Assembly: GCA_015069605.1 (NCBI GenBank) | Contig: SVII01000005.1 | Span: 1-64,000, forward strand | From: Clostridiales bacterium | GTDB lineage: Bacteria; Bacillota; Clostridia; Christensenellales; Borkfalkiaceae | Length of the DNA stretch: 64,000 nucleotides | Direction: 5' to 3' | Shown here: in pieces, positions 1 to 64,000 of the stretch | How the letters are laid out: the number at the start of each line of letters is the position of its first letter | Numbering within the stretch: the stretch's first letter is position 1 | Notes under the pieces: model-generated | Seen by the model: only the letters and a program-made list of their open reading frames with translations | The model's database searches: none | What the model was told of the DNA's origin: nothing | Translations under genes and position numbers: made by a program

Positions 1-60
1 AGCTCTTTTACGCCGAAAGTACTTGCAGAGAACTGCCGGGAGGATAGGTAATCGCCGCTT
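1..60 (+). rRNA. rrf: 5S ribosomal RNA, 3' end (partial)
   Basis: The first 60 bases match the 3' half of a bacterial 5S rRNA: a CGCCGA start of helix IV, a GGGAGGATAGGTAATCGCCG run that resembles the conserved GAGAGTAGG..CGCC end, and then a rho-independent terminator. The 5' part lies outside the window. An rRNA operon therefore probably ends here. Read from pattern memory only; a covariance search would settle it. Confidence 0.7.
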
Positions 61-70
61 TTCAATTTAG

Positions 71-99
71 ACCGAGTATCTTTCGATGCTCGGTTTTTT
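71..99 (+). terminator. Rho-independent terminator of the rRNA operon
   Basis: ACCGAGTAT and ATGCTCGGT form a hairpin with one G-U pair, followed directly by TTTTTT. It sits about 10 bases after the 5S-like sequence. Confidence 0.8.
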
Positions 100-178
100 G
101 TATAAGTAAAATCACGCTATAGTGCCGTGATTCGGTAGAGGTTTACCAATGAACAATAGACATAGAAAAGGAAAACGA

Positions 179-207
179 TTGAAATATCCGCAAAAATATG
201 ATATAAT
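179..207 (+). promoter_or_regulatory. Sigma-A type promoter for the 93-aa gene
   Basis: TTGAAA (-35) and TATAAT (-10) are separated by 17 bp, about 35 bp upstream of the ATG at 243. Confidence 0.65.
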
Positions 208-242
208 ACACTCACCGATAAGAATTTGACGAGGTCGTTCCT

Positions 243-524
243 ATGAAAAAATCATTTATATGTAGTTTAATATGCCATAACGGAATAGTAGGCGGAGTTT
301 TATATCTTGACAAAAATTCGGTTACTTATAAGACGAATAAACTCACCGTGGATAGGGCGCACAGGAATCTTGTATTACCGCTGAATGAAATCGAAAATTT
401 TACGTGGAAATGGGTTGTATTTCCCATCGCAACTATGCAAATGATGAGCGGTGAACAGTATAAGTTTATAATTTTCAACAAAGGTCGTTTCAGCAAATAC
501 TATACTGAAATTAAAAAGCTTTGA
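243..524 (+). CDS. Small GRAM/PH-like hypothetical protein
   Basis: This 93-residue protein has no signal peptide or membrane segment. Its pattern of short beta strands (GGVLYLDKNSVTYKT, then a basic segment, LPLNEIENF and a C-terminal strand ending YKFIIFNKG) resembles the bacterial GRAM/PH-like fold seen in small uncharacterised proteins. That is a fold impression, not a family match. It has its own promoter and is followed by a hairpin, so it looks monocistronic. The ribosome-binding site (GAGGTCG) is weak. Function unknown. Confidence 0.6.
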   Translation: MKKSFICSLICHNGIVGGVLYLDKNSVTYKTNKLTVDRAHRNLVLPLNEIENFTWKWVVFPIATMQMMSGEQYKFIIFNKGRFSKYYTEIKKL

Positions 525-578
525 TTATTAGAAAAACCAAGAGTCAAATTTCAATTTATAGTGATGATAATACAATGC

Positions 579-610
579 GAGGGCTGACGAAAATCAAACC
601 GTCAGCCCTC
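579..610 (+). terminator. Strong hairpin, probable terminator
   Basis: GAGGGCTGAC and GTCAGCCCTC are a perfect 10-bp inverted repeat with a 12-base loop, 55 bases after the 93-aa gene. The U tract after it is poor (AAAATTTG), so it may be a weak or bidirectional terminator. Confidence 0.55.
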
Positions 611-826
611 AAAATTTGATACACAGTAAACGAAGAACGGACACGAAGCACAGTCAAGAAATAAAGCCGTTGCGGGTTTGGATAGTAATAGAGGATATTA
701 TCTATTATCCCGTCAAATTCTTCGTTTTAGATTATCTTGACTTTCTAAAAGGTCAAGGGAAATGGTATCGGTTTCTGTTATTTTTATTTTGGATAAAAAT
801 GCACTAATTTATTAAGTTCTAAGTAC
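611..826. other. Stretch without a supported gene
   Basis: The only ORF here (616-807, TTG start, 63 codons) starts right at the edge of the hairpin and has no ribosome-binding site, and its product resembles nothing I know. I see no RNA gene or repeat. Confidence 0.5.
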
Positions 827-855
827 TTGCAAACGCAATTATGTTGTGTTATAAT
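827..855 (+). promoter_or_regulatory. Sigma-A type promoter upstream of the pseudogene and pcp
   Basis: TTGCAA and a perfect TATAAT are 17 bp apart. Transcription would start near 862, just before the GTG of the broken ORF at 868, and run into pcp. Confidence 0.65.
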
Positions 856-867
856 AGGAGAGCTCGA

Positions 868-1118
868 GTGGTAGATGCATTGAAGGATTATATTATTGTA
901 CATACGCACACAAAGGAAGGTTTGCCGCTGAAAAAAGCGGATACGCGCAGTATTGATCGCCCCATTATTACAACGTTCCATCTGTGCCTTGGGGGTGCTT
1001 TGTAGAAGTGCCTTTTAGCGAGGACGGAGATACGCCTGAAAAGGATATCGGTAAAGTGGGTATTTTCCTGCAAGAGCATTTGAAGTGGTTTGGCTCTACT
1101 GAAAAGAATAACACATAA
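868..1118 (+). pseudogene. Frameshifted gene remnant of unknown family
   Basis: Two short reading frames join into one plausible protein tail. From the GTG at 868, after AGGAGA, a frame reads VHTHTKEGLPLKKAD and on to FHLCLGGAL, where it stops at 1003. The reading continues one base back as VEVPFSEDGDTPEKD to a stop at 1116. Both halves have protein-like composition and neither reaches the ORF-track cutoff. I do not recognise the family. It may be a recent frameshift, a fragment of a longer gene, or a sequencing error. The following gene (pcp) shares its promoter. Confidence 0.35.
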
Positions 1119-1148
1119 GAGAAAGTCGGCGTTTATAGGTGATATACT

Positions 1149-1730
1149 ATGAAAAAAATATTGGTTACGGGTTTTGAACCGTTTGGTGGGGAGAGTATCA
1201 ATCCATCGTGGGAAGCGGTTTCGTTGCTCCCTGATGTAATTGGCGGATATACGTTGACAAAATTGCGTATTCCCGTCGTGTTTGGCGAGGCGACGGAAAG
1301 GATAATCGAAAAAGCAAAAGAAATATGCCCTGACGTGATTTTGTGCGTTGGGCAGGCGGGTGGCAGAAACGCTATAACGCCTGAATTTGTCGGTATCAAT
1401 CTTCGTCACGCGGAGATTCCCGATAACAACGGTAAGCAACCGCAGGACGAACCGATTGTTAAAGGCGGTGAAAATGCTTATTTTACTACTTTGCCCATTC
1501 GAAAAATAGTAGAGAAACTCAAAGAGGCAGGGTTGCCTTCAGCGGTGTCGTATTCCGCAGGCTCTTATGTTTGCAATGATGTCATTTACAGTTTGCTTGC
1601 AAAATATAAGGACACGCAAACCAAAGTGGGATTTATCCATATTCCTTATTGTACAGAGCAGAATAAAACGCCGTCCCTGGCTTTGGGCAATGTAGTGAAA
1701 GGATTGCGTATCGCCATAGAAAACATATAA
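1149..1730 (+). CDS. pcp: Pyroglutamyl-peptidase I (pyrrolidone-carboxylate peptidase)
   Basis: This cytoplasmic cysteine peptidase (MEROPS C15) removes N-terminal pyroglutamate from peptides. The protein has 193 residues, slightly shorter than the usual 200-215. It opens with the family signature GFEPFGGE. The catalytic triad is visible as Glu79 (TPEFVGIN), Cys142 in SAGSYVCND and His164 in GFIHIPY. The start ATG follows GGTGATATACT, so the ribosome-binding site is modest. It lies 17 bases before the YitT gene with no terminator between, so the two probably share a transcript, although their functions are unrelated. Confidence 0.95.
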   Translation: MKKILVTGFEPFGGESINPSWEAVSLLPDVIGGYTLTKLRIPVVFGEATERIIEKAKEICPDVILCVGQAGGRNAITPEFVGINLRHAEIPDNNGKQPQDEPIVKGGENAYFTTLPIRKIVEKLKEAGLPSAVSYSAGSYVCNDVIYSLLAKYKDTQTKVGFIHIPYCTEQNKTPSLALGNVVKGLRIAIENI

Positions 1731-1746
1731 GCGAAAGGGGTAAAAA

Positions 1747-2697
1747 ATGCGGTTGAAATTAGAAATAAAAAATATTCTTTTGATTATTGTTTCTTCGCTG
1801 GTTTCGGCGGTAGGGTTATGGGCATTTGTTGCACCAGGGCGTTTTGCTCCGAGCGGTATCGACGGTATTGCGGCGATGTTCCAAGAATTATCCAAAGAAA
1901 TGGTGGGAGGAACGGGTATCCGTGCGGGGTACTTTTCCGTATTGCTAAACGTGCCGCTGTTGATTATGGCATGGTTCATTTTAAAACGTAGATACGTTAT
2001 TTATACGCTCATCTATATGGCGTTTTTGTCGCTATTCACAATGGTGTTGGACTGGGTGAATTTTCCGATCTATCCGGTTGCGTCCGAATTGGAAAGATTT
2101 TTAGCGGCAATCATAGGCGGGATTGCGCAAGGGCTTACGGGCTTGATGTTGCGCGTAGGCGGTTCGGCTGGCGGTGTTGACGTCATAGCTTGTATGATCC
2201 AAAAGAAACGCCAAAGCGACAACGTAGAAAAGATTATCGCATTATTGAGCTACGTAATTGCGCTTTTCTCCTTCTTCGTATGGCAAGGGGACGTCAATGC
2301 TGTTATTTATTCCTTTGTGGCGATTTATGCGGGAGAAAAAATGACGGCGATGGTGTTGAAAGATAGTAGAAGTGCTGTTAAATTTGAGATCATTGTCGCT
2401 AAAGAAAATGCGGAAAAAATCAAAAACGTCATTGTATATGAGATGAAACGCAGCGCAACGATTATCGAAGCCAAAGGCATCTTTTTGAACGAGGAAAAGG
2501 AATTGATTATCTGTTTGGTGCATTACCGTCAATTCTCTGATTTCTTGATCACAATGTCGCAATATCCGTATTTGTTTTTATCCTATTCTGAGGTGTTGGG
2601 CATTCGCGGTAATTTCGATTGGGTGTTGGAATACGAACGCCCTGAAGATGTCCAAATGCGTAAAGAACGTCTTAAAAATCAAACTAGAGAGGTGTAA
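1747..2697 (+). CDS. YitT family membrane protein (DUF161-DUF2179)
   Basis: A 316-residue membrane protein with about five hydrophobic segments (near 10-31, 61-80, 83-101, 121-146, 163-180). The glycine-rich loop RVGGSAGGVDVIA is typical of the YitT family. A cytoplasmic DUF2179 domain follows at about 220-275 (FEIIVAKENAEKIK..). The substrate of this family is not established. AAAGGGG precedes the ATG at good spacing. A second family member sits at 14393-15376 on the other strand. Confidence 0.9.
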   Translation: MRLKLEIKNILLIIVSSLVSAVGLWAFVAPGRFAPSGIDGIAAMFQELSKEMVGGTGIRAGYFSVLLNVPLLIMAWFILKRRYVIYTLIYMAFLSLFTMVLDWVNFPIYPVASELERFLAAIIGGIAQGLTGLMLRVGGSAGGVDVIACMIQKKRQSDNVEKIIALLSYVIALFSFFVWQGDVNAVIYSFVAIYAGEKMTAMVLKDSRSAVKFEIIVAKENAEKIKNVIVYEMKRSATIIEAKGIFLNEEKELIICLVHYRQFSDFLITMSQYPYLFLSYSEVLGIRGNFDWVLEYERPEDVQMRKERLKNQTREV

Positions 2698-2703
2698 AAA
2701 ATT

Positions 2704-3471
2704 ATGGCTTTTATTCAATTACATTTGTTTAGCAACGCTTTGGGGATGCAAACGCAGGTTGGTGTCATCATTCCACAAAAGGATACGGTCGGGGAAATCG
2801 GCTTAGACAACGGTGTACAGAGTGGCAAATATAAAACGTTGTATCTATTGCACGGACTTAGCGACGATCAAACGATTTGGCATCGCAGAACGTCAATCGA
2901 ACGCTATGCCACAGAGTACGGCATTTGCGTCGTTATGCCTTTTGGCGGCCGCAGTTTTTATATGAACGAGAAAAACGGAGATCAGTACTATACGTATATT
3001 GCTAAGGAGCTCCCTGCAAGAATTAGTGAATTTTTCAACGTTTCCAACAAACGTGAAGATAGGGGAATTGCAGGTAATTCTATGGGCGGTTACGGCGCAT
3101 TGAAAATTGCGCTGAAAGAAAGCAACGTATTCGGTATGGGCGCGGGCTTGTCGTCCGTTGCGGATATCCGTTTGCAACGTTTTGAACAGCATTTGAAAAA
3201 CGTTTTAGGCGAAGAAAATTATATCTCGGACGACGAAGATTTGTTTGCTTTGGCGACAAAACATAACAACGCGGAGGTTAAACCCCGTTTATTTATGTCC
3301 TGCGGTACGGAAGATTTCCTCTATCAAGACAACGTACGTTTGAAAGAGCATTTTAAAACCCTCGATTACGATTACACGTATGAGGAACATCCTGGTGTGC
3401 ATTGTTGGGAATACTGGGACGAACATATCCAGCGTGTATTGAAATGGATGTTTGGGAATAACGTTCAATAA
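2704..3471 (+). CDS. Alpha/beta-hydrolase esterase (EstA / esterase D type)
   Basis: A 255-residue cytoplasmic serine esterase of the putative-esterase (S-formylglutathione hydrolase / tributyrin esterase) family. The nucleophile is Ser126 in GNSMGGYGALK. The oxyanion-hole HG is in LLHGLSDD (about 50), a likely acid is Asp in CGTEDFLYQ (about 205), and the histidine is in HPGVHCWEYWDEH near the C-terminus. The start follows AGAGGTG. It lies 6 bases after the YitT gene and ends before a bidirectional terminator, so pcp-yitT-esterase is probably one unit. The substrate cannot be read from sequence; short-chain acyl esters are typical. Confidence 0.88.
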   Translation: MAFIQLHLFSNALGMQTQVGVIIPQKDTVGEIGLDNGVQSGKYKTLYLLHGLSDDQTIWHRRTSIERYATEYGICVVMPFGGRSFYMNEKNGDQYYTYIAKELPARISEFFNVSNKREDRGIAGNSMGGYGALKIALKESNVFGMGAGLSSVADIRLQRFEQHLKNVLGEENYISDDEDLFALATKHNNAEVKPRLFMSCGTEDFLYQDNVRLKEHFKTLDYDYTYEEHPGVHCWEYWDEHIQRVLKWMFGNNVQ

Positions 3472-3480
3472 CAATCAAAA

Positions 3481-3516
3481 AAACTCGGTCTATCAATACA
3501 AAAGACCGAGTTTTCT
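3481..3516. terminator. Bidirectional terminator between convergent genes
   Basis: AAACTCGGTCT pairs with AGACCGAGTTT, with A runs on one side and TTTTCTTA on the other. It separates the esterase (plus) from the SDR gene (minus). Confidence 0.85.
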
Positions 3517-3521
3517 TATAT

Positions 3522-4313
3522 TTATTTTAACACTTGCTTAATAATCCAAGTCTGCATACGTGGCGGCAGGATATTTAAAAGCAACAACAAAGGATTGCGG
3601 TTGAGTTTATACACGTATTTCGGACGTTTTACTCGCAAAATTCGCAAGGCACTTTTGGCGACCTTTTCAGGAGGAATGTTGCGAGCCTCTACGCTTTCTA
3701 CAATCTTTTTGAATCGTTTGGCGTTGCAGGAATACAACTCCGTTTTTTCACAAAAGGCGTCCAACGCATCGGTGGAAACGTTTAGCATGCCCGTTTGCAC
3801 TGCACCAGGACGCAGTACCGTAACGGAAATCCCCAACAACTGCAATTCCATACGCAAAGAATACGCGTATTTGTCAAGCGTTGATTTGGTGACGGCATAC
3901 AATCCCGTGAATGGCAGGGGATCAAGGGGAGCTAATTCGCTTGTTGTCAATAAAATACGACTGCCCTTTTTTAATAGAGGCAGGAATATTTTATTGATAC
4001 GGAACGCTCCGAACACGTTGACGTCAAACGCTTGACGGAATTTTTTCTCGTCAATCTCCACCAACGAATCTAGCGTATAAATGCCTGCAAAATGCAAGAT
4101 TGCATACAAGTCTTGCGTAATAGACGAAACGGCGTTAAAAGCTGTTTGTAGGCTGTTTTCATCGGTAATATCTGCTTGAATGGGCAGGACGTTGTCTTGC
4201 GCTTCGCCCGTGTTTTTGTCTAAAGCAAAGACAAAATATCCTGCATTTTTCAATGCAGTTACCGCGGCTTTTCCCATGCCGCCGCTTGCGCCCGTAACCA
4301 AAACGTATTGCAT
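3522..4313 (-). CDS. Short-chain dehydrogenase/reductase
   Basis: A 263-residue classical SDR. It has the Rossmann nucleotide motif TGASGGMGKA at the N-terminus, the active-site serine in LLTTSELAP, and the YAVTK (YxxxK) pair. The substrate is unknown; the C-terminal stretch LLLLLNILPPRMQTWIIK is hydrophobic and may bind membrane or lipid. I place the start at 4313 because GAGGTGG precedes that ATG at good spacing. The ORF-track start at 4331 has no ribosome-binding site and lies inside the purC terminator. It is downstream of purC, separated by that terminator. Confidence 0.88.
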   Translation of the reverse strand: MQYVLVTGASGGMGKAAVTALKNAGYFVFALDKNTGEAQDNVLPIQADITDENSLQTAFNAVSSITQDLYAILHFAGIYTLDSLVEIDEKKFRQAFDVNVFGAFRINKIFLPLLKKGSRILLTTSELAPLDPLPFTGLYAVTKSTLDKYAYSLRMELQLLGISVTVLRPGAVQTGMLNVSTDALDAFCEKTELYSCNAKRFKKIVESVEARNIPPEKVAKSALRILRVKRPKYVYKLNRNPLLLLLNILPPRMQTWIIKQVLK

Positions 4314-4331
4314 AAACCACCTCAAAATCAT

Positions 4332-4365
4332 AAAAAGGGGGAAGCGGTGTCGCTTCTCCCTTTTT
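4332..4365 (-). terminator. purC terminator
   Basis: The hairpin AAAAAGGGGGAAGCG / CGCTTCTCCCTTTTT has a GTGT loop and a U run on the minus strand. It lies between the purC stop (4381) and the SDR start (4313). Confidence 0.75.
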
Positions 4366-4380
4366 CTAACGTAATCAAAA

Positions 4381-5064
4381 TTATCTGTTGTTGATGAGCT
4401 TGGTAAGTTCTACGGGATCAACGATTTTGCCGTCTTTATAAACGCGCATATTGCCCGAAGCGATTTCGTCGATCAAAATAACTTCGCCGTTGTTGTAACC
4501 GAATTCAAATTTAATATCCCAAAGATCAAGACCAATCGTTTTCAAATCGTCAGCAACCACTTTCGTGATTTTCAACGTTTGTTCTTTCATGGAATTGAAC
4601 ATTTCCATGCTCATAACACCGAGCGCGTCAAGACCTTCCGCCGTAACAAGGGGATCGCCTTTTTCGTCGTTCTTGAAGGTACATTCTACGTAACCACCCT
4701 TCAAAGGAGTGCCGTTTTCAATATATTCGCCATATCTGCGGATAAAGCTACCCGTAGCAACCAAACGGCAAATTACTTCCAAGCCATGTCCGAACACGGT
4801 TGCAGGGAGAACTTCCATCGTTGCGTTTTCGATGTCTGCGGAAACGTAGTGGGTTTTAATGCCCGCTTGTTTCAAAAGTTCGAAATAGTAAACGGAAGAT
4901 TTTAAATTTGCCTTACCGATACCTTCAATCGTAAGCCCAACGGTGTTTTCACCGGGATCGAATACGCCGTCTTTACCCGTGCAATCGTCTTTAAATTTCA
5001 ACAAAACGTTGCCGTTTTCCAATTTGTAAACGTCTTTGGTTTTACCTGTGTACAATTTTTCCAT
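4381..5064 (-). CDS. purC: Phosphoribosylaminoimidazole-succinocarboxamide synthase
   Basis: PurC joins CAIR and aspartate, using ATP, to make SAICAR in purine biosynthesis. At 227 residues it is close to the usual 235. It opens with [13 protein letters not shown] (the family's nucleotide-binding start) and carries [13 protein letters not shown] and the [24 protein letters not shown] block, which match SAICAR-synthase signatures. The ATG follows AGAGGA. It stands alone, away from other pur genes, with its own promoter and terminator. I see no purine riboswitch in its leader of about 60 bases. Confidence 0.95.
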
Positions 5065-5129
5065 GTTACAATCCTCTTTAGATATAGATTTCGGTTCGGC
5101 ATTTTTTTTGAATAGCCAAATTCAAAGAT

Positions 5130-5158
5130 ATTATAACAAATTTATTGAAAATTTACAA
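5130..5158 (-). promoter_or_regulatory. purC promoter
   Basis: On the minus strand TTGTAA and TATAAT are 17 bp apart, about 65 bases upstream of the purC ATG. It is back-to-back with the plus-strand promoter at 5213. Confidence 0.65.
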
Positions 5159-5212
5159 TAATATGAAGGGTGTTATGATAAAAAAAATAAAAAAAATAAA
5201 AAAATTAAACAG

Positions 5213-5241
5213 TTGCATTCTTCGCGGTTATATGATATAAT
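5213..5241 (+). promoter_or_regulatory. Promoter of the rhamnosidase-like gene
   Basis: TTGCAT and TATAAT are separated by 17 bp and end about 57 bases before the ATG at 5299. A long A-rich tract (5180-5208) lies just upstream and could act as an UP element. Confidence 0.65.
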
Positions 5242-5298
5242 CATAAGGCAAAATGATTTGCAAAAAAACAAATAAAGAAATATCATTTGAGGCAAATT

Positions 5299-6693
5299 AT
5301 GAAAGAATATATTTTCCCTGAAAAAGTCGTGGCGGCTAAATGTGCCGTTGATACAAAAAATCTTTTGAAGAAACAGCCTTTACAAATCGGTTTAGCAGAA
5401 GCCCACACAACAAAATTTGTTGACGGTGACTACGTTATTTTAGATTTTGGCAAAGAGATGTGCGGCAGTGCGCGTATCCTTACGTTTGCGGGTTCTAATG
5501 TGAAAATCCGTTTGCGTTTTGGGGAAAGTTTGACGGAATGTTGCAGTGAGGTTGGCGGGGAGAAAAATGCTACCAACGACCACGCTTTACGCGATTTTAC
5601 AACGTATTTACAAAACTATTCGGATATGACCTTTGCTAATACGGGCTTCCGTTTCCTTCGTGTAGATTTTTACGGCGAAGTGTTGATTAAGAGTATTCTT
5701 GCTGTTAATAACATCTTTAAAAAGAAGCCTATTTATCAATATAACGGCAAGGACGAAGCCATCAAACGTATTTTTGAAACGGCGAAACGCACGGTGGATC
5801 TTTGCGCTTCTGGTGAGTATATTTGGGACGGCGTAAAGCGTGATAGACTTGTTTGGATTGGGGATATGCACCCCGAAACAATGGCGTTGACGACATTATA
5901 CGGCCGCGTTGCTTCTATTGAGAAGTCGTTGGATTTTGTAAAAGAACAAACCCCGTTGCCTGGCTGGATGAACGCTTTCCCTATGTATTCCATGTGGTGG
6001 ATTATCATTTTGGAAGATTATTACAAAAAGACAAGCACCGTATCCTTCATCAAAAAACAGCTTTCATATTTGCAGGGTTTGGTTGCGCAAATGGACGCTT
6101 GCGTAAAAGAAAGCGGAGATTTGGAATATCCGCTCTATTTTGTGGATTGGCCAACACATGAAAAGCCTGATGAAATCCATGGATGCCGCGCAATCAATAT
6201 TTGGGCGGCGCGTAGTGCGATTGCAATCTTAAAAGAGTTCGGGAAAGATACCGCCGTGGCGGAAAATCTATTGCGTAAACTTTTGAAAATAAAGATTGCG
6301 CCCGAAAGCAGTAAACAAGTGCTTGGGTTAAAATATTTCACCGTCGGTTTAACGGAAGAGGATAAACAAAAACTTGTAAAGGGAAATGCGCAGGGTATGT
6401 CCACGTTTATGAGTTATTATATCCTTAAAGCGGTGGCTTCTTTTGATAAGAAAAAAGCGATCGAAATGATGAAAGAATTTTATGGCGCTATGTTGGATAA
6501 GGGCGCGACGACGTTCTGGGAAGATTTCGATATGGCATGGGTGGAAAATTCCTGTCGTATTGACGAATTTCCCAAAGAAGGACAAAAGGATATCCACGGC
6601 GATTTCGGTGCGTATTGTTATATAGGTTTCCGTCACAGCTTATGTCACGGCTGGGCGGCAGGTGTAATTCAATTTATCAAAGAAGAATGCTAA
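5299..6693 (+). CDS. Compact GH78-like alpha-L-rhamnosidase
   Basis: A 464-residue protein without a signal peptide, so cytoplasmic. An N-terminal beta-rich part (CGSARILTFAG..) leads into an alpha/alpha-barrel with the GH78 hallmark WDGVKRDRLVWIGDM. Later blocks are TTFWEDFD and SLCHGWAAG. Known GH78 enzymes release terminal alpha-L-rhamnose and are often 700-1000 residues, so this is a short version with reduced beta domains. The start is the ATG at 5299 with GAGG seven bases upstream; the track's TTG start at 5287 overlaps that ribosome-binding site. It is followed by hpt after 21 bases with no terminator. Activity and substrate are inferred from the family only. Confidence 0.8.
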   Translation: MKEYIFPEKVVAAKCAVDTKNLLKKQPLQIGLAEAHTTKFVDGDYVILDFGKEMCGSARILTFAGSNVKIRLRFGESLTECCSEVGGEKNATNDHALRDFTTYLQNYSDMTFANTGFRFLRVDFYGEVLIKSILAVNNIFKKKPIYQYNGKDEAIKRIFETAKRTVDLCASGEYIWDGVKRDRLVWIGDMHPETMALTTLYGRVASIEKSLDFVKEQTPLPGWMNAFPMYSMWWIIILEDYYKKTSTVSFIKKQLSYLQGLVAQMDACVKESGDLEYPLYFVDWPTHEKPDEIHGCRAINIWAARSAIAILKEFGKDTAVAENLLRKLLKIKIAPESSKQVLGLKYFTVGLTEEDKQKLVKGNAQGMSTFMSYYILKAVASFDKKKAIEMMKEFYGAMLDKGATTFWEDFDMAWVENSCRIDEFPKEGQKDIHGDFGAYCYIGFRHSLCHGWAAGVIQFIKEEC

Positions 6694-6714
6694 AGAGGAA
6701 AAGGAGAACCAACC

Positions 6715-7278
6715 ATGGATGAAATTCGTTCCGTAGAGGATGTCAATAGAAAGGTAAAACGCGTAATCATCACAGCGCAAGAACTCTCTGATCAAATCAA
6801 AGAAGCAGGGAAAAAGATCGACGAGTGGTACGATGGTAGACCGATTTTGCTTGTGAGCATCTTAAAGGGTTCGTTCGTATTTTTGGCGGATCTTTGCCGT
6901 GCGGTAACTGTGCCTTGTCAGATCGGTTTTATGTGCGCGAAAAGCTATTACAGCGGCACCGTGTCCACGGGCGTTGTCAAAATCACGATGGATCTTGATA
7001 TGGACATCAGCAATTACAACGTAATCATCGTGGAAGATATTATCGATACGGGCAGAACGCTCAATGACGTAGTAAAAATATTGAAAGCACGCAATCCTTT
7101 GTCCTTGCGCGTAGTAACGCTTCTAGATAAACCATCTAGACGTTTGGTGGACTTCAAGGCGGATTTAGCGCTCTTTACTATTCCCGATTATTTTGTGATC
7201 GGCTATGGGTTAGACTGCGCGGAATATTTTAGAAATCTTCCGTATATTGCGGAGTATAACTTATCGGAAAACGAATAA
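6715..7278 (+). CDS. hpt: Hypoxanthine phosphoribosyltransferase
   Basis: Purine-salvage enzyme that makes IMP or GMP from hypoxanthine or guanine and PRPP. The 187 residues contain the PRPP-binding loop VEDIIDTGRTL (about 106-116), the flexible-loop region KSYYSGTVSTG and the PPi loop around LKGSF (50-54), all typical of bacterial Hpt. AAGGAGA precedes the start. It is first of three close plus-strand genes (hpt, tdk, exonuclease) that deal with nucleotides. Confidence 0.94.
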   Translation: MDEIRSVEDVNRKVKRVIITAQELSDQIKEAGKKIDEWYDGRPILLVSILKGSFVFLADLCRAVTVPCQIGFMCAKSYYSGTVSTGVVKITMDLDMDISNYNVIIVEDIIDTGRTLNDVVKILKARNPLSLRVVTLLDKPSRRLVDFKADLALFTIPDYFVIGYGLDCAEYFRNLPYIAEYNLSENE

Positions 7279-7296
7279 ACGTAAGGGGAAGAAACC

Positions 7297-7881
7297 GTGG
7301 CAAAATTATATTTTAAATACGGCGCGATGGGTTCGTCGAAAACGGCAAACGCTTTGATTACGAAGTTTAATTATGAAGAAAGAGGCATGAAAGTTTGGCT
7401 GATCAAACCCTCGATAGACGTGCGGGATGGGGCGGATACAGTGCGTTCGCGGATCGGTTTAGAAGCGCGCGCGGATATCATCACGCCTGATAAAGATTTG
7501 TTTGAAGAATATAAAAAACACAGCGATTGTGCCGTTATTATTGCAGACGAATGTCAATTTTTTACGCCTGCGCAGATCGACGGACTTCGCCGCATTGTGG
7601 ACGAGTTGGACGTGCCTGCGCTTTGTTACGGTTTGCGTACGGACTTTTTAACACATTTGTTTGAAGGCAGCAGAAGATTGTTTGAAGTGGCGGATTCCGT
7701 TACGGAAATCAAAACTATTTGCGGTTGCGGCAAAAAGGCGATTGTGAACGCGAGAATTGACGACGAAGGCAAAGTTGTGACGGAAGGCGGTCAAATCATG
7801 CTCGGTGGCAACGATTCGTATATAGCGATGTGTCACAGCTGTTGGAAAAAGACAATCGAAGACCAAAAGAAAAGAGATTAA
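7297..7881 (+). CDS. tdk: Thymidine kinase
   Basis: Type II (TK1-like) thymidine kinase, 194 residues. The P-loop GAMGSSKT is at 9-16, the catalytic glutamate is in the IADECQFF segment (about 86-93), and the zinc-binding cysteines appear as CGCG and CHSC near the C-terminus. It phosphorylates thymidine for dTTP salvage. The start is GTG at 7297 after AAGGGG. It lies 18 bases after hpt. Confidence 0.95.
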   Translation: MAKLYFKYGAMGSSKTANALITKFNYEERGMKVWLIKPSIDVRDGADTVRSRIGLEARADIITPDKDLFEEYKKHSDCAVIIADECQFFTPAQIDGLRRIVDELDVPALCYGLRTDFLTHLFEGSRRLFEVADSVTEIKTICGCGKKAIVNARIDDEGKVVTEGGQIMLGGNDSYIAMCHSCWKKTIEDQKKRD

Positions 7882-7923
7882 TTTGTAAAATGGGCGCACC
7901 ATGTACGGATTGAAAGGGGTAGT

Positions 7924-8766
7924 ATGGAAAAGTTGTTGGTAATAGACGGTAGCAATCTTCTCTTTCAAATGTTTTACGGTATGCCGTCGAGGATATTCAA
8001 TAAAGAAGGCAAAGCGATCCACGGTACGTTGGGGTTTATGGGCGCATTTTTAAAAATTGTCCGTATGACTGCTCCTACACACGTGGTCGTTTTATTTGAT
8101 GGGGAATGTCACAACGAACGTTGTGATTTAGACGCTGCGTATAAAGCCAATCGCCCCGATTTTTCAGTGATGCCCGAAGAGGAAACTCCCTTTTCGCAAC
8201 TACCTGATATCTATAAAGCGTTGGATTATTTGAAAGTGCCGTACATAGAAACAACCGTTTGTGAAACGGACGATATCGTTGGTGCATACGCGAAACGCTA
8301 TGGGAAAGAAATGCAAATCGTCATTTCATCATTTGACAGCGACTTTTTTCAGTTAATTGACGACAACGTATGTATTTTACGTTATCGAGGGGATAAAACG
8401 CAGATTTGCGATCGGGAATATTTGCGGGATAAGTTTGGAATTGCGCCTGAACAATATGCGGATTTCAAATCCTTGACGGGCGACAATGCCGACAACATCA
8501 AAGGGGCGGGGAAAATTGGGCCAAAAACAGCGTCGAAACTGTTAAAAGAGTTCGGTACGCTTGATGCTTTGATGGAAAATGCGGAAAGGATTTCGCAAGC
8601 AAGTGTAAGAGCCTCGATTTTGAATTCCATGGAACGGCTGCGGATAAATCAAAAACTGATTACGTTAGACGGAAGCGCGGAGCTTCCCTTTACTGCGAGC
8701 GAATTGCAATGGCAATATAACGGGGAAACGTCAAGCGAGGTTTTGTCTGCCGTCGGGGTGAAATGA
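7924..8766 (+). CDS. 5'-3' exonuclease / flap endonuclease (PolA N-domain type)
   Basis: A 280-residue stand-alone homologue of the 5'-nuclease domain of DNA polymerase I. It has the metal-binding N-terminal block LLVIDGSNLLFQMFYG, central acidic clusters (ETDDIVGAYA, SFDSDFFQL, LTGDNADNIKG) and the helix-hairpin-helix GKIGPKTASKLLKEFG. Such proteins process flaps or RNA primers. The start follows AAAGGGG. It is third in the hpt-tdk group and followed by a terminator. Whether a full PolA exists elsewhere cannot be seen here. Confidence 0.88.
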   Translation: MEKLLVIDGSNLLFQMFYGMPSRIFNKEGKAIHGTLGFMGAFLKIVRMTAPTHVVVLFDGECHNERCDLDAAYKANRPDFSVMPEEETPFSQLPDIYKALDYLKVPYIETTVCETDDIVGAYAKRYGKEMQIVISSFDSDFFQLIDDNVCILRYRGDKTQICDREYLRDKFGIAPEQYADFKSLTGDNADNIKGAGKIGPKTASKLLKEFGTLDALMENAERISQASVRASILNSMERLRINQKLITLDGSAELPFTASELQWQYNGETSSEVLSAVGVK

Positions 8767-8832
8767 ATTCGTTTCAACACGGACATGGGTGCTTGATTTT
8801 TATCGATTTCCACCTAAAAACGCAAAAAAAAG

Positions 8833-8862
8833 CCCTTTCGGCATAACGCCCGAAAGGGTTTC
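8833..8862. terminator. Bidirectional terminator
   Basis: CCCTTTCGG pairs with CCGAAAGGG. The minus strand has the better U run (CTTTTTTTGCG). It separates the exonuclease gene from the convergent HAD gene. Confidence 0.8.
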
Positions 8863-8884
8863 ATTTTGGCTATTATACAGTTTT

Positions 8885-9385
8885 TCAAAGCACGTTTACA
8901 ATTTCATCAAAACGGCGCAAAATCAAAAGGTCGGGGTATCGTTGTAAAACTTCGATTTTCTCCTTTTCACCATATCCCGTCAACACCAAAGCGGCCTGCG
9001 CCCCGACGTTCTTCGCGCATTGAACGTCGCTGAGTCGATCTCCTACAACAAGACATTCGCTTAAAGGAATATTTAATTCTTTTGCGGCAGCGATCAACAA
9101 CCCGCTTTTTGGCTTTCTGCAATCGCATTGATCGGGGGTGTCATGCGGACAAATTTTCCACACGTTCACGCCGTAGGAAAGGAACTCTTTTTCAAAATCA
9201 TAGCCCACAGCGGTGCCGCGCGCAATACTCGATTGATTGGTAATAATCCCGACCCTGTACCCATTATTTTGCAATTTTTTAAAGATTTTTTGAATGTCGC
9301 AAAACGGTGAAAATGTTTCAGGGAAACGCTTATCGCCAAGCGCTCCCAACGTCCCGTCACGGTCAAATAAAATACAACGTATCAA
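8885..9385 (-). CDS. HAD-IIIA phosphatase (GmhB-like)
   Basis: A HAD-superfamily phosphatase of about 166 residues. Motif I is FDRDGTL, motif II ITNQSS, the lysine is in CDCRKPKSG and motif IV is VVGDRLSDV. The CPHDTPDQCDC cluster matches the zinc-binding loop of D-glycero-D-manno-heptose 1,7-bisphosphate phosphatase (GmhB) and histidinol-phosphatase relatives. No heptose genes are nearby, so the substrate is open. Start choice: TTG at 9385 has GAGGCG upstream, while ATG at 9397 and the track's TTG at 9430 have none; the family's usual N-terminus fits 9385. Confidence 0.82.
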   Translation of the reverse strand: MIRCILFDRDGTLGALGDKRFPETFSPFCDIQKIFKKLQNNGYRVGIITNQSSIARGTAVGYDFEKEFLSYGVNVWKICPHDTPDQCDCRKPKSGLLIAAAKELNIPLSECLVVGDRLSDVQCAKNVGAQAALVLTGYGEKEKIEVLQRYPDLLILRRFDEIVNVL

Positions 9386-9587
9386 ATGTCGCCTCATAAG
9401 TAATGTTTTGTTTTTAATGCCGTCACTCAAATGTTAACGAGTGATTTTATTATACAATAAATAGAATGGAAAGTCAATAAAGTGGACGATAATTTAGAGA
9501 ATAGAACAATGTCGCCCTTGTCGGTGGCGATGTTAAAAAACGAAAGAGATTAATTATTGTGAGCGATATAAAAAAACTTTTGCTATA

Positions 9588-9616
9588 TTGCTTTTTTGTA
9601 AAAAATGTGCTATACT
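9588..9616 (+). promoter_or_regulatory. Promoter of the thioredoxin-reductase-like gene
   Basis: TTGCTT and TATACT are 17 bp apart, ending 20 bases before the ATG at 9637, which follows GAAAGGAG. Confidence 0.65.
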
Positions 9617-9636
9617 AAAAGAAAGGAGAAAAAGTT

Positions 9637-10503
9637 ATGTTGGATTGTGTGATTGTAGGCAGCGGCGTAGCAGGTATTTCCGCGGCGCTGACGTTGCAGG
9701 CAAATGGAAAAAGTTTTTTATTATTTGGAACTCCGTCGCTCAGCGAAAAGATAGAAAAAGCAGAGTTGATCCGCAATTATCCAGGGCTTTCGCAGGTGTC
9801 TGGTAAGGAGTTTTGCGCGGCGCTTCAAAAGCAATTACAGGACGCGAAAATTGAAATAAAAAACGAAAAGGTGGCAGGCGTGTATGCGTTGAACGACAAA
9901 TTCACCCTTTTAACGCAAGAGGGAAACACATACGAAAGCAGAACAGTCATTCTTGCTTGCGGCGTGGAATCCATCAAACAAATCGAGGGGGAAACGGAGT
10001 TTGTCGGGCGTGGAGTCAGCTATTGCGCCACTTGCGATGGATTTTTGTATAAAGGCAAGACGATAGCCGTGGTTTGTACGACCAAACGCTTGGAACATGA
10101 AATCGAGCACCTTGCGTCCTTTGCTGAAAAAGTGTATTTGATTCCGATGTATAAAGACGTTGCTGTCGATTATAAAAACGTAACGATTATTAAAAAAATG
10201 CCGATCAAAATTGACGGACAAGCACGAGTGGAAAAACTTGCATTCACTGCTCCTCCTGCGCCCGATATTCCCGCGGAATTGCCTGTTCACGGCGTATTTA
10301 TGCTCCGTGACAGTGTATCGCCTTCCGTTCTTATGGGCGGCTTGGAAACGAAAGAGGGGCACGTTGTCATTCAACGCGATACATCCACCAACATAAAAGG
10401 TTGTTTTGCCGCAGGCGATTGTACAGGTAGGCCTTATCAATACGCCAAAGCTGTGGGGGAGGGGAATGTGGCGGCGCACAGTGTCACTCTTTATTTGAGA
10501 TAA
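9637..10503 (+). CDS. Thioredoxin-reductase-like flavoprotein lacking an evident NADPH motif
   Basis: A 288-residue FAD protein of the thioredoxin-reductase fold. The FAD dinucleotide motif is VGSGVAGIS (7-15), the redox-active disulfide is CATC at 130-133 and the second FAD motif is GCFAAGDCTG near the C-terminus. In NADPH-dependent enzymes a GxGxxA/G motif follows the disulfide domain; here the same place reads IAVVCTTKRLEHEIEH, with no glycine motif. Clostridia are known to have ferredoxin-linked flavin thioredoxin reductases (FFTR) that lost pyridine-nucleotide binding, and this protein may belong with them. That assignment is inference. No thioredoxin or ferredoxin gene is adjacent; DinB follows. 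Confidence 0.82.
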   Translation: MLDCVIVGSGVAGISAALTLQANGKSFLLFGTPSLSEKIEKAELIRNYPGLSQVSGKEFCAALQKQLQDAKIEIKNEKVAGVYALNDKFTLLTQEGNTYESRTVILACGVESIKQIEGETEFVGRGVSYCATCDGFLYKGKTIAVVCTTKRLEHEIEHLASFAEKVYLIPMYKDVAVDYKNVTIIKKMPIKIDGQARVEKLAFTAPPAPDIPAELPVHGVFMLRDSVSPSVLMGGLETKEGHVVIQRDTSTNIKGCFAAGDCTGRPYQYAKAVGEGNVAAHSVTLYLR

Positions 10504-10506
10504 AAC

Positions 10507-10520
10507 GACGTATATACGTC
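10507..10520. promoter_or_regulatory. Perfect 14-bp palindrome upstream of dinB
   Basis: GACGTATATACGTC is a perfect dyad in the 69-base gap before dinB, followed by a second dyad TTCGTT-N8-AACGAA at 10528-10547. They could be operator sites, but neither matches the usual Gram-positive LexA box CGAAC-N4-GTTYG. Confidence 0.35.
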
Positions 10521-10572
10521 ACATTTCTTCGTTGTAAGTGTAACGAATACAAAAATCACAAAGGAGGCAATC

Positions 10573-11862
10573 ATGGAAAAAAGAGAAAGAGTTATTCTAC
10601 ATTCCGATTTAAACAATTTTTTTGCCTCTGTGGAAGTGGTGTTGAACCCTGAACTTAAAGGCAAACCCATTGCGGTATGTGGCGATCCAAAAGAAAGACA
10701 TGGCATCGTACTCGCCAAAAGTGAAGAAGCGAAAAAATTTGGAATAAAAACCGCGGAAACGGTGTATTCAGCTTTGCGTAAATGCCCTGAATTGGTGCTT
10801 GTTGGTTCGCATTTTCACGAATATAAACGGTATTCGGGGCTTGTACGGCAAATTTATGAACGCTATACGGAAAAAATCGAGGAATGCAGCATTGACGAAT
10901 GCGCGTTGGATATGACGGAGAGTACGCAACTTTTTGGCTCTGGCGCGGAGATTGCAGAAAAAATCCGTCAACAAGTCAAGGAAGAACTCGGCGTGACGGT
11001 GTCCGTGGGTGTTAGTTTCAACAAAGCCTTTGCCAAACTTGCCTCGGAACTTAAAAAACCCGATGCTGTGACGGTAATTACCAAAGAGAATTACAAAAGG
11101 GTGGTGCATCCTTTGCCCGTTAGCGAGTTGATGTTTGTGGGGAAATCGACGGAAGAAACATTGCATAAGATTGGGATATATACAATCGGGGATTTAGCGA
11201 ACGCCGACGAGGAGCTTATCAATCGAAAATTAGGCAAACGAGGTAGGCAGTTACACATTTACGCTTGCGGTGAGGATGAAGAGCCCGTCAAATGGCAAAA
11301 GACGAAAGAGGATTTGAAATCGATTGGGAACTCGACAACGCTCCCCAAAGATATCACCGATCGTGAGGAGATCAAACGCTGGTTTTATGCGTTGGCGGAA
11401 AGCGTCACAGCACGGCAACGCGATGCCGACGTGGGACGAGCGAATACCGTACATATCGTGATTCGAAACGATCAATTCCAAGATTTTACGTGGCAAACGA
11501 AAATTTTTCCCACCGCGCTTTGCGGGGACATAGCAAAAACCGCCTATGATTTGTTTTGTCAACACGCTCCGTATGGAATCAAAGTACGGATGTTGGGGAT
11601 TACGGTGTCGGGGTTTGATTATCATATCGAACAGTTGACGTTGGATGCGGCATTGGAGGGTGGAGAATCTAAATACGAAAAGAAGGAGCGCGCGGAAAAT
11701 GCAGTGGCGAAGATTCGCGAGAAATACGGATACGCAAAATTACAACGCGGAATCGTTTTGGAGGATGAAAAATTAAACGGGTTGGATATTCGTGGTAAAA
11801 AAGAAGATACGTCCGTAAAGGAAAAAACTGCCAAAACAAAAGATGATTTCAAAATGGAATAA
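10573..11862 (+). CDS. dinB: DNA polymerase IV (Y family)
   Basis: Translesion DNA polymerase of 429 residues. The N-terminal metal site is in LHSDLNNFFASVE and the catalytic acidic pair in ECSIDECALDMT. The TVSVGVSFNKAFAKLAS block and the helix-hairpin-helix region near TIGDLANAD follow. The little-finger domain runs from about 240 to 370. The C-terminus carries about 35 extra charged residues (KEDTSVKEKTAKTKDD). The steric-gate position is Phe (NNFF). GGAGGC precedes the ATG. It is monocistronic or joined to the flavoprotein upstream, and ends at a terminator. Confidence 0.93.
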   Translation: MEKRERVILHSDLNNFFASVEVVLNPELKGKPIAVCGDPKERHGIVLAKSEEAKKFGIKTAETVYSALRKCPELVLVGSHFHEYKRYSGLVRQIYERYTEKIEECSIDECALDMTESTQLFGSGAEIAEKIRQQVKEELGVTVSVGVSFNKAFAKLASELKKPDAVTVITKENYKRVVHPLPVSELMFVGKSTEETLHKIGIYTIGDLANADEELINRKLGKRGRQLHIYACGEDEEPVKWQKTKEDLKSIGNSTTLPKDITDREEIKRWFYALAESVTARQRDADVGRANTVHIVIRNDQFQDFTWQTKIFPTALCGDIAKTAYDLFCQHAPYGIKVRMLGITVSGFDYHIEQLTLDAALEGGESKYEKKERAENAVAKIREKYGYAKLQRGIVLEDEKLNGLDIRGKKEDTSVKEKTAKTKDDFKME

Positions 11863-11872
11863 AAAATATAAA

Positions 11873-11907
11873 TCCGCTGATACTGTTTCTATCGGCGGAA
11901 GTTTTTT
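11873..11907 (+). terminator. dinB terminator
   Basis: TCCGCTGATA pairs with TATCGGCGGA (one G-U), then GTTTTTT. Confidence 0.8.
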
Positions 11908-11926
11908 CGCTTATAAATAGAAAGAG

Positions 11927-11959
11927 GGGTTACCGAAAAACGCTTGTTTTCGATAACCC
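11927..11959. terminator. Long hairpin between dinB and SRP RNA
   Basis: GGGTTACCGAAAAA and TTTTCGATAACCC form a 12-13 bp stem with a short loop. It lies just beyond the 3' end of the minus-strand SRP RNA and may be a backup terminator for it. Confidence 0.5.
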
Positions 11960-11974
11960 TTCGTGCTTTTGAAA

Positions 11975-12251
11975 AATAAAAACTGCGCGATCCTTTTTCG
12001 CCGTGATCTACCGAAGTGGAAACGCCGTAGGTGACTCCTGTAAAGCTACCTCATGGCACACGCAAAAATCCGCTTAGAGCTGCTACATTCCTGTCCTGAC
12101 ACGGTTCACGGCATTACGTTGCATAAGACCTTACGATCAACATTCCTTGCGACGCGCAAACCTCCCATAAACCACGTCTAGAAAGGCGTTCAGCCCTGCT
12201 ATAGCGGATTGCAGGTTCAGGGTGCCGCTAGCTCCCCACCTACGCGCAGCC
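11975..12251 (-). ncRNA. ffs: Signal recognition particle RNA, large (Alu-domain) type
   Basis: The minus strand from 12251 reads GGCTGCGCG, then GGTGGGGAGCTAGCGG and CCTGCAATCCGCTATAGCAGGG, which are hallmarks of the Alu domain of Gram-positive SRP RNA. The S domain is present as GTCAGGACAGGAATGTAGCAG: AGG / AGCAG internal loop, ACA-UGU stem and GGAA tetraloop. The ends pair (CTGCGCG with CGCGCAG at 11983-11989) and a TTTTTATTTTT tail follows. Length is about 270 nt, as expected for the Bacillus-type RNA, which works with Ffh in targeting proteins to the membrane. No tRNA or rRNA alternative fits. Confidence 0.93.
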
Positions 12252-12256
12252 TTTAT

Positions 12257-12285
12257 ATTATACATCATTTTTTCTAAGAAAGCAA
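12257..12285 (-). promoter_or_regulatory. SRP RNA promoter
   Basis: On the minus strand TTGCTT and TATAAT are 17 bp apart, and the RNA's first G (12251) lies about 6 bases after the -10 box. Confidence 0.8.
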
Positions 12286-12367
12286 CCGTTTTTACGCTAC
12301 ATTTTTAGTATGTGCGCGGCAAGAATGGCAACTTTTGTCAAAAAATTGCGACGTTGCGGCGAATACG

Positions 12368-12396
12368 TTGACAATTTTTATAAAGTGGAGTATAAT
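12368..12396 (+). promoter_or_regulatory. Consensus sigma-A promoter of the Mrp gene
   Basis: Perfect TTGACA and TATAAT with a 17-bp spacer. It lies inside the ORF-track frame that starts at 12310 and so argues for the later start at 12427. Confidence 0.85.
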
Positions 12397-12426
12397 AAAC
12401 GTTGTAAAAATAAGGAGATGAAAATT

Positions 12427-13269
12427 ATGTCTGAAAATTGTACGCATGATTGTTCTAGTTGCAGTCAAAACTGCTCTTCGAGAAAAAAAGAAAGTTTCTT
12501 AAAAGAACCCCACAAAGATTCGTCGATTAAAAAAGTCATCGGTGTTGTCAGTGGTAAAGGCGGCGTCGGGAAATCTTTAACCACCGCGCTCTTGGCGTCT
12601 ATTGCGCAAAAGCAAGGAAAATCGGTAGGTATTATGGACGCCGATATTACGGGTCCGTCTATTCCCAAAATGTTTGGGGTTAGCGAACGTGCGACGGGGG
12701 ATGAAAACGGCATCAACACTGTGCTTTCGCCTTCGGGGATGCAAATGATGTCTATGAACCTTTTATTAGACGACGAAACTTCGCCTGTCATTTGGCGTGG
12801 TATGGTCATTTCGGGTACGGTAATGCAGTTTTGGACGGACGTTATTTGGAAAGACCTCGATTTATTGTTCATTGATATGCCCCCTGGAACGGGTGACGTA
12901 CCTTTGACGGTATTCCAAAGCATTCCCATCGCAGGGATCGTGATTGTTACCACCCCTCAAGACCTTGTAAAAATGGTTGTGGAAAAAGCGGTGAACATGG
13001 CACGTATTATGAATATTCCCGTGCTTGGTTTGGTCGAAAATATGAGTTATCTCACTTGCCCCGATTGCGGTAAAAAGATCGAAGTATTCGGTGCAAGCAA
13101 AGCCAAGGCAATCGCTGCGGAATATGGTATTCCCTCTATTGCGCAAATGCCTTTGGATGCGCGCATTTCCACGCTTGCGGACAATGGTCGTATCGAGGAT
13201 TACGAAACGGAGGCGCTTGGGGATATTTTAACGCAAATTGAAAACGCGCAAGCAAAATCAGTAGAATAA
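12427..13269 (+). CDS. Mrp/Nbp35 family Fe-S cluster carrier ATPase
   Basis: A 280-residue cytosolic P-loop ATPase of the ApbC/Mrp/Nbp35 family, which carries and delivers Fe-S clusters. The N-terminus is cysteine-rich (Cys5, 9, 12, 16: C-x3-C-x2-C-x3-C), as in Nbp35-type carriers. The deviant Walker A is GKGGVGKS, the switch region is DADITGPS, and MPPGTGD and the C-terminal CPDCG pair (bridging cluster ligands) follow. Start: ATG 12427 with AAGGAG 9 bases upstream. The track's 12310 start is upstream of the consensus promoter and adds a sequence with no family similarity. Confidence 0.92.
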   Translation: MSENCTHDCSSCSQNCSSRKKESFLKEPHKDSSIKKVIGVVSGKGGVGKSLTTALLASIAQKQGKSVGIMDADITGPSIPKMFGVSERATGDENGINTVLSPSGMQMMSMNLLLDDETSPVIWRGMVISGTVMQFWTDVIWKDLDLLFIDMPPGTGDVPLTVFQSIPIAGIVIVTTPQDLVKMVVEKAVNMARIMNIPVLGLVENMSYLTCPDCGKKIEVFGASKAKAIAAEYGIPSIAQMPLDARISTLADNGRIEDYETEALGDILTQIENAQAKSVE

Positions 13270-13302
13270 TTCAATAATTTTTCACAAAGGATTAAACAAA
13301 TA

Positions 13303-14301
13303 ATGGGATATAAGGCGGAGAAAGATAGGATTGAGGGACAACTGAAGATTCTAAAACGCATCATGCTGGGCGTCGCGACGGGCGCGCTCGTCGGATTGTG
13401 CGTATTTTCCGCTTGTGTTCCTGCAAATACGTGGAAATATCGCGTTGGGAAACCAAAGATAGCCTCGCGAGTGGAGAAAGAACTTCGTATCCATTTTATT
13501 GACGTGGGACAAGGCGATGCAACGATTGTGGAATTGCCCGACGGGAGGGTGCTTTTGATTGACGGCGGCGACGGTTCGGCGGATGCGAATAAGGCGTTGC
13601 TGCGGTACATGTATGCGTTGAAGCTTAAAACGGTGGATTATTTGGTGGTCACGCACGCCGATTCCGACCATTGTGGCGGTTTAGATGAAGTCATGAAAAA
13701 TTTCGACGTCAAACGCGCGTATATTCCCGCAACGGAAACCACAGTCAACATTGAATATGCGGAATTTTACTCTGCGCTGATGAAAGAGGATTGCGATTGG
13801 ACGTATGTTTCTAGAAAGATAGACTTATCGTCTAAAAACGATGCTGCGCCGTACGTATTAACGGCGTTATATCCCTATTCTGATGAAGAGATTACCGAAG
13901 AAGAAAGCAACGATGCTTCGGCGGTGCTTTGGCTGGATTATTGCGGCGTTAGTGCATTGTTTATGGGTGACGCGCCCACTGCGGTGGAAGAAACATTGTT
14001 GCGTGAAGACAAGGTAGAGGCTTTTGCCGACCGCAGTGTTCATTTAAAAGAAACAGAAATTTTGAAAGTAGCGCATCACGGCAGCGCGGATTCGACGAGT
14101 AAAGAATTTCTCGATTATTTAAATATTGAAACAGCGGTAATTTCCTGTGGGGAGAACAACGTTTACGGCCATCCCACACAAACGGTTTGTAAAAATCTCC
14201 AAGATGCAGAGGTGGAAACCTATCGCACGGATTTAGATGGCAGCGTGATGATTACCGTTACAGAGGATGGGAAATATACGATAGAAAATATGGGCAAATG
14301 A
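13303..14301 (+). CDS. ComEC/Rec2-like MBL-fold hydrolase, membrane- or lipid-anchored
   Basis: A 332-residue protein. A hydrophobic segment at about 20-38 ends in FSAC, which could be a lipobox or the end of a membrane anchor. The rest is a metallo-beta-lactamase domain: FIDVGQGDATIV, the metal motif THADSDHCGG, FMGDAP, AHHGSADS and GHP. This architecture matches stand-alone homologues of the ComEC C-terminal nuclease-like domain. The polytopic channel part of ComEC is absent, so DNA uptake is not implied. The domain would lie outside the membrane. It follows Mrp by 33 bases and ends at a strong terminator. Confidence 0.85.
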   Translation: MGYKAEKDRIEGQLKILKRIMLGVATGALVGLCVFSACVPANTWKYRVGKPKIASRVEKELRIHFIDVGQGDATIVELPDGRVLLIDGGDGSADANKALLRYMYALKLKTVDYLVVTHADSDHCGGLDEVMKNFDVKRAYIPATETTVNIEYAEFYSALMKEDCDWTYVSRKIDLSSKNDAAPYVLTALYPYSDEEITEEESNDASAVLWLDYCGVSALFMGDAPTAVEETLLREDKVEAFADRSVHLKETEILKVAHHGSADSTSKEFLDYLNIETAVISCGENNVYGHPTQTVCKNLQDAEVETYRTDLDGSVMITVTEDGKYTIENMGK

Positions 14302-14352
14302 GCAAGAATGCATAGGTATGTATGCGTTGAACTGCAAAAGAACGAAAAAATG

Positions 14353-14384
14353 GGCGGCTGAAAAACAGCCGCCTGCAATTTTTT
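14353..14384 (+). terminator. Terminator after the MBL-fold gene
   Basis: GGCGGCTG-AAAAA-CAGCCGCC is a perfect 8-bp stem followed by a TTTTTT run at 14379. It separates convergent genes. Confidence 0.85.
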
Positions 14385-14392
14385 ATAAAAGG

Positions 14393-15376
14393 TTAAAGAT
14401 TGATGAAATGTTTATCGGAAACGACGTGTTGTTTAAAATTTCCGTACACTTCGTTGACTTTACAAGAATAGGAGAAGGTCGCGCCTTGCGTTTTCAAGAG
14501 TTTCAAAAACTCTCCGATTTGACGTTTGCGTACAATACAAATCAGCAAGGATTTATCTGAATGCGTGTACATACCTTCTGCGTGTAAAAGGGTTACGCCG
14601 CGATGTAATTTAGACATCAGCGCTGTGGCGAGTTCTTCGGGTTTATCTGTGATGATTTCAAACTTATAACCGCTACGCAAACCTTGCAACATATAATCGA
14701 CCACAAGGTCGGAAATGAAAATGTTTAAAAGGGTGGAAATTACGGCATTGATCCCCGAACCTTGCACGAAAAAGGCAAGGACAACGACGGAAGAATCTAA
14801 CGCAAATGCAAGCCATGCGATATTTTTTTCCGGTTTAAAATGTTTGATGAGCGCCGAAATCGCATACGTGCCACCTGACGCGCCAAATCTACGGAGCATC
14901 AAGGAAAAGCCCAAACCCGAAATCACACCCACGCCGATGGAAGCAAACACAACGTTGTTGCCGTCCACAAACAAGGGATCAGTTACATATGCCGCGTAGT
15001 ATTGCAAACCAAATTCCGCGTTGAAATATTTAAATAGCATCAACAATCCCGATTGAAAGAGGAGATACAAAATCAAGATTCCGCCTGTTTTACGGTTGGT
15101 GAAGATTGCCACGCAAATAAAGATGGGCAGGTTAAACGCGAACATCAAAATACTCATATTCGTCGTGACTTCCCCAATGCCTGCGGCGGATAACCACGAA
15201 CCGATGATGGAAGCAAAACCGGTAACGCCGCCTGGTGCGAAGTGGTTATAGTTAGAAAAATAATACAAAGATCCAGCAACCAAAAGCGCGGCGATAAAAC
15301 AAATCAACAAATCGCAAGCGATTGTTTTTAAAGATCGTTCTTTTAATTTTTGTTGTTCGGTAGGTTGGTCAGCCAT
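14393..15376 (-). CDS. YitT family membrane protein (second copy)
   Basis: A 327-residue homologue of the protein at 1747. It has five or more hydrophobic segments, the characteristic loop RRFGASGGTYAISALI, and a C-terminal DUF2179 domain (YKFEIITDKPEELATAL..). A polar N-terminus of about 20 residues precedes the first membrane span. I chose the start at 15376 because GGAG lies 8 bases upstream of that ATG, while the track start at 15397 has no ribosome-binding site. Substrate unknown. The sequence differs widely from the first copy, so this is an old duplication. Confidence 0.88.
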   Translation of the reverse strand: MADQPTEQQKLKERSLKTIACDLLICFIAALLVAGSLYYFSNYNHFAPGGVTGFASIIGSWLSAAGIGEVTTNMSILMFAFNLPIFICVAIFTNRKTGGILILYLLFQSGLLMLFKYFNAEFGLQYYAAYVTDPLFVDGNNVVFASIGVGVISGLGFSLMLRRFGASGGTYAISALIKHFKPEKNIAWLAFALDSSVVVLAFFVQGSGINAVISTLLNIFISDLVVDYMLQGLRSGYKFEIITDKPEELATALMSKLHRGVTLLHAEGMYTHSDKSLLICIVRKRQIGEFLKLLKTQGATFSYSCKVNEVYGNFKQHVVSDKHFINL

Positions 15377-15543
15377 AGTGTCTGCTCCGTCCTTCATTCG
15401 TTAATATATATATGATAATACTTTTTTGTTGGAAAAACAAGCGTATTTTAGTTGAGAAAATAAAAAAAACGGAAATTTGGAAGAAAAAAGCGTTTTGATT
15501 GTTTTTTTTCTTTTGTCAAACACAGAATTTCACCTCATTTTCA

Positions 15544-15572
15544 TTGTATTATATTGAAAAATTTGCTATAAT
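15544..15572 (+). promoter_or_regulatory. Promoter of the ECF transporter genes
   Basis: TTGTAT and TATAAT are separated by 17 bp, about 50 bases before the ATG at 15624. Confidence 0.65.
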
Positions 15573-15623
15573 AATGGTAATTAAGATCGGTTAGTATGCC
15601 TATTTGGAGAAAAGAAAGGATTT

Positions 15624-17555
15624 ATGGAAGCGGTAAAATTTGAAAAAGTATATTTTTCATATGAGGAAGTGGAACAAGACGACACTCTCTTTGTTTCTGA
15701 TGCCGTTTTCGCTTTGGATGGTGTTGATCTTTCCGTAGAAGAAGGGGAGTTCGTTGCTATTTTAGGACATAATGGCAGCGGTAAATCGACGTTGGCGCGT
15801 CTTACGAATGGGTTGCTTTCGCCTACTTCTGGTAAAGTGACTGTCAGAGGGTTAGACGTAAGCGACGAGAAAAATCTTTTCGAGATTCGTAAACAAGTGG
15901 GGATTATTTTTCAAAATCCCGACAACCAAATGGTCGCCTCAATCGTAGAGGACGACGTGGCGTTTGGCCCTGAAAACGTCGGTGTCGAGAGAGAAGAGAT
16001 TGGAAATAGAATCTCGTTTGCGTTAGATTCCGTTGGTATGGAAAGCTATCGTCATTCCACCTCATCCCGCTTGTCAGGGGGACAAAAACAACGAATTGCG
16101 ATCGCGGGTGTGCTGTCTTTAAAACCCAAAATTATGATTTTGGACGAATCGACCGCAATGCTTGATCCTCGCGGCAGAAAAGAAGTTATGGACGTGGTTT
16201 TGCGTCTGAATAAAGAGGAAAAAATCACGGTAATTTTAATTACGCATTTTCCCGAAGAAGCAATGCTTGCGGATAGGGCTGTGGTGATGCACCGTGGTAA
16301 TATCGTCATGCAAGGAAAACCTGCTGACGTATTGAATAGAGCAGAGGAATTAGAAAAATACGCTTTGGCGTTGCCTCGCCCTTTGAAAATTTGCCGTGCG
16401 TTGACGACAGGCGGCGTAGTTGTTCGCGACAGTATGGACGAAGAAAACGTGGCAAACGACATTGAAACGGCATTAAAATCGTTTACAACTGACTTGTCGA
16501 AAAATGTCGAAACGACAGGGGCAGGTACGAGTTTGCCGACCGAAACAACGCAAACTGCTGACGGTATTGGTCGCGTGGAATGTAAAAATTTGACGCATGT
16601 GTATAATCCAAACTCCACGTTTGAAACGTATGCGTTAAGCGGCGTGGATTTAGAGATCAATGCTGGGGAATTTTTTGGTATTATCGGGCATACGGGGAGT
16701 GGTAAATCCACATTTGTGCAACATTTGAACGCGTTAATCAAAGTGCCTTCCGCGGAAAAGAAATACAAAGCAAAGAAACAAAAGAAGGGACAAATCGAGG
16801 CTCAAAAAACGATTTTGACGGTGGACGGGTTCGATTTAACAGATAAAAACACCGATTTTAAAGCCTTGCGCAAAAAAGTGGGTATGGTGTTTCAGTATCC
16901 CGAATATCAGTTGTTTGCGGAAACGGTATTTGAGGACGTGGCGTTTGGCTTAAAAAATTTTGCGCCTGATATGCCTAAAGAAGAAGTCCGCAAAGCCGTA
17001 CGCGAAGCAATTGAAACGGTGGGCTTAAATTATGTGGAAATACGCAAACGTTCACCGTTTGAATTGTCGGGTGGGCAAAAGCGTCGAGTGGCGATTGCAG
17101 GCGTTATCGTAACGAAACCCGAAATTCTCGTTTTAGATGAACCTGCAGCTGGGTTAGATCCACTTGGTAAAGAAGAAATTATGAAACTTTTACACAAAAT
17201 TCACAAAGAGTGGTGTAAAACGATCATAATTGTGTCGCATGATATGGATGAAATTTCCGAAAACTGTACCCGAGCGGCGATTTTCTCGGAAGGGAAGATC
17301 CTTGCTGTGGATATGCCCAAAGAACTGTTTAAAAACGTACAACGATTAGAAAACGTTGGCTTGGACGTACCTTTTACAGCAAAGGTGACGGAAAAATTGC
17401 GTCAACGAGGCTTGGTGGTCGACAGTGATTTTACTGCGGATGATTTCGTGAAAAAGATACTTGATTTTATAAAAATGGAGGGGGCAGGTACGCGTTTAAC
17501 AGCTAATCAAAGCAATCCCGTTCTTGTGAAAAAAGGAGGCGATTATCATGCGTGA
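15624..17555 (+). CDS. Fused energy-coupling factor ATPase EcfA1-EcfA2
   Basis: A 643-residue protein with two complete ABC ATPase domains. Domain 1 (about 1-270): Walker A GHNGSGKST, Q-loop FQNPDNQMVA, signature LSGGQKQR, Walker B MILDESTAMLDP. Domain 2 (about 315-600): GHTGSGKST, FQYPEYQLFAETV, LSGGQKRR, LVLDEPAAGLDP. The first is EcfA1-like and the second EcfA2-like. These are normally two genes that form a heterodimer driving vitamin and metal uptake with EcfT and exchangeable S-components. A linker of about 45 residues rich in Thr/Glu joins them. The gene overlaps ecfT by 8 bases. No S-component gene is near, as expected for a group II (shared) module. Confidence 0.93.
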   Translation: MEAVKFEKVYFSYEEVEQDDTLFVSDAVFALDGVDLSVEEGEFVAILGHNGSGKSTLARLTNGLLSPTSGKVTVRGLDVSDEKNLFEIRKQVGIIFQNPDNQMVASIVEDDVAFGPENVGVEREEIGNRISFALDSVGMESYRHSTSSRLSGGQKQRIAIAGVLSLKPKIMILDESTAMLDPRGRKEVMDVVLRLNKEEKITVILITHFPEEAMLADRAVVMHRGNIVMQGKPADVLNRAEELEKYALALPRPLKICRALTTGGVVVRDSMDEENVANDIETALKSFTTDLSKNVETTGAGTSLPTETTQTADGIGRVECKNLTHVYNPNSTFETYALSGVDLEINAGEFFGIIGHTGSGKSTFVQHLNALIKVPSAEKKYKAKKQKKGQIEAQKTILTVDGFDLTDKNTDFKALRKKVGMVFQYPEYQLFAETVFEDVAFGLKNFAPDMPKEEVRKAVREAIETVGLNYVEIRKRSPFELSGGQKRRVAIAGVIVTKPEILVLDEPAAGLDPLGKEEIMKLLHKIHKEWCKTIIIVSHDMDEISENCTRAAIFSEGKILAVDMPKELFKNVQRLENVGLDVPFTAKVTEKLRQRGLVVDSDFTADDFVKKILDFIKMEGAGTRLTANQSNPVLVKKGGDYHA

Positions 17556-18360
17556 CGTTTCCTTTGGACAGTATTATCCCTCCAACTCCTTTGTGCACAA
17601 ATGCGATCCGCGAACAAAGATTTTGTTTTTGATCGTGTATATCGTAGCGATTTTTTTAGCGAAAGATTTTTATGGCTTGGGGGCTTGTGCCGCCGTGTTC
17701 GCTTTAATTGCAATTTGTTCGGGCGTCCCCTTTAAAAGTCTTCTTCGCTCGGTAAAAGCGGTGTTGTTTTTACTGTTGTTTACCGCGTTACTCAATTTAT
17801 TTTTCTATAAAGGCGAAACGGTACTTTGGCAATGGTGGAAAATCACAATCACGCAAGAGGCGATTTTTTATACGATTTTCCTTGCATCGAGATTGTTTTT
17901 GTTGGTATTGGGTTCGTCCATACTGACGTTGACCACCTCTCCCGTCGCGCTTACCGACGGTATCGAAAGTCTGCTCACGCCCTTGAAATGGGTGTGGTTC
18001 CCCGTACACGAACTCGCGTTGATTATGTCGATCGCGTTGCGGTTTATTCCCATTTTAACGGACGAAACGGGACGTATCATGAACGCGCAAAAAGCACGCG
18101 GCGCTGATTTTGAATCAGGTGGATTAAAAGAAAGAGTGAAAGCAGTTGTGCCCATTTTAATTCCGCTATTGATTAGTGCATTCCGTCGCGCGGATGAGCT
18201 TGGCGATGCGATGGATGCAAGATGTTACTCGGGAAGCAAAGTGCGTACAAAATATAAAAAACTGACGTTTGCATGGCGGGATTTAATAGCTTTTTTGCTG
18301 TGCGCGGCGTTGCTTGCAGGAATTATTTTACTGCGAGTGTACGTCCCTGCTATCATTTGA
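17548..18360 (+). CDS. ecfT: Energy-coupling factor transmembrane protein EcfT
   Basis: A 270-residue integral membrane protein with about five or six hydrophobic segments. It has the coupling-helix motif AQKARGADF (the ARG signature that contacts the ATPases) and a later MDARCYSG, where the usual second ARG/ARR motif appears as ARC. It opens with the family-typical RDVSFGQYYPSNSFVHKCDPRTK. It starts inside the ATPase gene after AAAGGAGG, so translation is coupled. It forms the scaffold for S-components in the ECF importer. Confidence 0.93.
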   Translation: MRDVSFGQYYPSNSFVHKCDPRTKILFLIVYIVAIFLAKDFYGLGACAAVFALIAICSGVPFKSLLRSVKAVLFLLLFTALLNLFFYKGETVLWQWWKITITQEAIFYTIFLASRLFLLVLGSSILTLTTSPVALTDGIESLLTPLKWVWFPVHELALIMSIALRFIPILTDETGRIMNAQKARGADFESGGLKERVKAVVPILIPLLISAFRRADELGDAMDARCYSGSKVRTKYKKLTFAWRDLIAFLLCAALLAGIILLRVYVPAII

Positions 18361-18370
18361 CGGAGGAATT

Positions 18371-19129
18371 ATGCGCTACGTTTTAAAAATCGCTTACGAC
18401 GGAACGGATTACGCAGGTTGGCAATGCCAAAAAAATGCCGTCACCGTGCAGGAAAAATTAGAAGAAGCTATTTTTAGTGCGCTCGGGCAAAATATCCGAG
18501 TGACGGCAAGTGGTAGAACGGATGCAGGTGTGCATGCGGCAGGGCAGGTATGCCATTTTGACGCGGAAAATATCACTGTGCCACCTGAAAAAATGCCCGA
18601 TTGTTTAAATCGCTTTTTGCCCCCCGACGTTCGTGTAACGGATGGCTGGGGCGCAGACGAAACTTTCGACGCTAACCGCAGTGCAAAACGCAAGACGTAT
18701 TGCTATTCGCTCTACGTTTCTCTACGCGAAATGCCTTTGAAAGAACGCTACGCCGCAAGAGTGGAAACTGCTCCCGATCTTGAGAAATTGCAAGCGGCGG
18801 CGAAGCTGTTTGAGGGGGAACACGATTTTAAAGCCTTTTGCGCTTCGGGTTCGTCAGTAAAGACGACAGTGCGTACCGTGTACGAGGTGAAAGTGGAAGA
18901 AGCACAAACGTACGGTGGCAGAGATTTAAAAATCTACGTTACGGGCAACGGCTTTTTATATAATATGGTGCGAACGCTCACGGGCGAATTGTTGGAGCTC
19001 GCGTCGGGGCGAAGAACGGAAGAAAGTTTATTGCAAGCGTATGCAACGGGGAAGCGAGAACTGCTTGGCAAAACAATGCCTGCGAAGGGCTTGACGTTGC
19101 TACAAGTCGAATATCAAACGAAAAATTAA
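18371..19129 (+). CDS. truA: tRNA pseudouridine synthase A
   Basis: Modifies U38-40 in the tRNA anticodon stem. The 252 residues start with RYVLKIAYDGTDYAGWQ and contain the catalytic-aspartate motif SGRTDAGVHA and the later FLYNMVR block, all diagnostic. The start at 18371 follows GGAGGAATT; the track's 18314 start lies inside ecfT. It is 10 bases after ecfT, so ecfA-ecfT-truA form one unit, an order common in Firmicutes. Confidence 0.96.
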   Translation: MRYVLKIAYDGTDYAGWQCQKNAVTVQEKLEEAIFSALGQNIRVTASGRTDAGVHAAGQVCHFDAENITVPPEKMPDCLNRFLPPDVRVTDGWGADETFDANRSAKRKTYCYSLYVSLREMPLKERYAARVETAPDLEKLQAAAKLFEGEHDFKAFCASGSSVKTTVRTVYEVKVEEAQTYGGRDLKIYVTGNGFLYNMVRTLTGELLELASGRRTEESLLQAYATGKRELLGKTMPAKGLTLLQVEYQTKN

Positions 19130-19183
19130 GACGAAAAAATAGATTTATTCAAAGGAAAAATAAAAAAAACAAAAGGGTTGTAC

Positions 19184-20113
19184 ATGGAAATTTACGATAT
19201 TTATTTTACGATAAGTTATACGATGAGTATGCTTATTCCAACGGAAAGAGTGCCGTTGACACAATCTCTTGCTTACGGCTTACTCGGAGCGATTTTGCTA
19301 TGGGGTGCGTTGTTTATATTACAAGGCGTTGGGTTGTACGTAATGGCGAAAAAACAAGGCTTAAAAAGGAAAGGACTTGCGTTTGTGCCGTTTGTCAACA
19401 TTTTATATATGGGAAAAATCGCAGGAGAAACATATATTTTTGGGCGTAGAATGAAACGTCCAGGATTATATGCAATGATCGCGCAAATTGTAGCGACATT
19501 GCTGTGCTTTACGGTAATCGGAACGGAAATTTATTTGTGTATGCATTGTGACGTTCATTCTTTGACGGCGCTTCGCAGCGGCGTGGCGATAGAATGTATT
19601 CGCTACTCCATCACTCCGTTTTATGAAATCAGTCAGTATTTCCTCTCAATTGCGCAACTGAGTTATACGCTTTTGATGTTGCTTTTGTTGTCGGCGTTGT
19701 ATAAGAAATATTCCGTTAAAAATCAAATGGCGTTCACGTTGCTGTCCTGCTTTGTGCCGTTGTCTAGATTTATCATTATCTTTGTGCTTCGCAAAAACAA
19801 AGCTGTGGATTATCAAGCGTATATGCGTGCGCGTCGCGAAGCGTATATGCGTCAGCAACAACAATACCGCAATCAGTACGGGCCCTACAATCCCTACAAC
19901 AATCCTTACAATAATCCCTATAACAATCCTTACGGACCAAACAATTCACCCTACGGCAATCCTTATAATTCGCAAAACCAAAACCGTACAAACGGGGCTT
20001 CGGGTGATCCTTTTGAGGAGTTTTCTTCCTCGAAAAATCAAAACGGAACGCAAAACGGCGGAAATCGTTCTAATACTTCAAACGGTGGGAATGACGACGG
20101 ATTTTTTGATTGA
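19184..20113 (+). CDS. Membrane protein with Asn/Tyr/Pro repeat tail
   Basis: A 309-residue protein with four hydrophobic segments in the first 205 residues, followed by a basic stretch (YMRARREAYMRQQQ) and a low-complexity tail. The tail contains tandem PYNN units (PYNPYNNPYNNPYNNPYG) and then a Ser/Asn/Gly-rich acidic end. No signal peptide; the tail is probably cytoplasmic if the basic stretch stays inside. I do not recognise the family. The ATG at 19184 has AAGGG six bases upstream, better than the TTG at 19178. It lies between truA and a terminator. Confidence 0.7.
   Translation: MEIYDIYFTISYTMSMLIPTERVPLTQSLAYGLLGAILLWGALFILQGVGLYVMAKKQGLKRKGLAFVPFVNILYMGKIAGETYIFGRRMKRPGLYAMIAQIVATLLCFTVIGTEIYLCMHCDVHSLTALRSGVAIECIRYSITPFYEISQYFLSIAQLSYTLLMLLLLSALYKKYSVKNQMAFTLLSCFVPLSRFIIIFVLRKNKAVDYQAYMRARREAYMRQQQQYRNQYGPYNPYNNPYNNPYNNPYGPNNSPYGNPYNSQNQNRTNGASGDPFEEFSSSKNQNGTQNGGNRSNTSNGGNDDGFFD
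19884..19934 (+). repeat. 12-base tandem repeat coding for Tyr-Asn-Asn-Pro
   Basis: Units such as TACAACAATCCT, TACAATAATCCC and TATAACAATCCT follow one another in frame. Third-position differences show it is an old or selected repeat rather than a fresh slip product. Confidence 0.75.
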
Positions 20114-20148
20114 GATTGCAGGGAAAACAATAAAATAACGATCAAATG

Positions 20149-20187
20149 GACGGGAATAAGAAAAAGTTATATTTCCCGTCTTTTTTT
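20149..20187 (+). terminator. Terminator before mnmE
   Basis: GACGGGA pairs with TCCCGTC and is followed by a TTTTTTT run. Confidence 0.75.
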
Positions 20188-20209
20188 ATGTAAAAATACC
20201 TTCAAATAG

Positions 20210-20238
20210 TTTACACCAAAGGTGGGTTGTGGTATAAT
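20210..20238 (+). promoter_or_regulatory. mnmE promoter
   Basis: TTTACA and TATAAT are separated by 17 bp, about 88 bases before the ATG. Confidence 0.65.
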
Positions 20239-20325
20239 AAAAATAGATATAAACGTAGATTATAAATACATAGCTTTGATTTTATAAAAAATACTGTAAA
20301 AAATCAAGTGCGAAGGAGGTTTTTT

Positions 20326-21666
20326 ATGATGGAAGAAAATATCGCGGCGATAGCGACTCCCCCAGGGAAAGGCGGCGTGGCGATTATTCGTATCAGCGGA
20401 AAATCTCCGCTTGCGCTGGCGGAAAAAATGTTCACGCCCGCAGGTAAAACAAAAGTTTGTGATTTTGAACCCTACCGTATGTATCCAGGTCAAATAGACG
20501 GCGGAACGTTTTGCGATTATGGACTTTGCGTATATTTCAAAGCTCCTGCCAGCTATACGGGCGAAGATATTGTAGAATTTCAATGCCATGGCGGTGAAAG
20601 CGTCGCTCGCGGAATTTTGAAGCAGGCGTTTCGTTTGGGCGCAAGATCGGCAGGTAGAGGGGAATTTACCAAACGCGCGTTTTTAAACGGCAAGCTGTCT
20701 TTGGCGTCAGCGGAAGGCGTCGCGGATATGATCAACGGGGAATCGGAAGCGGAAGTCAAAGCAGGCTATCTTTTGTACAGCGAAAAATTGACGGAAAAAG
20801 TCCGTGCGTTACAGTCGGAATTAAAAACGCTGTTGGCAGGTATTGACGTGTCCGTGGATTATCCTGAAGAGGATATCGAAGAACAGCACATAGAAGAACT
20901 TGTGATTGCGCTTAGAAAATTAGAAAGCGAATTGACGGAATTGACGGCGAGTTACGGTGTCGGTAAAAAAATCAAATCAGGTGTAACGGTTGCGATTTGT
21001 GGTAAACCCAACACGGGGAAGAGCTCTCTTTTGAACAAGTTGCTTGGTTACGACAAAGCGATTGTGTCCTCAGTGGCAGGTACGACGCGTGATGCCGTAG
21101 AAGGTACGTTGGAGATTGAGGGTAGAAAGTTCAATCTTTACGATACTGCAGGGGTACGCGACAGTGGCGATATGATTGAAAGTATCGGGATTGAACGCGC
21201 GCAATCCATCATTCGTTCGGCGGACGTAGCCGTATTCGTGGTGGATTCTTCGGCGAAACTTGACGAAGAGGACGCTAGAGTTTTGCAAATGGTACAAGGG
21301 AAACCGTTGATTAAGGTTGTCAATAAAATTGACTTAACGCAAGACGAAACGCTAATTGATGCGGACGTGCTTACTTCCGCGGTGACGGGGGAAGGGATCG
21401 CGAAATTGATGCGTTTGATGTACGAAAAGGGCTTTGGCTCGCGTGCGGAAGACGCGGCATTTTTGATTGAAGAACGTCATTTCAATGCATTGAGCCGCGC
21501 GAAAGATTGTTTGCACAAAGCGATTTTTGCGTGTGGCTGTCAGCCACTGGATCTTATCGGGATTGACGTCAAAGAGGCGTGGGATGCGCTTGGTGAGATT
21601 ACAGGCGAAACGGCAACAGAAGCGATTATTGAAGAAATTTTCTCTAAATTCTGTGTAGGTAAATAA
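20326..21666 (+). CDS. mnmE: tRNA modification GTPase MnmE (TrmE)
   Basis: With MnmG it makes the cmnm5/nm5 modification at wobble U34. The 446 residues have the folate-binding N-domain (ENIAAIATPPGKGGVAIIRISG), the G domain with GKPNTGKSS, DTAG and NKID, and the C-terminal FCVGK (the conserved C-[IV]-G-K catalytic end). The start at 20326 follows AAGGAGG. It lacks the usual mnmG/rnpA neighbours; a LysR gene and lepA follow. Confidence 0.96.
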   Translation: MMEENIAAIATPPGKGGVAIIRISGKSPLALAEKMFTPAGKTKVCDFEPYRMYPGQIDGGTFCDYGLCVYFKAPASYTGEDIVEFQCHGGESVARGILKQAFRLGARSAGRGEFTKRAFLNGKLSLASAEGVADMINGESEAEVKAGYLLYSEKLTEKVRALQSELKTLLAGIDVSVDYPEEDIEEQHIEELVIALRKLESELTELTASYGVGKKIKSGVTVAICGKPNTGKSSLLNKLLGYDKAIVSSVAGTTRDAVEGTLEIEGRKFNLYDTAGVRDSGDMIESIGIERAQSIIRSADVAVFVVDSSAKLDEEDARVLQMVQGKPLIKVVNKIDLTQDETLIDADVLTSAVTGEGIAKLMRLMYEKGFGSRAEDAAFLIEERHFNALSRAKDCLHKAIFACGCQPLDLIGIDVKEAWDALGEITGETATEAIIEEIFSKFCVGK

Positions 21667-21705
21667 AGGCACGAAACACCAAATGATAGGGGCAGGTATG
21701 CGATT

Positions 21706-22593
21706 ATGGTAAATCTGGAATTATACAAAGTGTTTTATACGGTGGCGAAATGCGGCAGTTTGACGAAGGCGGCGGAAGAATTATACATTTCCCAGCCCGC
21801 AGTTTCGCAATCCATCAAGCAATTAGAAACGCAGTTAGGAACACCGCTGTTTAATCGTACGCATCGCGGTATGGAATTGTCTGCGCAAGGCGGCAAATTG
21901 ATTTTCGACGACGTGGAGCGCGCTTTGGGGCTTTTCAATCAAGCGGCGGCACGCCTTGCGGAGTTAAAAACGTCGGCAACGGGTACAATCCGTATCGGCG
22001 CAAGCGACACGATTTTTGAATATTTCCTCGCAGATAAACTGGCGGATTATCACGAACGTTTCCCTGCGGTGAAAATTGAATTGATGGCGGACTTAACGCC
22101 CGACACGATTGCAAAACTCAAGGATAAACGTTGCGACGTGGCGTTTGTCAATCTCCCTACGGCGATCGATCCTGCACTGGATTTACACGGCAACTGTATG
22201 CGTTTGAACGACATTTTTGTTACGGGCGAAAAATTTATGGAACTTTCCGCAAAGCCTGTGTCTTTTGCAACGTTGCAAAAATATCCCTTGATCTTGATGG
22301 AACAAGGCACGGTAGCGAGAAAAACGTTAGACTCATTTTGTAAATCGCTTGGCATAGAACTGCAACCCTCGATTGAGGTTGGCAGTTGGGATTTGATGAA
22401 ACGGCTTGTGCTTCGCGGTATGGGCATCGGCGTCATTCCAAGAGAATACGCAACCAGGCGTTTGAACGAAGGCTCGCTGTTTGAGGTGAAAACCGATCCC
22501 GTATTGCCCGCTCGTTCGGTGGGTATGCTGCTACCGAAAAACGAACCCGTTTCGTACGCGTTGCATTGTTTCCTCGATTATTTTCGTAAATAA
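21706..22593 (+). CDS. LysR family transcriptional regulator
   Basis: A 295-residue LysR-type regulator. The N-terminal winged helix-turn-helix (about 1-60) shows FYTVAKCGSLTKAAEELYISQPAVSQSIKQLE, and a periplasmic-binding-like effector domain begins near residue 90. The target is unknown: no divergent gene lies beside it, and its neighbours mnmE (39 bases upstream) and lepA (41 bases downstream) are housekeeping genes. Confidence 0.92.
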   Translation: MVNLELYKVFYTVAKCGSLTKAAEELYISQPAVSQSIKQLETQLGTPLFNRTHRGMELSAQGGKLIFDDVERALGLFNQAAARLAELKTSATGTIRIGASDTIFEYFLADKLADYHERFPAVKIELMADLTPDTIAKLKDKRCDVAFVNLPTAIDPALDLHGNCMRLNDIFVTGEKFMELSAKPVSFATLQKYPLILMEQGTVARKTLDSFCKSLGIELQPSIEVGSWDLMKRLVLRGMGIGVIPREYATRRLNEGSLFEVKTDPVLPARSVGMLLPKNEPVSYALHCFLDYFRK

Positions 22594-22634
22594 TCTAATC
22601 CAAAAAAAGAAAATTAACAAATTAAGGTAAATTT

Positions 22635-24443
22635 ATGGCAAAACCCAATCCGCTTTTAAGAAATTTTTGTATCATAGCGCATATTGATCACGGCAAAAGC
22701 ACTCTTGCCGATCGTTTGATTGAACGCACAGGTCAGGTATCCAAACGCGACATGGAAGAACAGCTCCTTGACAGTATGGATATTGAAAAAGAACGTGGCA
22801 TCACAATTAAACTTACTCCTGTTCGTATGTATTACACGGCAAAGGACGGCAAAGAATACGAATTTAACCTGATTGACACGCCGGGACACGTTGACTTCAC
22901 CTACGAAGTTAGCCGTTCGCTTGCGGCGTGCGAGGGCGCGATTTTGGTTGTGGACGCAACGCAGGGCGTGGAAGCGCAAACGCTTGCCAACGTCTATCTC
23001 GCGCTTGAAAATAATCTTGAAATTTTACCTGTTATCAATAAAATTGACTTGCCTAGCGCAAGAATTGACGAAGTCAAAGAGGAAGTGGAAGACATTATCG
23101 GCTTGGACGCGCAGGACGCGCCTTGCGTATCTGCAAAAGAGGGGACGAACATTGAAGACCTTCTCGAAGCGATCGCTACCCATTTCCCGCCCCCCGACGG
23201 CGATACGGAAAAACCCTTGAAAGCGTTGATTTTCGACAGTTATTACGACAATTACAAAGGGGTAATTTTATTTGTGCGGTTGATGGACGGTACGGTGAAA
23301 GTAGGGGATAAGATCAAACCGTTCTTATCTAGCACCGTGTACGAAGTCACTGAAGTCGGCGCGTTTGCCCCTGGGCTTTTCCCCAAAGAAATTTTAAAAG
23401 CGGGCGAAGTAGGGTATATCGCGGCGTCGATTAAATCCATTCAGGACGTAGCCGTAGGTGACACGATCACGTCGGCAACCAATCCTGCCGACGCACCTCT
23501 GCCTGGGTATAAAAAGGTGCAACCCGTAGTCTTTTGCGGTATTTATCCCCTTGACGGCAGTAAATTCAACGATTTGAAAGAAGCGATTTTGAAATTGCAA
23601 TTAAACGACGCGGCGCTCATTTTTGAGCCTGACAATTCAGTTGCGCTTGGCTTTGGTTTCCGTTGTGGGTTCTTAGGACTATTGCATATGGAGATTATTC
23701 AAGAGAGAATTGAAAGAGAATTCAACCTTGACATCATCACCACAGCTCCGTCGGTAAGTTATTTGGTGCATAAGACGAACGGCGAAGAATTTTTCGTTGA
23801 CAACCCTTCGCATTTGCCCGACCCGTCGGATATCGAATATATGGAAGAACCCATCGTCAAGGCGGAAATTTATACACCGCCCGATTATATGGGTTCGGTT
23901 ATGGACTTGTGCAAGGAAAAACGCGGCGTATTTAAGAATATGACGTACGTGGATGAACGCCGTGTGAAGTTAGATTATACCTTACCTTTGAACGAAATTG
24001 TGTACGATTTCTTCGACGGTTTAAAATCGAGAACGCGTGGCTATGCAAGCTTCGATTACGAAATCGCAGGGTATCAAAAATCAAAACTCGTGCGTTTGGA
24101 TATCTTGCTCAACGGTGAAATTTGCGATGCGCTTTCCGTTATCGTATTTGAAGGCAACGCATACGAACGCGGTAGAACACTTTGTGAAAACTTAAAAGAA
24201 GCAATCCCTCGTCAGTTGTTTGAAATCCCCGTGCAAGCGGCGGTAGGCGGTAAAATCATTGCTCGTGAAACAGTAAAAGCCGTTCGCAAAGACGTCTTGG
24301 CGAAATGTTACGGCGGCGACATCACGCGAAAGAGAAAACTTCTTGAAAAGCAGAAAGAAGGTAAAAAGCGTATGCGTAAAGTGGGCTCGGTGGAAGTTCC
24401 GTCTGAAGTGTTTATGGAGATCCTTAAAACGAATAAGGATTAA
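22635..24443 (+). CDS. lepA: Elongation factor 4 (LepA)
   Basis: Ribosome-associated GTPase of 602 residues, the usual length. G1 is [10 protein letters not shown]3 is DTPGH and G4 is NKID. The C-terminal domain unique to LepA ([20 protein letters not shown].., then [21 protein letters not shown]) is complete. It is followed by the MGMT-fold gene after 16 bases and hemW, an arrangement known from other Firmicutes (lepA-hemW). Confidence 0.97.
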
Positions 24444-24459
24444 CCAAAAAAAATCAACT

Positions 24460-24780
24460 ATGAATTTTTTTAAAAAAGTATATGATGCTGTGCGGCAAAT
24501 CCCCGAGGGGAAAGTAGCCACATACGGACAAATCGCGTTGGCGGTAGGTTCACCGCGCGCGGCTCGGCAGGTAGGGTACGCTCTGCATGTCAATCCGCAA
24601 CCAGGGATCATTCCTTGCCATCGCGTAGTCAACCGTTTCGGTTCGCTTGCGCCTGCATTCGCGTTTGGCGGTAAGGAAGTGCAAGCGTCATTGCTTTTGG
24701 CGGAGGGTGTAGAAGTGGACTCGGAATTTTGCGTCGATTTAACCACCTATCTCTACCAAGGCGAATTTATTATGGAGTAA
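24460..24780 (+). CDS. MGMT-fold DNA alkyltransferase-like protein with active-site Cys
   Basis: A 106-residue protein that consists of only the C-terminal DNA-binding domain of O6-methylguanine-DNA methyltransferase (VYDAVRQIPEGKVATYGQIA). It keeps the PCHRV active site, so it may transfer alkyl groups. Alkyltransferase-like (ATL) proteins of this size usually have Trp in that place. The start ATG has no clear ribosome-binding site; translation may depend on coupling with lepA. The track's 24343 start lies inside lepA. Confidence 0.85.
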   Translation: MNFFKKVYDAVRQIPEGKVATYGQIALAVGSPRAARQVGYALHVNPQPGIIPCHRVVNRFGSLAPAFAFGGKEVQASLLLAEGVEVDSEFCVDLTTYLYQGEFIME

Positions 24781-24786
24781 GAAATT

Positions 24787-25908
24787 ATGGCAGGAATTTA
24801 CGTTCATGTTCCTTTTTGCAGACACAAATGTTCCTATTGCGATTTCGTGTCCTTTCCCGACAAGATTGAATACGCCGAAGCATACATGGCTTGTGTGTAT
24901 AAAGAAATGAAAATGCGCGGAGAGGAACTTAAAGATTACGAGTTTGACACCATATATTTTGGCGGCGGTACGCCCTCGTACATTCCCCCGAAACTTATTT
25001 TGGGAGCAATGAACCAAATCCGTAACTGTTTCAAAATCAAAAAGGATGCAGAAATTACGTTGGAACTCAATCCTGGTACGATCGGGGAAAATAAAGTGCA
25101 AACGTATTTGCAAGCAGGGATCAATCGTTTTTCCATCGGTTTACAAACGGCGATAGACGAACAGCTTGCCGATCTCAACCGTATCCACAATGCTCGCGAT
25201 TACGTGTTCGCAACCAAGCTTTTAAAGGGACAAAATTTCAGTACCGACGTTATGTTGGGATTGAAAAACCAAACGAAAGAGGACGTAGCAAAAACCATCG
25301 AACTGGCGGCTGCTTGTGGTTCGAAACACATATCCATGTACGCGTTGACGGTGGAAGACGGTACGCCGATCTACACCGATTATCTCAACGGCGAATTGCC
25401 TGATTCCGACGAAGTGGCGGATTTGTACGAATATGGGTACGGACTTTTGAAAGAAAAGGGCTATACAAGGTATGAAATTTCCAATTTTGCGAAAAAGGGC
25501 TACGAAAGCAAACACAATTTAAATTATTGGAAACGTGGTGAATATATTGGTTTCGGGGTGGCGGCAAGCTCTTTTATGCGAGGCAAACGTTTCACGAACA
25601 CCTTTGATTTAGACGAGTATATGAAATGCATTATTTCAGGTTATTATCCTGCTGTTACCAGTGAAGAGGTGAGCGAAAAGGATGCAAAATTTGAATTTGT
25701 TATGTTGGCATTGCGTACCTCTCGTGGACTTTCTATGAATGAATATAAAGAAAAATTCGGTGTTTCGCTTGGAGATGATTTCCCGAACGCATTAAAAAAA
25801 TCTGTACAATATTTGGAATTAAACGGCGATATGCTTAAGATTAAAGATGAGTATTTATACGTCCAAAACACCATTTTAATGCCATTCCTTGAGGAGATAC
25901 AACAATGA
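24787..25908 (+). CDS. hemW: HemW-like radical SAM heme chaperone
   Basis: A 373-residue radical SAM protein. The 4Fe-4S motif C-x3-C-x2-C is at 11-18 (CRHKCSYCD), GGGTPS binds SAM, and the HNLNYW motif is typical of HemW rather than of coproporphyrinogen dehydrogenase HemN. HemW binds heme and is thought to insert it into targets. It lies 6 bases after the MGMT-fold gene and overlaps the next gene by 4 bases. Confidence 0.92.
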   Translation: MAGIYVHVPFCRHKCSYCDFVSFPDKIEYAEAYMACVYKEMKMRGEELKDYEFDTIYFGGGTPSYIPPKLILGAMNQIRNCFKIKKDAEITLELNPGTIGENKVQTYLQAGINRFSIGLQTAIDEQLADLNRIHNARDYVFATKLLKGQNFSTDVMLGLKNQTKEDVAKTIELAAACGSKHISMYALTVEDGTPIYTDYLNGELPDSDEVADLYEYGYGLLKEKGYTRYEISNFAKKGYESKHNLNYWKRGEYIGFGVAASSFMRGKRFTNTFDLDEYMKCIISGYYPAVTSEEVSEKDAKFEFVMLALRTSRGLSMNEYKEKFGVSLGDDFPNALKKSVQYLELNGDMLKIKDEYLYVQNTILMPFLEEIQQ

Positions 25909-26636
25909 GAATACTCATTATTCGACACGGCGATCCCGATTATGTAAACGATACGTTGACGGAAAAAGGGCACCGTGAAGCAAAACTTCTTGCTGAAAAG
26001 TTGGGTAAGGAAAAAATTGATTATATCTATTCCTCGCCGCTTGGCAGAGCGAAACATACCTGCGATTATACGGCAAAGGCGCTTGGCAAAGAAAAGGAAA
26101 TTGTCATCAAAGATTGGTTGCAGGAATTTGGCTGTCCGCTTACTTTGCCTTCGGGCAGGGAAAGGGGGATTCCGTGGGATATGTTGCCTGGGGAATGGAA
26201 AGATAACCCGAAAATGTACGATTATCAAGACTGGTACAAGCAAGATTTTTACGAAACAGCGGAAATGGAACGCCGTTATCGTCATGTGATAGACGGACTT
26301 GACGGGGTATTGAAAGAACACGGTTATACTCGTCAAGGCGGGGTATATCAAACGGAAAAGGGAAATACGGACACGATTGCATTCTTTTGTCATTTTGGTT
26401 TGGAGATGGTGTTGCTTTCCCATTTATGTGATATTTCGCCTGTGCCGCTTTGGCATCATTTCGCTGCTTTACCTACGTCGGTTACTACGCTGTATACGGA
26501 AGAACGTCGCGAGGGGATTGCTACTTTCCGTTGCTGCGGTTTTGGGGATTGCGGACATTTGTATGCAGGCGGCGAACCGCTGTCTAAAGCCGCAAGATTT
26601 TGCGAAATATATGACAGCGACGAAAGACACGATTGA
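25905..26636 (+). CDS. Histidine phosphatase family protein
   Basis: A 243-residue branch-1 histidine phosphatase (phosphoglycerate-mutase-like). The catalytic RHG is at 7-9 (IIRHGDPD), the SSPLGRAKHT block follows and the second histidine is in FFCHFG. Substrate unknown. The start overlaps the hemW stop (ATGA-type), so translation is coupled. The middle part (about 80-150) is longer than in minimal family members. Confidence 0.88.
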   Translation: MRILIIRHGDPDYVNDTLTEKGHREAKLLAEKLGKEKIDYIYSSPLGRAKHTCDYTAKALGKEKEIVIKDWLQEFGCPLTLPSGRERGIPWDMLPGEWKDNPKMYDYQDWYKQDFYETAEMERRYRHVIDGLDGVLKEHGYTRQGGVYQTEKGNTDTIAFFCHFGLEMVLLSHLCDISPVPLWHHFAALPTSVTTLYTEERREGIATFRCCGFGDCGHLYAGGEPLSKAARFCEIYDSDERHD

Positions 26637-26666
26637 TAAAAATGAGGCAGGCAGGTACGCGTTGAA

Positions 26667-27071
26667 ATGAAAAAACATATACAAGTAGCCGCTGCGCTAC
26701 TCTTTCACGAAGGTAAAATTTTCGCTACGAGAAGAGGGGCTTCTCCCTATCCTTACGTAGCGCATAAATTGGAATTTCCTGGCGGCAAAATCGAACAAGG
26801 GGAGCGCGGTGAAGACGCGGTGAAAAGAGAATTGCAAGAGGAATTGGATATGGACGTAAAAGTGGGTGGTTTATACGCTTGTCATACGTTTGAATATCCC
26901 GATTTCATCATTACACTTTCCTTGTATGAATGCGAAATGCTGTCAAAGTTTGTATTAAAAGAACATGAAAGCTACGAATGGATAGCCCCGAAAGATTTAG
27001 ATGAAACGGATTGGGCTCCTGCGGATGCGGACATTTTAGGCAGCTTGAAAAGAGTGTTCGGGGGATGTTAA
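26667..27071 (+). CDS. NUDIX hydrolase, MutT / 8-oxo-dGTPase like
   Basis: A 134-residue NUDIX protein. The Nudix box reads GGKIEQGERGEDAVKRELQEEL. The N-terminal KHIQVAAALLFHEGKIFATRR and LEFPGG are typical of MutT-like enzymes that clean the nucleotide pool of oxidised dGTP. The substrate is inferred. It sits between the phosphatase and the reductase gene on the same strand. Confidence 0.9.
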   Translation: MKKHIQVAAALLFHEGKIFATRRGASPYPYVAHKLEFPGGKIEQGERGEDAVKRELQEELDMDVKVGGLYACHTFEYPDFIITLSLYECEMLSKFVLKEHESYEWIAPKDLDETDWAPADADILGSLKRVFGGC

Positions 27072-27081
27072 AGGAGATAGA

Positions 27082-28137
27082 ATGAACGCAACAGACGCAA
27101 GAATTGCGATATACGGTGCAGGTGCGATGGGTACGGTGTTGGGCACGTTGCTTACCAAAGGCGGTTTAAAAAACGTGCATTTAATTACGCGTAACCAAGC
27201 GCACGTGGATGGGTTGAACGCAGGCGGAGCGAAGATTGTTTGTGAAGCGGAAAATACCGAATGGATGATACCCGTGTCCGCGATCACACCTGCACAAATG
27301 ACGGAAAAATACGACGTGATTTTCCTGATGACCAAACAACGTCAAAACAAAGAAATTTTGACGTTTTTATTGGAATATTTAAAAGAAGACGGACTTGTTT
27401 GTACCACACAAAATGGTTTGCCCGAAGAAAGTGTAGCCGAAATTGTTGGAAACGATCGCGCGTATGGTGCGGTAACTTCTTACGGCGCAACCTTCATAGG
27501 CGGGGGACGGGTCGCGTTGACTTCCAAAATCAGCGCAATGAGTATGGAAATCGGCGGCTTTAAAAACGACGAAAGTAAACTTGATTTTCTCTCGGAAATT
27601 TTGTCCTACGTAGGCAAGGCGACGGATAATCCGAATTTTGTCAAAAAATCGAAAAACTTACTTGGGGCAAGATGGAGCAAACTCGCGATCAACGCAGCGT
27701 TTTCAGGGCTGTCCGTGGTGACGGGCATGACGTTTGGCGAAGTGGCAAAAAAGAAAAAGACTCGCAAAATCGCACTTGGCGTTTTACGGGAATGTATGGA
27801 CGTAGCCAATGCGCTTGGTGTGCAGCTTGCGCCTATGCAAGGTCACGATATGCAAAAAATGTTAGGAGGCAGAACACCTCTGAAACGCTTATTCGCGTAC
27901 ATGGTACTGCCGATTGCAATGAAAAATCATAAAAAACTCGTTTCAGGAATGTTAAAAGACGTCGAAAATGGGAAGAAGTGCGAGATTGATTATATTGACG
28001 GCGTCGTTTGCAGGCAAGGTAAAAAAGTAGGCGTGGAAACTCCGCTTTGTCAAAAAATTGTCGAAATTGTCCACGGTATAGAAAACGGTTTGTACGAAAC
28101 GACGTACCAAAATGCGGATTTTTTCTTCAATAAATGA
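27082..28137 (+). CDS. Ketopantoate reductase family oxidoreductase
   Basis: A 351-residue ApbA/PanE-family enzyme. The NADP-binding motif is YGAGAMGTVLG near the N-terminus, with K/N-containing blocks (TKQRQNKE, TTQNGLPEE) and a C-terminal helical domain (KLAINAAFSGLSVVTG..) as in 2-dehydropantoate 2-reductase. It is about 50 residues longer than typical PanE. No other pantothenate gene is nearby, so another 2-keto acid substrate is possible. Confidence 0.85.
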   Translation: MNATDARIAIYGAGAMGTVLGTLLTKGGLKNVHLITRNQAHVDGLNAGGAKIVCEAENTEWMIPVSAITPAQMTEKYDVIFLMTKQRQNKEILTFLLEYLKEDGLVCTTQNGLPEESVAEIVGNDRAYGAVTSYGATFIGGGRVALTSKISAMSMEIGGFKNDESKLDFLSEILSYVGKATDNPNFVKKSKNLLGARWSKLAINAAFSGLSVVTGMTFGEVAKKKKTRKIALGVLRECMDVANALGVQLAPMQGHDMQKMLGGRTPLKRLFAYMVLPIAMKNHKKLVSGMLKDVENGKKCEIDYIDGVVCRQGKKVGVETPLCQKIVEIVHGIENGLYETTYQNADFFFNK

Positions 28138-28156
28138 TGCAAACGTCGTAAACCCT

Positions 28157-28185
28157 TTGACAGATAGAAAAAAAAGGTATATAAT
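28157..28185 (+). promoter_or_regulatory. gltX promoter
   Basis: Consensus TTGACA and TATAAT, 17-bp spacer, 42 bases before the ATG. No T-box leader fits in that space. Confidence 0.8.
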
Positions 28186-28227
28186 AAACAACGAAACAAA
28201 TAGGAAAAACAAAGAGAGGACATATAT

Positions 28228-29868
28228 ATGGATTTAAACAAACTTGCGGAAGCGCTCATTCCCGACGAAAACGTAAAACCGCTTGATTATTATGAAGCGG
28301 CATACCCTGAAAGAGATTTACCCAAAGGCGCACAGGTTACCCGTCTTGCTCCCAGCCCTACGGGCTTTATGCACATTGGAAACTTGTACGTAGCGCTTGC
28401 CAACGAACGCATTGCGCATCAAAGCGGCGGTGTTTTCTATCTCCGTATTGAAGACACCGACGACAAACGTAAAGTGGAAGGTGCGGTGGAAGTTATCCAC
28501 ACTTCCTTGAAATATTTTGGCGTAGCATTTGACGAAGGCGCAGACCTTTGCGGGAACTACGGCCCTTATTATCAACGCCAGCGTGCGGAAATCTATCACG
28601 CATATGCGAAAGAACTCATCAAAAAAGGCTTGGCGTATCCTTGTTTTTGCACAGAAGAGGAACTTGAAAAAACGCGTGAATATCAAACGGAAAACAAACT
28701 TTTGCCTGGTTATTATGGAGAGTTTGCAAAATGCCGCAATTTGACGGAGGAAGAAATATATGCAAATCTCGCGGCGAAAAAACCTTACGTTATCCGTTTG
28801 AAATCGCAGGGTGACGTAGAAGTAAAACACACCTTCCACGACGAAGTCAAGGGGGATATTACCGTTACCGAAAATAACCAAGACGTAGTTATTTTGAAAT
28901 CGGACGGTATTCCTACTTATCACTTTGCACACGCAATCGACGATCACTTTATGCGTACGACGCTTGTGATTCGTGGGGAGGAATGGCTTTCGTCCTTGCC
29001 TATCCATATCGAGCTTTTCAAAGTGCTCGGTTTCCGCCTTCCCAAATATGGTCACAACTGTTCCATTCAGAAGATTGATGGAGATACGCGTAGAAAATTG
29101 TCCAAACGTAAAGACCCCGAAGCATCACTCACATTCTATCGCGAACAAGGGTATCATCCCACGGCGGTGCGTACGTATATGATGACGTTGCTTAATTCCA
29201 ACTTTGAAGAATGGTTGTTGAAATGCCCTGACAAACCTTTGGAAGAATTCAAATATTCCATCGGTAAAATGGGCAAAAGCGGCGCACTTTTCGATATTGT
29301 CAAACTCAACGACATTTCCAAGAGTTTTATGGCTACCATGTCCGAAACGGAAGCGTACGATTTCTTAAAAACGTGGGCGGACGAATTTGGTACGGAAGAA
29401 CAAAAAGCGTATTTTGCGGATAAGGAATATCTTTTGAAAGTCTTGACGCTTTGCATGGGCATCGGCGGCAAGAAACGCAGAAAGGACTTTGTTTGCGCAA
29501 AGCAGGCTTTAGAAATGATTGCTTATTTCTTCAACGCAACGTTTGCGCCTGAATATGAATACCGTTTTGAAAACTCTGTGGTAAAGACGGTACTCGAAGG
29601 GTTTAAAGCGGCTTACGATCACGCAGACGATTGCTCGGCGTGGTTTGATAAAGTGAAATCGGTTGCAGCGGCAAACGGTTTTGCTACGGACATGAAAGCG
29701 TACAAAGCTGATCCCACGGCATATCCTGGCAACGTATCGGATGTAGCGGAAATGTTGCGTATCGCGACAACGGGACTTGCGAACACGCCCGATCTTTGGA
29801 CGATTATGCAAATTTTGGGCAAGAATGAAACGATGGCACGTTTGGAAAAAGCAATCGCGGCATTGTAA
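28228..29868 (+). CDS. gltX: Glutamate--tRNA ligase
   Basis: Class I synthetase of 546 residues. An N-terminal extension of about 40 residues precedes RLAPSPTGFMHIGN (the HIGH motif as HIGN). Other marks are LRIEDTDDKR, the CFC zinc-type cysteines (YPCFCTEEE) and KLSKRKDPE (KMSKS equivalent). The length and extension match the clostridial GluRS group. The ATG follows AGAGGA. Own promoter and terminator, so monocistronic. Whether it also charges tRNA-Gln for GatCAB cannot be judged here. Confidence 0.95.
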   Translation: MDLNKLAEALIPDENVKPLDYYEAAYPERDLPKGAQVTRLAPSPTGFMHIGNLYVALANERIAHQSGGVFYLRIEDTDDKRKVEGAVEVIHTSLKYFGVAFDEGADLCGNYGPYYQRQRAEIYHAYAKELIKKGLAYPCFCTEEELEKTREYQTENKLLPGYYGEFAKCRNLTEEEIYANLAAKKPYVIRLKSQGDVEVKHTFHDEVKGDITVTENNQDVVILKSDGIPTYHFAHAIDDHFMRTTLVIRGEEWLSSLPIHIELFKVLGFRLPKYGHNCSIQKIDGDTRRKLSKRKDPEASLTFYREQGYHPTAVRTYMMTLLNSNFEEWLLKCPDKPLEEFKYSIGKMGKSGALFDIVKLNDISKSFMATMSETEAYDFLKTWADEFGTEEQKAYFADKEYLLKVLTLCMGIGGKKRRKDFVCAKQALEMIAYFFNATFAPEYEYRFENSVVKTVLEGFKAAYDHADDCSAWFDKVKSVAAANGFATDMKAYKADPTAYPGNVSDVAEMLRIATTGLANTPDLWTIMQILGKNETMARLEKAIAAL

Positions 29869-29882
29869 TGAGATAAATACAA

Positions 29883-29913
29883 AAAAACGTCGTGATTTCA
29901 CGGCGTTTTTTTT
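29883..29913 (+). terminator. gltX terminator
   Basis: AAACGTCGTG-ATTT-CACGGCGTTT hairpin followed by a T run. Confidence 0.85.
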
Positions 29914-29957
29914 GGAAATACGGCTTTGTCTACATGACAGTTTTATAGTAAAATTTA

Positions 29958-29987
29958 TTGACAATTTTTATGTAAAAATGATATAAT
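29958..29987 (+). promoter_or_regulatory. Promoter of the TM2 gene cluster
   Basis: Consensus TTGACA and TATAAT with an 18-bp spacer, 30 bases before the ATG at 30017. Confidence 0.75.
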
Positions 29988-30016
29988 ATAACAAAGCAAA
30001 TACAAAGGAAAAAGTT

Positions 30017-30526
30017 ATGTATTGTAAAAATTGTTGTAAAGTTGTGGAAGCAAATGCCACGGTTTGTCTTGGATGTGGATACAAAGTCGGGGATGGCAAC
30101 AATTACTGTTCCAACTGCGGTGAACCTATGGAAGAAGGGGAAACTGTGTGTCTTGTCTGTGGCAGACCGTATAATTTTACCGTCAAGCAAGAGAAAAGGA
30201 GCAAAGAAAAGCCCGTAAAAGAAAAGAAGGTAAAAGAAAAAAAGACTGTTTCCGAGCCTAAAAAATCTTTCGTATCGAAGCAAAAATCGACGCCCAGCGT
30301 CGGAAATGGTGGAAGCGGCGGAAAGTCCAAGTGGGTAGCGTTCTTTTTGGCTTTATTTTTCGGATATTTGGGCGCGCACAATTTCTATCTTGGACATTCA
30401 GGGAGAGGGTTTGCGCAAATCGTGCTCAACTGTATTGGAATATCGCCGTTTTGGGCATTTATTGAGGCAATCCTTATTTTAGTTGGAAAAATCAACAAGG
30501 ACGCAAGCGGTAAATATTTGAAATAA
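30017..30526 (+). CDS. Zinc-ribbon and TM2 domain protein 1
   Basis: A 169-residue protein. Two zinc ribbons (C-x2-C pairs: CKNC..CLGC and CSNC..CLVC) fill residues 1-52. A Lys/Glu-rich linker follows, then a TM2 domain (FFLALFFGYLGAHNFYLG, then a second span ending LILVGK). The TM2 domain has two membrane spans joined by a short turn. Function of such proteins is unknown. It is followed by a close paralogue after 17 bases. Confidence 0.85.
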   Translation: MYCKNCCKVVEANATVCLGCGYKVGDGNNYCSNCGEPMEEGETVCLVCGRPYNFTVKQEKRSKEKPVKEKKVKEKKTVSEPKKSFVSKQKSTPSVGNGGSGGKSKWVAFFLALFFGYLGAHNFYLGHSGRGFAQIVLNCIGISPFWAFIEAILILVGKINKDASGKYLK

Positions 30527-30543
30527 TAAAAAGGAGAGGGACT

Positions 30544-30939
30544 ATGTATTGTAGAAATTGCGGTAAAGAAGTCGATCCCAGAGCAGCGATTTGCGTTGGG
30601 TGCGGTTATAGACTTGGCGATGGTGAAAATTTTTGTCCTAACTGCGGTAATACGACGAGTAATGTTGCAGATATTTGTCTTTCTTGTGGTTTTTCCTTAA
30701 AAAGACAAGAAGAAATTCCTGAAGGAGAACGTAAATCCAAACTTGCGGCAGGCTTGTTGGCGCTCTTTTTGGGTGGATTTGGTATCCATAATTTCTATCT
30801 CGGGTTTACGGGAAAGGGTGTAGCGCAAATTCTTCTTTCCTGTACGGGCATCAGTTCAATTTGGGCGTTTGTTGAAGGAATTTTAATTTTGTGCGGCAAG
30901 ATTGATAAAGACGCCAAGGGAATTCCTTTGACAGACTAA
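30544..30939 (+). CDS. Zinc-ribbon and TM2 domain protein 2
   Basis: A 131-residue paralogue of the previous gene. Cysteine pairs CRNC..CVGC and CPNC..CLSC are followed by a shorter linker and a TM2 domain (ALFLGGFGIHNFYLGF). GGAGAGGG precedes the start. Its stop overlaps the start of the DUF2752 gene. Confidence 0.85.
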   Translation: MYCRNCGKEVDPRAAICVGCGYRLGDGENFCPNCGNTTSNVADICLSCGFSLKRQEEIPEGERKSKLAAGLLALFLGGFGIHNFYLGFTGKGVAQILLSCTGISSIWAFVEGILILCGKIDKDAKGIPLTD

Positions 30940-31277
30940 TGAAAGAGCGTCATAAAAAAATTGTTTACAAACTTCTTTTTACGTTAGCGCTTGCATTGGT
31001 CGTATTTTTGTTTTGGATATTGAAACTCAACTGTGTATGGCGTGAGTTGTTGCATATTCCTTGTATTGGTTGCGGCATGACGCGCGCGTACGTGGCGTTG
31101 TTTCATGGGGAAGTTGGACAAGCGTTTGCATATCATTTTATGTTTTGGAGCGTACCCATTCTTCTATCCTACGTCTATTTAGATGGGAAACTTACGAAAA
31201 ATAAGACGCTTAATTGCACAGTGTTAATCGTGATTGGAATAGGCTTTCTTGTTCGTTGGATATTGTGGTTTGTATAA
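30939..31277 (+). CDS. DUF2752 membrane protein
   Basis: A 112-residue membrane protein with about three spans. The motif PCIGCGMTRAYVALFHG is the DUF2752 signature. The start ATG overlaps the previous stop, so it is translationally coupled to the TM2 gene. TM2 and DUF2752 genes are often neighbours in Gram-positive genomes (from memory). No function is established. Confidence 0.85.
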   Translation: MKERHKKIVYKLLFTLALALVVFLFWILKLNCVWRELLHIPCIGCGMTRAYVALFHGEVGQAFAYHFMFWSVPILLSYVYLDGKLTKNKTLNCTVLIVIGIGFLVRWILWFV

Positions 31278-31282
31278 AAAAT

Positions 31283-31318
31283 AAAGGTCTTTCGAGAATG
31301 GTTCGAAAGACCTTTTTC
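31283..31318. terminator. Bidirectional terminator between convergent operons
   Basis: AAAGGTCTTTCGA pairs with TCGAAAGACCTTT, with T runs on both strands. It ends the TM2 cluster and the dap operon. Confidence 0.88.
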
Positions 31319-31331
31319 TATATATTTATAA

Positions 31332-32093
31332 TTAATTTTCTTCGGCTAAAAGATGCTTCATCTCGTACATGCCTGCCTCTTTTGCTTGTAAAAACTTCGC
31401 TGCACGAATTGCGCCGACTGCAAATACTCGCTTAGATCTTGCACTGTGCGTAATCGTAATAATCTCGTCTTCTCCTGCAAACATCACTTCGTGTTCGCCC
31501 ACAATCGTGCCACCACGAATTGCGTGAATACCGATTTCCGATTTTTCTCTTGCGCCGACGATGCCGTCGCGCCCGTTGACGTAACGTTTTTGATTGTCAA
31601 ACGCCTCGTTGATGGTATCCGCAAGCATCAACGCCGTACCGCTGGGAGCGTCTTTTTTGAGATTATGATGACGTTCAATGATTTCTACGTCGTACGCCTC
31701 CCCCAACACTTCCGCCGCGGCTTTACACAAAGCCTGCATTAAATTTACGCCAAGCGAAAGATTTGCCGTTTTAAAAATGGCTACTGATTTCGAGTATTCT
31801 TGAACCATAGCCAAATCGTCTGCGGTAAATCCCGTAGCCGCCAACACAATGCCAAGTCCGTTATTTTTCGCGTATTCCAAACGTTCTTTTAAACCGATGG
31901 GGGAGGAGAAATCAATAATGACGTCCGCTTGTTCTTTGACTTCCGCAAAAGAAGTGTACACGGGAACGCCGATTTCCTTTTGGTATAAATCCACACCGCA
32001 AACCGCCACCGCTTCGTTGTCGCCTTCCAGCAAAGACAAAACGTTGCCGCCCATTTTACCGCACGCGCCGCAAACGATAATTTTTACGCTCAT
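31332..32093 (-). CDS. dapB: 4-hydroxy-tetrahydrodipicolinate reductase
   Basis: Second committed step toward diaminopimelate and lysine. The 253 residues have the nucleotide motif VCGACGKMGG and the catalytic block ERHHNLKKDAPSGTAL (histidine and lysine). The start overlaps dapA by 4 bases after GGAGG. It is the last gene of the riboswitch-controlled asd-dapA-dapB operon. DAP is also needed for peptidoglycan and, as dipicolinate precursor, for spores. Confidence 0.96.
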   Translation of the reverse strand: MSVKIIVCGACGKMGGNVLSLLEGDNEAVAVCGVDLYQKEIGVPVYTSFAEVKEQADVIIDFSSPIGLKERLEYAKNNGLGIVLAATGFTADDLAMVQEYSKSVAIFKTANLSLGVNLMQALCKAAAEVLGEAYDVEIIERHHNLKKDAPSGTALMLADTINEAFDNQKRYVNGRDGIVGAREKSEIGIHAIRGGTIVGEHEVMFAGEDEIITITHSARSKRVFAVGAIRAAKFLQAKEAGMYEMKHLLAEEN

Positions 32094-32980
32094 GCCTTGA
32101 CCTCCAACCCAAAGTCTTGCATCGCTTTCATCAACTTTTCGCGGTTATGGTCTTCGATTTTCGTTAAAGGCGCTCTGGGTACGCCTGCGTTAAACCCAAG
32201 CAAATTCATCGCTTCTTTTACGGGGATAGGGTTGACTTCTACAAAGCAAGCGTTGGTCAGGGGAAGAAGTTTATCGTTCAGTGCCATCGCTTCGGACAAT
32301 TTTCCTGCTTTTACAAGGTCGCAAAGTTCTTTCACTTTAGCAGGAACAATGTTAGACACTACGGAAATAACGCCCGCGCCGCCACAAGCGAGGATAGGTA
32401 CGTTCAAAGCGTCTTCGCCCGAATACACGTCGCATTTATCCTTGACAAGACGGAACGTTTCCATAGTTTTACTCATGTTTCCACCTGCATCTTTGATGCC
32501 CGCAATGTTGGGGATTTCCGCAATTTTCGCCATCGTAGCAGGCTGGATTTCCAAACCCGTACGGCCAGGAACGTTATAGGCAATCACAGGAATGGACACC
32601 GCTTGGCAAATCGTTTTGTAATATTCCACCAATCCGTTTTGCGTACATTTATTGTAATAAGGCGTAACGGCAAGCAAACCGTCCGCGCCATATTCTTCTG
32701 CTTTTTTTGCAGTCATCACTGCGTCTTTCGTGTTATTGCTACCACAACCGAAAATTACTTTCGCTCTGCCTGCAACTTTTTTAACGGAGTACTGCATCAA
32801 TTCGTGTTCTTCTTCAAACGTCATCGTCGAAGGTTCGCCCGTTGTGCCGAGTAAAATCAATGCGTCCGTACCGTTTGCAATTTGATGTTCAATCAGTTGT
32901 CCATATACTTCGTAATCTACGCCGTTTTCGTTAAAGGGGGTAATCAGCGCCGTACCGCTGCCATAAAAAAATCCTTTCAT
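32090..32980 (-). CDS. dapA: 4-hydroxy-tetrahydrodipicolinate synthase
   Basis: Condenses aspartate semialdehyde with pyruvate. The 296 residues show GTALITPFNENG at the start, LLGTTGEPSTM, the catalytic tyrosine in AYNVPGRTG (about 133) and the Schiff-base lysine in GIKDAGGN (about 161). Middle gene of the lysine operon, 44 bases after asd. Confidence 0.96.
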   Translation of the reverse strand: MKGFFYGSGTALITPFNENGVDYEVYGQLIEHQIANGTDALILLGTTGEPSTMTFEEEHELMQYSVKKVAGRAKVIFGCGSNNTKDAVMTAKKAEEYGADGLLAVTPYYNKCTQNGLVEYYKTICQAVSIPVIAYNVPGRTGLEIQPATMAKIAEIPNIAGIKDAGGNMSKTMETFRLVKDKCDVYSGEDALNVPILACGGAGVISVVSNIVPAKVKELCDLVKAGKLSEAMALNDKLLPLTNACFVEVNPIPVKEAMNLLGFNAGVPRAPLTKIEDHNREKLMKAMQDFGLEVKA

Positions 32981-33024
32981 AATGACAATATATTCTCCTA
33001 ATTCTTGTTTTTGTGTTAAAACAC

Positions 33025-34104
33025 TTAATCCATGTAGCCTTTTGCTGCCAAGAGTTCCGCAAGCAACACTGCGCCGCCCGCTGCACCGCGCAGAGTGTTA
33101 TGGGATAAACCGACGAATTTATAATCAAACACGACGTCTTCACGCAATCTGCCGACAGTCACGCTCATGCCGTTGCCTGCCATGCGGTCGAGTTTAGCTT
33201 GCGGACGGTTATCCTCTTCCAAATATTGTAAAAATTGTGAAGGAGCGGAAGGCAAATTAAGAATTTGAGGTTCGCCTTTAAAATCCGCCCAAGCGGAGAG
33301 AATTTCCTCTTTCGTGGGTTTGTTTTCAAATTTTACGAACACAGCCGCCGTATGACCGTCGGTAACGGGTACGCGCAAGCATTGTGCCGTGATTACGGGT
33401 GCGGTAGCAGAAACGATTTCCTCACCAACGAATTCGCCCCAAATTTTTAAAGGTTCTTTTTCGCTCTTTTCTTCTTCGCCGCCGATATAGGGGATAATGT
33501 TATCCAAAATTTCAGGCATTGTCGCAAACGTTTTGCCTGCGCCGGAAATTGCCTGATAGGTACAAACGGCAGCCTCTTTGATCCCGAATGCTTTTAAGGG
33601 ATGTAAAAGGGGGACGTACGATTGCAACGAGCAGTTAGACTTCACCGCAATAAAACCACGCTTCGTGCCTAAACGTTTACGTTGCGACGGAATAACGTCT
33701 AGATGCGCCGCGTTGATTTCAGGGATCACCATCGGTACGTCGGCGGTAAAACGATGAGCGGAATTGTTGGAAACAACAGGCACTTCCAATTTTGCGTAAG
33801 CTTCTTCCAACGCGCGGGTTTGCGCTTTATCCATATTCACCGCGCAGAACACGAAATCAACGGATGAAGCGATTGTTTGCATATCCGCCGTTGCGTCCAA
33901 AACGGTCATAGAGCGGTATTTTTCAGGCATGGGTGTCTCGAATGCCCATTTATCGCCTACTGCCTCGGCGTACGTTTTTCCCGCAGAGCGCGCAGATGCC
34001 GCCAACACTTTGACGTTAAACCAAGGATGTTCGGCAAGCAACAACATAAATCTTTGCCCAACCATACCCGTTGCGCCGATAATACCGACGTTGAAAGTTT
34101 TCAT
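33025..34104 (-). CDS. asd: Aspartate-semialdehyde dehydrogenase, archaeal/fungal type
   Basis: A 359-residue ASADH. The NADP motif is GATGMVGQRF and the active-site cysteine sits in VKSNCSLQ, followed by SGAGKTFATMP. The longer length and the KSNCS context point to the archaeal/fungal-type subfamily, which is also found in some Clostridia, rather than the E. coli type (GNCTV). AAAGGAG precedes the ATG. First gene of the operon, directly after the lysine riboswitch. Confidence 0.93.
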   Translation of the reverse strand: MKTFNVGIIGATGMVGQRFMLLLAEHPWFNVKVLAASARSAGKTYAEAVGDKWAFETPMPEKYRSMTVLDATADMQTIASSVDFVFCAVNMDKAQTRALEEAYAKLEVPVVSNNSAHRFTADVPMVIPEINAAHLDVIPSQRKRLGTKRGFIAVKSNCSLQSYVPLLHPLKAFGIKEAAVCTYQAISGAGKTFATMPEILDNIIPYIGGEEEKSEKEPLKIWGEFVGEEIVSATAPVITAQCLRVPVTDGHTAAVFVKFENKPTKEEILSAWADFKGEPQILNLPSAPSQFLQYLEEDNRPQAKLDRMAGNGMSVTVGRLREDVVFDYKFVGLSHNTLRGAAGGAVLLAELLAAKGYMD

Positions 34105-34144
34105 AAAATATATACTCCTTTTGCATAATCAACTAACGTTTAGA

Positions 34145-34173
34145 AAAAAAATAAAAGACGGGTTTGCCCCGTC
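34145..34173 (-). terminator. Intrinsic terminator of the lysine riboswitch
   Basis: On the minus strand GACGGG-GCAAA-CCCGTC is followed by TTTTATTTTTTTT, 41 bases before asd. It is the likely expression platform. Confidence 0.85.
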
Positions 34174-34214
34174 GTAAACAGCATTTGAACTCTTCCAAAA
34201 CAAACATGGAAAAA

Positions 34215-34391
34215 ACGGCAAATAGCTCTTCACATACGGTGACAGTCACACGGGTGTTCTCCCGTATGCCCAGCGTAAAGCGGACTGTTTTACGCTTCGG
34301 CGGCGATACCCTTTCCTCGCCGCGTTAAACGCACAACCTGTCCGTGGGTGCTTGCGGCGGATACTGATGTTCATCCGCTCCTCTATTTAGC
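34215..34391 (-). promoter_or_regulatory. Lysine riboswitch (L box)
   Basis: The minus-strand leader of asd carries conserved L-box pieces in order: AUAGAGG-AGCGG, AGUAUCCGCCGCAAG, GGAAAGGGUAUCGCCGCCGAAGC, GCUGGGCAU, UGACUGUCA and GAGCUAUUU. They line up with the lysC leader of Bacillus subtilis as I remember it. A terminator follows, so lysine binding should stop transcription of asd-dapA-dapB. Confidence 0.93.
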
Positions 34392-34397
34392 AAGAGT

Positions 34398-34426
34398 ATT
34401 GTAACACATATGGCGGCAAAAGTCAA
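34398..34426 (-). promoter_or_regulatory. Promoter of the lysine riboswitch and operon
   Basis: Minus-strand TTGACT and TACAAT with a 17-bp spacer; transcription would start near 34391, at the 5' edge of the aptamer. Confidence 0.8.
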
Positions 34427-34498
34427 AGATTTTTCATAAACTTGCGCGGTAGTTTTAAAATTATTTTTAAATAATTTAAAATTTTTTTCAAAAATTCC

Positions 34499-34527
34499 TT
34501 GAAATAATCACAAATTTATAGTAAAAT
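34499..34527 (+). promoter_or_regulatory. Promoter of the DUF624-like gene
   Basis: TTGAAA and TAAAAT, 17-bp spacer, in an AT-rich stretch 130 bases before the ATG. Confidence 0.5.
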
Positions 34528-34656
34528 AGAAGGGTAAGTATTAAAATGCGTTGAAAGCGCGTTTTAAACAAACGAAAACGTGGTATAAATGCAAGACGCG
34601 ATAAAAGGCGAGCGATATTTGCGCGCACGCGGAAAAGCAAAAGTGGAGTTTTTTAA

Positions 34657-35970
34657 ATGGCGCAACAAAAGAAAGGGCTGATCACCCGTCTGTTGGAAGG
34701 AAAGGAAAGAAGCGAAGAATATGCGAGAAGTACGTTGCCTACAAACCGTTGGCAGCTTTTTTGGGATATATTCAAAGGGAATTTTTGGAAACTTGTCAAG
34801 GTTAATCTTTTGACGTTGGTGTTTTGTATTCCATTGATTATTGTTGTCATTATGCATCTTTTGATGACGGAAAGCAACAGTATTATTTATCCCTTTGGCG
34901 CAAACCTTGGCGTAGGATATCCCGCATCGCCAAACCAACAGGGCTTATCTGAACTGTTGAGTTTTCAAGGTAATATGTTTTTCTACTTTGGCATTCTTCT
35001 TACGTCGTTCATCACGGCGGTGGGGCTTTCTGGCGGTATGTACGTTATTCGTAACATGGTTTGGACAGAAGGTATTTTCGTGGCCAACGATTTTTGGCGC
35101 GGGGTCAAACTTAATTATAAAAATGCCTTGCAAACGTTGTTGTTTTTCAGCGGTATTTTGCTTGCGTGCGGTTTGATGCTCTCTTTCTCGGAATTTACGA
35201 TTGCCATCAGCAGTCTTTCGAAAGGACAAATGGTTTGGATGCGTATCTCGCAGGGGATGAGCTATATCTTATTAACTTTAGGCACGATGATGTCGTTCTG
35301 GATGATTTCGTTGGGCGTAAACTACCAGCTCAAATTCTTTACGATGGTGAAAAACGCATTTTTCATGACCATCGGTACTTTACCGCAAACGATCTTTTTC
35401 GGTGCGTTGGCGGTGTTGCCGTTTATCTTGCTTTTGATCGGCGGACAGTTCTTTATGGTGATTGCGGTTATGATCATATTGTTGTTCGGCGTCGCATACG
35501 GACTGTTGGTATGGTTGGATTTCGGACAATGGGTATTTGATAAATATATCAACCCGAAGATTGAAGGCGCGAAAGTGGGCAGAGGTATCTTCAATAAAGA
35601 CGGAACTTCCTCGGTTGCAAGCGGCGACAGCGCTGCGGAAAAGGAATATCGTCGCGCGTTGCTTGCCGAAGGGAAATCTCGTTTGGTGGCGCATCCTATC
35701 AAACCGATCGATGACTCGTTGCAGGTATATGAATTGCCACAATCTTTCTCCCGTGAGGACTTGAAACGTCTGCGCGAAAGTAAGCAAATGATTGCAGACG
35801 ATACGCAAGCGTACGAAGAAGAACATAAAAACGACGCTCGTTACGTTGAATATAACGAACAGTTCGATGCTTTGGAAAAATCCGTGCAAGAAGAAGCGGA
35901 CGGCAAAAAGAAGAAAAAACCTAGAATTTTGCGTGCAAAGGGCGAAAATATCAAGAGCGACGAAGACTAA
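34657..35970 (+). CDS. Polytopic membrane protein, YesL/DUF624-like
   Basis: A 437-residue protein. After a polar N-terminus of about 45 residues come about six hydrophobic segments between 50 and 300 (for example VNLLTLVFCIPLIIVVIMHLL and FFGALAVLPFILLLIGGQFF). A charged cytoplasmic tail of about 130 residues rich in Glu and Lys follows. The arrangement and the N-terminal WDIFKGNFWKLVKVN resemble DUF624 (YesL) proteins, which often accompany carbohydrate ABC systems. The tail is longer than usual. Function not known. Confidence 0.65.
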   Translation: MAQQKKGLITRLLEGKERSEEYARSTLPTNRWQLFWDIFKGNFWKLVKVNLLTLVFCIPLIIVVIMHLLMTESNSIIYPFGANLGVGYPASPNQQGLSELLSFQGNMFFYFGILLTSFITAVGLSGGMYVIRNMVWTEGIFVANDFWRGVKLNYKNALQTLLFFSGILLACGLMLSFSEFTIAISSLSKGQMVWMRISQGMSYILLTLGTMMSFWMISLGVNYQLKFFTMVKNAFFMTIGTLPQTIFFGALAVLPFILLLIGGQFFMVIAVMIILLFGVAYGLLVWLDFGQWVFDKYINPKIEGAKVGRGIFNKDGTSSVASGDSAAEKEYRRALLAEGKSRLVAHPIKPIDDSLQVYELPQSFSREDLKRLRESKQMIADDTQAYEEEHKNDARYVEYNEQFDALEKSVQEEADGKKKKKPRILRAKGENIKSDED

Positions 35971-36008
35971 TACACGGTAAACCTTTTCGTTTACCAAAGG
36001 AGAACGTT

Positions 36009-36755
36009 ATGGAAAGAAAAGCAGCGTATGCCAATCTTGCCAAATGGTTCGAATATCTCAATGATGACTGCGACTATGAAAATTGGTCGCAGTATTTAAT
36101 TTTGAAGTTGCGTAATTTTTCGCTTGCTTGCGGGTTGGATATCGGTTGCGGCGGCGGTTGGTTTACGCGCGCGTTTGCCAAACAAGGTTATCAAATGACG
36201 GGATTGGACGTGTCGGCGGAAATGCTTGATTACGCGCAGGAACAAGCGTTAAAGCACGGGGTTCGCGGTGAATATATTCTCGGGGACATAGCCAAAATAA
36301 AATTACCCAAACGTTTTGATTTCGCTACGGCGATCAACGATTGTATCAATTATATTCCTAAAAGCAAACTCAATGCGGCGTTTAAAAACGTAGCGGCAGC
36401 TTTAAAAAAAGACGGCGTGTTTTTATTCGACGTCAGTTCGGAAAAGAAATTCCGTGAAAAGCTTTCAGGTACGGTCTGCGCGGACGATCGCGAAGACGTG
36501 ACGTATCTTAGTTTTAATAGAGCAGAAGAAGACGGCGTGAGTATGGACGTTACGCTATTTATCAAACGCTCAGACGGAACGTTTGACCGTATGGACGAAA
36601 CGCACCGTCAATACGCGTATTCGGAAGAAGAAATTTGCGCGGCGCTCAACGCCAACGGTTTCACCGTATTATCGCTAGAAGGGCATATGGGAGAGGATAA
36701 ATCGCAAAGCGATCGTATTTGTTTCCTTGCACAAAAGAAAGGAGGCGGCAAATGA
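36009..36755 (+). CDS. Class I SAM-dependent methyltransferase
   Basis: A 248-residue methyltransferase with motif I LDIGCGGGWFTRAFAKQG, motif II GLDVSAEML and the post-I acidic block GDIAKIKLP. The substrate is not evident. The start follows AAAGGAG. It overlaps hslO by 4 bases (ATGA), so both are translated together. Confidence 0.88.
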   Translation: MERKAAYANLAKWFEYLNDDCDYENWSQYLILKLRNFSLACGLDIGCGGGWFTRAFAKQGYQMTGLDVSAEMLDYAQEQALKHGVRGEYILGDIAKIKLPKRFDFATAINDCINYIPKSKLNAAFKNVAAALKKDGVFLFDVSSEKKFREKLSGTVCADDREDVTYLSFNRAEEDGVSMDVTLFIKRSDGTFDRMDETHRQYAYSEEEICAALNANGFTVLSLEGHMGEDKSQSDRICFLAQKKGGGK

Positions 36756-37609
36756 AAAACGTATTAAGAACGCTCGTCTATGACAAACAAGTTTCGCTGA
36801 CATTAGCGGATACGACGGAAATGGTAAGGACAGGTATGCGTTTACACGACCTTTCCACCTGTTCCGCGGCGGTGTTTGGTAGAGCGTTATCCGTTATGAC
36901 TTTCATGAGTGTTTGCTTAAAAGGTGAGCGTGGCGAGATTTCCTTATCCACAAAAAGCGACGGACTCGGAGGTGAGATTGCCGTATCGGGTAATCGTAAT
37001 TTATATTTGCGCGGTTTTATCAGCAGTACGAACGTTGCAGGTGGCGCGGACGAAAATTCACAAAAAGCTTGTTTTGGCGAAACGGGTTCTTTGACGATTA
37101 TTCGCGATGACGGGTACAGCCGTCCGTTCGTGGGCGCGTGCGCGTATCCTGAAAATGCGGACGTGGACAGCGCGTTTGAGGAATATTTCCGTATCAGCGA
37201 ACAACTTCCCACTCGTATCAAAACAACGGTGGAATTTAACGAAAACGGCGAGCTTGTGTTTGCAGGGATCGCGGTGTTGCAACCCTTGCCTTTTGCGGAC
37301 GAAGTAACGCTGGAAAAGGTGTTCAACGCGGACATGGTAGCGTTGTTACAAGCAATTAAGATGGACGGAGTTCAAAAAACAGCAGAAGAAAATTTCGATT
37401 GTTCTGCGGACGTGTGGGAGATAAGAGGGGCGATGTACAAATGCAACTGTTCGAGAAAATATCTTGGCGGCGTGCTTGTGTCTTTAGGCGAAGAGCAAAT
37501 GCGTGAGATTATTCGCGAAGACGGTGCGGTGCGCGTGCATTGTCATTATTGCAATACCGATTACGAATTTACAGACGAGGACGCAGACAAGCTGTTTCCT
37601 AAACACTAA
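36752..37609 (+). CDS. hslO: Hsp33 redox-regulated chaperone
   Basis: A 285-residue holdase chaperone activated by oxidation. The C-terminal zinc site is present as CNC and CHYC (C-x-C..C-x2-C). The N-terminal domain shows the family pattern around TGMRLHDLSTCSAAVFGRALS. The start at 36752 follows GGAGGC; the track start at 36719 is inside the methyltransferase gene. Confidence 0.94.
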   Translation: MKNVLRTLVYDKQVSLTLADTTEMVRTGMRLHDLSTCSAAVFGRALSVMTFMSVCLKGERGEISLSTKSDGLGGEIAVSGNRNLYLRGFISSTNVAGGADENSQKACFGETGSLTIIRDDGYSRPFVGACAYPENADVDSAFEEYFRISEQLPTRIKTTVEFNENGELVFAGIAVLQPLPFADEVTLEKVFNADMVALLQAIKMDGVQKTAEENFDCSADVWEIRGAMYKCNCSRKYLGGVLVSLGEEQMREIIREDGAVRVHCHYCNTDYEFTDEDADKLFPKH

Positions 37610-37639
37610 AATAAAAACAAACGAAGGGCAAGGCGATCG

Positions 37640-39379
37640 ATGAAAGATAAAAAAGTTATGAAAATCGATTTCAGTCGTAAGCGTTATGCAAAGCTGGCTG
37701 ACCAATTTTATAACGAGGGAAAATACATTCCCGCGCTTCGTTTGGCGTACAAAGAATTAGAAGAATTCGGCGGCGACGCGGAAACATACGCCCGCCTTTG
37801 CGATATTTACGAGGGCATGGGTCTGCACGGCTCGGCAGTCCGCTGGTGGTTTCGCTTTTTGGATATAGCAGACGAAGAGGACTATCCCGAAATTTATGAA
37901 GGTCTTGCCGTGAATTTTTTAAATTTAGGTAACGAAGGTCAATCGGCGTATTATTATAACAAACTCATCGATGTGGACGATACGCTGCCCGAAGAAGCCC
38001 GTATGGATATTGTCGAAGCGTTTTCAACTAACAAACGCGAGAGATTCCGCTTTGTATATCCGCCCAAACTTGCAGATTATTCCAAGGAAGTTAATCGCGG
38101 AACAAAAGCGTTAAAGTCGGGAGATTGTAAGCGTGCGGTCGAAGAATTTTCCAAGGTAGAAAAAGGTTCGAAAGATTACGCGTCGGCAATGGAAATGCAA
38201 GCGGTGGCATATCTTTTGGCAGGCGATCCTAACGCGGCGGAACAAACGTGTTTGACGTTGCTTGAAACCGTTCCCGACAATATTCGTGCCAAAGCAACGC
38301 TTGCCGCGGTGTATTTAGAACAAAACCGCGCGGAGGACAGTAAGGCGTTGGCGGAACAACTTGCGGATTTACAACTGGAAGATACGGACGATTTATACAA
38401 AGTCGCGACAGTGTGCTGTGAAAACGGTTTACACGAAGCGGCATATAAAAAGTTTTGTATCTTGGATAAAAAAATGCCGTATGATGGCAGAATGTTGTAT
38501 TTCAAAGCCGTTTCCGCTTACAAAAGCGGCTTGATTGACGAGTCGGAAAAGGCATTCGATACCTTGGTTTCGGTATATCCCGACGCCGAAGTCGCGAAAT
38601 ATTATTTACGGGAAATTCGAGCGTATAAAAACGGCGAAACGCAAACTCCGCCGAATCTTATTTATTTTTATCATTTACCGCAAGAAGAACGCGAACATCG
38701 TTGTCGCGCGATGTTACAAATGCGAAAATCGCCCAGGGACGAAGCACAGCTTTTTGGTTTGCTTGCTTTGCATGACGGGTATTTCACTTGGGCGTTTGAC
38801 GAAATGGACGGCGGTGATCAAGACCTGCAATATCTTGCACTTCTTACGGCGGAGCACGTTCATGCGGACGGATTTTTAATCGACGTACTGCTCGATCCCG
38901 ACGTAGCGGATATTTGGAAAATCGAAATCATTCGTATGCTTTTGGAACGCAACGAAGAAGTTGAAGTGGGGTTTGTGCTTTGTAATATCTATCGCAAAGT
39001 CGTTTTGCCGCGTATTCAAATCGGTAGAAAAAAACGCAAGAAATATTTACAAGCGTACGCGAAAACCGCTTCCAAATTCGTCATGATCCGAGAGGAAAAC
39101 GGGGAAATGATCCAAGAGGCGGCGGAAAAATTGTATCGAGCTTTGGAACGTTACGACAGCTTGGATTTAATCGACAATACGGACGACGTAGCTTGCGCTA
39201 TCTATTTGATGTCAGGTTTGAAAGAATTGGGCAACAACACGGATATGATTGTGTCGGCTTTTGAGGCAAACGCAGCGAAGGTGAGCGTATTGATGACGGT
39301 AGCGCTTTCGCAGGAATTAGGCTTGGATAAAAACGGTGAAATACAAAACATAGAGGATAAAAAGAATGAAATTGATTGA
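37640..39379 (+). CDS. Tetratricopeptide-repeat protein
   Basis: A 579-residue soluble protein with TPR-like helical pairs through at least the first 330 residues (for example ALRLAYKELEEFGGDAETYARLCDIYEGMGLHGSA and AAVYLEQNRAEDSKALAEQL). The C-terminal third is helical without a recognised domain. Probably a scaffold for protein contacts. It overlaps the next gene by 14 bases, so the two are likely partners. Confidence 0.7.
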   Translation: MKDKKVMKIDFSRKRYAKLADQFYNEGKYIPALRLAYKELEEFGGDAETYARLCDIYEGMGLHGSAVRWWFRFLDIADEEDYPEIYEGLAVNFLNLGNEGQSAYYYNKLIDVDDTLPEEARMDIVEAFSTNKRERFRFVYPPKLADYSKEVNRGTKALKSGDCKRAVEEFSKVEKGSKDYASAMEMQAVAYLLAGDPNAAEQTCLTLLETVPDNIRAKATLAAVYLEQNRAEDSKALAEQLADLQLEDTDDLYKVATVCCENGLHEAAYKKFCILDKKMPYDGRMLYFKAVSAYKSGLIDESEKAFDTLVSVYPDAEVAKYYLREIRAYKNGETQTPPNLIYFYHLPQEEREHRCRAMLQMRKSPRDEAQLFGLLALHDGYFTWAFDEMDGGDQDLQYLALLTAEHVHADGFLIDVLLDPDVADIWKIEIIRMLLERNEEVEVGFVLCNIYRKVVLPRIQIGRKKRKKYLQAYAKTASKFVMIREENGEMIQEAAEKLYRALERYDSLDLIDNTDDVACAIYLMSGLKELGNNTDMIVSAFEANAAKVSVLMTVALSQELGLDKNGEIQNIEDKKNEID

Positions 39380-40199
39380 TTTTGACGGACTTTTCGACGA
39401 GAAGTTGACGCAATATATGGAAGAAAATAAAAACAAATACACCGAAAAACAATGGGAAGACGTCATTCCACGTTTGTATAAAAAATTCGGTGACACGTAC
39501 GTAGCCAAGGTGAAATGTACGCCCAAGGAATATTATGCAAAAATGACGGACAAGGAATTGACGGAAACGCTTCGCGCGCATCTCACCGAGGATGTACCCG
39601 TGCCTGAATTTCTTTGTGCGGAAATTGAAAATAGAGGGGAAGTGGAGACACTTTTGCCTCTTTTGCAAGGAGATGATACGCAAACGGCTCTTTACGCAAT
39701 CAATTTGATTATGGACGATGCGCGCGCGTTCGATATTTATTTTGATATTCTCACCCAAAACCGTTTCGACGAAGATATTCGCAGCGATATTGCAGACATT
39801 TTCCGTTTGCATGCAGATGAAGTTCGGGAGAGGGCGTACGAATATTGTCAAAAAGGTGTCGCGAAACAGTATATGTTAGAAATTCTTTCGCGTGTAAAAA
39901 ATAAGGAAGATAAAATTTTTGACACGCTCCTTTCGGCGTTTTTAGAAGGGGAGGAAGTTCCGATGCGCGCAGGCTATCTTGCGGCGTATGGCGACGAACG
40001 CGCTTTGCCGCACCTTTTGAAACGTATCGAAGATCAAACGATTGGGTTTGTGGAATTTCAAGAACTCAAATACGCGATTGAGGCGCTTGGTGGCGAGTAT
40101 AACGAACCGCGTGATTTTTCGGACGATAAAGATTATCTTGCCGTAGAAGTGGCGTCATCCAAAGCCGCTGTAAGCGAGGATAATGGTTTAAAAAATTAA
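39366..40199 (+). CDS. HEAT-like repeat protein
   Basis: A 277-residue acidic helical protein. Segments such as LLPLLQGDDTQTALYAINLIMDDA and YLAAYGDERALPHLLKRIED look like HEAT or armadillo-type repeats. No catalytic motif. The start lies inside the TPR gene (14-base overlap, different frame). Function unknown; with its partner it may form a structural or chaperone-type pair. Confidence 0.65.
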   Translation: MKLIDFDGLFDEKLTQYMEENKNKYTEKQWEDVIPRLYKKFGDTYVAKVKCTPKEYYAKMTDKELTETLRAHLTEDVPVPEFLCAEIENRGEVETLLPLLQGDDTQTALYAINLIMDDARAFDIYFDILTQNRFDEDIRSDIADIFRLHADEVRERAYEYCQKGVAKQYMLEILSRVKNKEDKIFDTLLSAFLEGEEVPMRAGYLAAYGDERALPHLLKRIEDQTIGFVEFQELKYAIEALGGEYNEPRDFSDDKDYLAVEVASSKAAVSEDNGLKN

Positions 40200-40243
40200 A
40201 ATTTAACGACCTTCTATCCAAAATCAATGGAATAAATGAAGAT

Positions 40244-40292
40244 TTCTCCGCATATAGTAAACCGTGTAAGGTTTGCCCGCGGAGATTTTTTT
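40244..40292 (+). terminator. Terminator before spoIVA
   Basis: TCTCCGC pairs with GCGGAGA around an inner GTAAACC/GGTTTGC stem, followed by TTTTTTT. Confidence 0.8.
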
Positions 40293-40342
40293 ATTAAAAT
40301 GATAAAAAATTACCCAAAATTTCCGCGCAAGGGAGGTCGTTA

Positions 40343-41812
40343 ATGGAAAACTACAGCGTATACGAAGACATTGCAAACCGTACGGGCGGGGATATCTACG
40401 TCGGCGTAGTCGGCCCTGTGCGTACGGGAAAATCCACTTTTATTAAACGTTTTATGGAAACGCTTGTCATTCCGTCAGCAGAGGAAAACGCTCGCGCGGT
40501 GATGACGGATGAATTGCCGCAATCAGCCGCAGGGAAAACGGTGATGACGACGGAACCTAAATTTGTACCCGCAAAAGCGGCAAAAATTCAAATTACCAAA
40601 GGCGCGGAGGTGGCAGTGCGGCTTGTGGATTGTGTGGGGTTTGCCGTGGAGGGAGCAAACGGCTTTGAGGAGGACGGCTCGCCGCGACTTGTAAAAACGC
40701 CTTGGAGTGAAACGGCTATGCCCTTTGAGCAAGCGGCGGCGTTGGGTACGGAAAAAGTCATTCAGGAACATTCGACAATCGGCGTCATGGTGACAACGGA
40801 CGGCAGTATTACCGACCTCCCCCGAAACGCTTACGTGGCGGCGGAAGAACGTACTGTTTCGCAGCTAAAAACGCTGAAAAAGCCCTTTGTTATTTTGTTA
40901 AACTGTGTAGATCCCTCGGCGGCAACGACGCTTAAAAATTCATTGGAAGAGAAATATCAAGCACCCGTGGTCGCGATGAACGTGGAAAATATAACGGAAG
41001 CGGATATTTTACTCTTACTGCAAAAGGCACTTTTTGAATTTCCCGTAACAAGTATTGACGTGAAAATACCCAAATGGTTGCAAACGTTTGATGAAGAAAA
41101 TTCTACGGTGGCGGCGTTGCTTTCCACCCTCAAAAAAACGGCGTGCGGCATTGCGCATATGCGCGATTGTTTCGATTTGGAAAATTTGTTTGAGGAAGAC
41201 GACGATTTTTGCAATCCCACGGAGATAAAGATGGATTTAGGCAAGGGCAGGGTCGAGATTACGGTAGGAGTGAAGGACTCTTTGTTCTATCAAACACTCA
41301 GCAACGCGTGTGGCGAGGAAATCTCCGACGAGCTTTCCTTGATGCAATACGCTTGTTCACTTTCAGGGATCAAAAAGGAATACGACAAGGTAAAAGACGC
41401 CTTGGAAGAAGCGGATAAAAACGGGTATGGGATCGTTTATCCAACGGAAAACGATTACAGCTTAGAGAAACCTCAACTCGTGAAAAAGGGCGCAGGGTAT
41501 GGCGTGCATTTTAAAGCAAATGCGGCAAGTTATCACGTGGTAAAGGTCAATGTGACTGGCACGGTAAATTCGATTATCGGCACGAAACAGCAAAGCGAAG
41601 AGTTTGTCGATGGTGTTATGAAAACGTATGAAGAGAGTGCGGATGGGGTCTGGGAAACGAATATTTTCGGAAAATCTTTGCGCGATCTTGTGGGTGACGA
41701 GCTTTCCAGTAAAAGTAATGCCATGCCTATCGAATTACGCCGTAAAATGCGCCGCGCCGTCACCCGTATTGTCAACGAAGGCAAAGGCAACGTCATTTGT
41801 ATTTTGTTCTAA
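40343..41812 (+). CDS. spoIVA: Stage IV sporulation protein A
   Basis: Spore-coat basement ATPase that polymerises on the forespore surface. The 489 residues match the B. subtilis length (492). It opens with DIANRTGGDIYVGVVGPVRTGKSTF, whose Walker A is GPVRTGKS, and ends with NEGKGNVICILF, both conserved in the family. It shows that the organism comes from a sporulating lineage. GGGAGGTCG precedes the start. A terminator upstream and a 60-codon ORF downstream flank it. A sigma-E promoter is expected but I could not identify one. Confidence 0.96.
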   Translation: MENYSVYEDIANRTGGDIYVGVVGPVRTGKSTFIKRFMETLVIPSAEENARAVMTDELPQSAAGKTVMTTEPKFVPAKAAKIQITKGAEVAVRLVDCVGFAVEGANGFEEDGSPRLVKTPWSETAMPFEQAAALGTEKVIQEHSTIGVMVTTDGSITDLPRNAYVAAEERTVSQLKTLKKPFVILLNCVDPSAATTLKNSLEEKYQAPVVAMNVENITEADILLLLQKALFEFPVTSIDVKIPKWLQTFDEENSTVAALLSTLKKTACGIAHMRDCFDLENLFEEDDDFCNPTEIKMDLGKGRVEITVGVKDSLFYQTLSNACGEEISDELSLMQYACSLSGIKKEYDKVKDALEEADKNGYGIVYPTENDYSLEKPQLVKKGAGYGVHFKANAASYHVVKVNVTGTVNSIIGTKQQSEEFVDGVMKTYEESADGVWETNIFGKSLRDLVGDELSSKSNAMPIELRRKMRRAVTRIVNEGKGNVICILF

Positions 41813-41886
41813 AATCGGTATTGTTAAGAATAAAAGAGTAGAAAAACGGACATACTTTTTACAAATTCCAAAACGGAGGATTTTGT

Positions 41887-42069
41887 ATGAGTAGATCGTC
41901 TAAAAAGAAAGGAAAAGTTCCAAAAATCACGGAGGCGCAATACGCGGAATACATTTCCTCGTTAAAAGCAAACAACACACCCATGTCTGCGTTGAATGTA
42001 TCTAAACCGCTCACGGCGGGTGCGGAAATCGAGATAAAGGAACGACAAGAAAAGGGTAAAATATTGTAA
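41887..42069 (+). CDS. Small hypothetical protein next to spoIVA
   Basis: A 60-residue polar protein, basic at the N-terminus (SRSSKKKGK) and with ITEAQYAEYISSLKANN. Its ATG has GGAGG nine bases upstream and a terminator follows, so it is probably real. There is no terminator between it and spoIVA (74 bases). I do not recognise it. A role in sporulation is only suggested by position. Confidence 0.65.
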   Translation: MSRSSKKKGKVPKITEAQYAEYISSLKANNTPMSALNVSKPLTAGAEIEIKERQEKGKIL

Positions 42070-42075
42070 AAGTAA

Positions 42076-42108
42076 AAAACGTCGAGCAAATTACGGCTCG
42101 GCGTTTTT
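42076..42108 (+). terminator. Terminator after the 60-aa gene
   Basis: AACGTCGAGC pairs with GCTCGGCGTT (one G-U), then TTTTT. Confidence 0.8.
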
Positions 42109-42175
42109 ACGTGAGGAAAGAAGCAGTAAAATCGAGGGATTTTATCGAAATATATGCAAAGTTTTTTTAAAATAC

Positions 42176-42204
42176 TTGATAAGTTGCGCAAATTATGTTA
42201 TAAT
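42176..42204 (+). promoter_or_regulatory. Promoter of the DHH-surE operon
   Basis: TTGATA and TATAAT, 17-bp spacer. It leaves a leader of about 150 bases before the ATG at 42365. Confidence 0.7.
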
Positions 42205-42234
42205 ATACTGTAGCGAAAACAAAAACTAAGGAAA

Positions 42235-42300
42235 ATGTCCGAAAAAATACAACGTTTTATTGGACGAGTATTTCATTGTATTGCACGGTTTTTTATTTAA
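42235..42300 (+). CDS. Possible 21-codon leader peptide
   Basis: In the leader of the DHH operon an ATG preceded by AAGGAAA opens a 21-codon frame (MSEKIQRFIGRVFHCIARFFI) that ends in TAA. The peptide is basic and amphipathic. It is too short for the ORF track. It may be a chance frame; the ribosome-binding site is very close to the ATG. Confidence 0.3.
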   Translation: MSEKIQRFIGRVFHCIARFFI

Positions 42301-42364
42301 TATTTAGCATATAAAATAGTCAATCGCGGCTATTTTGACGATTAAAATCAAGGACAAAAGAAAA

Positions 42365-43303
42365 ATGTTTGAACAAGTTTTTACACTTATAAAACAATAC
42401 GATACAATCGTAATTCATAGACATTCAAGCCCCGACGGCGACGCGTTGGGCAGTCAAATCGGGTTGAAGTACATCCTGCAGGACAATTTTCCTGACAAGA
42501 AAGTGTACGTTGTTGGCGACGAAGCGAAACGGTACGCATTTATGGACGGCTCGGTGATGGACGAAATTCCCGACGAAACCTATCAAGGCGCGTTGGCGAT
42601 TGTGCTCGATTGCGGCGCAAGTCATCTCATCAGCGACGAGCGTTATAAAACGGCAGCGGCAACAGCTCGCCTCGATCATCATATCTACGCGGAAAAAATC
42701 GCGGACGTGGAAGTGGTGGATACGTCGTACGAAAGCTGTTGCGGGCTTGTTACAGAACTTGCATTGGAGAGCGGCTTGCGTCTTTCGCCTGCGTCGGCAA
42801 AAGCGTTATACACGGGTATGGTCACTGATTCAGGGCGTTTCCGCTACGATTCTACCACGTCGAACACGTTCCGTTTGGCGTCCGCGTTGATGGAGCAAAA
42901 ATTCGATACCAACGATATTTATGCGCAACTTTATGCGGACGATTTCACGGCGGTGAAACTTCGCGCGCAGTTCGTTTTAAAAATTCAGTTCACCGATTAT
43001 AGAGTCGCGTATATCTACACGACGAAAGAGGAATTGCCCACGTACGGTGTGGATACGTTCACCATTTCGCGCGGTATGGTCAACACGATGGGGGACATTC
43101 GCGGAGTGGATATTTGGGTGAATTTCACGGAAACGGAAGACAAAATCCTTGTGGAAATTCGTTCCAACAAATACAATATAAATCCCATAGCGGTGAAATA
43201 CGGCGGCGGTGGACACGCGAAAGCAAGCGGCGCATCCGTACCCGATAAAGCAACGGCGATGGCGTTGCTCGACGACCTCAACGCATACAACAAAGGAGTA
43301 TAA
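42365..43303 (+). CDS. DHH/DHHA1 phosphoesterase, NrnA-like (copy 1)
   Basis: A 312-residue manganese phosphoesterase. The DHH-domain motifs are HSSPDGDALGS, VLDCGASH and RLDHHI, and the DHHA1 domain ends in YGGGGHAKASGA. NrnA-type proteins degrade nano-RNA and pAp; related ones cleave pApA from c-di-AMP. The start at 42365 follows AAGGAC; the TTG at 42335 used by the track has no ribosome-binding site. It is first of a tandem pair. Confidence 0.88.
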   Translation: MFEQVFTLIKQYDTIVIHRHSSPDGDALGSQIGLKYILQDNFPDKKVYVVGDEAKRYAFMDGSVMDEIPDETYQGALAIVLDCGASHLISDERYKTAAATARLDHHIYAEKIADVEVVDTSYESCCGLVTELALESGLRLSPASAKALYTGMVTDSGRFRYDSTTSNTFRLASALMEQKFDTNDIYAQLYADDFTAVKLRAQFVLKIQFTDYRVAYIYTTKEELPTYGVDTFTISRGMVNTMGDIRGVDIWVNFTETEDKILVEIRSNKYNINPIAVKYGGGGHAKASGASVPDKATAMALLDDLNAYNKGV

Positions 43304-43315
43304 AGGAGTAAGATT

Positions 43316-44293
43316 ATGAACGAGAATATGAAAGCCGTTTTAGAGAAAATCAAGGCATACGATAAAATTATTATTTTCCGTCATTTCCGTCCCGACGGTG
43401 ACGCAGTTGGCTCTACAAAGGGTATGCAAGCTATGTTACAGGCAAGCTATCCCGATAAGAAAATCTATCTTCAAAACTCGGATTTTTGCGATTATATGAC
43501 GTTTTTAGGCGCAGAGGACGTGCCCTTAAAAGACGAGGAATACGCGGATGCGTTGGGGATTGTGATGGATACAGCTACACAGGAACGTGTTTCTAATCAA
43601 AAGTTTACGCTTTGTAAAGAACTCGTGAAGATTGATCACCATATCCCCGTGCAATCGTACGGAGTGTGTCAATGGGTAGAGGAAGAACGTTCTTCCACGT
43701 GTGAGATGGTAGCGGCTTTTTATGACGCATTTAAAGACGAACTGAAAATGACGAAAGAAGCGGCGACATATATTTATACGGGTATGGTTACCGATTCCGG
43801 CAGATTTCGTTTCCGCTCAGTGTCGGGTGAAACCATGCGCCTTGCAGGAATTATCCTCGACCAAGGCATTGACGTGGATACCATTTATGCCAACCTCTAT
43901 ATGAAAGATTTTGAAGAATTTAAATTTGAAGCCTACGCGCATAAGAAAATGCAAATCAGCGAAAACGGCGTAGCGTCGCTTTTCGTCACCAAAGCTATGA
44001 AAAAGAAATTCAAACTCACAAACGAACAGGCAAGTGCTTCTGTTTCCTTTATGGATTCTATTAAAAACTCGCTCATTTGGATTGCTTTTATCGTAGGCGA
44101 CGACGGCGCGATTAGAGTTCGTCTTCGTTCCCGTTTCGTAACGGTATCCGAACTTGCGGAAAAATACCGCGGTGGCGGTCATGCTTGCGCGGCGGGGGCA
44201 ACGGTGTATTCCAAAGCGGAAGCAAAAGCCTTGTTACAAGAGGCGGACGCGCTTTTGAAAGAATACAAAGCTAAAAACAAAGGTTGGTTGTAA
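43316..44293 (+). CDS. DHH/DHHA1 phosphoesterase, NrnA-like (copy 2)
   Basis: A 325-residue paralogue, 12 bases downstream of the first. It keeps RPDGDAVGS, VMDTATQE, KIDHHIP and RGGGHACAAGA, so all metal ligands appear present. It has diverged widely from copy 1. AAAGGAG precedes the start. It is followed by surE with a one-base gap. The two may divide substrates (nano-RNA, pAp, pApA), which is inference. Confidence 0.88.
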   Translation: MNENMKAVLEKIKAYDKIIIFRHFRPDGDAVGSTKGMQAMLQASYPDKKIYLQNSDFCDYMTFLGAEDVPLKDEEYADALGIVMDTATQERVSNQKFTLCKELVKIDHHIPVQSYGVCQWVEEERSSTCEMVAAFYDAFKDELKMTKEAATYIYTGMVTDSGRFRFRSVSGETMRLAGIILDQGIDVDTIYANLYMKDFEEFKFEAYAHKKMQISENGVASLFVTKAMKKKFKLTNEQASASVSFMDSIKNSLIWIAFIVGDDGAIRVRLRSRFVTVSELAEKYRGGGHACAAGATVYSKAEAKALLQEADALLKEYKAKNKGWL

Positions 44294-44294
44294 T

Positions 44295-45023
44295 ATGAAA
44301 ATACTCATCACAAACGACGACGGTATTGAAAATATCGGTATTCGCCTGCTTGCAAGTTGGGCGAAAAAGCTTGGGGAAGTCACCGTCGTTGCACCCAAAG
44401 TGGAACAAAGTGCCAAAAGTCACGCGATTATTCTCACGGGCGAAATTGAGATTAAGGAAGTGCCGTTTATGGACGGAGTAAAAGCGTATTCCGTGGACTC
44501 CACACCCGCCGATTGTGTGCGTTACGGCGTACTTGGGTTAAAGCAAAAATATGATTTGGTGCTTTCGGGCATCAACCGCGGGGTGAACGTAGGCGTGGAC
44601 GTAGTGTATTCGGGTACGTGCGGCGCGATTTTCGAGGCGGCGCGGCTGGGGATGCGCGGTATTGCTTTTTCCGCCTTTTTCGAGGGACAGGCGGCTGCAG
44701 CTAAATATTTTGACGAAGTGTACGAATATATCACCAAAAACAATTTGTTGGACGAAACGCCTATCTATAACGTTAATATTCCCGAAACATCCAAAGGCAT
44801 TCGCATGACTTATCAAGGTTCGGAATATTATTCGGATGCATTTGTTCCCGTTAAGGACAAGGAATATATGTATTATCAGGACGGCGAGATTATTCCCGAT
44901 ATTTGTCCCGACGATCTCGATCGCGACACCGTAGCCATTCACCAAGGCTATATCACTGTAACGCCGCTGATGACGACGCGCACGGATATGCGAGTGTTTG
45001 AAAAATATAAAACGCAGGATTAA
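44295..45023 (+). CDS. surE: 5'/3'-nucleotidase SurE
   Basis: A 242-residue metal-dependent phosphatase of nucleoside monophosphates. It opens with ILITNDDGIENIGI (metal-binding NDD), followed by VVAPKVEQSAKSHAI and LSGINRGVNVGVDVVYSGT, which define the family. It completes the DHH-DHH-surE operon, a nucleotide-turnover unit. A terminator follows. Confidence 0.95.
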   Translation: MKILITNDDGIENIGIRLLASWAKKLGEVTVVAPKVEQSAKSHAIILTGEIEIKEVPFMDGVKAYSVDSTPADCVRYGVLGLKQKYDLVLSGINRGVNVGVDVVYSGTCGAIFEAARLGMRGIAFSAFFEGQAAAAKYFDEVYEYITKNNLLDETPIYNVNIPETSKGIRMTYQGSEYYSDAFVPVKDKEYMYYQDGEIIPDICPDDLDRDTVAIHQGYITVTPLMTTRTDMRVFEKYKTQD

Positions 45024-45050
45024 ACAGCGAAAACACTTTGAAAAACGAAG

Positions 45051-45083
45051 AAACCAGGACAGAATGAGCTGTTCTGGTTTTTA
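45051..45083 (+). terminator. surE terminator
   Basis: AAACCAGGACAG pairs with CTGTTCTGGTTT, then TTTA. Confidence 0.85.
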
Positions 45084-45109
45084 TATATTGTATGGTAAAA
45101 ATGATATAG

Positions 45110-45814
45110 TTACGTTGTGCGTTTTGCTAAAATTTTCCCTGTTTGCGCGTTGATCAAAAAAGCGGTAACGTTACCGTTTCGATCGATTACGCCTACGTAG
45201 TAATAAGGGAAATCTTCGTAAATTAACCGTAAATAAATCTCGCCGGCAAAGCCGTATTTATCCGTCATGGACGAAAATAATTCTACTTCTGCATTTTTGA
45301 GTTTATTTAATACGTCGTTTGGAGAAAGCGTATCCTTGTTGATTACGGAAAGCGCTTGCATTTCCACGCGCGATTCTCCGTATTCAACAACGCAATCGAT
45401 TGTGTTCAACGCAGACACGTCTAAGGTGCAGGAATAATAATATTCCGTTTTCACATTGTCAAACGACATTTCTCCGCCGTACGTTTTTCCATTCACGGAA
45501 AAGCTAAGATAGCAATCCTTATCTCCCGACGGTGCGGATAAGCGGGCTTCCAAGCGAGTGGATTTTTCGCAGGGCACCCCATCGGCAACGTAGGGCGTTT
45601 CTTTCGTTACGGAATAGATCCGCAAAGATAATTCGTTTGTATCGGCAAGAAAAATATTGCTTCGCAGTTCGGAAACGTAATCCATAAGAGCAAGTTCCTT
45701 TTTGCAAGCACTAAAAAGACTAATTGATAAAATGAGATAAATCAACGTCAAAACCAACCACAAAAGTTTTTTCATTCGTGAAAAAGGGGAAAATGCGTTA
45801 TGTAAATCGTTCAT
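45110..45814 (-). CDS. Putative lipoprotein with a PepSY-like C-terminus
   Basis: Up to 234 residues. A hydrophobic signal (LLWLVLTLIYLILSISLFSAC) ends in the lipobox-like FSAC followed by KK. The C-terminal part, YYYVGVIDRNGNVTAFLINAQTGKIL, has the PepSY-like pattern of small peptidase-propeptide domains. Start uncertain: ATG 45814 gives a 13-residue extension, ATG 45775 (MKKLLW) gives a classical signal peptide; neither has a strong ribosome-binding site. It is divergent from the next gene. Function unknown. Confidence 0.65.
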   Translation of the reverse strand: MNDLHNAFSPFSRMKKLLWLVLTLIYLILSISLFSACKKELALMDYVSELRSNIFLADTNELSLRIYSVTKETPYVADGVPCEKSTRLEARLSAPSGDKDCYLSFSVNGKTYGGEMSFDNVKTEYYYSCTLDVSALNTIDCVVEYGESRVEMQALSVINKDTLSPNDVLNKLKNAEVELFSSMTDKYGFAGEIYLRLIYEDFPYYYVGVIDRNGNVTAFLINAQTGKILAKRTT

Positions 45815-45928
45815 AGTTCCATTATATTAAAAAAAGGTTGAAAACATACCAAACAATTTTCGTTCATACAGTTGATTTTTTCTTTTTTATGTGTTAAAAT
45901 AGTATAAATAGAATGGGAGGAGTAGTAT

Positions 45929-46546
45929 ATGCAGTTGGACAAAGTGATTATCAGAACTGTTCTACACACTTTGGCTGCGATCGGCGTGCTGTTTGTCATC
46001 ATGATTTGCGCGCTGTGTTTTATCTATCCTGCCACTATGATGGAAATAACTTTTGATCTTGGAATGGAAAAGGCAAGTATTAGAAATGCTCGTCGCGCAT
46101 ACAAATACACTGACGACTTGTATTTTATGGCATACGCAACGGAAACAGCGATTTTAATTGACGACAATAAGAAGATCATACAATGCGGCGAGGAACTCCT
46201 TACCGAGGAAAACTACAACAATTTTATGGCGTATAGCGCAACGAAAAAAGAAAATTACGAACAGTATATTTGCGCGCAAGTTAGTTTGGCGAAATATTAC
46301 AGCGGTGACAAACAAGGCGCTGTGGACACGGCGTTTATGCTGATTGAAAAAGAGAATAATTTTCCGACGAACAACGCTGCGGCAGCGTTGTGGGTTGAAA
46401 CGCTTGTCAACAATGACAGCACGTGGTCGGAAGTGATAAAGGGAAAAATGTTACAGCTTCATACAAACGAGAACTTGTCCGAAGCGGACAGGATTTTTCT
46501 CGCGGAAATGTTGGGGTTGGAAAACGTAGAAAGAGGAAATGGATGA
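45929..46546 (+). CDS. Single-pass membrane protein, unknown
   Basis: A 205-residue protein with one N-terminal membrane span (about 13-35) and a helical, probably extracytoplasmic, domain rich in aromatic residues. Segments like YICAQVSLAKYYSGDKQGAVDTAFMLIEKE look TPR-like. GGGAGGAG precedes the start. It is divergent from the lipoprotein gene and ends inside a terminator. I do not recognise the family. Confidence 0.6.
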   Translation: MQLDKVIIRTVLHTLAAIGVLFVIMICALCFIYPATMMEITFDLGMEKASIRNARRAYKYTDDLYFMAYATETAILIDDNKKIIQCGEELLTEENYNNFMAYSATKKENYEQYICAQVSLAKYYSGDKQGAVDTAFMLIEKENNFPTNNAAAALWVETLVNNDSTWSEVIKGKMLQLHTNENLSEADRIFLAEMLGLENVERGNG

Positions 46547-46583
46547 GTGTTCCGTATCATTACGGGATTGCGTCCATTTTTTT
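46537..46583 (+). terminator. Terminator overlapping the 205-aa gene end
   Basis: AAATGGA pairs with TCCATTT around an inner TCCGTA-TCAT-TACGGGA stem, followed by a T run. Confidence 0.75.
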
Positions 46584-46620
46584 GTTACATTGTAAAAAAT
46601 TTAACTTTTTAAAGATATAA

Positions 46621-48087
<1,467 letters not shown>

Positions 48088-48145
48088 ACAGGCGATAGAA
48101 AACGAATTTTGTGTTTAATTTTTTACAATAAAAGGAGAGAAATAT

Positions 48146-49126
48146 ATGTCTAATAACGTACGTCCTGAAACGATGGCGCGTATCACGACGAAAGCGCTTG
48201 CTGATGCGTTCATCGCGGAACAGGTAGCGGCAATTCGTGCGCAAGTGGGTGACAAAAAGGTGTTGCTTGCCCTTTCTGGTGGGGTAGATTCTTCGGTTGT
48301 AGCCGCGCTTTTGATTAAGGCAATCGGCAAGCAGCTTGTTTGTGTACACGTGAATCACGGACTGCTTCGTAAAGGCGAACCTGAACAAGTGGTAGAAGTA
48401 TTCCGCAATCAAATGGACGCAAACCTCGTTTACGTGGATGCGGTGGATCGTTTCCTTGGAAAACTGGAAGGTGTAGAAGAGCCCGAAAAGAAACGTAAGA
48501 TTATCGGTGCGGAATTTATCCGTGTATTTGAAGAAGAAGCGAGAAAATTAGAAGGCATCGAATTTTTGGCGCAAGGTACGATTTATCCCGATATTATCGA
48601 AAGTGATGGGGTAAAAGCGCACCATAACGTAGGCGGCTTGCCCGAAGATATGCAGTTTGAACTCGTAGAGCCTTTAAAACTTTTGTATAAAGACGAAGTG
48701 CGCGCAGTGGGCAGCGCGCTTGGTTTACCCGACGACATGGTATATCGTCAGCCGTTCCCTGGCCCTGGTCTTGGCGTTCGTGTGCTTGGGGAAATCACGA
48801 GAGAGCGTTTGGAAGCGGTGCGTGAATCGGATGCGATTTTACGTGAGGAATTTGCGATTGCAGGGTTGGAAGGCAAGGTATGGCAATATTTCACAGCAGT
48901 GCCTAATTTCAGATCGGTAGGCGTGAAAGACGGCAAGCGTACGTATGCATATCCTGTAATTATTCGTGCTGTGAATACTGTGGACGCAATGTCCGCAACG
49001 ATTGAGGAAATTCCTTATGAAGTGTTGAAAAAAATTACGGCTCGTATTACGACGGAAGTAGAAAACGTCAACCGCGTATTGTACGATTTGACCCCGAAAC
49101 CCTCGGGAACGATTGAATGGGAATAA
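48146..49126 (+). CDS. guaA: GMP synthase, ATP-pyrophosphatase subunit only
   Basis: Aminates XMP to GMP. At 326 residues it holds the PP-ATPase domain (P-loop [16 protein letters not shown]) and the C-terminal dimerisation domain ending in KPSGTIEWE. The usual N-terminal class I glutaminase domain (about 190 residues) is absent, and the 58-base gap before it has no room for it. This matches the two-subunit (archaeal-type) GMP synthase, so a separate glutaminase should be encoded elsewhere, or free ammonia is used. AAAGGAGAG precedes the start. The 3' end is a classic integration site for mobile islands. Confidence 0.93.
49115..49126 (+). repeat. Candidate attachment-site copy at the guaA 3' end
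   Basis: GAATGGGAATAA ends guaA. The same 12 bases recur at 63811-63822 in the same orientation, beyond the accessory region. Confidence 0.45.
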
Positions 49127-49185
49127 TCAACGAAATCACGCAAAGCCTTATAAACAGCGGATTTTTGGTTTTCAAAAACGGAAAA

Positions 49186-49221
49186 TGATACCGTTTTGAT
49201 ACCTTTTGATGATCCTGATAC
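49186..49221 (+). repeat. Helically spaced TGATACC repeats
   Basis: TGATACC occurs at 49186 and 49197, TGAT at 49207 and TGATAC at 49216, so copies start every 9-11 bases. Such spacing suits a protein that binds one face of the helix, for instance recombinase arm sites. They lie 60-95 bases after guaA. Confidence 0.4.
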
Positions 49222-49234
49222 AATAAAATAGGAG

Positions 49235-49284
49235 AAAAGCCTCTCTTATTTGAACGTTAAAGTTCAAGTAAGAGGGGCTTTTTG
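49235..49284 (+). terminator. Terminator downstream of guaA
   Basis: AAAAGCC-CTCTTA-TTGAAC stem pairs with GTTCAA-GTAAGAG-GGGCTTTTT, a long near-perfect hairpin with a U tract. Confidence 0.85.
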
Positions 49285-49568
49285 TATGCAAATTATGTGT
49301 CAATATTGTATATTTGGTGTATCAACGTGGAAAAAGTGCTTTTATAGTAAGGAACGATCGCATAGCGCAGCGAAATTGTGTGGAAACACGCGTGTCGTGG
49401 CGATTCACGGCAGAAAACAGTCAAATATTGCGATTTTACAGTGCAGCAAAAAAGATGCTAAAAAATTGCACTTTTTTTGATTTAAAACCCTCTTGAATGT
49501 AGAAGAAATGGGGATAGAAAGAATTAAAATATAGGTTAAAAAATTGCAAATATAGGAAAAAAATTCGA
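49285..49568. other. AT-rich stretch without a supported gene
   Basis: ORFs 49250-49480 and 49314-49496 lack ribosome-binding sites; the first begins inside the terminator hairpin. I see no conserved protein or RNA motif here. It is probably spacer or decayed mobile DNA. Confidence 0.5.
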
Positions 49569-49597
49569 AAGACAGGCTAAAAAACCTATGATATAAT
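49569..49597 (+). promoter_or_regulatory. Promoter of the small-peptide / secreted-protein operon
   Basis: AAGACA (4 of 6 to consensus) and TATAAT with a 17-bp spacer. The leader would be about 170 bases. Confidence 0.5.
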
Positions 49598-49651
49598 TAT
49601 GATGATAGAATATATATAACCTCTTGATGAAATGTGGCTGGTTCAAAAAAT

Positions 49652-49715
49652 AAAAAGTTATGGATTTGCTAAAGGTGAACGCGTGAAAAGCACGACGCAG
49701 GCTGTGAAACTTTTT
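49652..49715 (+). promoter_or_regulatory. Possible structured leader RNA
   Basis: AAAAAGTT pairs with AACTTTTT, enclosing a CGTG-AAAAG-CACG hairpin and the string AAAGGTGAAC..GACGCAGGCT. The last pieces recall the 5' half of GEMM-I (c-di-GMP) riboswitches (AAGGCAAAC..GGGACGCAAAGCC), but the second half of that aptamer is not visible. May be a degenerate or different RNA. Confidence 0.3.
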
Positions 49716-49776
49716 CTATAATATATACTTTTTCTTGAATAAAAACATAGTAATATTTTTGCAATGGAGTGAGCTT

Positions 49777-49923
49777 ATGAGAAAATATGAAGAGATTAAA
49801 ATAAAAATTACATCCCTTTTAAATTTGGACGTTCTTACCTCTTCGACAAGCGAAAGTGAAAGTGCGGACGATTTGGGTGGATGGAATAACGATTGGTTTG
49901 TTCAATCTAAGGAGGCGTTATGA
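49777..49923 (+). CDS. 48-residue acidic peptide coupled to a secreted protein
   Basis: ATG 49777 has GGAG seven bases upstream; the track start at 49735 does not. The peptide has a basic-amphipathic N-terminus (MRKYEEIKIKITSLLNLDV), a TSSTSESES linker and an acidic, tryptophan-containing end (DDLGGWNNDWF). Its stop overlaps the next ATG by 4 bases and it holds that gene's AAGGAGG. Small peptides that begin M-[KR]-K-Y-E and change to Ser/Thr then Asp/Trp are familiar to me from gut Firmicutes as uncharacterised ORFs. It has no signal peptide. It could be a precursor peptide or an export or assembly partner. Confidence 0.6.
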   Translation: MRKYEEIKIKITSLLNLDVLTSSTSESESADDLGGWNNDWFVQSKEAL

Positions 49924-52130
49924 GAAATATAGCAAAGAAAATTTATATTTTGGCTTTAAGTTGTTTGATGCCTTTTAGTGTTTGTGTCGGTTTGCATTTA
50001 TTGAATGTAACAGCGGAGGCCAACACGGTGTATGTGTCCGCAAGTGGTAGCGATGAGAATGATGGTACAAACAGCGCGCCTTACGCGTCCTTTCAATACG
50101 CTTTGGAACAGGTACCCAACGGCGGAACGATTGTTTTGCAGGATACTGTTTCCGTTGGGGATTGGACGACGCACGGTAAGGCGGTAACGGTCACGGGTGG
50201 CAGCTTAGATGCAACGGCGTTCACATCCTTTCAGATTCGTGATCACGTTACGTTTACGGACGTTGCATTGTTGGTAAATGCAGGCGAATATATTTGTGCG
50301 AACGGCTATTCGGTGGTAATGGGAGAAGGTGTAACTTTAAGCAACGCAGTCGATATCTACGGCGGAGGTACGCCCGATACGACGGTAGCAGGTACGAATC
50401 TAACGTTGCTTTCGGGTACTTATAGATACGTGTATGGCGGTAGCCTTATGGGAACGGTAAACGGAGATACTCACCTTACCATAGGCGGGGCAGTCAATGC
50501 AGATATTGATGTTTCCAACCACAGCGGCGTAAACTTCTTTTTTGGTGGCGGATGCTCGGATACGATTACGGGCAACACCTATTTAAGCTTTGGCGGAAAT
50601 GCAAAAGCTACGCATTTGTTTGGCGGTTCGCTTGGGGCGGAGAGTACGATTGGCGGCACTGCAAATCTAACCGTAACAGGTGGAGCATCCATGAGTATGT
50701 ACGGCGCAAGCAAGGACGTTGATACGGGATGCGACGTAAAGCTCATGGTGACGGGTGGCTCGTTTGAGCAGGTATTCGGCGGCTCTTGGGGCGCATCGCT
50801 GACGGGAGACGTTGACGTGCGTGTTCTCGGCGGTACGATTAGTCGTCGTATTTACGGCGGTTGTTATAACGATATCAACGATGATAATATCTTTAATTTG
50901 AGCTTTGCTTCGCAATACTATGTAAACGGACGTGTGAACTTAACGCTTGGCAGTAAGGCAAACATTACCTATTCCTATTCCGATGGAATAGTTACGGCAG
51001 ATAAAGGCGTTTACGCGCGTTCTCGTTATAATAAAGACGTGGAGGATACCCAGCTTGTTTTTGCGGACGAAACGGCGTACAATAATTATAAAAATAGAAC
51101 GTTGAAATTGACGGCGCAAGACAGCACAATGAAAGGTCTTATGGGCAGTCTTTCCGTTGCTGACGAAACGCATTATTATACTTATTCGGTTGAAGGAAAC
51201 GTAGTAACGCAACATTGCGCATATCACGATACCCATTCAGCAACCGCGATCATCAGCATGGAGAATAGCGGATTGCAGTATACGGGGGCGGAAATTACGC
51301 CCGTATGCATCGATTACAGCAACGATTGGGAATATGATAAATTCGATGTTGCGTATAAGGACAATGTAGAGGTGGGCACGGCAAATTACACGCTTACTGC
51401 AGGTTGCTTTACGACCACGCAAACCTTTGAAATTCGCAATGCGCCCGTTGTTTTAGGTGGCAGCGTTCGCCTTTCCACCCCTGCTGGGCTTCGTTTCCAG
51501 TCGAAAGTAGATGATGCATTTGTAGAAGATGGCGCAAGCTTTGGTACGCTGATTATGCCTAAAGACGTGCTTGGCGACGAGGTTTTGACGATTGAGTCAC
51601 AATCGGTGCTCAACATTCCGCAAACGAAATGGGCGACGGATAGTGTAAAAGAAAAAAATCCGCAGGATTACGAAGAAGGCTTTGCTTATTTTAACGCGGT
51701 TTTGACGGAAATTCCTGCGGAGCATTACGATAAAGTAATCGTTGCGCGCAGCTACGCGTATTTGAATGGGGCGTATTATTATTCCGAGCCGATAGAGCGT
51801 TCCATTGCGCAGGTTGCGGCATATGCACTTCAAGACGGCTATACAGATAGCGTTTTATACTCCTATGTAGATGAGGCGTTGGCAGATGAAACGCTTGCGA
51901 TGGAAAGTGTAATTGAGCTCAAGGAAGGGCGTTTCTATCAATTAAATCTTACGGGGACAAAAGGTTATGTTGCCGTTTGGAAATCGTCGGATGAAAGGAT
52001 TGTGGTTGTGGATAGTAATGGTAAGGTACAGGCGCGCCGTGCAGGAACAGCCACGATTACAGTGAGGATTGGTAATAAGTACGCGGAATGTATCGTTACC
52101 GTTAAGGAGAATTGGTCGGGATCGTATTAA
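49920..52130 (+). CDS. Secreted beta-helix-like surface protein with a C-terminal BIG2-like domain
   Basis: A 736-residue protein with an N-terminal signal peptide (KKIYILALSCLMPFSVCVGL..AEA). Residues 35-330 hold right-handed beta-helix-type repeats with recurring VTGGSFEQVFGGSWG-like units (GG-x-YGGS), as in pectin-lyase-fold or polymorphic surface proteins. A middle domain (about 480-640) with LRFQSKVDD and ARSYAYLNGAYYYSEPI resembles domains often found in gut Firmicute surface proteins. The C-terminus (VAVWKSSDERIVVVDSNGKVQARRAGTATITV) is a BIG2 Ig-like domain. No LPXTG or S-layer anchor is visible, so attachment is unclear. It is translated in step with the preceding peptide. Confidence 0.75.
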   Translation: MRNIAKKIYILALSCLMPFSVCVGLHLLNVTAEANTVYVSASGSDENDGTNSAPYASFQYALEQVPNGGTIVLQDTVSVGDWTTHGKAVTVTGGSLDATAFTSFQIRDHVTFTDVALLVNAGEYICANGYSVVMGEGVTLSNAVDIYGGGTPDTTVAGTNLTLLSGTYRYVYGGSLMGTVNGDTHLTIGGAVNADIDVSNHSGVNFFFGGGCSDTITGNTYLSFGGNAKATHLFGGSLGAESTIGGTANLTVTGGASMSMYGASKDVDTGCDVKLMVTGGSFEQVFGGSWGASLTGDVDVRVLGGTISRRIYGGCYNDINDDNIFNLSFASQYYVNGRVNLTLGSKANITYSYSDGIVTADKGVYARSRYNKDVEDTQLVFADETAYNNYKNRTLKLTAQDSTMKGLMGSLSVADETHYYTYSVEGNVVTQHCAYHDTHSATAIISMENSGLQYTGAEITPVCIDYSNDWEYDKFDVAYKDNVEVGTANYTLTAGCFTTTQTFEIRNAPVVLGGSVRLSTPAGLRFQSKVDDAFVEDGASFGTLIMPKDVLGDEVLTIESQSVLNIPQTKWATDSVKEKNPQDYEEGFAYFNAVLTEIPAEHYDKVIVARSYAYLNGAYYYSEPIERSIAQVAAYALQDGYTDSVLYSYVDEALADETLAMESVIELKEGRFYQLNLTGTKGYVAVWKSSDERIVVVDSNGKVQARRAGTATITVRIGNKYAECIVTVKENWSGSY

Positions 52131-52178
52131 CGTAAGAGAATAAAGAAAGTAATAACTATTGCAATTGAGGATAATAAA

Positions 52179-54449
52179 GTGGAAGATACTTTTTTCAAAA
52201 AAGCCGTGCCGGTTTGGCAAAAGGGAAAGGAAAATCAATTACACGCAAGATGTGTATTTTTTGCAACGTTTGAAGGCGCATCTGATGCAACTTTGACGAT
52301 TGCTGCTAGCAACATATACAGAGTTTTTGTAAACGGAAAAATGGTAGGGGTAGGGCCTGCGCGTTCTGCACACGGTCGTTTTCGTGTGGACGAGTTAGCC
52401 TTGAAAAACTTACAAGAGAAAAACGTGGTTTTCATTGAAGCAGTTGCGTATAACAGCTATAATTATTGCCATTTGTATCAATCGGGCTTCGTTTGCGCAG
52501 AAGTGACGCGAGAGAATACGCCTATCGTGTGGACGGGGAGGGATTTTATCGTTCGCGAATATGTAGAAAAGAAGCAAAAGGTATGCAAATACAGCTATCA
52601 GCGTCCGTTCACGGAAATCTATGATTTTGAACGCCCTCCGCAAGAAACATATCTTGATTTTTCACCGAACGGAGCGGAAGTGGAAAAGGAATATCCCGTA
52701 CAGGTTGAAGACAAACTGTTTGAAGCGCGTAATGTTTCCTATCCGACCTATGAGTTTTTTCTTGCAAAGGAAATGGAAGCTGGTGAGTATTTCGTCGAAA
52801 AGGACTTACCTGAAACGAATCCTTGGATTTTGAAGGAGAGATTGCGTATTTTCCCCAAGCATGAATGGGAGAGCGATAATTATGCGTTTTTACAACGCTT
52901 GACATATCAAAGGAAGGAATTAAACAACGAGATTAAGGAGAATGAATACGTTCTATACAATTTTGATTTCGTACTTACGGGTTTTTTGCGCCTAGAGTGT
53001 ACGGCGCTGGAAGATAGCATAGTGTTGGTATCCTTTGACGAAATCAACCTGAACACGGATGAGAATGGTATTGCGAATATTAGAAGTGACCGTATGGGCT
53101 CGGTCAACGTGATTGAATATCGCTTGAAGGCGGGGCAAAGGTACGCGCATACGACGCTCGAACCGTATACAGCAAAATACATCAAGGTGCACGTAAAAAG
53201 CGGTAAAATCGAAAACGTATCCGTAGGGATGCATACTTATGAAAATCCCAATGCGGAAAGCTTTTGCTTTAAAACTGAAAATGAAAAGCTAAATGCAATT
53301 GTTGAAGCGGCGCGTAGAACTTTCAAACAAAACGCGTTGGATATTCTTACCGACTGCCCTTCAAGAGAGCGCGCTGGCTGGCTTTGTGATTCCTATTTCT
53401 TGGGAAAAGCTGAACAGCTGTTTACAGGGAATAACAAGGTGGAGTGTAATTTCTTAAACAATTACATTCACGCGAAAACGCAAAGTATTCCCGAAGGTAT
53501 GGTTCCCATGTGTTACCCTGCGGATTTTACGGACGGCTCGTATATCCCGAATTGGGCGTTGTTCTATATTATCGAGCAATACGATTATTATATTCGCTGC
53601 AACGACGACGCCATTTTGCAGGAGTCTAAAAACAAGGTACTGGGGATTGTTCAATTTTTCGATAGATACTTAAACGAGCAAGGACTTTTGGAGAATTTGG
53701 AAAATTGGGTGTTCGTCGAATGGAGCAAAGCGAATGATCCCGAATTTACGGCAGGCATCAACTATCCCTCGAATATGCTGTATGCGATGGCGCTCGAGTG
53801 TACGGCGAAAATGTATGGCATTGACGAGTATCAAAAAAGAGCGGATGCAATCAAACAAACGATTCGCAAGGACAGCTTTAACGGAGAATTCTTTGAAGAT
53901 AACCGCATTCGCGAAAACGGCGAATTGGTATTGAAGGGGCATTGTTCGGAAACTTGTCAATATTATGCTTTCTTCACGGGCGTAGCAACCAAGGAAAGCT
54001 ATCCCGAGCTTTACAAAAACCTATTGAAAAACTTTGGGGCAAAACGAAACCAAGAAAAAGTGTATCCGCAAGTGCATAAATCGAATGCGTTTATTGGTAA
54101 CTACTTGCGTTTGATTATGCTGAACGAGAACGGAAGTAAATACAAAATTGCCGAAGAATGTGTGGATTATTTCTATTACATGGCTAAGGCAACGGGAACA
54201 TTGTGGGAAAAGGATGATGTGTATGCAAGTTTGAACCACGGCTTTGCGTCCTACGTTGCGAATTTACTTGTGGATTATTTAACGGGGTATAGAGGCAGAC
54301 ACGGGAAGAAGTTGTTGTTTTCAAAACCTGCAGTCGATATGAATTGTACATTGCGTTTGCCTTTGGAAAACGGATTTTTGTATTTTGAGCGAAAAGACGG
54401 AAAGACGGTGTGCACATATCCTAAAGAATATACAGTGGAAGAATTGTAA
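52179..54449 (+). CDS. GH78-family alpha-L-rhamnosidase
   Basis: A 756-residue cytoplasmic enzyme (no signal peptide). N-terminal beta-sandwich domains (AASNIYRVFVNGKMVGVGPAR) lead to a catalytic alpha/alpha-barrel with DCPSRERAGWLCDS, the GH78 catalytic hallmark (DCPxRxExxGW). Later ENWVFVEWSKAND and YASLNHGFASYVANLL continue the family pattern. Start is GTG at 52179 with GAGG upstream. It would remove rhamnose from imported oligosaccharides. It precedes the GH35 gene by 22 bases, so the two form one unit. Confidence 0.85.
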   Translation: MEDTFFKKAVPVWQKGKENQLHARCVFFATFEGASDATLTIAASNIYRVFVNGKMVGVGPARSAHGRFRVDELALKNLQEKNVVFIEAVAYNSYNYCHLYQSGFVCAEVTRENTPIVWTGRDFIVREYVEKKQKVCKYSYQRPFTEIYDFERPPQETYLDFSPNGAEVEKEYPVQVEDKLFEARNVSYPTYEFFLAKEMEAGEYFVEKDLPETNPWILKERLRIFPKHEWESDNYAFLQRLTYQRKELNNEIKENEYVLYNFDFVLTGFLRLECTALEDSIVLVSFDEINLNTDENGIANIRSDRMGSVNVIEYRLKAGQRYAHTTLEPYTAKYIKVHVKSGKIENVSVGMHTYENPNAESFCFKTENEKLNAIVEAARRTFKQNALDILTDCPSRERAGWLCDSYFLGKAEQLFTGNNKVECNFLNNYIHAKTQSIPEGMVPMCYPADFTDGSYIPNWALFYIIEQYDYYIRCNDDAILQESKNKVLGIVQFFDRYLNEQGLLENLENWVFVEWSKANDPEFTAGINYPSNMLYAMALECTAKMYGIDEYQKRADAIKQTIRKDSFNGEFFEDNRIRENGELVLKGHCSETCQYYAFFTGVATKESYPELYKNLLKNFGAKRNQEKVYPQVHKSNAFIGNYLRLIMLNENGSKYKIAEECVDYFYYMAKATGTLWEKDDVYASLNHGFASYVANLLVDYLTGYRGRHGKKLLFSKPAVDMNCTLRLPLENGFLYFERKDGKTVCTYPKEYTVEEL

Positions 54450-54471
54450 GTATTAAAAAGGGAGAATGGTT

Positions 54472-56535
54472 ATGATAACCTATAACGATTTATATTATGT
54501 AAAAGATGGCAAACCTTGGTTTCCAATTTCTGGGGAATACCAGTATTCGCGTGCGGATGTGAGATATTGGAAAGAAGGCATCGCAAAAATGAAAGCGCAA
54601 GGGATTGACGTAGTGGCAAGCTACGCATTTTGGTTGCACCATGAAGAAATTAAGGGGCATTTTGATTTCCGCGGGAATCGAAATTTAAGAAAATTTTTAC
54701 GCGAAATTAAAGAAGCGGGGATGTTAATGTGCTTGCGAATCGGCCCTTGGGTACACGCAGAAGCAAGAAACGGCGGCTTCCCCGATTGGATTTACGAAGA
54801 AAATTGTAAGACGAGATCAAACGATCCCGTTTATATGTCCTACGTGGAAAGATACTTCAAGGAACTGTATAAACAATGCGACGGGTATATGTATTCGCAG
54901 GGCGGTCCTATTTACGCTATTCAGGTAGAAAATGAATACAGTCAGTGGGGCGTACAAGGGGAAGATATTAGCGATAATCACATCAACGCACTTATCAAGA
55001 TGCTGAAAGAGATTGGATTTGACGTACCCGTGTATTGCGCTACGGGCTGGGGGAAGGCAGCCATTGGGGATGCGATTGCCGTTTGGGGCGCATACGTGGA
55101 ACAGCCTTGGGACAGAACGATTGGGGAATTGCCCCCTTTGCAACCATTCTTGTTCTCCCCGAATCCAAACGATGAAAATATCGGCAGCGAAGCAGGGAAA
55201 ATTGCTATGGATGCCGATATAGGCAAGATGAGATTCCCGTATTCTACGGTAGAAATTAGCGGCGGTGGACAAGTAACCGATCATAGAAGACCGATCCTTG
55301 GCGGAACGGAGCATGGCGCTGTTACGATGTGCCGTTTGGGCAGTGAAGCGTCTACCATAGGTTATTATGTATTCCACGGTGGTATGAACCCCATCGGCGC
55401 GTTGACCACGATGCAGGAATATTATAGAGAAGGACCGCTTGTGCCTGGATTTTGTAGCGACTTGTTGGAAATCAACTACGATTTCCAAGCCCCGATCAGT
55501 CAGTATTCCAAGGTTCGTGAAAAGGCGGGGGAATTCAAATTGTGCAACTACTTTGCCCGTGAATTTGGCGTAGAGCAAATGCGCGTTAAATTTTTTGAGG
55601 ATAGCCCAAGTGATCCTACCGACCTTGTAAGCTTGCGTTATTCAATGCGTTCAAAGGGCAATCAAGGATTCTTGTTTATCAATAACTACGTTCGCCATTA
55701 TGACTTGCCTTGCAGGGATTATAAAGATTTCAAGGTTGCGTTAGAGAGCGAAACGATTACAATTCCTTCCATCCATTTGGAGAATAAAGAATATTGCGCG
55801 TATCCCTTGAATATGCCTATCGGGAACGCGGTGTTGAAATACGCAACGGCTACGCCTTTCTGCACGTTGAACGGAAAGGACTACGTGTTTTGGTCGAAAG
55901 ACGGGAAGGCGGATTATCAAATCGAAGGCGCATTTGACGGCAAAATTATCCTTTTGAAAAAGGAAGAAGCGTTAAAGGCATACAAATTTAACTATCAAGG
56001 CAAAGAGCGTATCTTTATTGCGGACGGCGAGCTGTATCAAACGGAAGACGGCTTGCACCTCAACACGTTTGAAAAGCCGATGATGAAAATATATCCTGCT
56101 TTGGAAGAAGAGGTTGCTGGTCTGGAGAAGATAGGCGAAGAGGGGGATTTAGGTATCTATACCGCTCCCTTCCAAGCAGAGGAATGGGCAGCAGAGGTAG
56201 TTGGCGTCAAAGATTGCGGTAAATACGTAGATTATGAAATAGCCGTCAAATACAGTGTAGGCAAAAAGGAAAACGGTTTCCTGTATATTGACTTCGATGG
56301 TGATACTTTGGAATTGTTGATTGACGGCGAAAAGGTAAACGATCATTATTATTTGGGCGTGGATTTTGAAGTAGGGCTTCGTTATTACGATTTCCCGAAA
56401 ATGGTTTGCGCAAGAATTTATCCTTTGGATGAGAATAAAACGGTGTATCTGCAAAAAATCCCCGTATTCAAGGACGGAAAAGCCGTTGGTATCAACAAGG
56501 TTTATGCGAAAAAAGAAACCCGTTATCTTTTCTAA
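54472..56535 (+). CDS. GH35-like beta-galactosidase
   Basis: A 687-residue cytoplasmic protein. The N-terminal TIM barrel has GEYQYSRADVRYWKEGIAKMKAQGID, RIGPWVHAEARNGGFPDW and IQVENEYSQWG, where the NEY glutamate is the family acid/base. A likely nucleophile region is VEISGGGQVTD. C-terminal beta domains follow. GH35 enzymes remove terminal beta-galactose, for example from galactan side chains of pectin. Start: ATG 54472 has GGGAG at proper spacing; the ATG at 54466 is too close to it. Its end overlaps an inverted repeat. Confidence 0.85.
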   Translation: MITYNDLYYVKDGKPWFPISGEYQYSRADVRYWKEGIAKMKAQGIDVVASYAFWLHHEEIKGHFDFRGNRNLRKFLREIKEAGMLMCLRIGPWVHAEARNGGFPDWIYEENCKTRSNDPVYMSYVERYFKELYKQCDGYMYSQGGPIYAIQVENEYSQWGVQGEDISDNHINALIKMLKEIGFDVPVYCATGWGKAAIGDAIAVWGAYVEQPWDRTIGELPPLQPFLFSPNPNDENIGSEAGKIAMDADIGKMRFPYSTVEISGGGQVTDHRRPILGGTEHGAVTMCRLGSEASTIGYYVFHGGMNPIGALTTMQEYYREGPLVPGFCSDLLEINYDFQAPISQYSKVREKAGEFKLCNYFAREFGVEQMRVKFFEDSPSDPTDLVSLRYSMRSKGNQGFLFINNYVRHYDLPCRDYKDFKVALESETITIPSIHLENKEYCAYPLNMPIGNAVLKYATATPFCTLNGKDYVFWSKDGKADYQIEGAFDGKIILLKKEEALKAYKFNYQGKERIFIADGELYQTEDGLHLNTFEKPMMKIYPALEEEVAGLEKIGEEGDLGIYTAPFQAEEWAAEVVGVKDCGKYVDYEIAVKYSVGKKENGFLYIDFDGDTLELLIDGEKVNDHYYLGVDFEVGLRYYDFPKMVCARIYPLDENKTVYLQKIPVFKDGKAVGINKVYAKKETRYLF

Positions 56536-56544
56536 GATAACGGG
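56519..56544. terminator. Hairpin at the GH35 gene end
   Basis: CCCGTTATCTT-TTCT-AAGATAACGGG is a perfect 11-bp inverted repeat spanning the stop codon. The U tract is weak, but it separates convergent genes. Confidence 0.65.
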
Positions 56545-56580
56545 CGTAAGCCGTTAGGTTTGATTTTTTAAGAAGGGATA

Positions 56581-57423
56581 TTAACTATTCAATTGAACCT
56601 TTTGCCATTCTTTTGGCGACATATTGTAGATTTCCTTAAAGGCGTTGCAGTACGCGCTTTGAGAACTGTAATTTAATCGCATTGCAATCTCAAGAATGGA
56701 AACCTTGGGGTCGAGCAAGAGCAGGGTGGAATAGATGATACGGCTTTCGTTTAAGCATTGCACCATCGTTTTTCCCGTGTGCTTCTTAAATTCTCGGCAG
56801 AGGTAGGCGTGGCTGTAATTAAATTCTTTCGTAATTGCTTCAACACTTTGGCAAAGGCAGGATTCGCTTTTCAATTTTGTAAAAAAGGAATTTATCCATG
56901 CCGGATAGGTTGTTTTTTGCAGGAATTTCTTAAAATAAATAGATAAAATTTGGAAAACAACGGAAGTATGTATTTTCTCTAAAACCTCAATGTCGTTTTT
57001 GAGATAAGTGCTATAATTTTTAAAAACCTTTAAAGAATGTTCCCAGGTTTCCAAATATTCCTGTTTTCCGTCTAGAATGATAAAGTCTTTTTTCAAAAGC
57101 TCTTTATATAAGGTGGGAGATAAAAAGTCACAGCAACGTTTCATTTTTTCCGGGGTAACGTAAATATCTCGATGAAAGGTGGGGGAAGTGTTTAAAGAAT
57201 CTTCATCTTTTGTGATTCTATGCGTATCCTTGGGCTTTATAAGAAGAATTTCAGACAACGCGTGCGTTTTTATAGGCTGGTCGTTAACCCAATGGGTAAT
57301 TTCGCCGTCTATGCAATAGGTGATTTCCCAAAAAGAGTGAAGATGATGCTCAATATTTCGGTTTAATAATTTGGAAGTGTAAAAGTTTTGTTGGATAGTT
57401 TTCTCATTGTAAATTTCTATCAT
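56581..57423 (-). CDS. AraC family transcriptional regulator
   Basis: A 280-residue regulator. The N-terminal cupin-like sensing domain (HHLHSFWEITYCIDGEI, LLIKPKDTH) is followed by a C-terminal double helix-turn-helix (about 185-280) with FNYSHAYLCREFKKHTGKT and NYSSQSAYCNAFKEIYNMSPKEW. It is divergent from the transporter operon and convergent with the GH genes, so it probably controls the sugar-utilisation genes around it in response to a sugar. The effector is unknown. Confidence 0.92.
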   Translation of the reverse strand: MIEIYNEKTIQQNFYTSKLLNRNIEHHLHSFWEITYCIDGEITHWVNDQPIKTHALSEILLIKPKDTHRITKDEDSLNTSPTFHRDIYVTPEKMKRCCDFLSPTLYKELLKKDFIILDGKQEYLETWEHSLKVFKNYSTYLKNDIEVLEKIHTSVVFQILSIYFKKFLQKTTYPAWINSFFTKLKSESCLCQSVEAITKEFNYSHAYLCREFKKHTGKTMVQCLNESRIIYSTLLLLDPKVSILEIAMRLNYSSQSAYCNAFKEIYNMSPKEWQKVQLNS

Positions 57424-57674
57424 TTTCTTTTTCCCCTTTTGTTTTCACGTATAGTATAACGCATCTTTCCAGAAAAAACAAGGTTTTTTACAGGTATGTC
57501 AAAAATTTGCAAAAGTTGGTAAAGTATTTATATAGACTGGAAGAAGAAACTTATGGTATATTATATTTATAGTAGGAATATGAAACGTGGAAAAAATATA
57601 AAAAATCATTTTTTACCGTTAGAATGAAAGTTAAAAAAATAACTTTTTACAACACTTTGGAGGCATTAGAGTCT

Positions 57675-58637
57675 ATGCGGTTGAAAAAATTAATAAGTTA
57701 TATCCTTTTGACAATATGGTTGCCGATATTATGTTTATCCTTGTGTGGATTTACTGCGAGTGGTGACGTCAACGTAAAGCACAGCGGAAAAGGCGAAGCG
57801 ACTTTTTTTGTGAATAGCGCGCTTGAAGAAGCTGAATTCCGAAAGGAAATAGAAGAAGTAGTTAAAGACTTGAATGCGGCTTCTATCAGCAACGATGGAA
57901 GTAACGATATGGTAAACCTAAAAGGCATTGAAGAAGAAAATGGGATTTACAAGGTCAACGTTGCTTTTCGTAGAATCGACAAGGTGGATCCTCGCGGGAT
58001 TATTTATTTGTATAAAGCTGAAAGCTTGAAAGTGGAGCAAAGCGAAGAATGGAAACGTTTGGAACGTTGGGAACGCGGGGACATTAATTGCACGTCTACG
58101 ATATTTTATAATCAACTGCCTGGGTTGGTTCAAATTAAAAAGACAAGAGAAGGTGGCCCTAATCTTGTAATCAAACCAAGGTCTATCACGGGAAAGGCAT
58201 TATCTGTTAAGAATTTTGCGGAGCAGATTTCGAAAAAAAATCAAATTTTATCCTTTCAGCTTTTAGATACGCTGGGGGTGGAAAAAATACAAATCACCCT
58301 TCCAGGAGAAATTACCTATTACGGCGATAATATAAAGATAATAGATAAATCTACCTTTGAAATAACGTCGACGACTGTTCCAGCGCAAGTAACAAGAAAC
58401 AGTGCGGAAAGCTACGAATCGATAGTAACGAATGAAGAAATCAAAATTTTTGTAGGATATGTGGCGTTCCAAAAGAGTATGAGCCCATTTGCAATCGCTG
58501 CACTTACCATTGTGGGTGTGTTGGTTGTTGGTTTGGTTGCGTGCGCCCTTAATTATTTCTATCAAAGAGGGAAAGGGCTACAAGCCTTGGAAGAAGCGAA
58601 AAAGGAGTTGGAAAATGAAAGAGAATGCATTGAATAA
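57675..58637 (+). CDS. Signal-bearing, C-terminally anchored membrane protein of unknown function
   Basis: A 320-residue protein with an N-terminal signal (RLKKLISYILLTIWLPILCLSLCGF), a large extracellular beta-rich domain and one C-terminal span (IAALTIVGVLVVGLVACALNYFY) followed by a short charged tail. ATG 57675 has GGAGG 11 bases upstream, while the track start at 57624 has none. It overlaps the permease gene by 23 bases. I do not recognise the family. Position suggests a partner of the ABC importer, but it lacks the features of a solute-binding lipoprotein. Confidence 0.7.
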   Translation: MRLKKLISYILLTIWLPILCLSLCGFTASGDVNVKHSGKGEATFFVNSALEEAEFRKEIEEVVKDLNAASISNDGSNDMVNLKGIEEENGIYKVNVAFRRIDKVDPRGIIYLYKAESLKVEQSEEWKRLERWERGDINCTSTIFYNQLPGLVQIKKTREGGPNLVIKPRSITGKALSVKNFAEQISKKNQILSFQLLDTLGVEKIQITLPGEITYYGDNIKIIDKSTFEITSTTVPAQVTRNSAESYESIVTNEEIKIFVGYVAFQKSMSPFAIAALTIVGVLVVGLVACALNYFYQRGKGLQALEEAKKELENERECIE

Positions 58638-59610
58638 GAAGAAAGTTCCAACGAAGAGAGCTTTAATTTCTAAAGGCTTTAAGGACTTTTACCAAGGCCC
58701 TACGTTGCGGGGGATTAGAAAACACAAGTTTTTGTATTTGTTAACCTTGCCTGCGATAATTTCCTTATTAGTATTTTCCTACGCTCCGATGTTTGGTGTT
58801 ATTATTGCCTTTCAAGATTACATAAGCGTGGAAGGTGTGCTGGGTAGCGAGTTTGTTGGTTTTAAAAATTTCTACAATATACTGTTTAATCCAACGATGG
58901 TTTCGTATCGAGAAATTAGAAATACGGTGTATATTTCCATCATAAGAATTGCAACCAACTTCCCGATTATTTTAATTTTCACATTGATGGTGAATGAAAT
59001 CAAATGTAAACAAGCGAAGGGCTTGGTGCAGGCGATTTCCTATATTCCCTATTATATCTCGTGGATTTCGGTTGGCGGCATGGCCTATAACTTATTCAAG
59101 CTCGACGGCGGTATTTTTAATCAGGTAATCGTTATGTTCGGCGGACAGCCCTTTGACTGGTACACCAAGGTGGATTATTGGTGGTGGATACTTTCCGCAT
59201 CTTCCTTGTGGAAAGGGATGGGGTGGTCAACTCTTATCTATTTATCCGCGTTGAGCGCCATTGACTTGGAATTGTACGAGGCTTGCGAAATCGACGGCGG
59301 CGGAAGATTGAGGAAGATGATTTCGGTAACCATACCAGGGATTATGAACGTAATCATGATTCAGTTGATTTTGGACATTGCCAGCGTTTTGTCGGATAAC
59401 TACGACCAGATTATGGCAATGACGAACCGTGCGGATGCCCTTTCGGAAACAACGAAGGTAATCGGTGCAATTGAATTCAATGCAGTAAGTGGTAGTAGCG
59501 GACAATCAACGGCAACAGCTTACGGTTTATTAAGAGGGTTAATCGGTTTGGTCTTGGTTCTTGTCACGAATAAGATCGCAAAAAGTTCTGGAAACGAGGG
59601 GATTATGTGA
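58615..59610 (+). CDS. Carbohydrate ABC transporter permease (LplB/YteP type)
   Basis: A 331-residue integral membrane protein with about six spans. After a basic N-terminus comes LYLLTLPAIISLLVFSYAPMFGVIIAFQDY, typical of the LplB/YteP subfamily that imports complex oligosaccharides. The coupling EAA motif is present as LYEACEIDGGGRLRKMISVTIPGI. The start at 58615 follows AAGGAG inside the preceding gene; the track start at 58489 is wrong. It overlaps the second permease by 4 bases. In B. subtilis the YteP-type systems import rhamnogalacturonan oligosaccharides, which fits the GH set here. Confidence 0.92.
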   Translation: MKENALNKKKVPTKRALISKGFKDFYQGPTLRGIRKHKFLYLLTLPAIISLLVFSYAPMFGVIIAFQDYISVEGVLGSEFVGFKNFYNILFNPTMVSYREIRNTVYISIIRIATNFPIILIFTLMVNEIKCKQAKGLVQAISYIPYYISWISVGGMAYNLFKLDGGIFNQVIVMFGGQPFDWYTKVDYWWWILSASSLWKGMGWSTLIYLSALSAIDLELYEACEIDGGGRLRKMISVTIPGIMNVIMIQLILDIASVLSDNYDQIMAMTNRADALSETTKVIGAIEFNAVSGSSGQSTATAYGLLRGLIGLVLVLVTNKIAKSSGNEGIM

Positions 59611-60050
59611 TGAAAATAAAAAAGATTCGTGTTTTTGATGTGGCACTTGCCGTTGTTATGGCATTGCTTTCCCTGATTTTCCTGCTTCCTTTTTGGATTA
59701 TTGTGGTGTCTTCGTTAAGTGATAACTTACAGTTGATGACCAATGGGATTTCAGTATGGTTTCAAGGCTTTACCTTTGCGGGATATCGGTTGTTGTTCGG
59801 CTTGAGCGATAAATTTATTCGTTCGATTTGGGTATCGTTGTATACATCTTTCTTGGCGGCAATTTTATCCGTTGTAGCTTGTAGTCTTTGTGCATACGCT
59901 TTATCTAAAAAATATTTAGTGGGAAGAAATGTAATCACAGTTTTCGTCCTGATCCCGATGTTCTTTAGTGGCGGTATGATGCCGTTGTATTTGGTTAAAG
60001 TGTAACGGAAGAGATGGGTTTTGGGCGTGCTTGGGCGATAATTCCGATTC
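59607..60050 (+). pseudogene. Truncated second ABC permease (YtcP/CarB type)
   Basis: The gene opens normally (LSLIFLLPFWIIVVSSLSDN, then SIWVSLYTSFLAAILSVVACSLCAYALS) and stops at 60003, after 132 residues, where the family needs about 290. Just past the stop another frame reads VTEEMGFGRAWAIIP, which looks like the next piece of the same family (YLVV-x-MG-x-x-x-x-WAIILP). Then the similarity ends near 60045. So there is a frameshift plus loss of the second half, including the EAA coupling loop. The importer should not work as encoded. A sequencing or assembly error cannot be excluded. Confidence 0.75.
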
Positions 60051-61416
60051 CAAAGAATACGAAAAAACGTACATTGAAACATACGTTGTGGATACGGATA
60101 AGCCATTCGTGATGAAAAGCCGAAATCGTATTCTTGTTTGGCACTGTGAGACTAGAGAAAATTCCTACAATCTGCCTGCATACTACCCTGTAATGCACTA
60201 TTCAGACGATGGTAAAACGTGGCATACTGTGCATTTAGGCGAAGCTCCTTATTTTGAAGTGAAGTGGCCTCACAAGGGCTATCGCTGGCAACAAAATAAC
60301 CGTGAACTGACGGTTATTGAAAAGGAAGACGGAACGTTGCAATGCGTTTCCCGTACTTCGATGGACGTTTTCTATACGGCAACCTCAACGGACGGCGGGG
60401 AAACGTGGTCGGAATTTACCCCGACAACCTTCAATGGCACGGGTACTTTTCCTTGTATGCAAAAGTTGAGCGACGGTAGGATTCTTTTTGCGTTTTGTAA
60501 CACTCGCCCGTTACCTGAATTAAAGGGCGCGGACGGCGTTTGGGAGGACGTTTTTACCAACCGTGACGCCTCGCATTTAGCAATCAGTGAGGACGATGGC
60601 AAGACGTGGAAAGGTTTCCGCGAGCTTCGCTTGAATCCGTTAAGACACAATGCGGATTTCCGTACTATCGGGGAAAATTGCACGTTTGATAAAAGTGTTC
60701 ATCAATTTGAAATGATGGAATTGCCCTTTAATAAAGCCTTGATTGTCAGCGGTCAGCATAAGGTTTGCCGTAATATTATGATTGTAGATTTGGCGTGGCT
60801 GTACGAGACGGAGTGCGAAGAGAAGTTTTTAAACGGTTTTTCAGGTTTATCCACGCAAGGCTACGTAAAAAGTATCGTAGGCGGATGGAAGGGGACTGGA
60901 ACGGTTGGGCATTGTGCCTACAATCGTTTGCCGAGTGCATTGTTGCTTCCAAGCCCTGAAAACAACGGAAAAGAAGCGTTGCATCTTGCCCCGCTTGAGG
61001 ACAAGCGGATGCAGAGCGGTTACAGCGGTGCTGTGTGGAACTTCCCTGCAAGCCGAAAGGGTATCATTACCCTGCGTGCGTACTTGCCTGGAAAGGGCTT
61101 GAGGGTTTCCTTATTCGATTATTGGATAAATCCCACGGATGATACCGTACCGTATTTTGCGCCCTTCTCTATCGTGTTGCGTAGGGATATGCAAACGGAT
61201 GAGTTGTTCACCGACTTTCAAATTGAGTTCGATTGCGATCAAAAGAAGGTCAGCGTGAGCGCAGGGGAATACTTCCATTTGACATTCCCGTTGAATGGAG
61301 AGCTTCCGAATGGCTTGTATTATTTGCATATGCAATCGGCTGTTGCTGAAAACGATAGTGATGGCAGTTACGTTTCTTATTTAGGTTTTAAAAGTTTGGA
61401 CAAAGGAAAGGTGTGA
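60031..61416 (+). pseudogene. Sialidase-like (BNR/Asp-box) gene, probably 5'-truncated
   Basis: The open frame codes for up to 461 residues with Asp-box repeats (SDDGKTWH, STDGGETWSEF, SEDDGKTWKGF), the mark of six-bladed sialidase-type propellers. The nominal start (TTG 60031) has no ribosome-binding site and lies at the deletion junction; the first in-frame ATG at 60112 also lacks one. The start of the propeller seems to be lost, so I call it a remnant, although fused translation is possible. Substrate unknown: Asp-box enzymes include sialidases and other exo-glycosidases. It ends one base before the aldolase start codon. Confidence 0.6.
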
Positions 61417-61417
61417 A

Positions 61418-62065
61418 ATGAGAGAAGAAATTTTGCAAACAATAGAAAAAGAAAAAATAATTGTTATCGTTCGCGGGGTGGAGAGAGAGAAACTCATTCC
61501 CTTGGCAGAAGCGATGTATGCAGGCGGTATTCGCCTTTTAGAAGTGACGTATAGCGCAAACGGCAAGGTTTTCGATGAAGATACCGCCGAGAATATCCGT
61601 ATGCTTGCCGAATGTTTTAAAGGTAGAATGTTCGTTGGGGCTGGTACGGTTTTAACGGAAAAACAGGTGGAACTTACGGCGCAGGCTGGAGGCAAATTTA
61701 TCATTTCACCTGATACCTGCCCCCCTGTAATTCAAAAAACAAGGGAGTTGGGATTGATTTCGATGCCGGGTGCGTTGACGCCTACGGAGATACAAGCGGC
61801 GCATAGAGCGGGTGCGGATTTTGTAAAGCTGTTTCCGATTACAAGCTTCGGTACAGGCTACGTGAAGGCGGTAAAAGCTCCGTTGTCCCATATCAAGTTT
61901 TTGGCGGTCGGCGGTGTCGATGAAAACAATATGCCAGATTATTTGAAAGCGGGTGTTTCGGGCTTTGGCGTAGGCTCGAACATTATTGATAAGAAAATGC
62001 TGGAAACAGGCGATTGGTCGGGCATTACCGCGCTTGCGGAAAAATACGTAAATGCGTTAAAATAA
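61418..62065 (+). CDS. eda: KDPG/KHG aldolase
   Basis: A 215-residue class I aldolase that splits 2-keto-3-deoxy-6-phosphogluconate into pyruvate and glyceraldehyde-3-phosphate. The active-site features are VIVRGVE, the Glu in LLEVTYS, GAGTVLT, and the Schiff-base lysine in ADFVKLFP. SISPD..CPP and GVGSNI complete the barrel. With KdgK immediately downstream it forms the end of uronate catabolism. The start ATG is one base past the sialidase-like stop. Confidence 0.94.
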   Translation: MREEILQTIEKEKIIVIVRGVEREKLIPLAEAMYAGGIRLLEVTYSANGKVFDEDTAENIRMLAECFKGRMFVGAGTVLTEKQVELTAQAGGKFIISPDTCPPVIQKTRELGLISMPGALTPTEIQAAHRAGADFVKLFPITSFGTGYVKAVKAPLSHIKFLAVGGVDENNMPDYLKAGVSGFGVGSNIIDKKMLETGDWSGITALAEKYVNALK

Positions 62066-62078
62066 GGAGAAGAAAAGC

Positions 62079-63101
62079 ATGAAGAAAGTAGTAACGTTTG
62101 GAGAATTAATGTTAAGATTATCCCCTGAAGGATATTTGCGTTTTGGGCAAAGTGAAAAATATGTGGCGACCTTTGGCGGCGCGGAAGCAAACGTAGCAGT
62201 ATCGCTTGCAAATTATGGTATAGATGCGGCATTTGTTACCAAATTGCCCAAGCATGAAATTGGACAGACAGTTGTCAACTCGTTGCGTAAATTCGGCGTT
62301 GATACATCCAAGATTGTTCGCGGCGGCGATAGAGTGGGTATCTTCTATTGCGAAAAGGGCGCAAGCCAACGCCCCAGCAAGGTTATATATGATAGAGCTT
62401 ATAGCGCGATTGCAATGGCGCAAAAGGAAGATTTTGATTGGGATAAAATTTTTGAGAGTGTAGAATGGTTTCATTTTACGGGAATTACCCCTGCTCTTTC
62501 CGACAGCGTAGCGGAAATTTGTGAAATTGCTTGTCAAAAGGCAAAGGAAAAGGGTATTACGATTTCCTGTGATTTGAACTACCGCAATAAGCTTTGGACA
62601 AAGGAAAAAGCAGGACAGGTAATGGGCAAGCTTTGTAAGTACGTCGATTACTGTATCGCAAACGAAGAAGATGCAAAGGACGTGTTCGGTATTGAAGCGG
62701 ATAATTCGGATATTTACGGCGGTAAGCTTGACCGTGACGGATACATTTCCGTGGCGAAAAAATTGACGGATAGATTTGGTTTTAAGGGTGTGGCTGTTAC
62801 TTTGCGTGAAAGCAAGACGGCAAACGACAACGATTGGTCGGGTATGCTTTATACGGAAAATCAAGCGTATTTTAGCAAGAAATACAGAGTGCATATCGTT
62901 GATAGAGTAGGCGGTGGTGACAGCTTTGGCGGCGGTTTGATTTACAGCCTTTTGAGCGGGAAGGATTCGCAGTCTGCTATTGAGTTTGCAGTAGCCGCAA
63001 GCTGCTTGAAACATTCGATTGAAGGGGACTACAATATGGTTTCCGTGGACGAAGTGAACAAGCTTGCAGGCGGCGACGGCAGCGGCAGAGTACAAAGATA
63101 A
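62079..63101 (+). CDS. kdgK: 2-dehydro-3-deoxygluconokinase (PfkB family)
   Basis: A 340-residue PfkB-fold kinase. It starts VVTFGELMLRLSPEGYLRFGQ, has the substrate loop FGGAEANVAVSLA and ends the active site with RVGGGDSFGGGLIY, where the Asp is the catalytic base. The combination is typical of KdgK. It phosphorylates KDG for the aldolase upstream (13-base gap). KDG arises from galacturonate and glucuronate, as in pectin breakdown, but no uronate isomerase or reductase is in the window. Confidence 0.92.
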   Translation: MKKVVTFGELMLRLSPEGYLRFGQSEKYVATFGGAEANVAVSLANYGIDAAFVTKLPKHEIGQTVVNSLRKFGVDTSKIVRGGDRVGIFYCEKGASQRPSKVIYDRAYSAIAMAQKEDFDWDKIFESVEWFHFTGITPALSDSVAEICEIACQKAKEKGITISCDLNYRNKLWTKEKAGQVMGKLCKYVDYCIANEEDAKDVFGIEADNSDIYGGKLDRDGYISVAKKLTDRFGFKGVAVTLRESKTANDNDWSGMLYTENQAYFSKKYRVHIVDRVGGGDSFGGGLIYSLLSGKDSQSAIEFAVAASCLKHSIEGDYNMVSVDEVNKLAGGDGSGRVQR

Positions 63102-63142
63102 AGAAACTCCTATTTGGTACGGAATTTTTGAGAGGAAATAAA

Positions 63143-63808
63143 ATGAAAATATTATTTTTTGGCGATTCTATTACGGATATGGGGCGAAACCGTGACACGG
63201 ACGGACGAGCTTTCGGGTACGGGGTTGGTTACGTAAATAGCGTGGCGAGTACGCTCACATACGAAAATCCTGAACAGTATGAAATTATTAATCGCGGTAT
63301 CGGTGGGCATAGAATTGTTGATTTGTATGCTCGCATCAAGGCGGACGTTTGGAATCATAACCCGGATTTGATTAGTATTCTTATTGGAATCAACGACGTT
63401 TGGCACGAAATTTACGGCGGAAACGGCGTAGACTTGAAACGTTTTGAAAGAGTGTATCGTATGCTGATTGAAGATACGAAAGAACAACTTCCTAACGTGA
63501 AGTTTATTCTTTGTGAACCGTTTGTTTTGAAAGGGTCCGCAACGGAAGAAAGATTTGAAGAATTCTTAGAAGTAAAGAAGTACGCGGCTGTTGTCAAGAA
63601 ACTTGCGGAAGAATACGGAATTCCTTTTGTTGCATTGCAGGAAAAATTTAATGAAGTGGCGGCGAAGTATAGTGCGGTACACTATTTGTACGATGGTGTA
63701 CATCCTGACGTCGCTGGAGGTAAATTGATTGCAGAGGAGTGGTTAAAAGTGTTCCGCGCAGAGATAGAAAATAGCTTGGAAAAAGGGTTAAAAAAGTTTG
63801 CAGTTTAA
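63143..63808 (+). CDS. SGNH/GDSL esterase (carbohydrate acetylesterase-like)
   Basis: A 221-residue SGNH hydrolase. Block I is FFGDSITDMG (Ser nucleophile), block II has the glycine in NRGIGGH, block III is IGINDVW (Asn) and block V DGVHPDVAG (Asp-x-x-His). No signal peptide, so cytoplasmic. Relatives deacetylate rhamnogalacturonan or xylan oligosaccharides, which suits the neighbourhood. Start at 63143 after GAGAGGA; the track's 63128 start is upstream of this site. Confidence 0.88.
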   Translation: MKILFFGDSITDMGRNRDTDGRAFGYGVGYVNSVASTLTYENPEQYEIINRGIGGHRIVDLYARIKADVWNHNPDLISILIGINDVWHEIYGGNGVDLKRFERVYRMLIEDTKEQLPNVKFILCEPFVLKGSATEERFEEFLEVKKYAAVVKKLAEEYGIPFVALQEKFNEVAAKYSAVHYLYDGVHPDVAGGKLIAEEWLKVFRAEIENSLEKGLKKFAV

Positions 63809-63810
63809 GC

Positions 63811-63822
63811 GAATGGGAATAA
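63811..63822 (+). repeat. Candidate second attachment-site copy
   Basis: GAATGGGAATAA, identical to the last 12 bases of guaA and in the same orientation, 2 bases after the SGNH gene stop. Flanking bases differ from the first copy on both sides. Confidence 0.4.
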
Positions 63823-63836
63823 AAAATAGCAAAAAA

Positions 63837-63875
63837 CTCTCTCATTGGAATATTTCCAGTGAGAGAGCTTTTTTT
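63837..63875 (+). terminator. Terminator at the end of the accessory region
   Basis: CTCTCTCATTGG pairs with CCAGTGAGAGAG (one G-U), followed by a T run. It separates the SGNH gene from the convergent DUF4097-like gene. Confidence 0.85.
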
Positions 63876-63884
63876 AAGATAACT

Positions 63885-64000
63885 TTAATTGTTAATTTCG
63901 ATTTCAATATCACCCGTATCGGTGGTGATTTTACACGTGCCGCCCGAAGAGGTGGGGGGGAGTTCCACGTCACCTGTATCCGTTTTCGCAGTAAATATTT
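63885..64000 (-). CDS. DUF4097-like protein, C-terminal fragment (cut by window end)
   Basis: Not in the ORF track. On the minus strand the frame into the window reads KTDTGDVELP, then TCKITTDTGDIEIEIN and stop (63885-63887). The repeated TDTGD-[VI]-E pattern is typical of the DUF4097 beta-helix-like (putative adhesin) domain. The rest of the gene lies beyond 64000. Confidence 0.7.
   Translation of the reverse strand, partial: IFTAKTDTGDVELPPTSSGGTCKITTDTGDIEIEINN

Follow-up and report, generated by a model that had tools for sequence, protein, structure and literature searches.

The closest described counterparts of the locus studied here are the linear polyphosphorylated peptides (LPPs), a class of RiPPs reported by Popov et al. 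(Nat Commun, May 2026; PMC13381572) with the lppAKBSDN cluster of Paenibacillus alginolyticus as reference. LPP precursors carry the motif YxxPxVLxHQxIxFETxxS with a Tyr-Ser spacing of 18, and the kinase LppK adds several phosphates to core Ser3 of LppA (PMC13381572). Residues N33 and D70 matter in the RRE protein LppB, a P-13A change in the leader weakens LppB binding, the SpI-like protease LppS has the residues S29, H68 and D93, and LppD and LppN are an exporter and an NTP transferase, respectively; LPP clusters contain no cyclase (PMC13381572). The genes are gained and lost in a patchy way, as conflict genes typically are, and the paper assigns LPPs no role (PMC13381572). The words secreted, surface, orphan and Clostridia are absent from its main text, and our literature search on LPPs returned no other paper.

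We analysed a 64,000-nt stretch of a Clostridiales genome (contig SVII01000005.1), hereafter the window. The first-pass annotation had described a 48-residue peptide encoded at 49777-49923 that overlaps the start of a 736-residue secreted "repeat" protein by 4 bases, and the sequence bore out this layout: the peptide gene, P0001, whose product on the + strand is MRKYEEIKIKITSLLNLDVLTSSTSESESADDLGGWNNDWFVQSKEAL, shares the bases ATGA with the downstream gene, P0002. The features of the locus are as follows.

49777-49923, + strand: P0001, putative LppA-type precursor gene, 48 aa (translation and family searches)
49777-49836, + strand: predicted leader, aa 1-20, MRKYEEIKIKITSLLNLDVL (spacing counts and the LppA leader, PMC13381572)
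49786-49788, + strand: Tyr4, putative RRE anchor within the P0001 leader
49837-49920, + strand: predicted core, an acidic Trp tail, aa 21-48, TSSTSESESADDLGGWNNDWFVQSKEAL (family comparison, spacing counts, PMC13381572)
49843-49845, + strand: Ser23, the invariant Ser of the family, equivalent to the phosphorylated Ser3 of LppA (PMC13381572)
49910-49915, + strand: ribosome-binding site (AGGAGG) serving P0002, within the last codons of P0001
49920-52130, + strand: P0002, secreted partner, 736 aa (translation; orthologues compared)
49920-50021, + strand: signal peptide of P0002, aa 1-34, called by eye, ending ...VTAEA/NT with the cut after AEA
50025-50855, + strand: beta-helix domain of P0002, aa 36-312 (AlphaFold2, pLDDT mostly 70-95 there)
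51438-51974, + strand: GASVR domain of P0002 (iterative HMM, alignment A2, AlphaFold2 pLDDT 78, pTM 0.69)
51975-52106, + strand: Big_2-type Ig-like domain of P0002 (Pfam)
52113-52127, + strand: C-terminal WSGSY of P0002, where the orthologues have WTGYY and WTDNF
52179-56535, + strand: genes for a GH78-type alpha-L-rhamnosidase and a GH35 enzyme, 3′ of P0002 (Pfam)

Searches with P0001 against Pfam, NCBIfam and PDB sequences gave no useful match, and its motif strings retrieved a single literature match, a lantibiotic leader hit by chance. The head, loosely called basic-amphipathic in the first-pass annotation, is better described as an RRE-leader-like stretch with the pattern Y..[P/hydrophobic]..I.I, in which Ile7 occupies the position held by Pro in many relatives and Tyr4 precedes Ser23 by 19 positions. 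The cleavage point is a predicted one, its position set by homology to LppA only. Directly 5′ of the peptide unit lies a GMP synthase ORF (48146-49126, 326 aa) that seemingly comprises the ATP-pyrophosphatase part without the glutamine amidotransferase part.

Orthologues of P0002 at two other loci (L100 and L101) were 52-57% identical to it. The description as a repeat protein was right in part, holding for the modelled beta-helix at aa 36-312; past this domain the full-length AlphaFold2 model was poor. The GASVR domain (~170 aa), which we named after its motif G-A-S-V-R...G-I-R-F, had no match in Pfam or the PDB by sequence, and Foldseek searches with its model returned only weak CBM21, GNBP3 and FnIII beta-sandwich matches, with TM mostly <0.4 on the query, so that no fold was assigned. 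Tiny lipoproteins near the kinase gene of related genomes end GWTDNY, GWTGNY and TWSDFY (L140/L120 in G095, L123/L143 in G049 and L118/L152 in G187), and a W-[ST]-x-x-[YF] C-terminal end is common to these lipoproteins, P0002 and its orthologues. Read from its gene content, the window locus is a glycan-degradation locus.

A single-sequence search of 301 genomes from the same bacterial family as the window recovered divergent relatives of P0001, and a profile built from 22 sequences detected homologues in 118 of these genomes, with up to 16 copies per genome and three in the window's own. The 103 distinct sequences gathered form a large and divergent family, largely confined to the window's bacterial family; outside it, the profile matched a distant Bacillota genome (G684) and a genome from another bacterial family (G571). 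Among the 25 closest peptide pairs, dN was below dS in all 18 with finite dS, and this, together with the spread of homologues, marks P0001 as more than a chance ORF. In an alignment of 57 sequences (A4) a Ser was the sole invariant column and a Tyr was nearly invariant; in 95 of the 101 peptides compared for spacing, the Tyr and the Ser stand 18 or 19 positions apart. Pro occupied Y+3 in 44 of the 101, and most others had a hydrophobic residue there; like the window peptide, 57 lacked the leader Pro. The tails examined were rich in Asp, Gly, Asn, Glu and Trp.

We sampled 40 loci picked by peptide matches and containing 41 peptides, calling genes with a simple ORF caller and applying a hydropathy rule plus visual inspection, rather than SignalP, to signal peptides. 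By a first count, ~60% of the peptides seemed to lie 5′ of a signal-peptide gene; most others lay directly 3′ of one. An iterative HMM search seeded with P0002 placed 35/41 peptides beside a GASVR gene, and five of the remaining six adjoin a gene for a second domain, which we named NYY and which also adjoins the peptide in the other bacterial family (G571); a narrower GASVR profile gave six related loci. In the reverse sample of 40 GASVR genes found regardless of peptides, 36 had an adjacent peptide, 35 of them picked up by the profile and that of L166 on visual inspection. Directly 5′ of two further GASVR genes (L153 and L170) lies a gene for a small lipoprotein whose C-terminal tail resembles that of the peptides, SDLTQDDAFG in L153, where the neighbouring peptide has NDLTQDDPFG, and DDPYGEDIYG in L170. 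One GASVR gene lacking an adjacent peptide sits at a contig edge (L163), and another (L174, G005 contig C1) has neither a peptide nor a tail lipoprotein beside it. No GASVR gene was present in six of seven genomes without the peptide system; the exception, G013, is the source of L170, and neither peptide nor RRE was found above cut-off in it. Genomes carried up to 19 GASVR genes and up to 16 peptides, each pair distinct, and the secreted partners, some 400-2900 aa long, were often encoded in glycan operons.

These counts gave a strongly positive answer to the first-pass question whether homologues lie repeatedly beside signal-peptide proteins. The secreted gene came first in 21/69 pairs, so the peptide need not be upstream, and fixed stoichiometry by translational coupling is not the common principle. 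What is new in this analysis is that the precursors are dispersed and that each has one secreted partner, a GASVR or an NYY protein. In the window's own genome (G000), one further precursor (contig C26, 90054-90167; L110/L115) lies 5′ of a gene for a GASVR-domain protein, and another (contig C31, ~6913-7041; L060) is flanked on one side by an NYY protein and on the other by lipoproteins with the C-terminal ends ELPEDKFE and ELPEDIFD. At L062 (G142) two opposite-facing units, one of the GASVR type and one of the NYY type, each have their own peptide.

Elsewhere in the genome, the partners of the peptide were RiPP-maturation genes. The leader-plus-core layout suggested by the first-pass annotation is supported. 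An HprK-like kinase was found in 107 of the 301 genomes; kinase and peptide occurred together in 94, the peptide alone in 24, the kinase alone in 13 and neither in 170 (Fisher p=3e-40, without phylogenetic correction). PF05402 (PqqD/RRE) was detected in 12/14 peptide-positive genomes and above cut-off in 1/10 peptide-negative ones. In the window's family these genes form one conserved locus encoding the kinase, the RRE protein, an S26 protease and an ABC exporter, which adjoins purB in the window's genus. In G684, genes for the secreted protein, peptide, HprK-like kinase, PqqD/RRE protein, S26 protease, ABC exporter and NTP_transf_5 lie on one strand, machinery, precursor and secreted protein forming one operon; its secreted protein matched GASVR with E 2.9e-4 (hhalign E 7e-5, probability 63%). 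The peptide and kinase genes are adjacent in G571, and their matches lie ~100-130 nt apart in two genomes of the window's family (G014 and G031). At the window locus and for most precursors the peptide gene lies outside the machinery cluster, unlike in G684 and G571, and for this reason we call the system an LPP variant rather than a plain member of the class. Neither kinase nor RRE was found in the window's own MAG, which is 84% complete; this is probably an assembly gap, since purB, their neighbour in relatives, is also missing.

The RRE protein and the protease carry the signature residues of their LPP counterparts. The kinase alignment (A5) has an invariant GKST P-loop and weak ScmC/HprK-related matches. 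The RRE alignment (A6; sequences from relatives) conserves N35 in 10/10, D72 in 9/10 and F76 in 10/10 sequences, corresponding to LppB N33, D70 and F74, and its profile matched the LppB crystal structure 9x8z at 3e-5. S29, H67 and D82 of the signal-peptidase-like protease were invariant in 9/9 sequences (sigpep_I_arch match below cut-off), and the best NCBIfam model for the exporter was MsbA_lipidA (E 5e-77, below the equivalog cut-off). NTP_transf_5 was present in the G187 and G684 loci and not seen at several other loci read. A Cys-based RiPP was rejected, as none of 93 tails examined contains Cys. Radical-SAM cyclophanes, hinted at by W-x-N/D tails, were likewise rejected, given a single SPASM protein per genome and none at the machinery locus. 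That protein (~460 aa; single in each family genome tested, for example G000 contig C11 136184-136363) did not turn up at the peptide loci either, and may be the SCIFF maturase often found in Clostridia.

Since one RRE serves every leader, cores that act with their partners should co-vary with the GASVR domains more strongly than the leaders do. Over 69 pairs, Mantel tests of similarity gave r=0.30 (p=0.0005) for GASVR and tail, 0.12 for GASVR and leader and 0.05 for leader and tail. The corresponding GASVR-tail and GASVR-leader values were 0.40 and 0.21 within genomes, and 0.158 and 0.048 for distant pairs only. Joint duplication of the operon, plus a leader held by one shared RRE, could explain part of this pattern, and the peptide tail seems to have co-evolved with its secreted partner. 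At several NYY loci lipoproteins end ELP[EDFW].. and peptides end ELPFVPFF, ELPIVPI or ELPFVSF; such class-specific tails agree with the tail-domain co-variation. Shared 4-mers showed no more than a modest resemblance between lipoprotein and peptide tails (p=0.004), the lipoproteins having been picked by a crude filter.

Our main reading, to which we give a probability of roughly 0.7, is that P0001 encodes an LPP-type precursor matured in trans by one machinery and that its exported core acts with the GASVR partner. It draws on results computed here: the peptide family and its pairing, the machinery's co-occurrence and operon linkage, the residues typical of LPPs, and the co-variation of tail and domain. 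One machinery would serve, in trans, the many precursors scattered through the genome: the LppB-like RRE protein would hold the leader via its Tyr motif, the LppK-like HprK-like kinase would phosphorylate the invariant Ser (Ser23 in P0001), the LppS-like signal-peptidase-like protease would cut the leader off just before this Ser, and the LppD-like MsbA-type ABC transporter would export the acidic, Trp-rich core. We infer phosphorylation, cleavage and export from the published LPP system; by analogy with it, P0001 probably encodes a precursor whose peptide a single genome-wide machinery phosphorylates, trims and exports. Outside the cell, the core would act with its operon partner, the secreted GASVR protein, most simply by binding the GASVR domain; we infer that this binding serves the use or display of glycan-active proteins, with the exported core possibly a ligand or anchor for the partner. 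More tentatively, and as an extension we would not yet favour, each exported phosphopeptide might dock as the specific ligand of its partner's GASVR or NYY domain, matched extracellular tags from one RiPP machinery thereby fixing or organising many glycan-active secreted proteins without sortase or scaffoldin. Against the mechanism stand the window MAG without kinase and RRE, the leader Ile in place of Pro, the NTP transferase present at some loci only, and the partnerless L174.

The same machinery would also suit an antibacterial or signalling RiPP, which the GASVR protein would serve as a carrier, a receptor or an immunity factor and not as a partner in glycan-related functions, and the patchy gain and loss of LPP genes, typical of conflict genes (PMC13381572), fits such a role. 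We consider it unlikely: a single genome can carry as many as 16 peptides and 19 GASVR genes, each pair is distinct, and the pairs are often placed in glycan operons with secreted partners of some 400-2900 aa. One-to-one pairing with signal-peptide proteins could also mean that the peptide works in the cytoplasm as a chaperone or secretion pilot of the Sec-exported protein next to it, a role that the first-pass annotation had also considered. A chaperone would need no kinase, protease or exporter, however, the leader resembles an RRE substrate, and two loci have, where the peptide would be, a lipoprotein whose tail is similar, which places the tail outside the cell. With RiPP-maturation genes as the partners found genome-wide, the chaperone role gained no support, and we regard it as very improbable.

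Two other explanations appear still more remote. The ATGA overlap and the internal Shine-Dalgarno site are what would be expected of an ORF that serves as a translational-coupling leader for the next gene's expression, the peptide itself having no role; this is already contradicted by the reversed order, with the peptide gene 3′ of its partner in the 21 pairs noted above, and is opposed by protein-level conservation (dN < dS) and by the co-occurrence of the peptide with RiPP genes at other sites of the genome. A lasso peptide, suggested by the resemblance to YxxP lasso leaders and by an RRE that matches lasso PqqD models (below cut-offs) and the TbiB1 structure, is equally hard to credit: no B2 protease was found above cut-off in 13 genomes, and an Asn-synthase (cyclase) search gave no strong match in 8/11 family genomes and asparagine-synthetase-sized matches only in the other three.

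The maturation of LPP-type precursors in trans, with cores acting alongside GASVR partners, would give the first lead on what the LPP class does, in the form of a testable role. That role rests on the matching of precursors with secreted partners, on core and partner domain varying together, and on the lipoproteins that replace the peptide. Such maturation in trans would also mean that ordinary gut bacteria use a single RiPP machinery for many precursors scattered through the genome. The first-pass annotation called the locus a candidate for an undescribed system; the maturation class itself is published (PMC13381572), and what is absent from the main text of that paper is the one-to-one pairing of dispersed precursors with secreted proteins.

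With the LPP systems the present one shares a Tyr-motif leader, an invariant Ser at matching spacing, an HprK-like kinase, a discrete RRE with N33/D70/F74 equivalents, an SpI-like protease with Ser/His/Asp, an MsbA-like exporter, the lack of a cyclase and, in some loci, an NTP transferase. It differs in that one machinery serves up to 16 dispersed precursors, the YxxP Pro is often replaced, the cores are short, acidic and Trp/Phe-containing, and each precursor has a secreted GASVR or NYY partner, with tail-bearing lipoproteins in addition; LPPs are found at capsule loci, whereas the window holds a glycan-degradation locus. Paeninodin-type lasso systems (B1, K, N, D) have a related RRE, an HprK-like kinase, NTP_transf_5, an ABC exporter and a similar [Y/W]xxP leader, in which Tyr rather than Trp is used here; in contrast to them, our loci have no B2 and no cyclase C, an S26/SpI-like protease instead, and Asn where paeninodin RREs have Gly. 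The SynChlorMet cassette contributes ScmC, the nearest NCBIfam model to the kinase (below cut-off), and a PqqD-like protein (cf. ScmD) is also present here, but no radical SAM maturases lie at the machinery locus. Cohesin-dockerin systems join a short module to a beta-rich domain in matched pairs across many secreted proteins. The likeness would be one of working principle only, with no sequence relation, and here the short module is a separate, putatively exported peptide.

Follow-up and report, generated by a model that had tools for sequence, protein, structure and literature searches.

The window, by which we mean the whole 64,000-nucleotide stretch of DNA analysed here, sits on a contig of 78,849 bases (C30) in a draft, metagenome-style assembly of 1.34 Mb, which comprises 35 contigs and is 84% complete. 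The genes of the junction locus are, in order, a rhamnosidase-like gene, a GH35 gene, an AraC-type regulator, an ORF at 57624-58637, permease 1, a permease 2 ORF, an Asp-box ORF, KDPG aldolase, KDG kinase and a GDSL hydrolase, and all of them lie on the plus strand save the divergent AraC-type regulator. In the assembly, two of these genes have each lost an end and what remains of them is joined. The features are the following.

48146..49126, plus strand: guaA-like gene, left flank of the island (88-94% identity in most congeners, 76% in one)
57624..58637, plus strand: intact gene preceding permease 1, an ORF whose product looks membrane-anchored by eye
58615..59610, plus strand: permease 1, LplB/UgpA-type CUT1, intact, 331 aa (PF00528; ~60% identity to G165 and G180)
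59607..60005, plus strand: permease 2, YtcP/UgpE-type, 5' half only (132 codons; homology stops at ~59,999)
59996..60100, plus strand: breakpoint interval, from the end of the permease profile to the onset of clear gain in the GH181 profile
60031..61416, plus strand: GH181-type sialidase, probable remnant (PDB matches 8axs, 8axt, 8axi and 8hls, E ~3e-61)
61418..62065, plus strand: KDPG/KHG aldolase, intact (PF01081; TIGR01182 above cut-off)
62079..63101, plus strand: KDG kinase, PfkB family, intact (Pfam/NCBIfam matches)
63143..63808, plus strand: GDSL/SGNH hydrolase, intact (PF13472), the final gene before a hairpin

The terminator-like hairpin 3' of the GDSL hydrolase gene spans 63837-63867 and is followed by a T run. 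A second KDG kinase copy, with 84% identity to the gene listed here, was found on contig C20. Searches of Pfam and NCBIfam gave no match for the product of the 57624-58637 ORF; its homologues (20-32% identity) lie directly 5' of permease 1 in most relatives examined, and throughout the bacterial family the gene consistently accompanies permeases of this type. The placement of a GH181-type gene directly 5' of KDPG aldolase and KDG kinase (60031-63101) makes for an unusual neighbourhood, and one may speculate that the substrate is not sialic acid but another 2-keto-3-deoxy sugar acid.

The earlier note had described permease 2 as cut short after 132 residues, with its second half and the solute-binding-protein gene missing, and comparison with relatives bore this out. 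The ORF has 132 codons, whereas relatives with the same cassette encode at least 264-300 aa. Residues 5-130 are 62% identical to a 291-aa orthologue, and the last permease-homologous residues are LYLVK at ~59,999; 131-132 residues are retained. This end is reached before the family's EAA/DGA coupling loop, and the membrane domain is not full-length. In two genomes of a sister genus with the same gene order (G165 and G180), permease 2 is complete (~291 aa) and the order runs rhamnosidase, GH35, AraC, ORF, permease 1, permease 2, binding protein (~554 aa), small membrane protein and beta-helix protein. Other cassettes in the bacterial family also have a longer permease 2; the binding-protein gene comes next in most of them, and a different gene or the contig end in some. 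In the window, unlike in G165 and G180, neither the second permease half nor the binding-protein gene follows permease 2. No binding-protein orthologue was detected in the window's own, 84% complete assembly, and the CUT1 permease thus lacks its associated binding-protein gene there, while the same query matched G165, G180, G002 and G005. A search of the same assembly for the missing permease 2 half gave only weak matches, all to other, intact permeases.

The downstream ORF, which ends in the stop at 61416, is the interior of an Asp-box gene and lacks a proper start, as the earlier note had also proposed, and we found no convincing ribosome-binding site for it by eye. Its single open frame exceeds 430 codons. 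Identity is 56% to a full-length protein of 581 aa from a different Clostridia genome (L024) and ~40% to others. Full-length relatives are ~570-640 aa long, and ~125-160 of their residues precede the start of the window copy; these residues are present in 12/12 aligned full-length relatives and absent from the window copy. The N-terminal part was not found elsewhere in the 84% complete assembly, and the search matched two control genomes. Up to 16% of the genome may lie outside the searches for missing parts, and absence elsewhere is therefore no proof of loss. The active site of AmGH181 is reported to comprise E218, R234, R305, D345, H349, Q350 and Q367 (PMC10067855, PMC12018670), and an alignment read by hand showed that 7/7 of these residues are kept in the remnant (NRE, SRTS, TNRD, DKSVHQ and GQHK). 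The six-bladed propeller catalytic domain of the window copy is incomplete; because the absent N-terminal part belongs to this propeller, a working fold is not expected, and judged from its sequence the ORF is probably a remnant of the family and not a working member.

The alternative that both short ORFs are functional, one encoding a membrane protein of 132 aa and the other a shortened GH181 enzyme translated from an internal start codon, draws on the open frames and on the complete set of GH181 active-site residues, but it is highly improbable given that the permease matches listed in other genomes have open frames of at least 209 aa versus 143 here, that the GH181 copy lacks the N-terminal residues common to all aligned relatives, and that inspection by eye showed no convincing ribosome-binding site.

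On the GH181 side, homology becomes clear at ~60,100, and the scores do not resolve it between 60,005 and 60,100. From the permease end at ~59,999 and the GH181 signal from ~60,100, we therefore set the breakpoint at ~59,996-60,100. The earlier note had explained the locus by one deletion plus a nearby frameshift, on the grounds that 15 residues in a shifted frame (VTEEMGFGRAWAIIP) continue the permease with family-like sequence. The truncation of two genes at a single junction stands, and the frameshift does not. With a profile built from 16 family permeases, the score was 147.9 bits without VTEEMGFGRAWAIIP and 149.4 bits with it (+1.5 bits); 192/500 shuffles of the peptide scored as well or better, as did 367/1000 random peptides from the window. 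Real tails from 25 family members outside the profile gave 155-180 bits, and every one of them (25/25) exceeded the 149.4 bits of the VTEEMGFGRAWAIIP construct. The resemblance is thus within chance, and a frameshift pseudogene, in which family sequence would resume in another frame, is not supported in view of the shuffles and real-tail controls. Permease homology ends at ~59,999, one junction accounts for the whole observation, and an additional frameshift need not be invoked.

The surroundings of the junction bear on whether two unrelated loci were brought together. In 13 congeners, 0.6-4.0 kb separate the guaA-like gene from the YihY/BrkB-like gene, and this interval varies in length and content. 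Here the guaA-like gene (left) and the YihY-like gene (right) are separated by 17.3 kb, and a ~15-kb island between them holds both gene halves. Since both halves are found within one insertion between conserved flanks, a join of two distant loci is unlikely. An assembly chimera, the rival named in the earlier note, is accordingly made unlikely in its long-range version by the conservation of these flanks in 13 congeners; a local misassembly inside the island has to be weighed separately.

The tetranucleotide distance between 56-60 kb and the right side is 0.292, and adjacent blocks of the contig differ by at most 0.251. This composition step fits a horizontal origin, but it would also fit a local misjoin. 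Within the contig, tetranucleotide composition is most atypical in the AraC-ORF-permease stretch (54001-60000), which is likewise consistent with a horizontal origin, and GC at 56-60 kb is 0.387 versus 0.432 for the contig. The PadR-DUF1700-like operon that lies between the guaA-like and YihY-like genes (C30 63885-65791, at the window end and in L078) is on the minus strand here and on the plus strand in L228 (G395) and L232 (G019). From this strand switch, we infer that an inversion of the operon accompanied or followed the arrival of the island.

In a local misassembly, an internal stretch of the island would have been skipped or misjoined and the genes of the organism would be intact. The draft, multi-contig nature of the assembly, the change of composition at the junction and the undecayed look of both remnants all speak for such an artefact, but no repeat of at least 16 nt with a further copy inside the island lies at the junction, the missing parts were not found on other contigs and the flanks are consistent, and we regard this explanation as unlikely. 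We give about the same low weight to the possibility that two separately acquired gene sets were fused at an insertion hot spot, with no deletion between neighbours. The variable guaA-YihY interval, the atypical composition of the left set and the fact that relatives carry the GH181 gene and the cassette at separate loci would suit such a fusion; against it, no mobile element was seen at the junction or in the island, no tRNA that could serve as an insertion site lies within 45-64 kb, and a deletion is the simpler event. This fusion is hard to tell from the explanation that we prefer and is partly contained in it; recombination inside the island between two gene sets would produce the same junction.

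The explanation that we prefer, and consider likely, is that a carbohydrate-use island recently underwent a deletion, or a recombination with the same effect, which truncated both genes and joined them, leaving non-functional remnants; the junction is probably real and a case of ordinary gene decay. Permease 2 would have lost its 3' half in this event, and the solute-binding-protein gene would have gone as well, probably together with further genes of the cassette, including the small membrane-protein gene (judged from the order in G165). The same event would have taken the first ~125-160 codons of the GH181-type gene and joined the leftovers. The transporter would then be inactive, with a permease 2 devoid of its coupling loop and with no binding protein, and so would the glycosidase, with its incomplete propeller and no start signal. 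Permease 1 is left intact, as are the three downstream genes (KDPG aldolase, KDG kinase and GDSL hydrolase), and these intact genes are predicted to be transcribed from the upstream promoter as a result of the fusion. That the GH181 remnant is still one open frame with all active-site residues suggests that the event was recent, and it would also fit an artefact. No searched relative has the permease cassette beside the GH181 gene, which counts against the account of one simple deletion between adjacent operons.

A separate junction was observed in the same ORF-permease 1-permease 2 cassette of a congener (G005), at ~7994-9100 of L072 (G005:C11). There, ~240 residues into permease 2, the sequence changes to that of a LacZ-type beta-galactosidase, represented by its last ~95 codons and read in another frame (PF02929, E 8e-22), and no binding-protein gene follows the permease 2-LacZ junction. 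A binding-protein gene near the end of contig C3 of G005 was considered as the lost continuation of permease 2 and was rejected, as a different, unrelated gene lies upstream of it and there is no overlap. The large gene 3' of the cassette in G002 is not the counterpart of the LacZ gene of G005 either; it encodes a GH3 protein. Two junctions in one cassette of one genus are suggestive of repeated loss, and both come from draft assemblies; that deletions recur at this cassette across the genus seems quite doubtful. If this were true, the transporter would have been lost repeatedly, perhaps under selection, in the course of genome reduction or of variation between strains. For annotation, inferences on the sugar use of this genome should treat neither gene half as a functional transporter or sialidase. 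The locus also illustrates cleanly how a long-range assembly chimera can be told from a genuine rearrangement with the help of conserved flanks.

Compared with known systems, the locus resembles CUT1 pairs of the LplB-YtcP or UgpA-UgpE type in its intact permease 1, in the match of permease 2 up to residue ~130 and in the gene order of its relatives, and it differs from such pairs and their binding protein in having only the first half of permease 2 and no binding-protein gene. With AmGH181 (Amuc_1547) of Akkermansia muciniphila (8axi, 8axs, 8axt and 8hls), the window copy shares a significant sequence match and all seven active-site residues, and it differs in having no start signal and in the loss of roughly 125-160 N-terminal residues that belong to the catalytic propeller. 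With deletion-fused pseudogenes of bacterial carbohydrate loci in general, the case in the window has in common two half genes, one breakpoint and intact neighbours; it is known from one draft assembly, with the breakpoint placed on assembled sequence.
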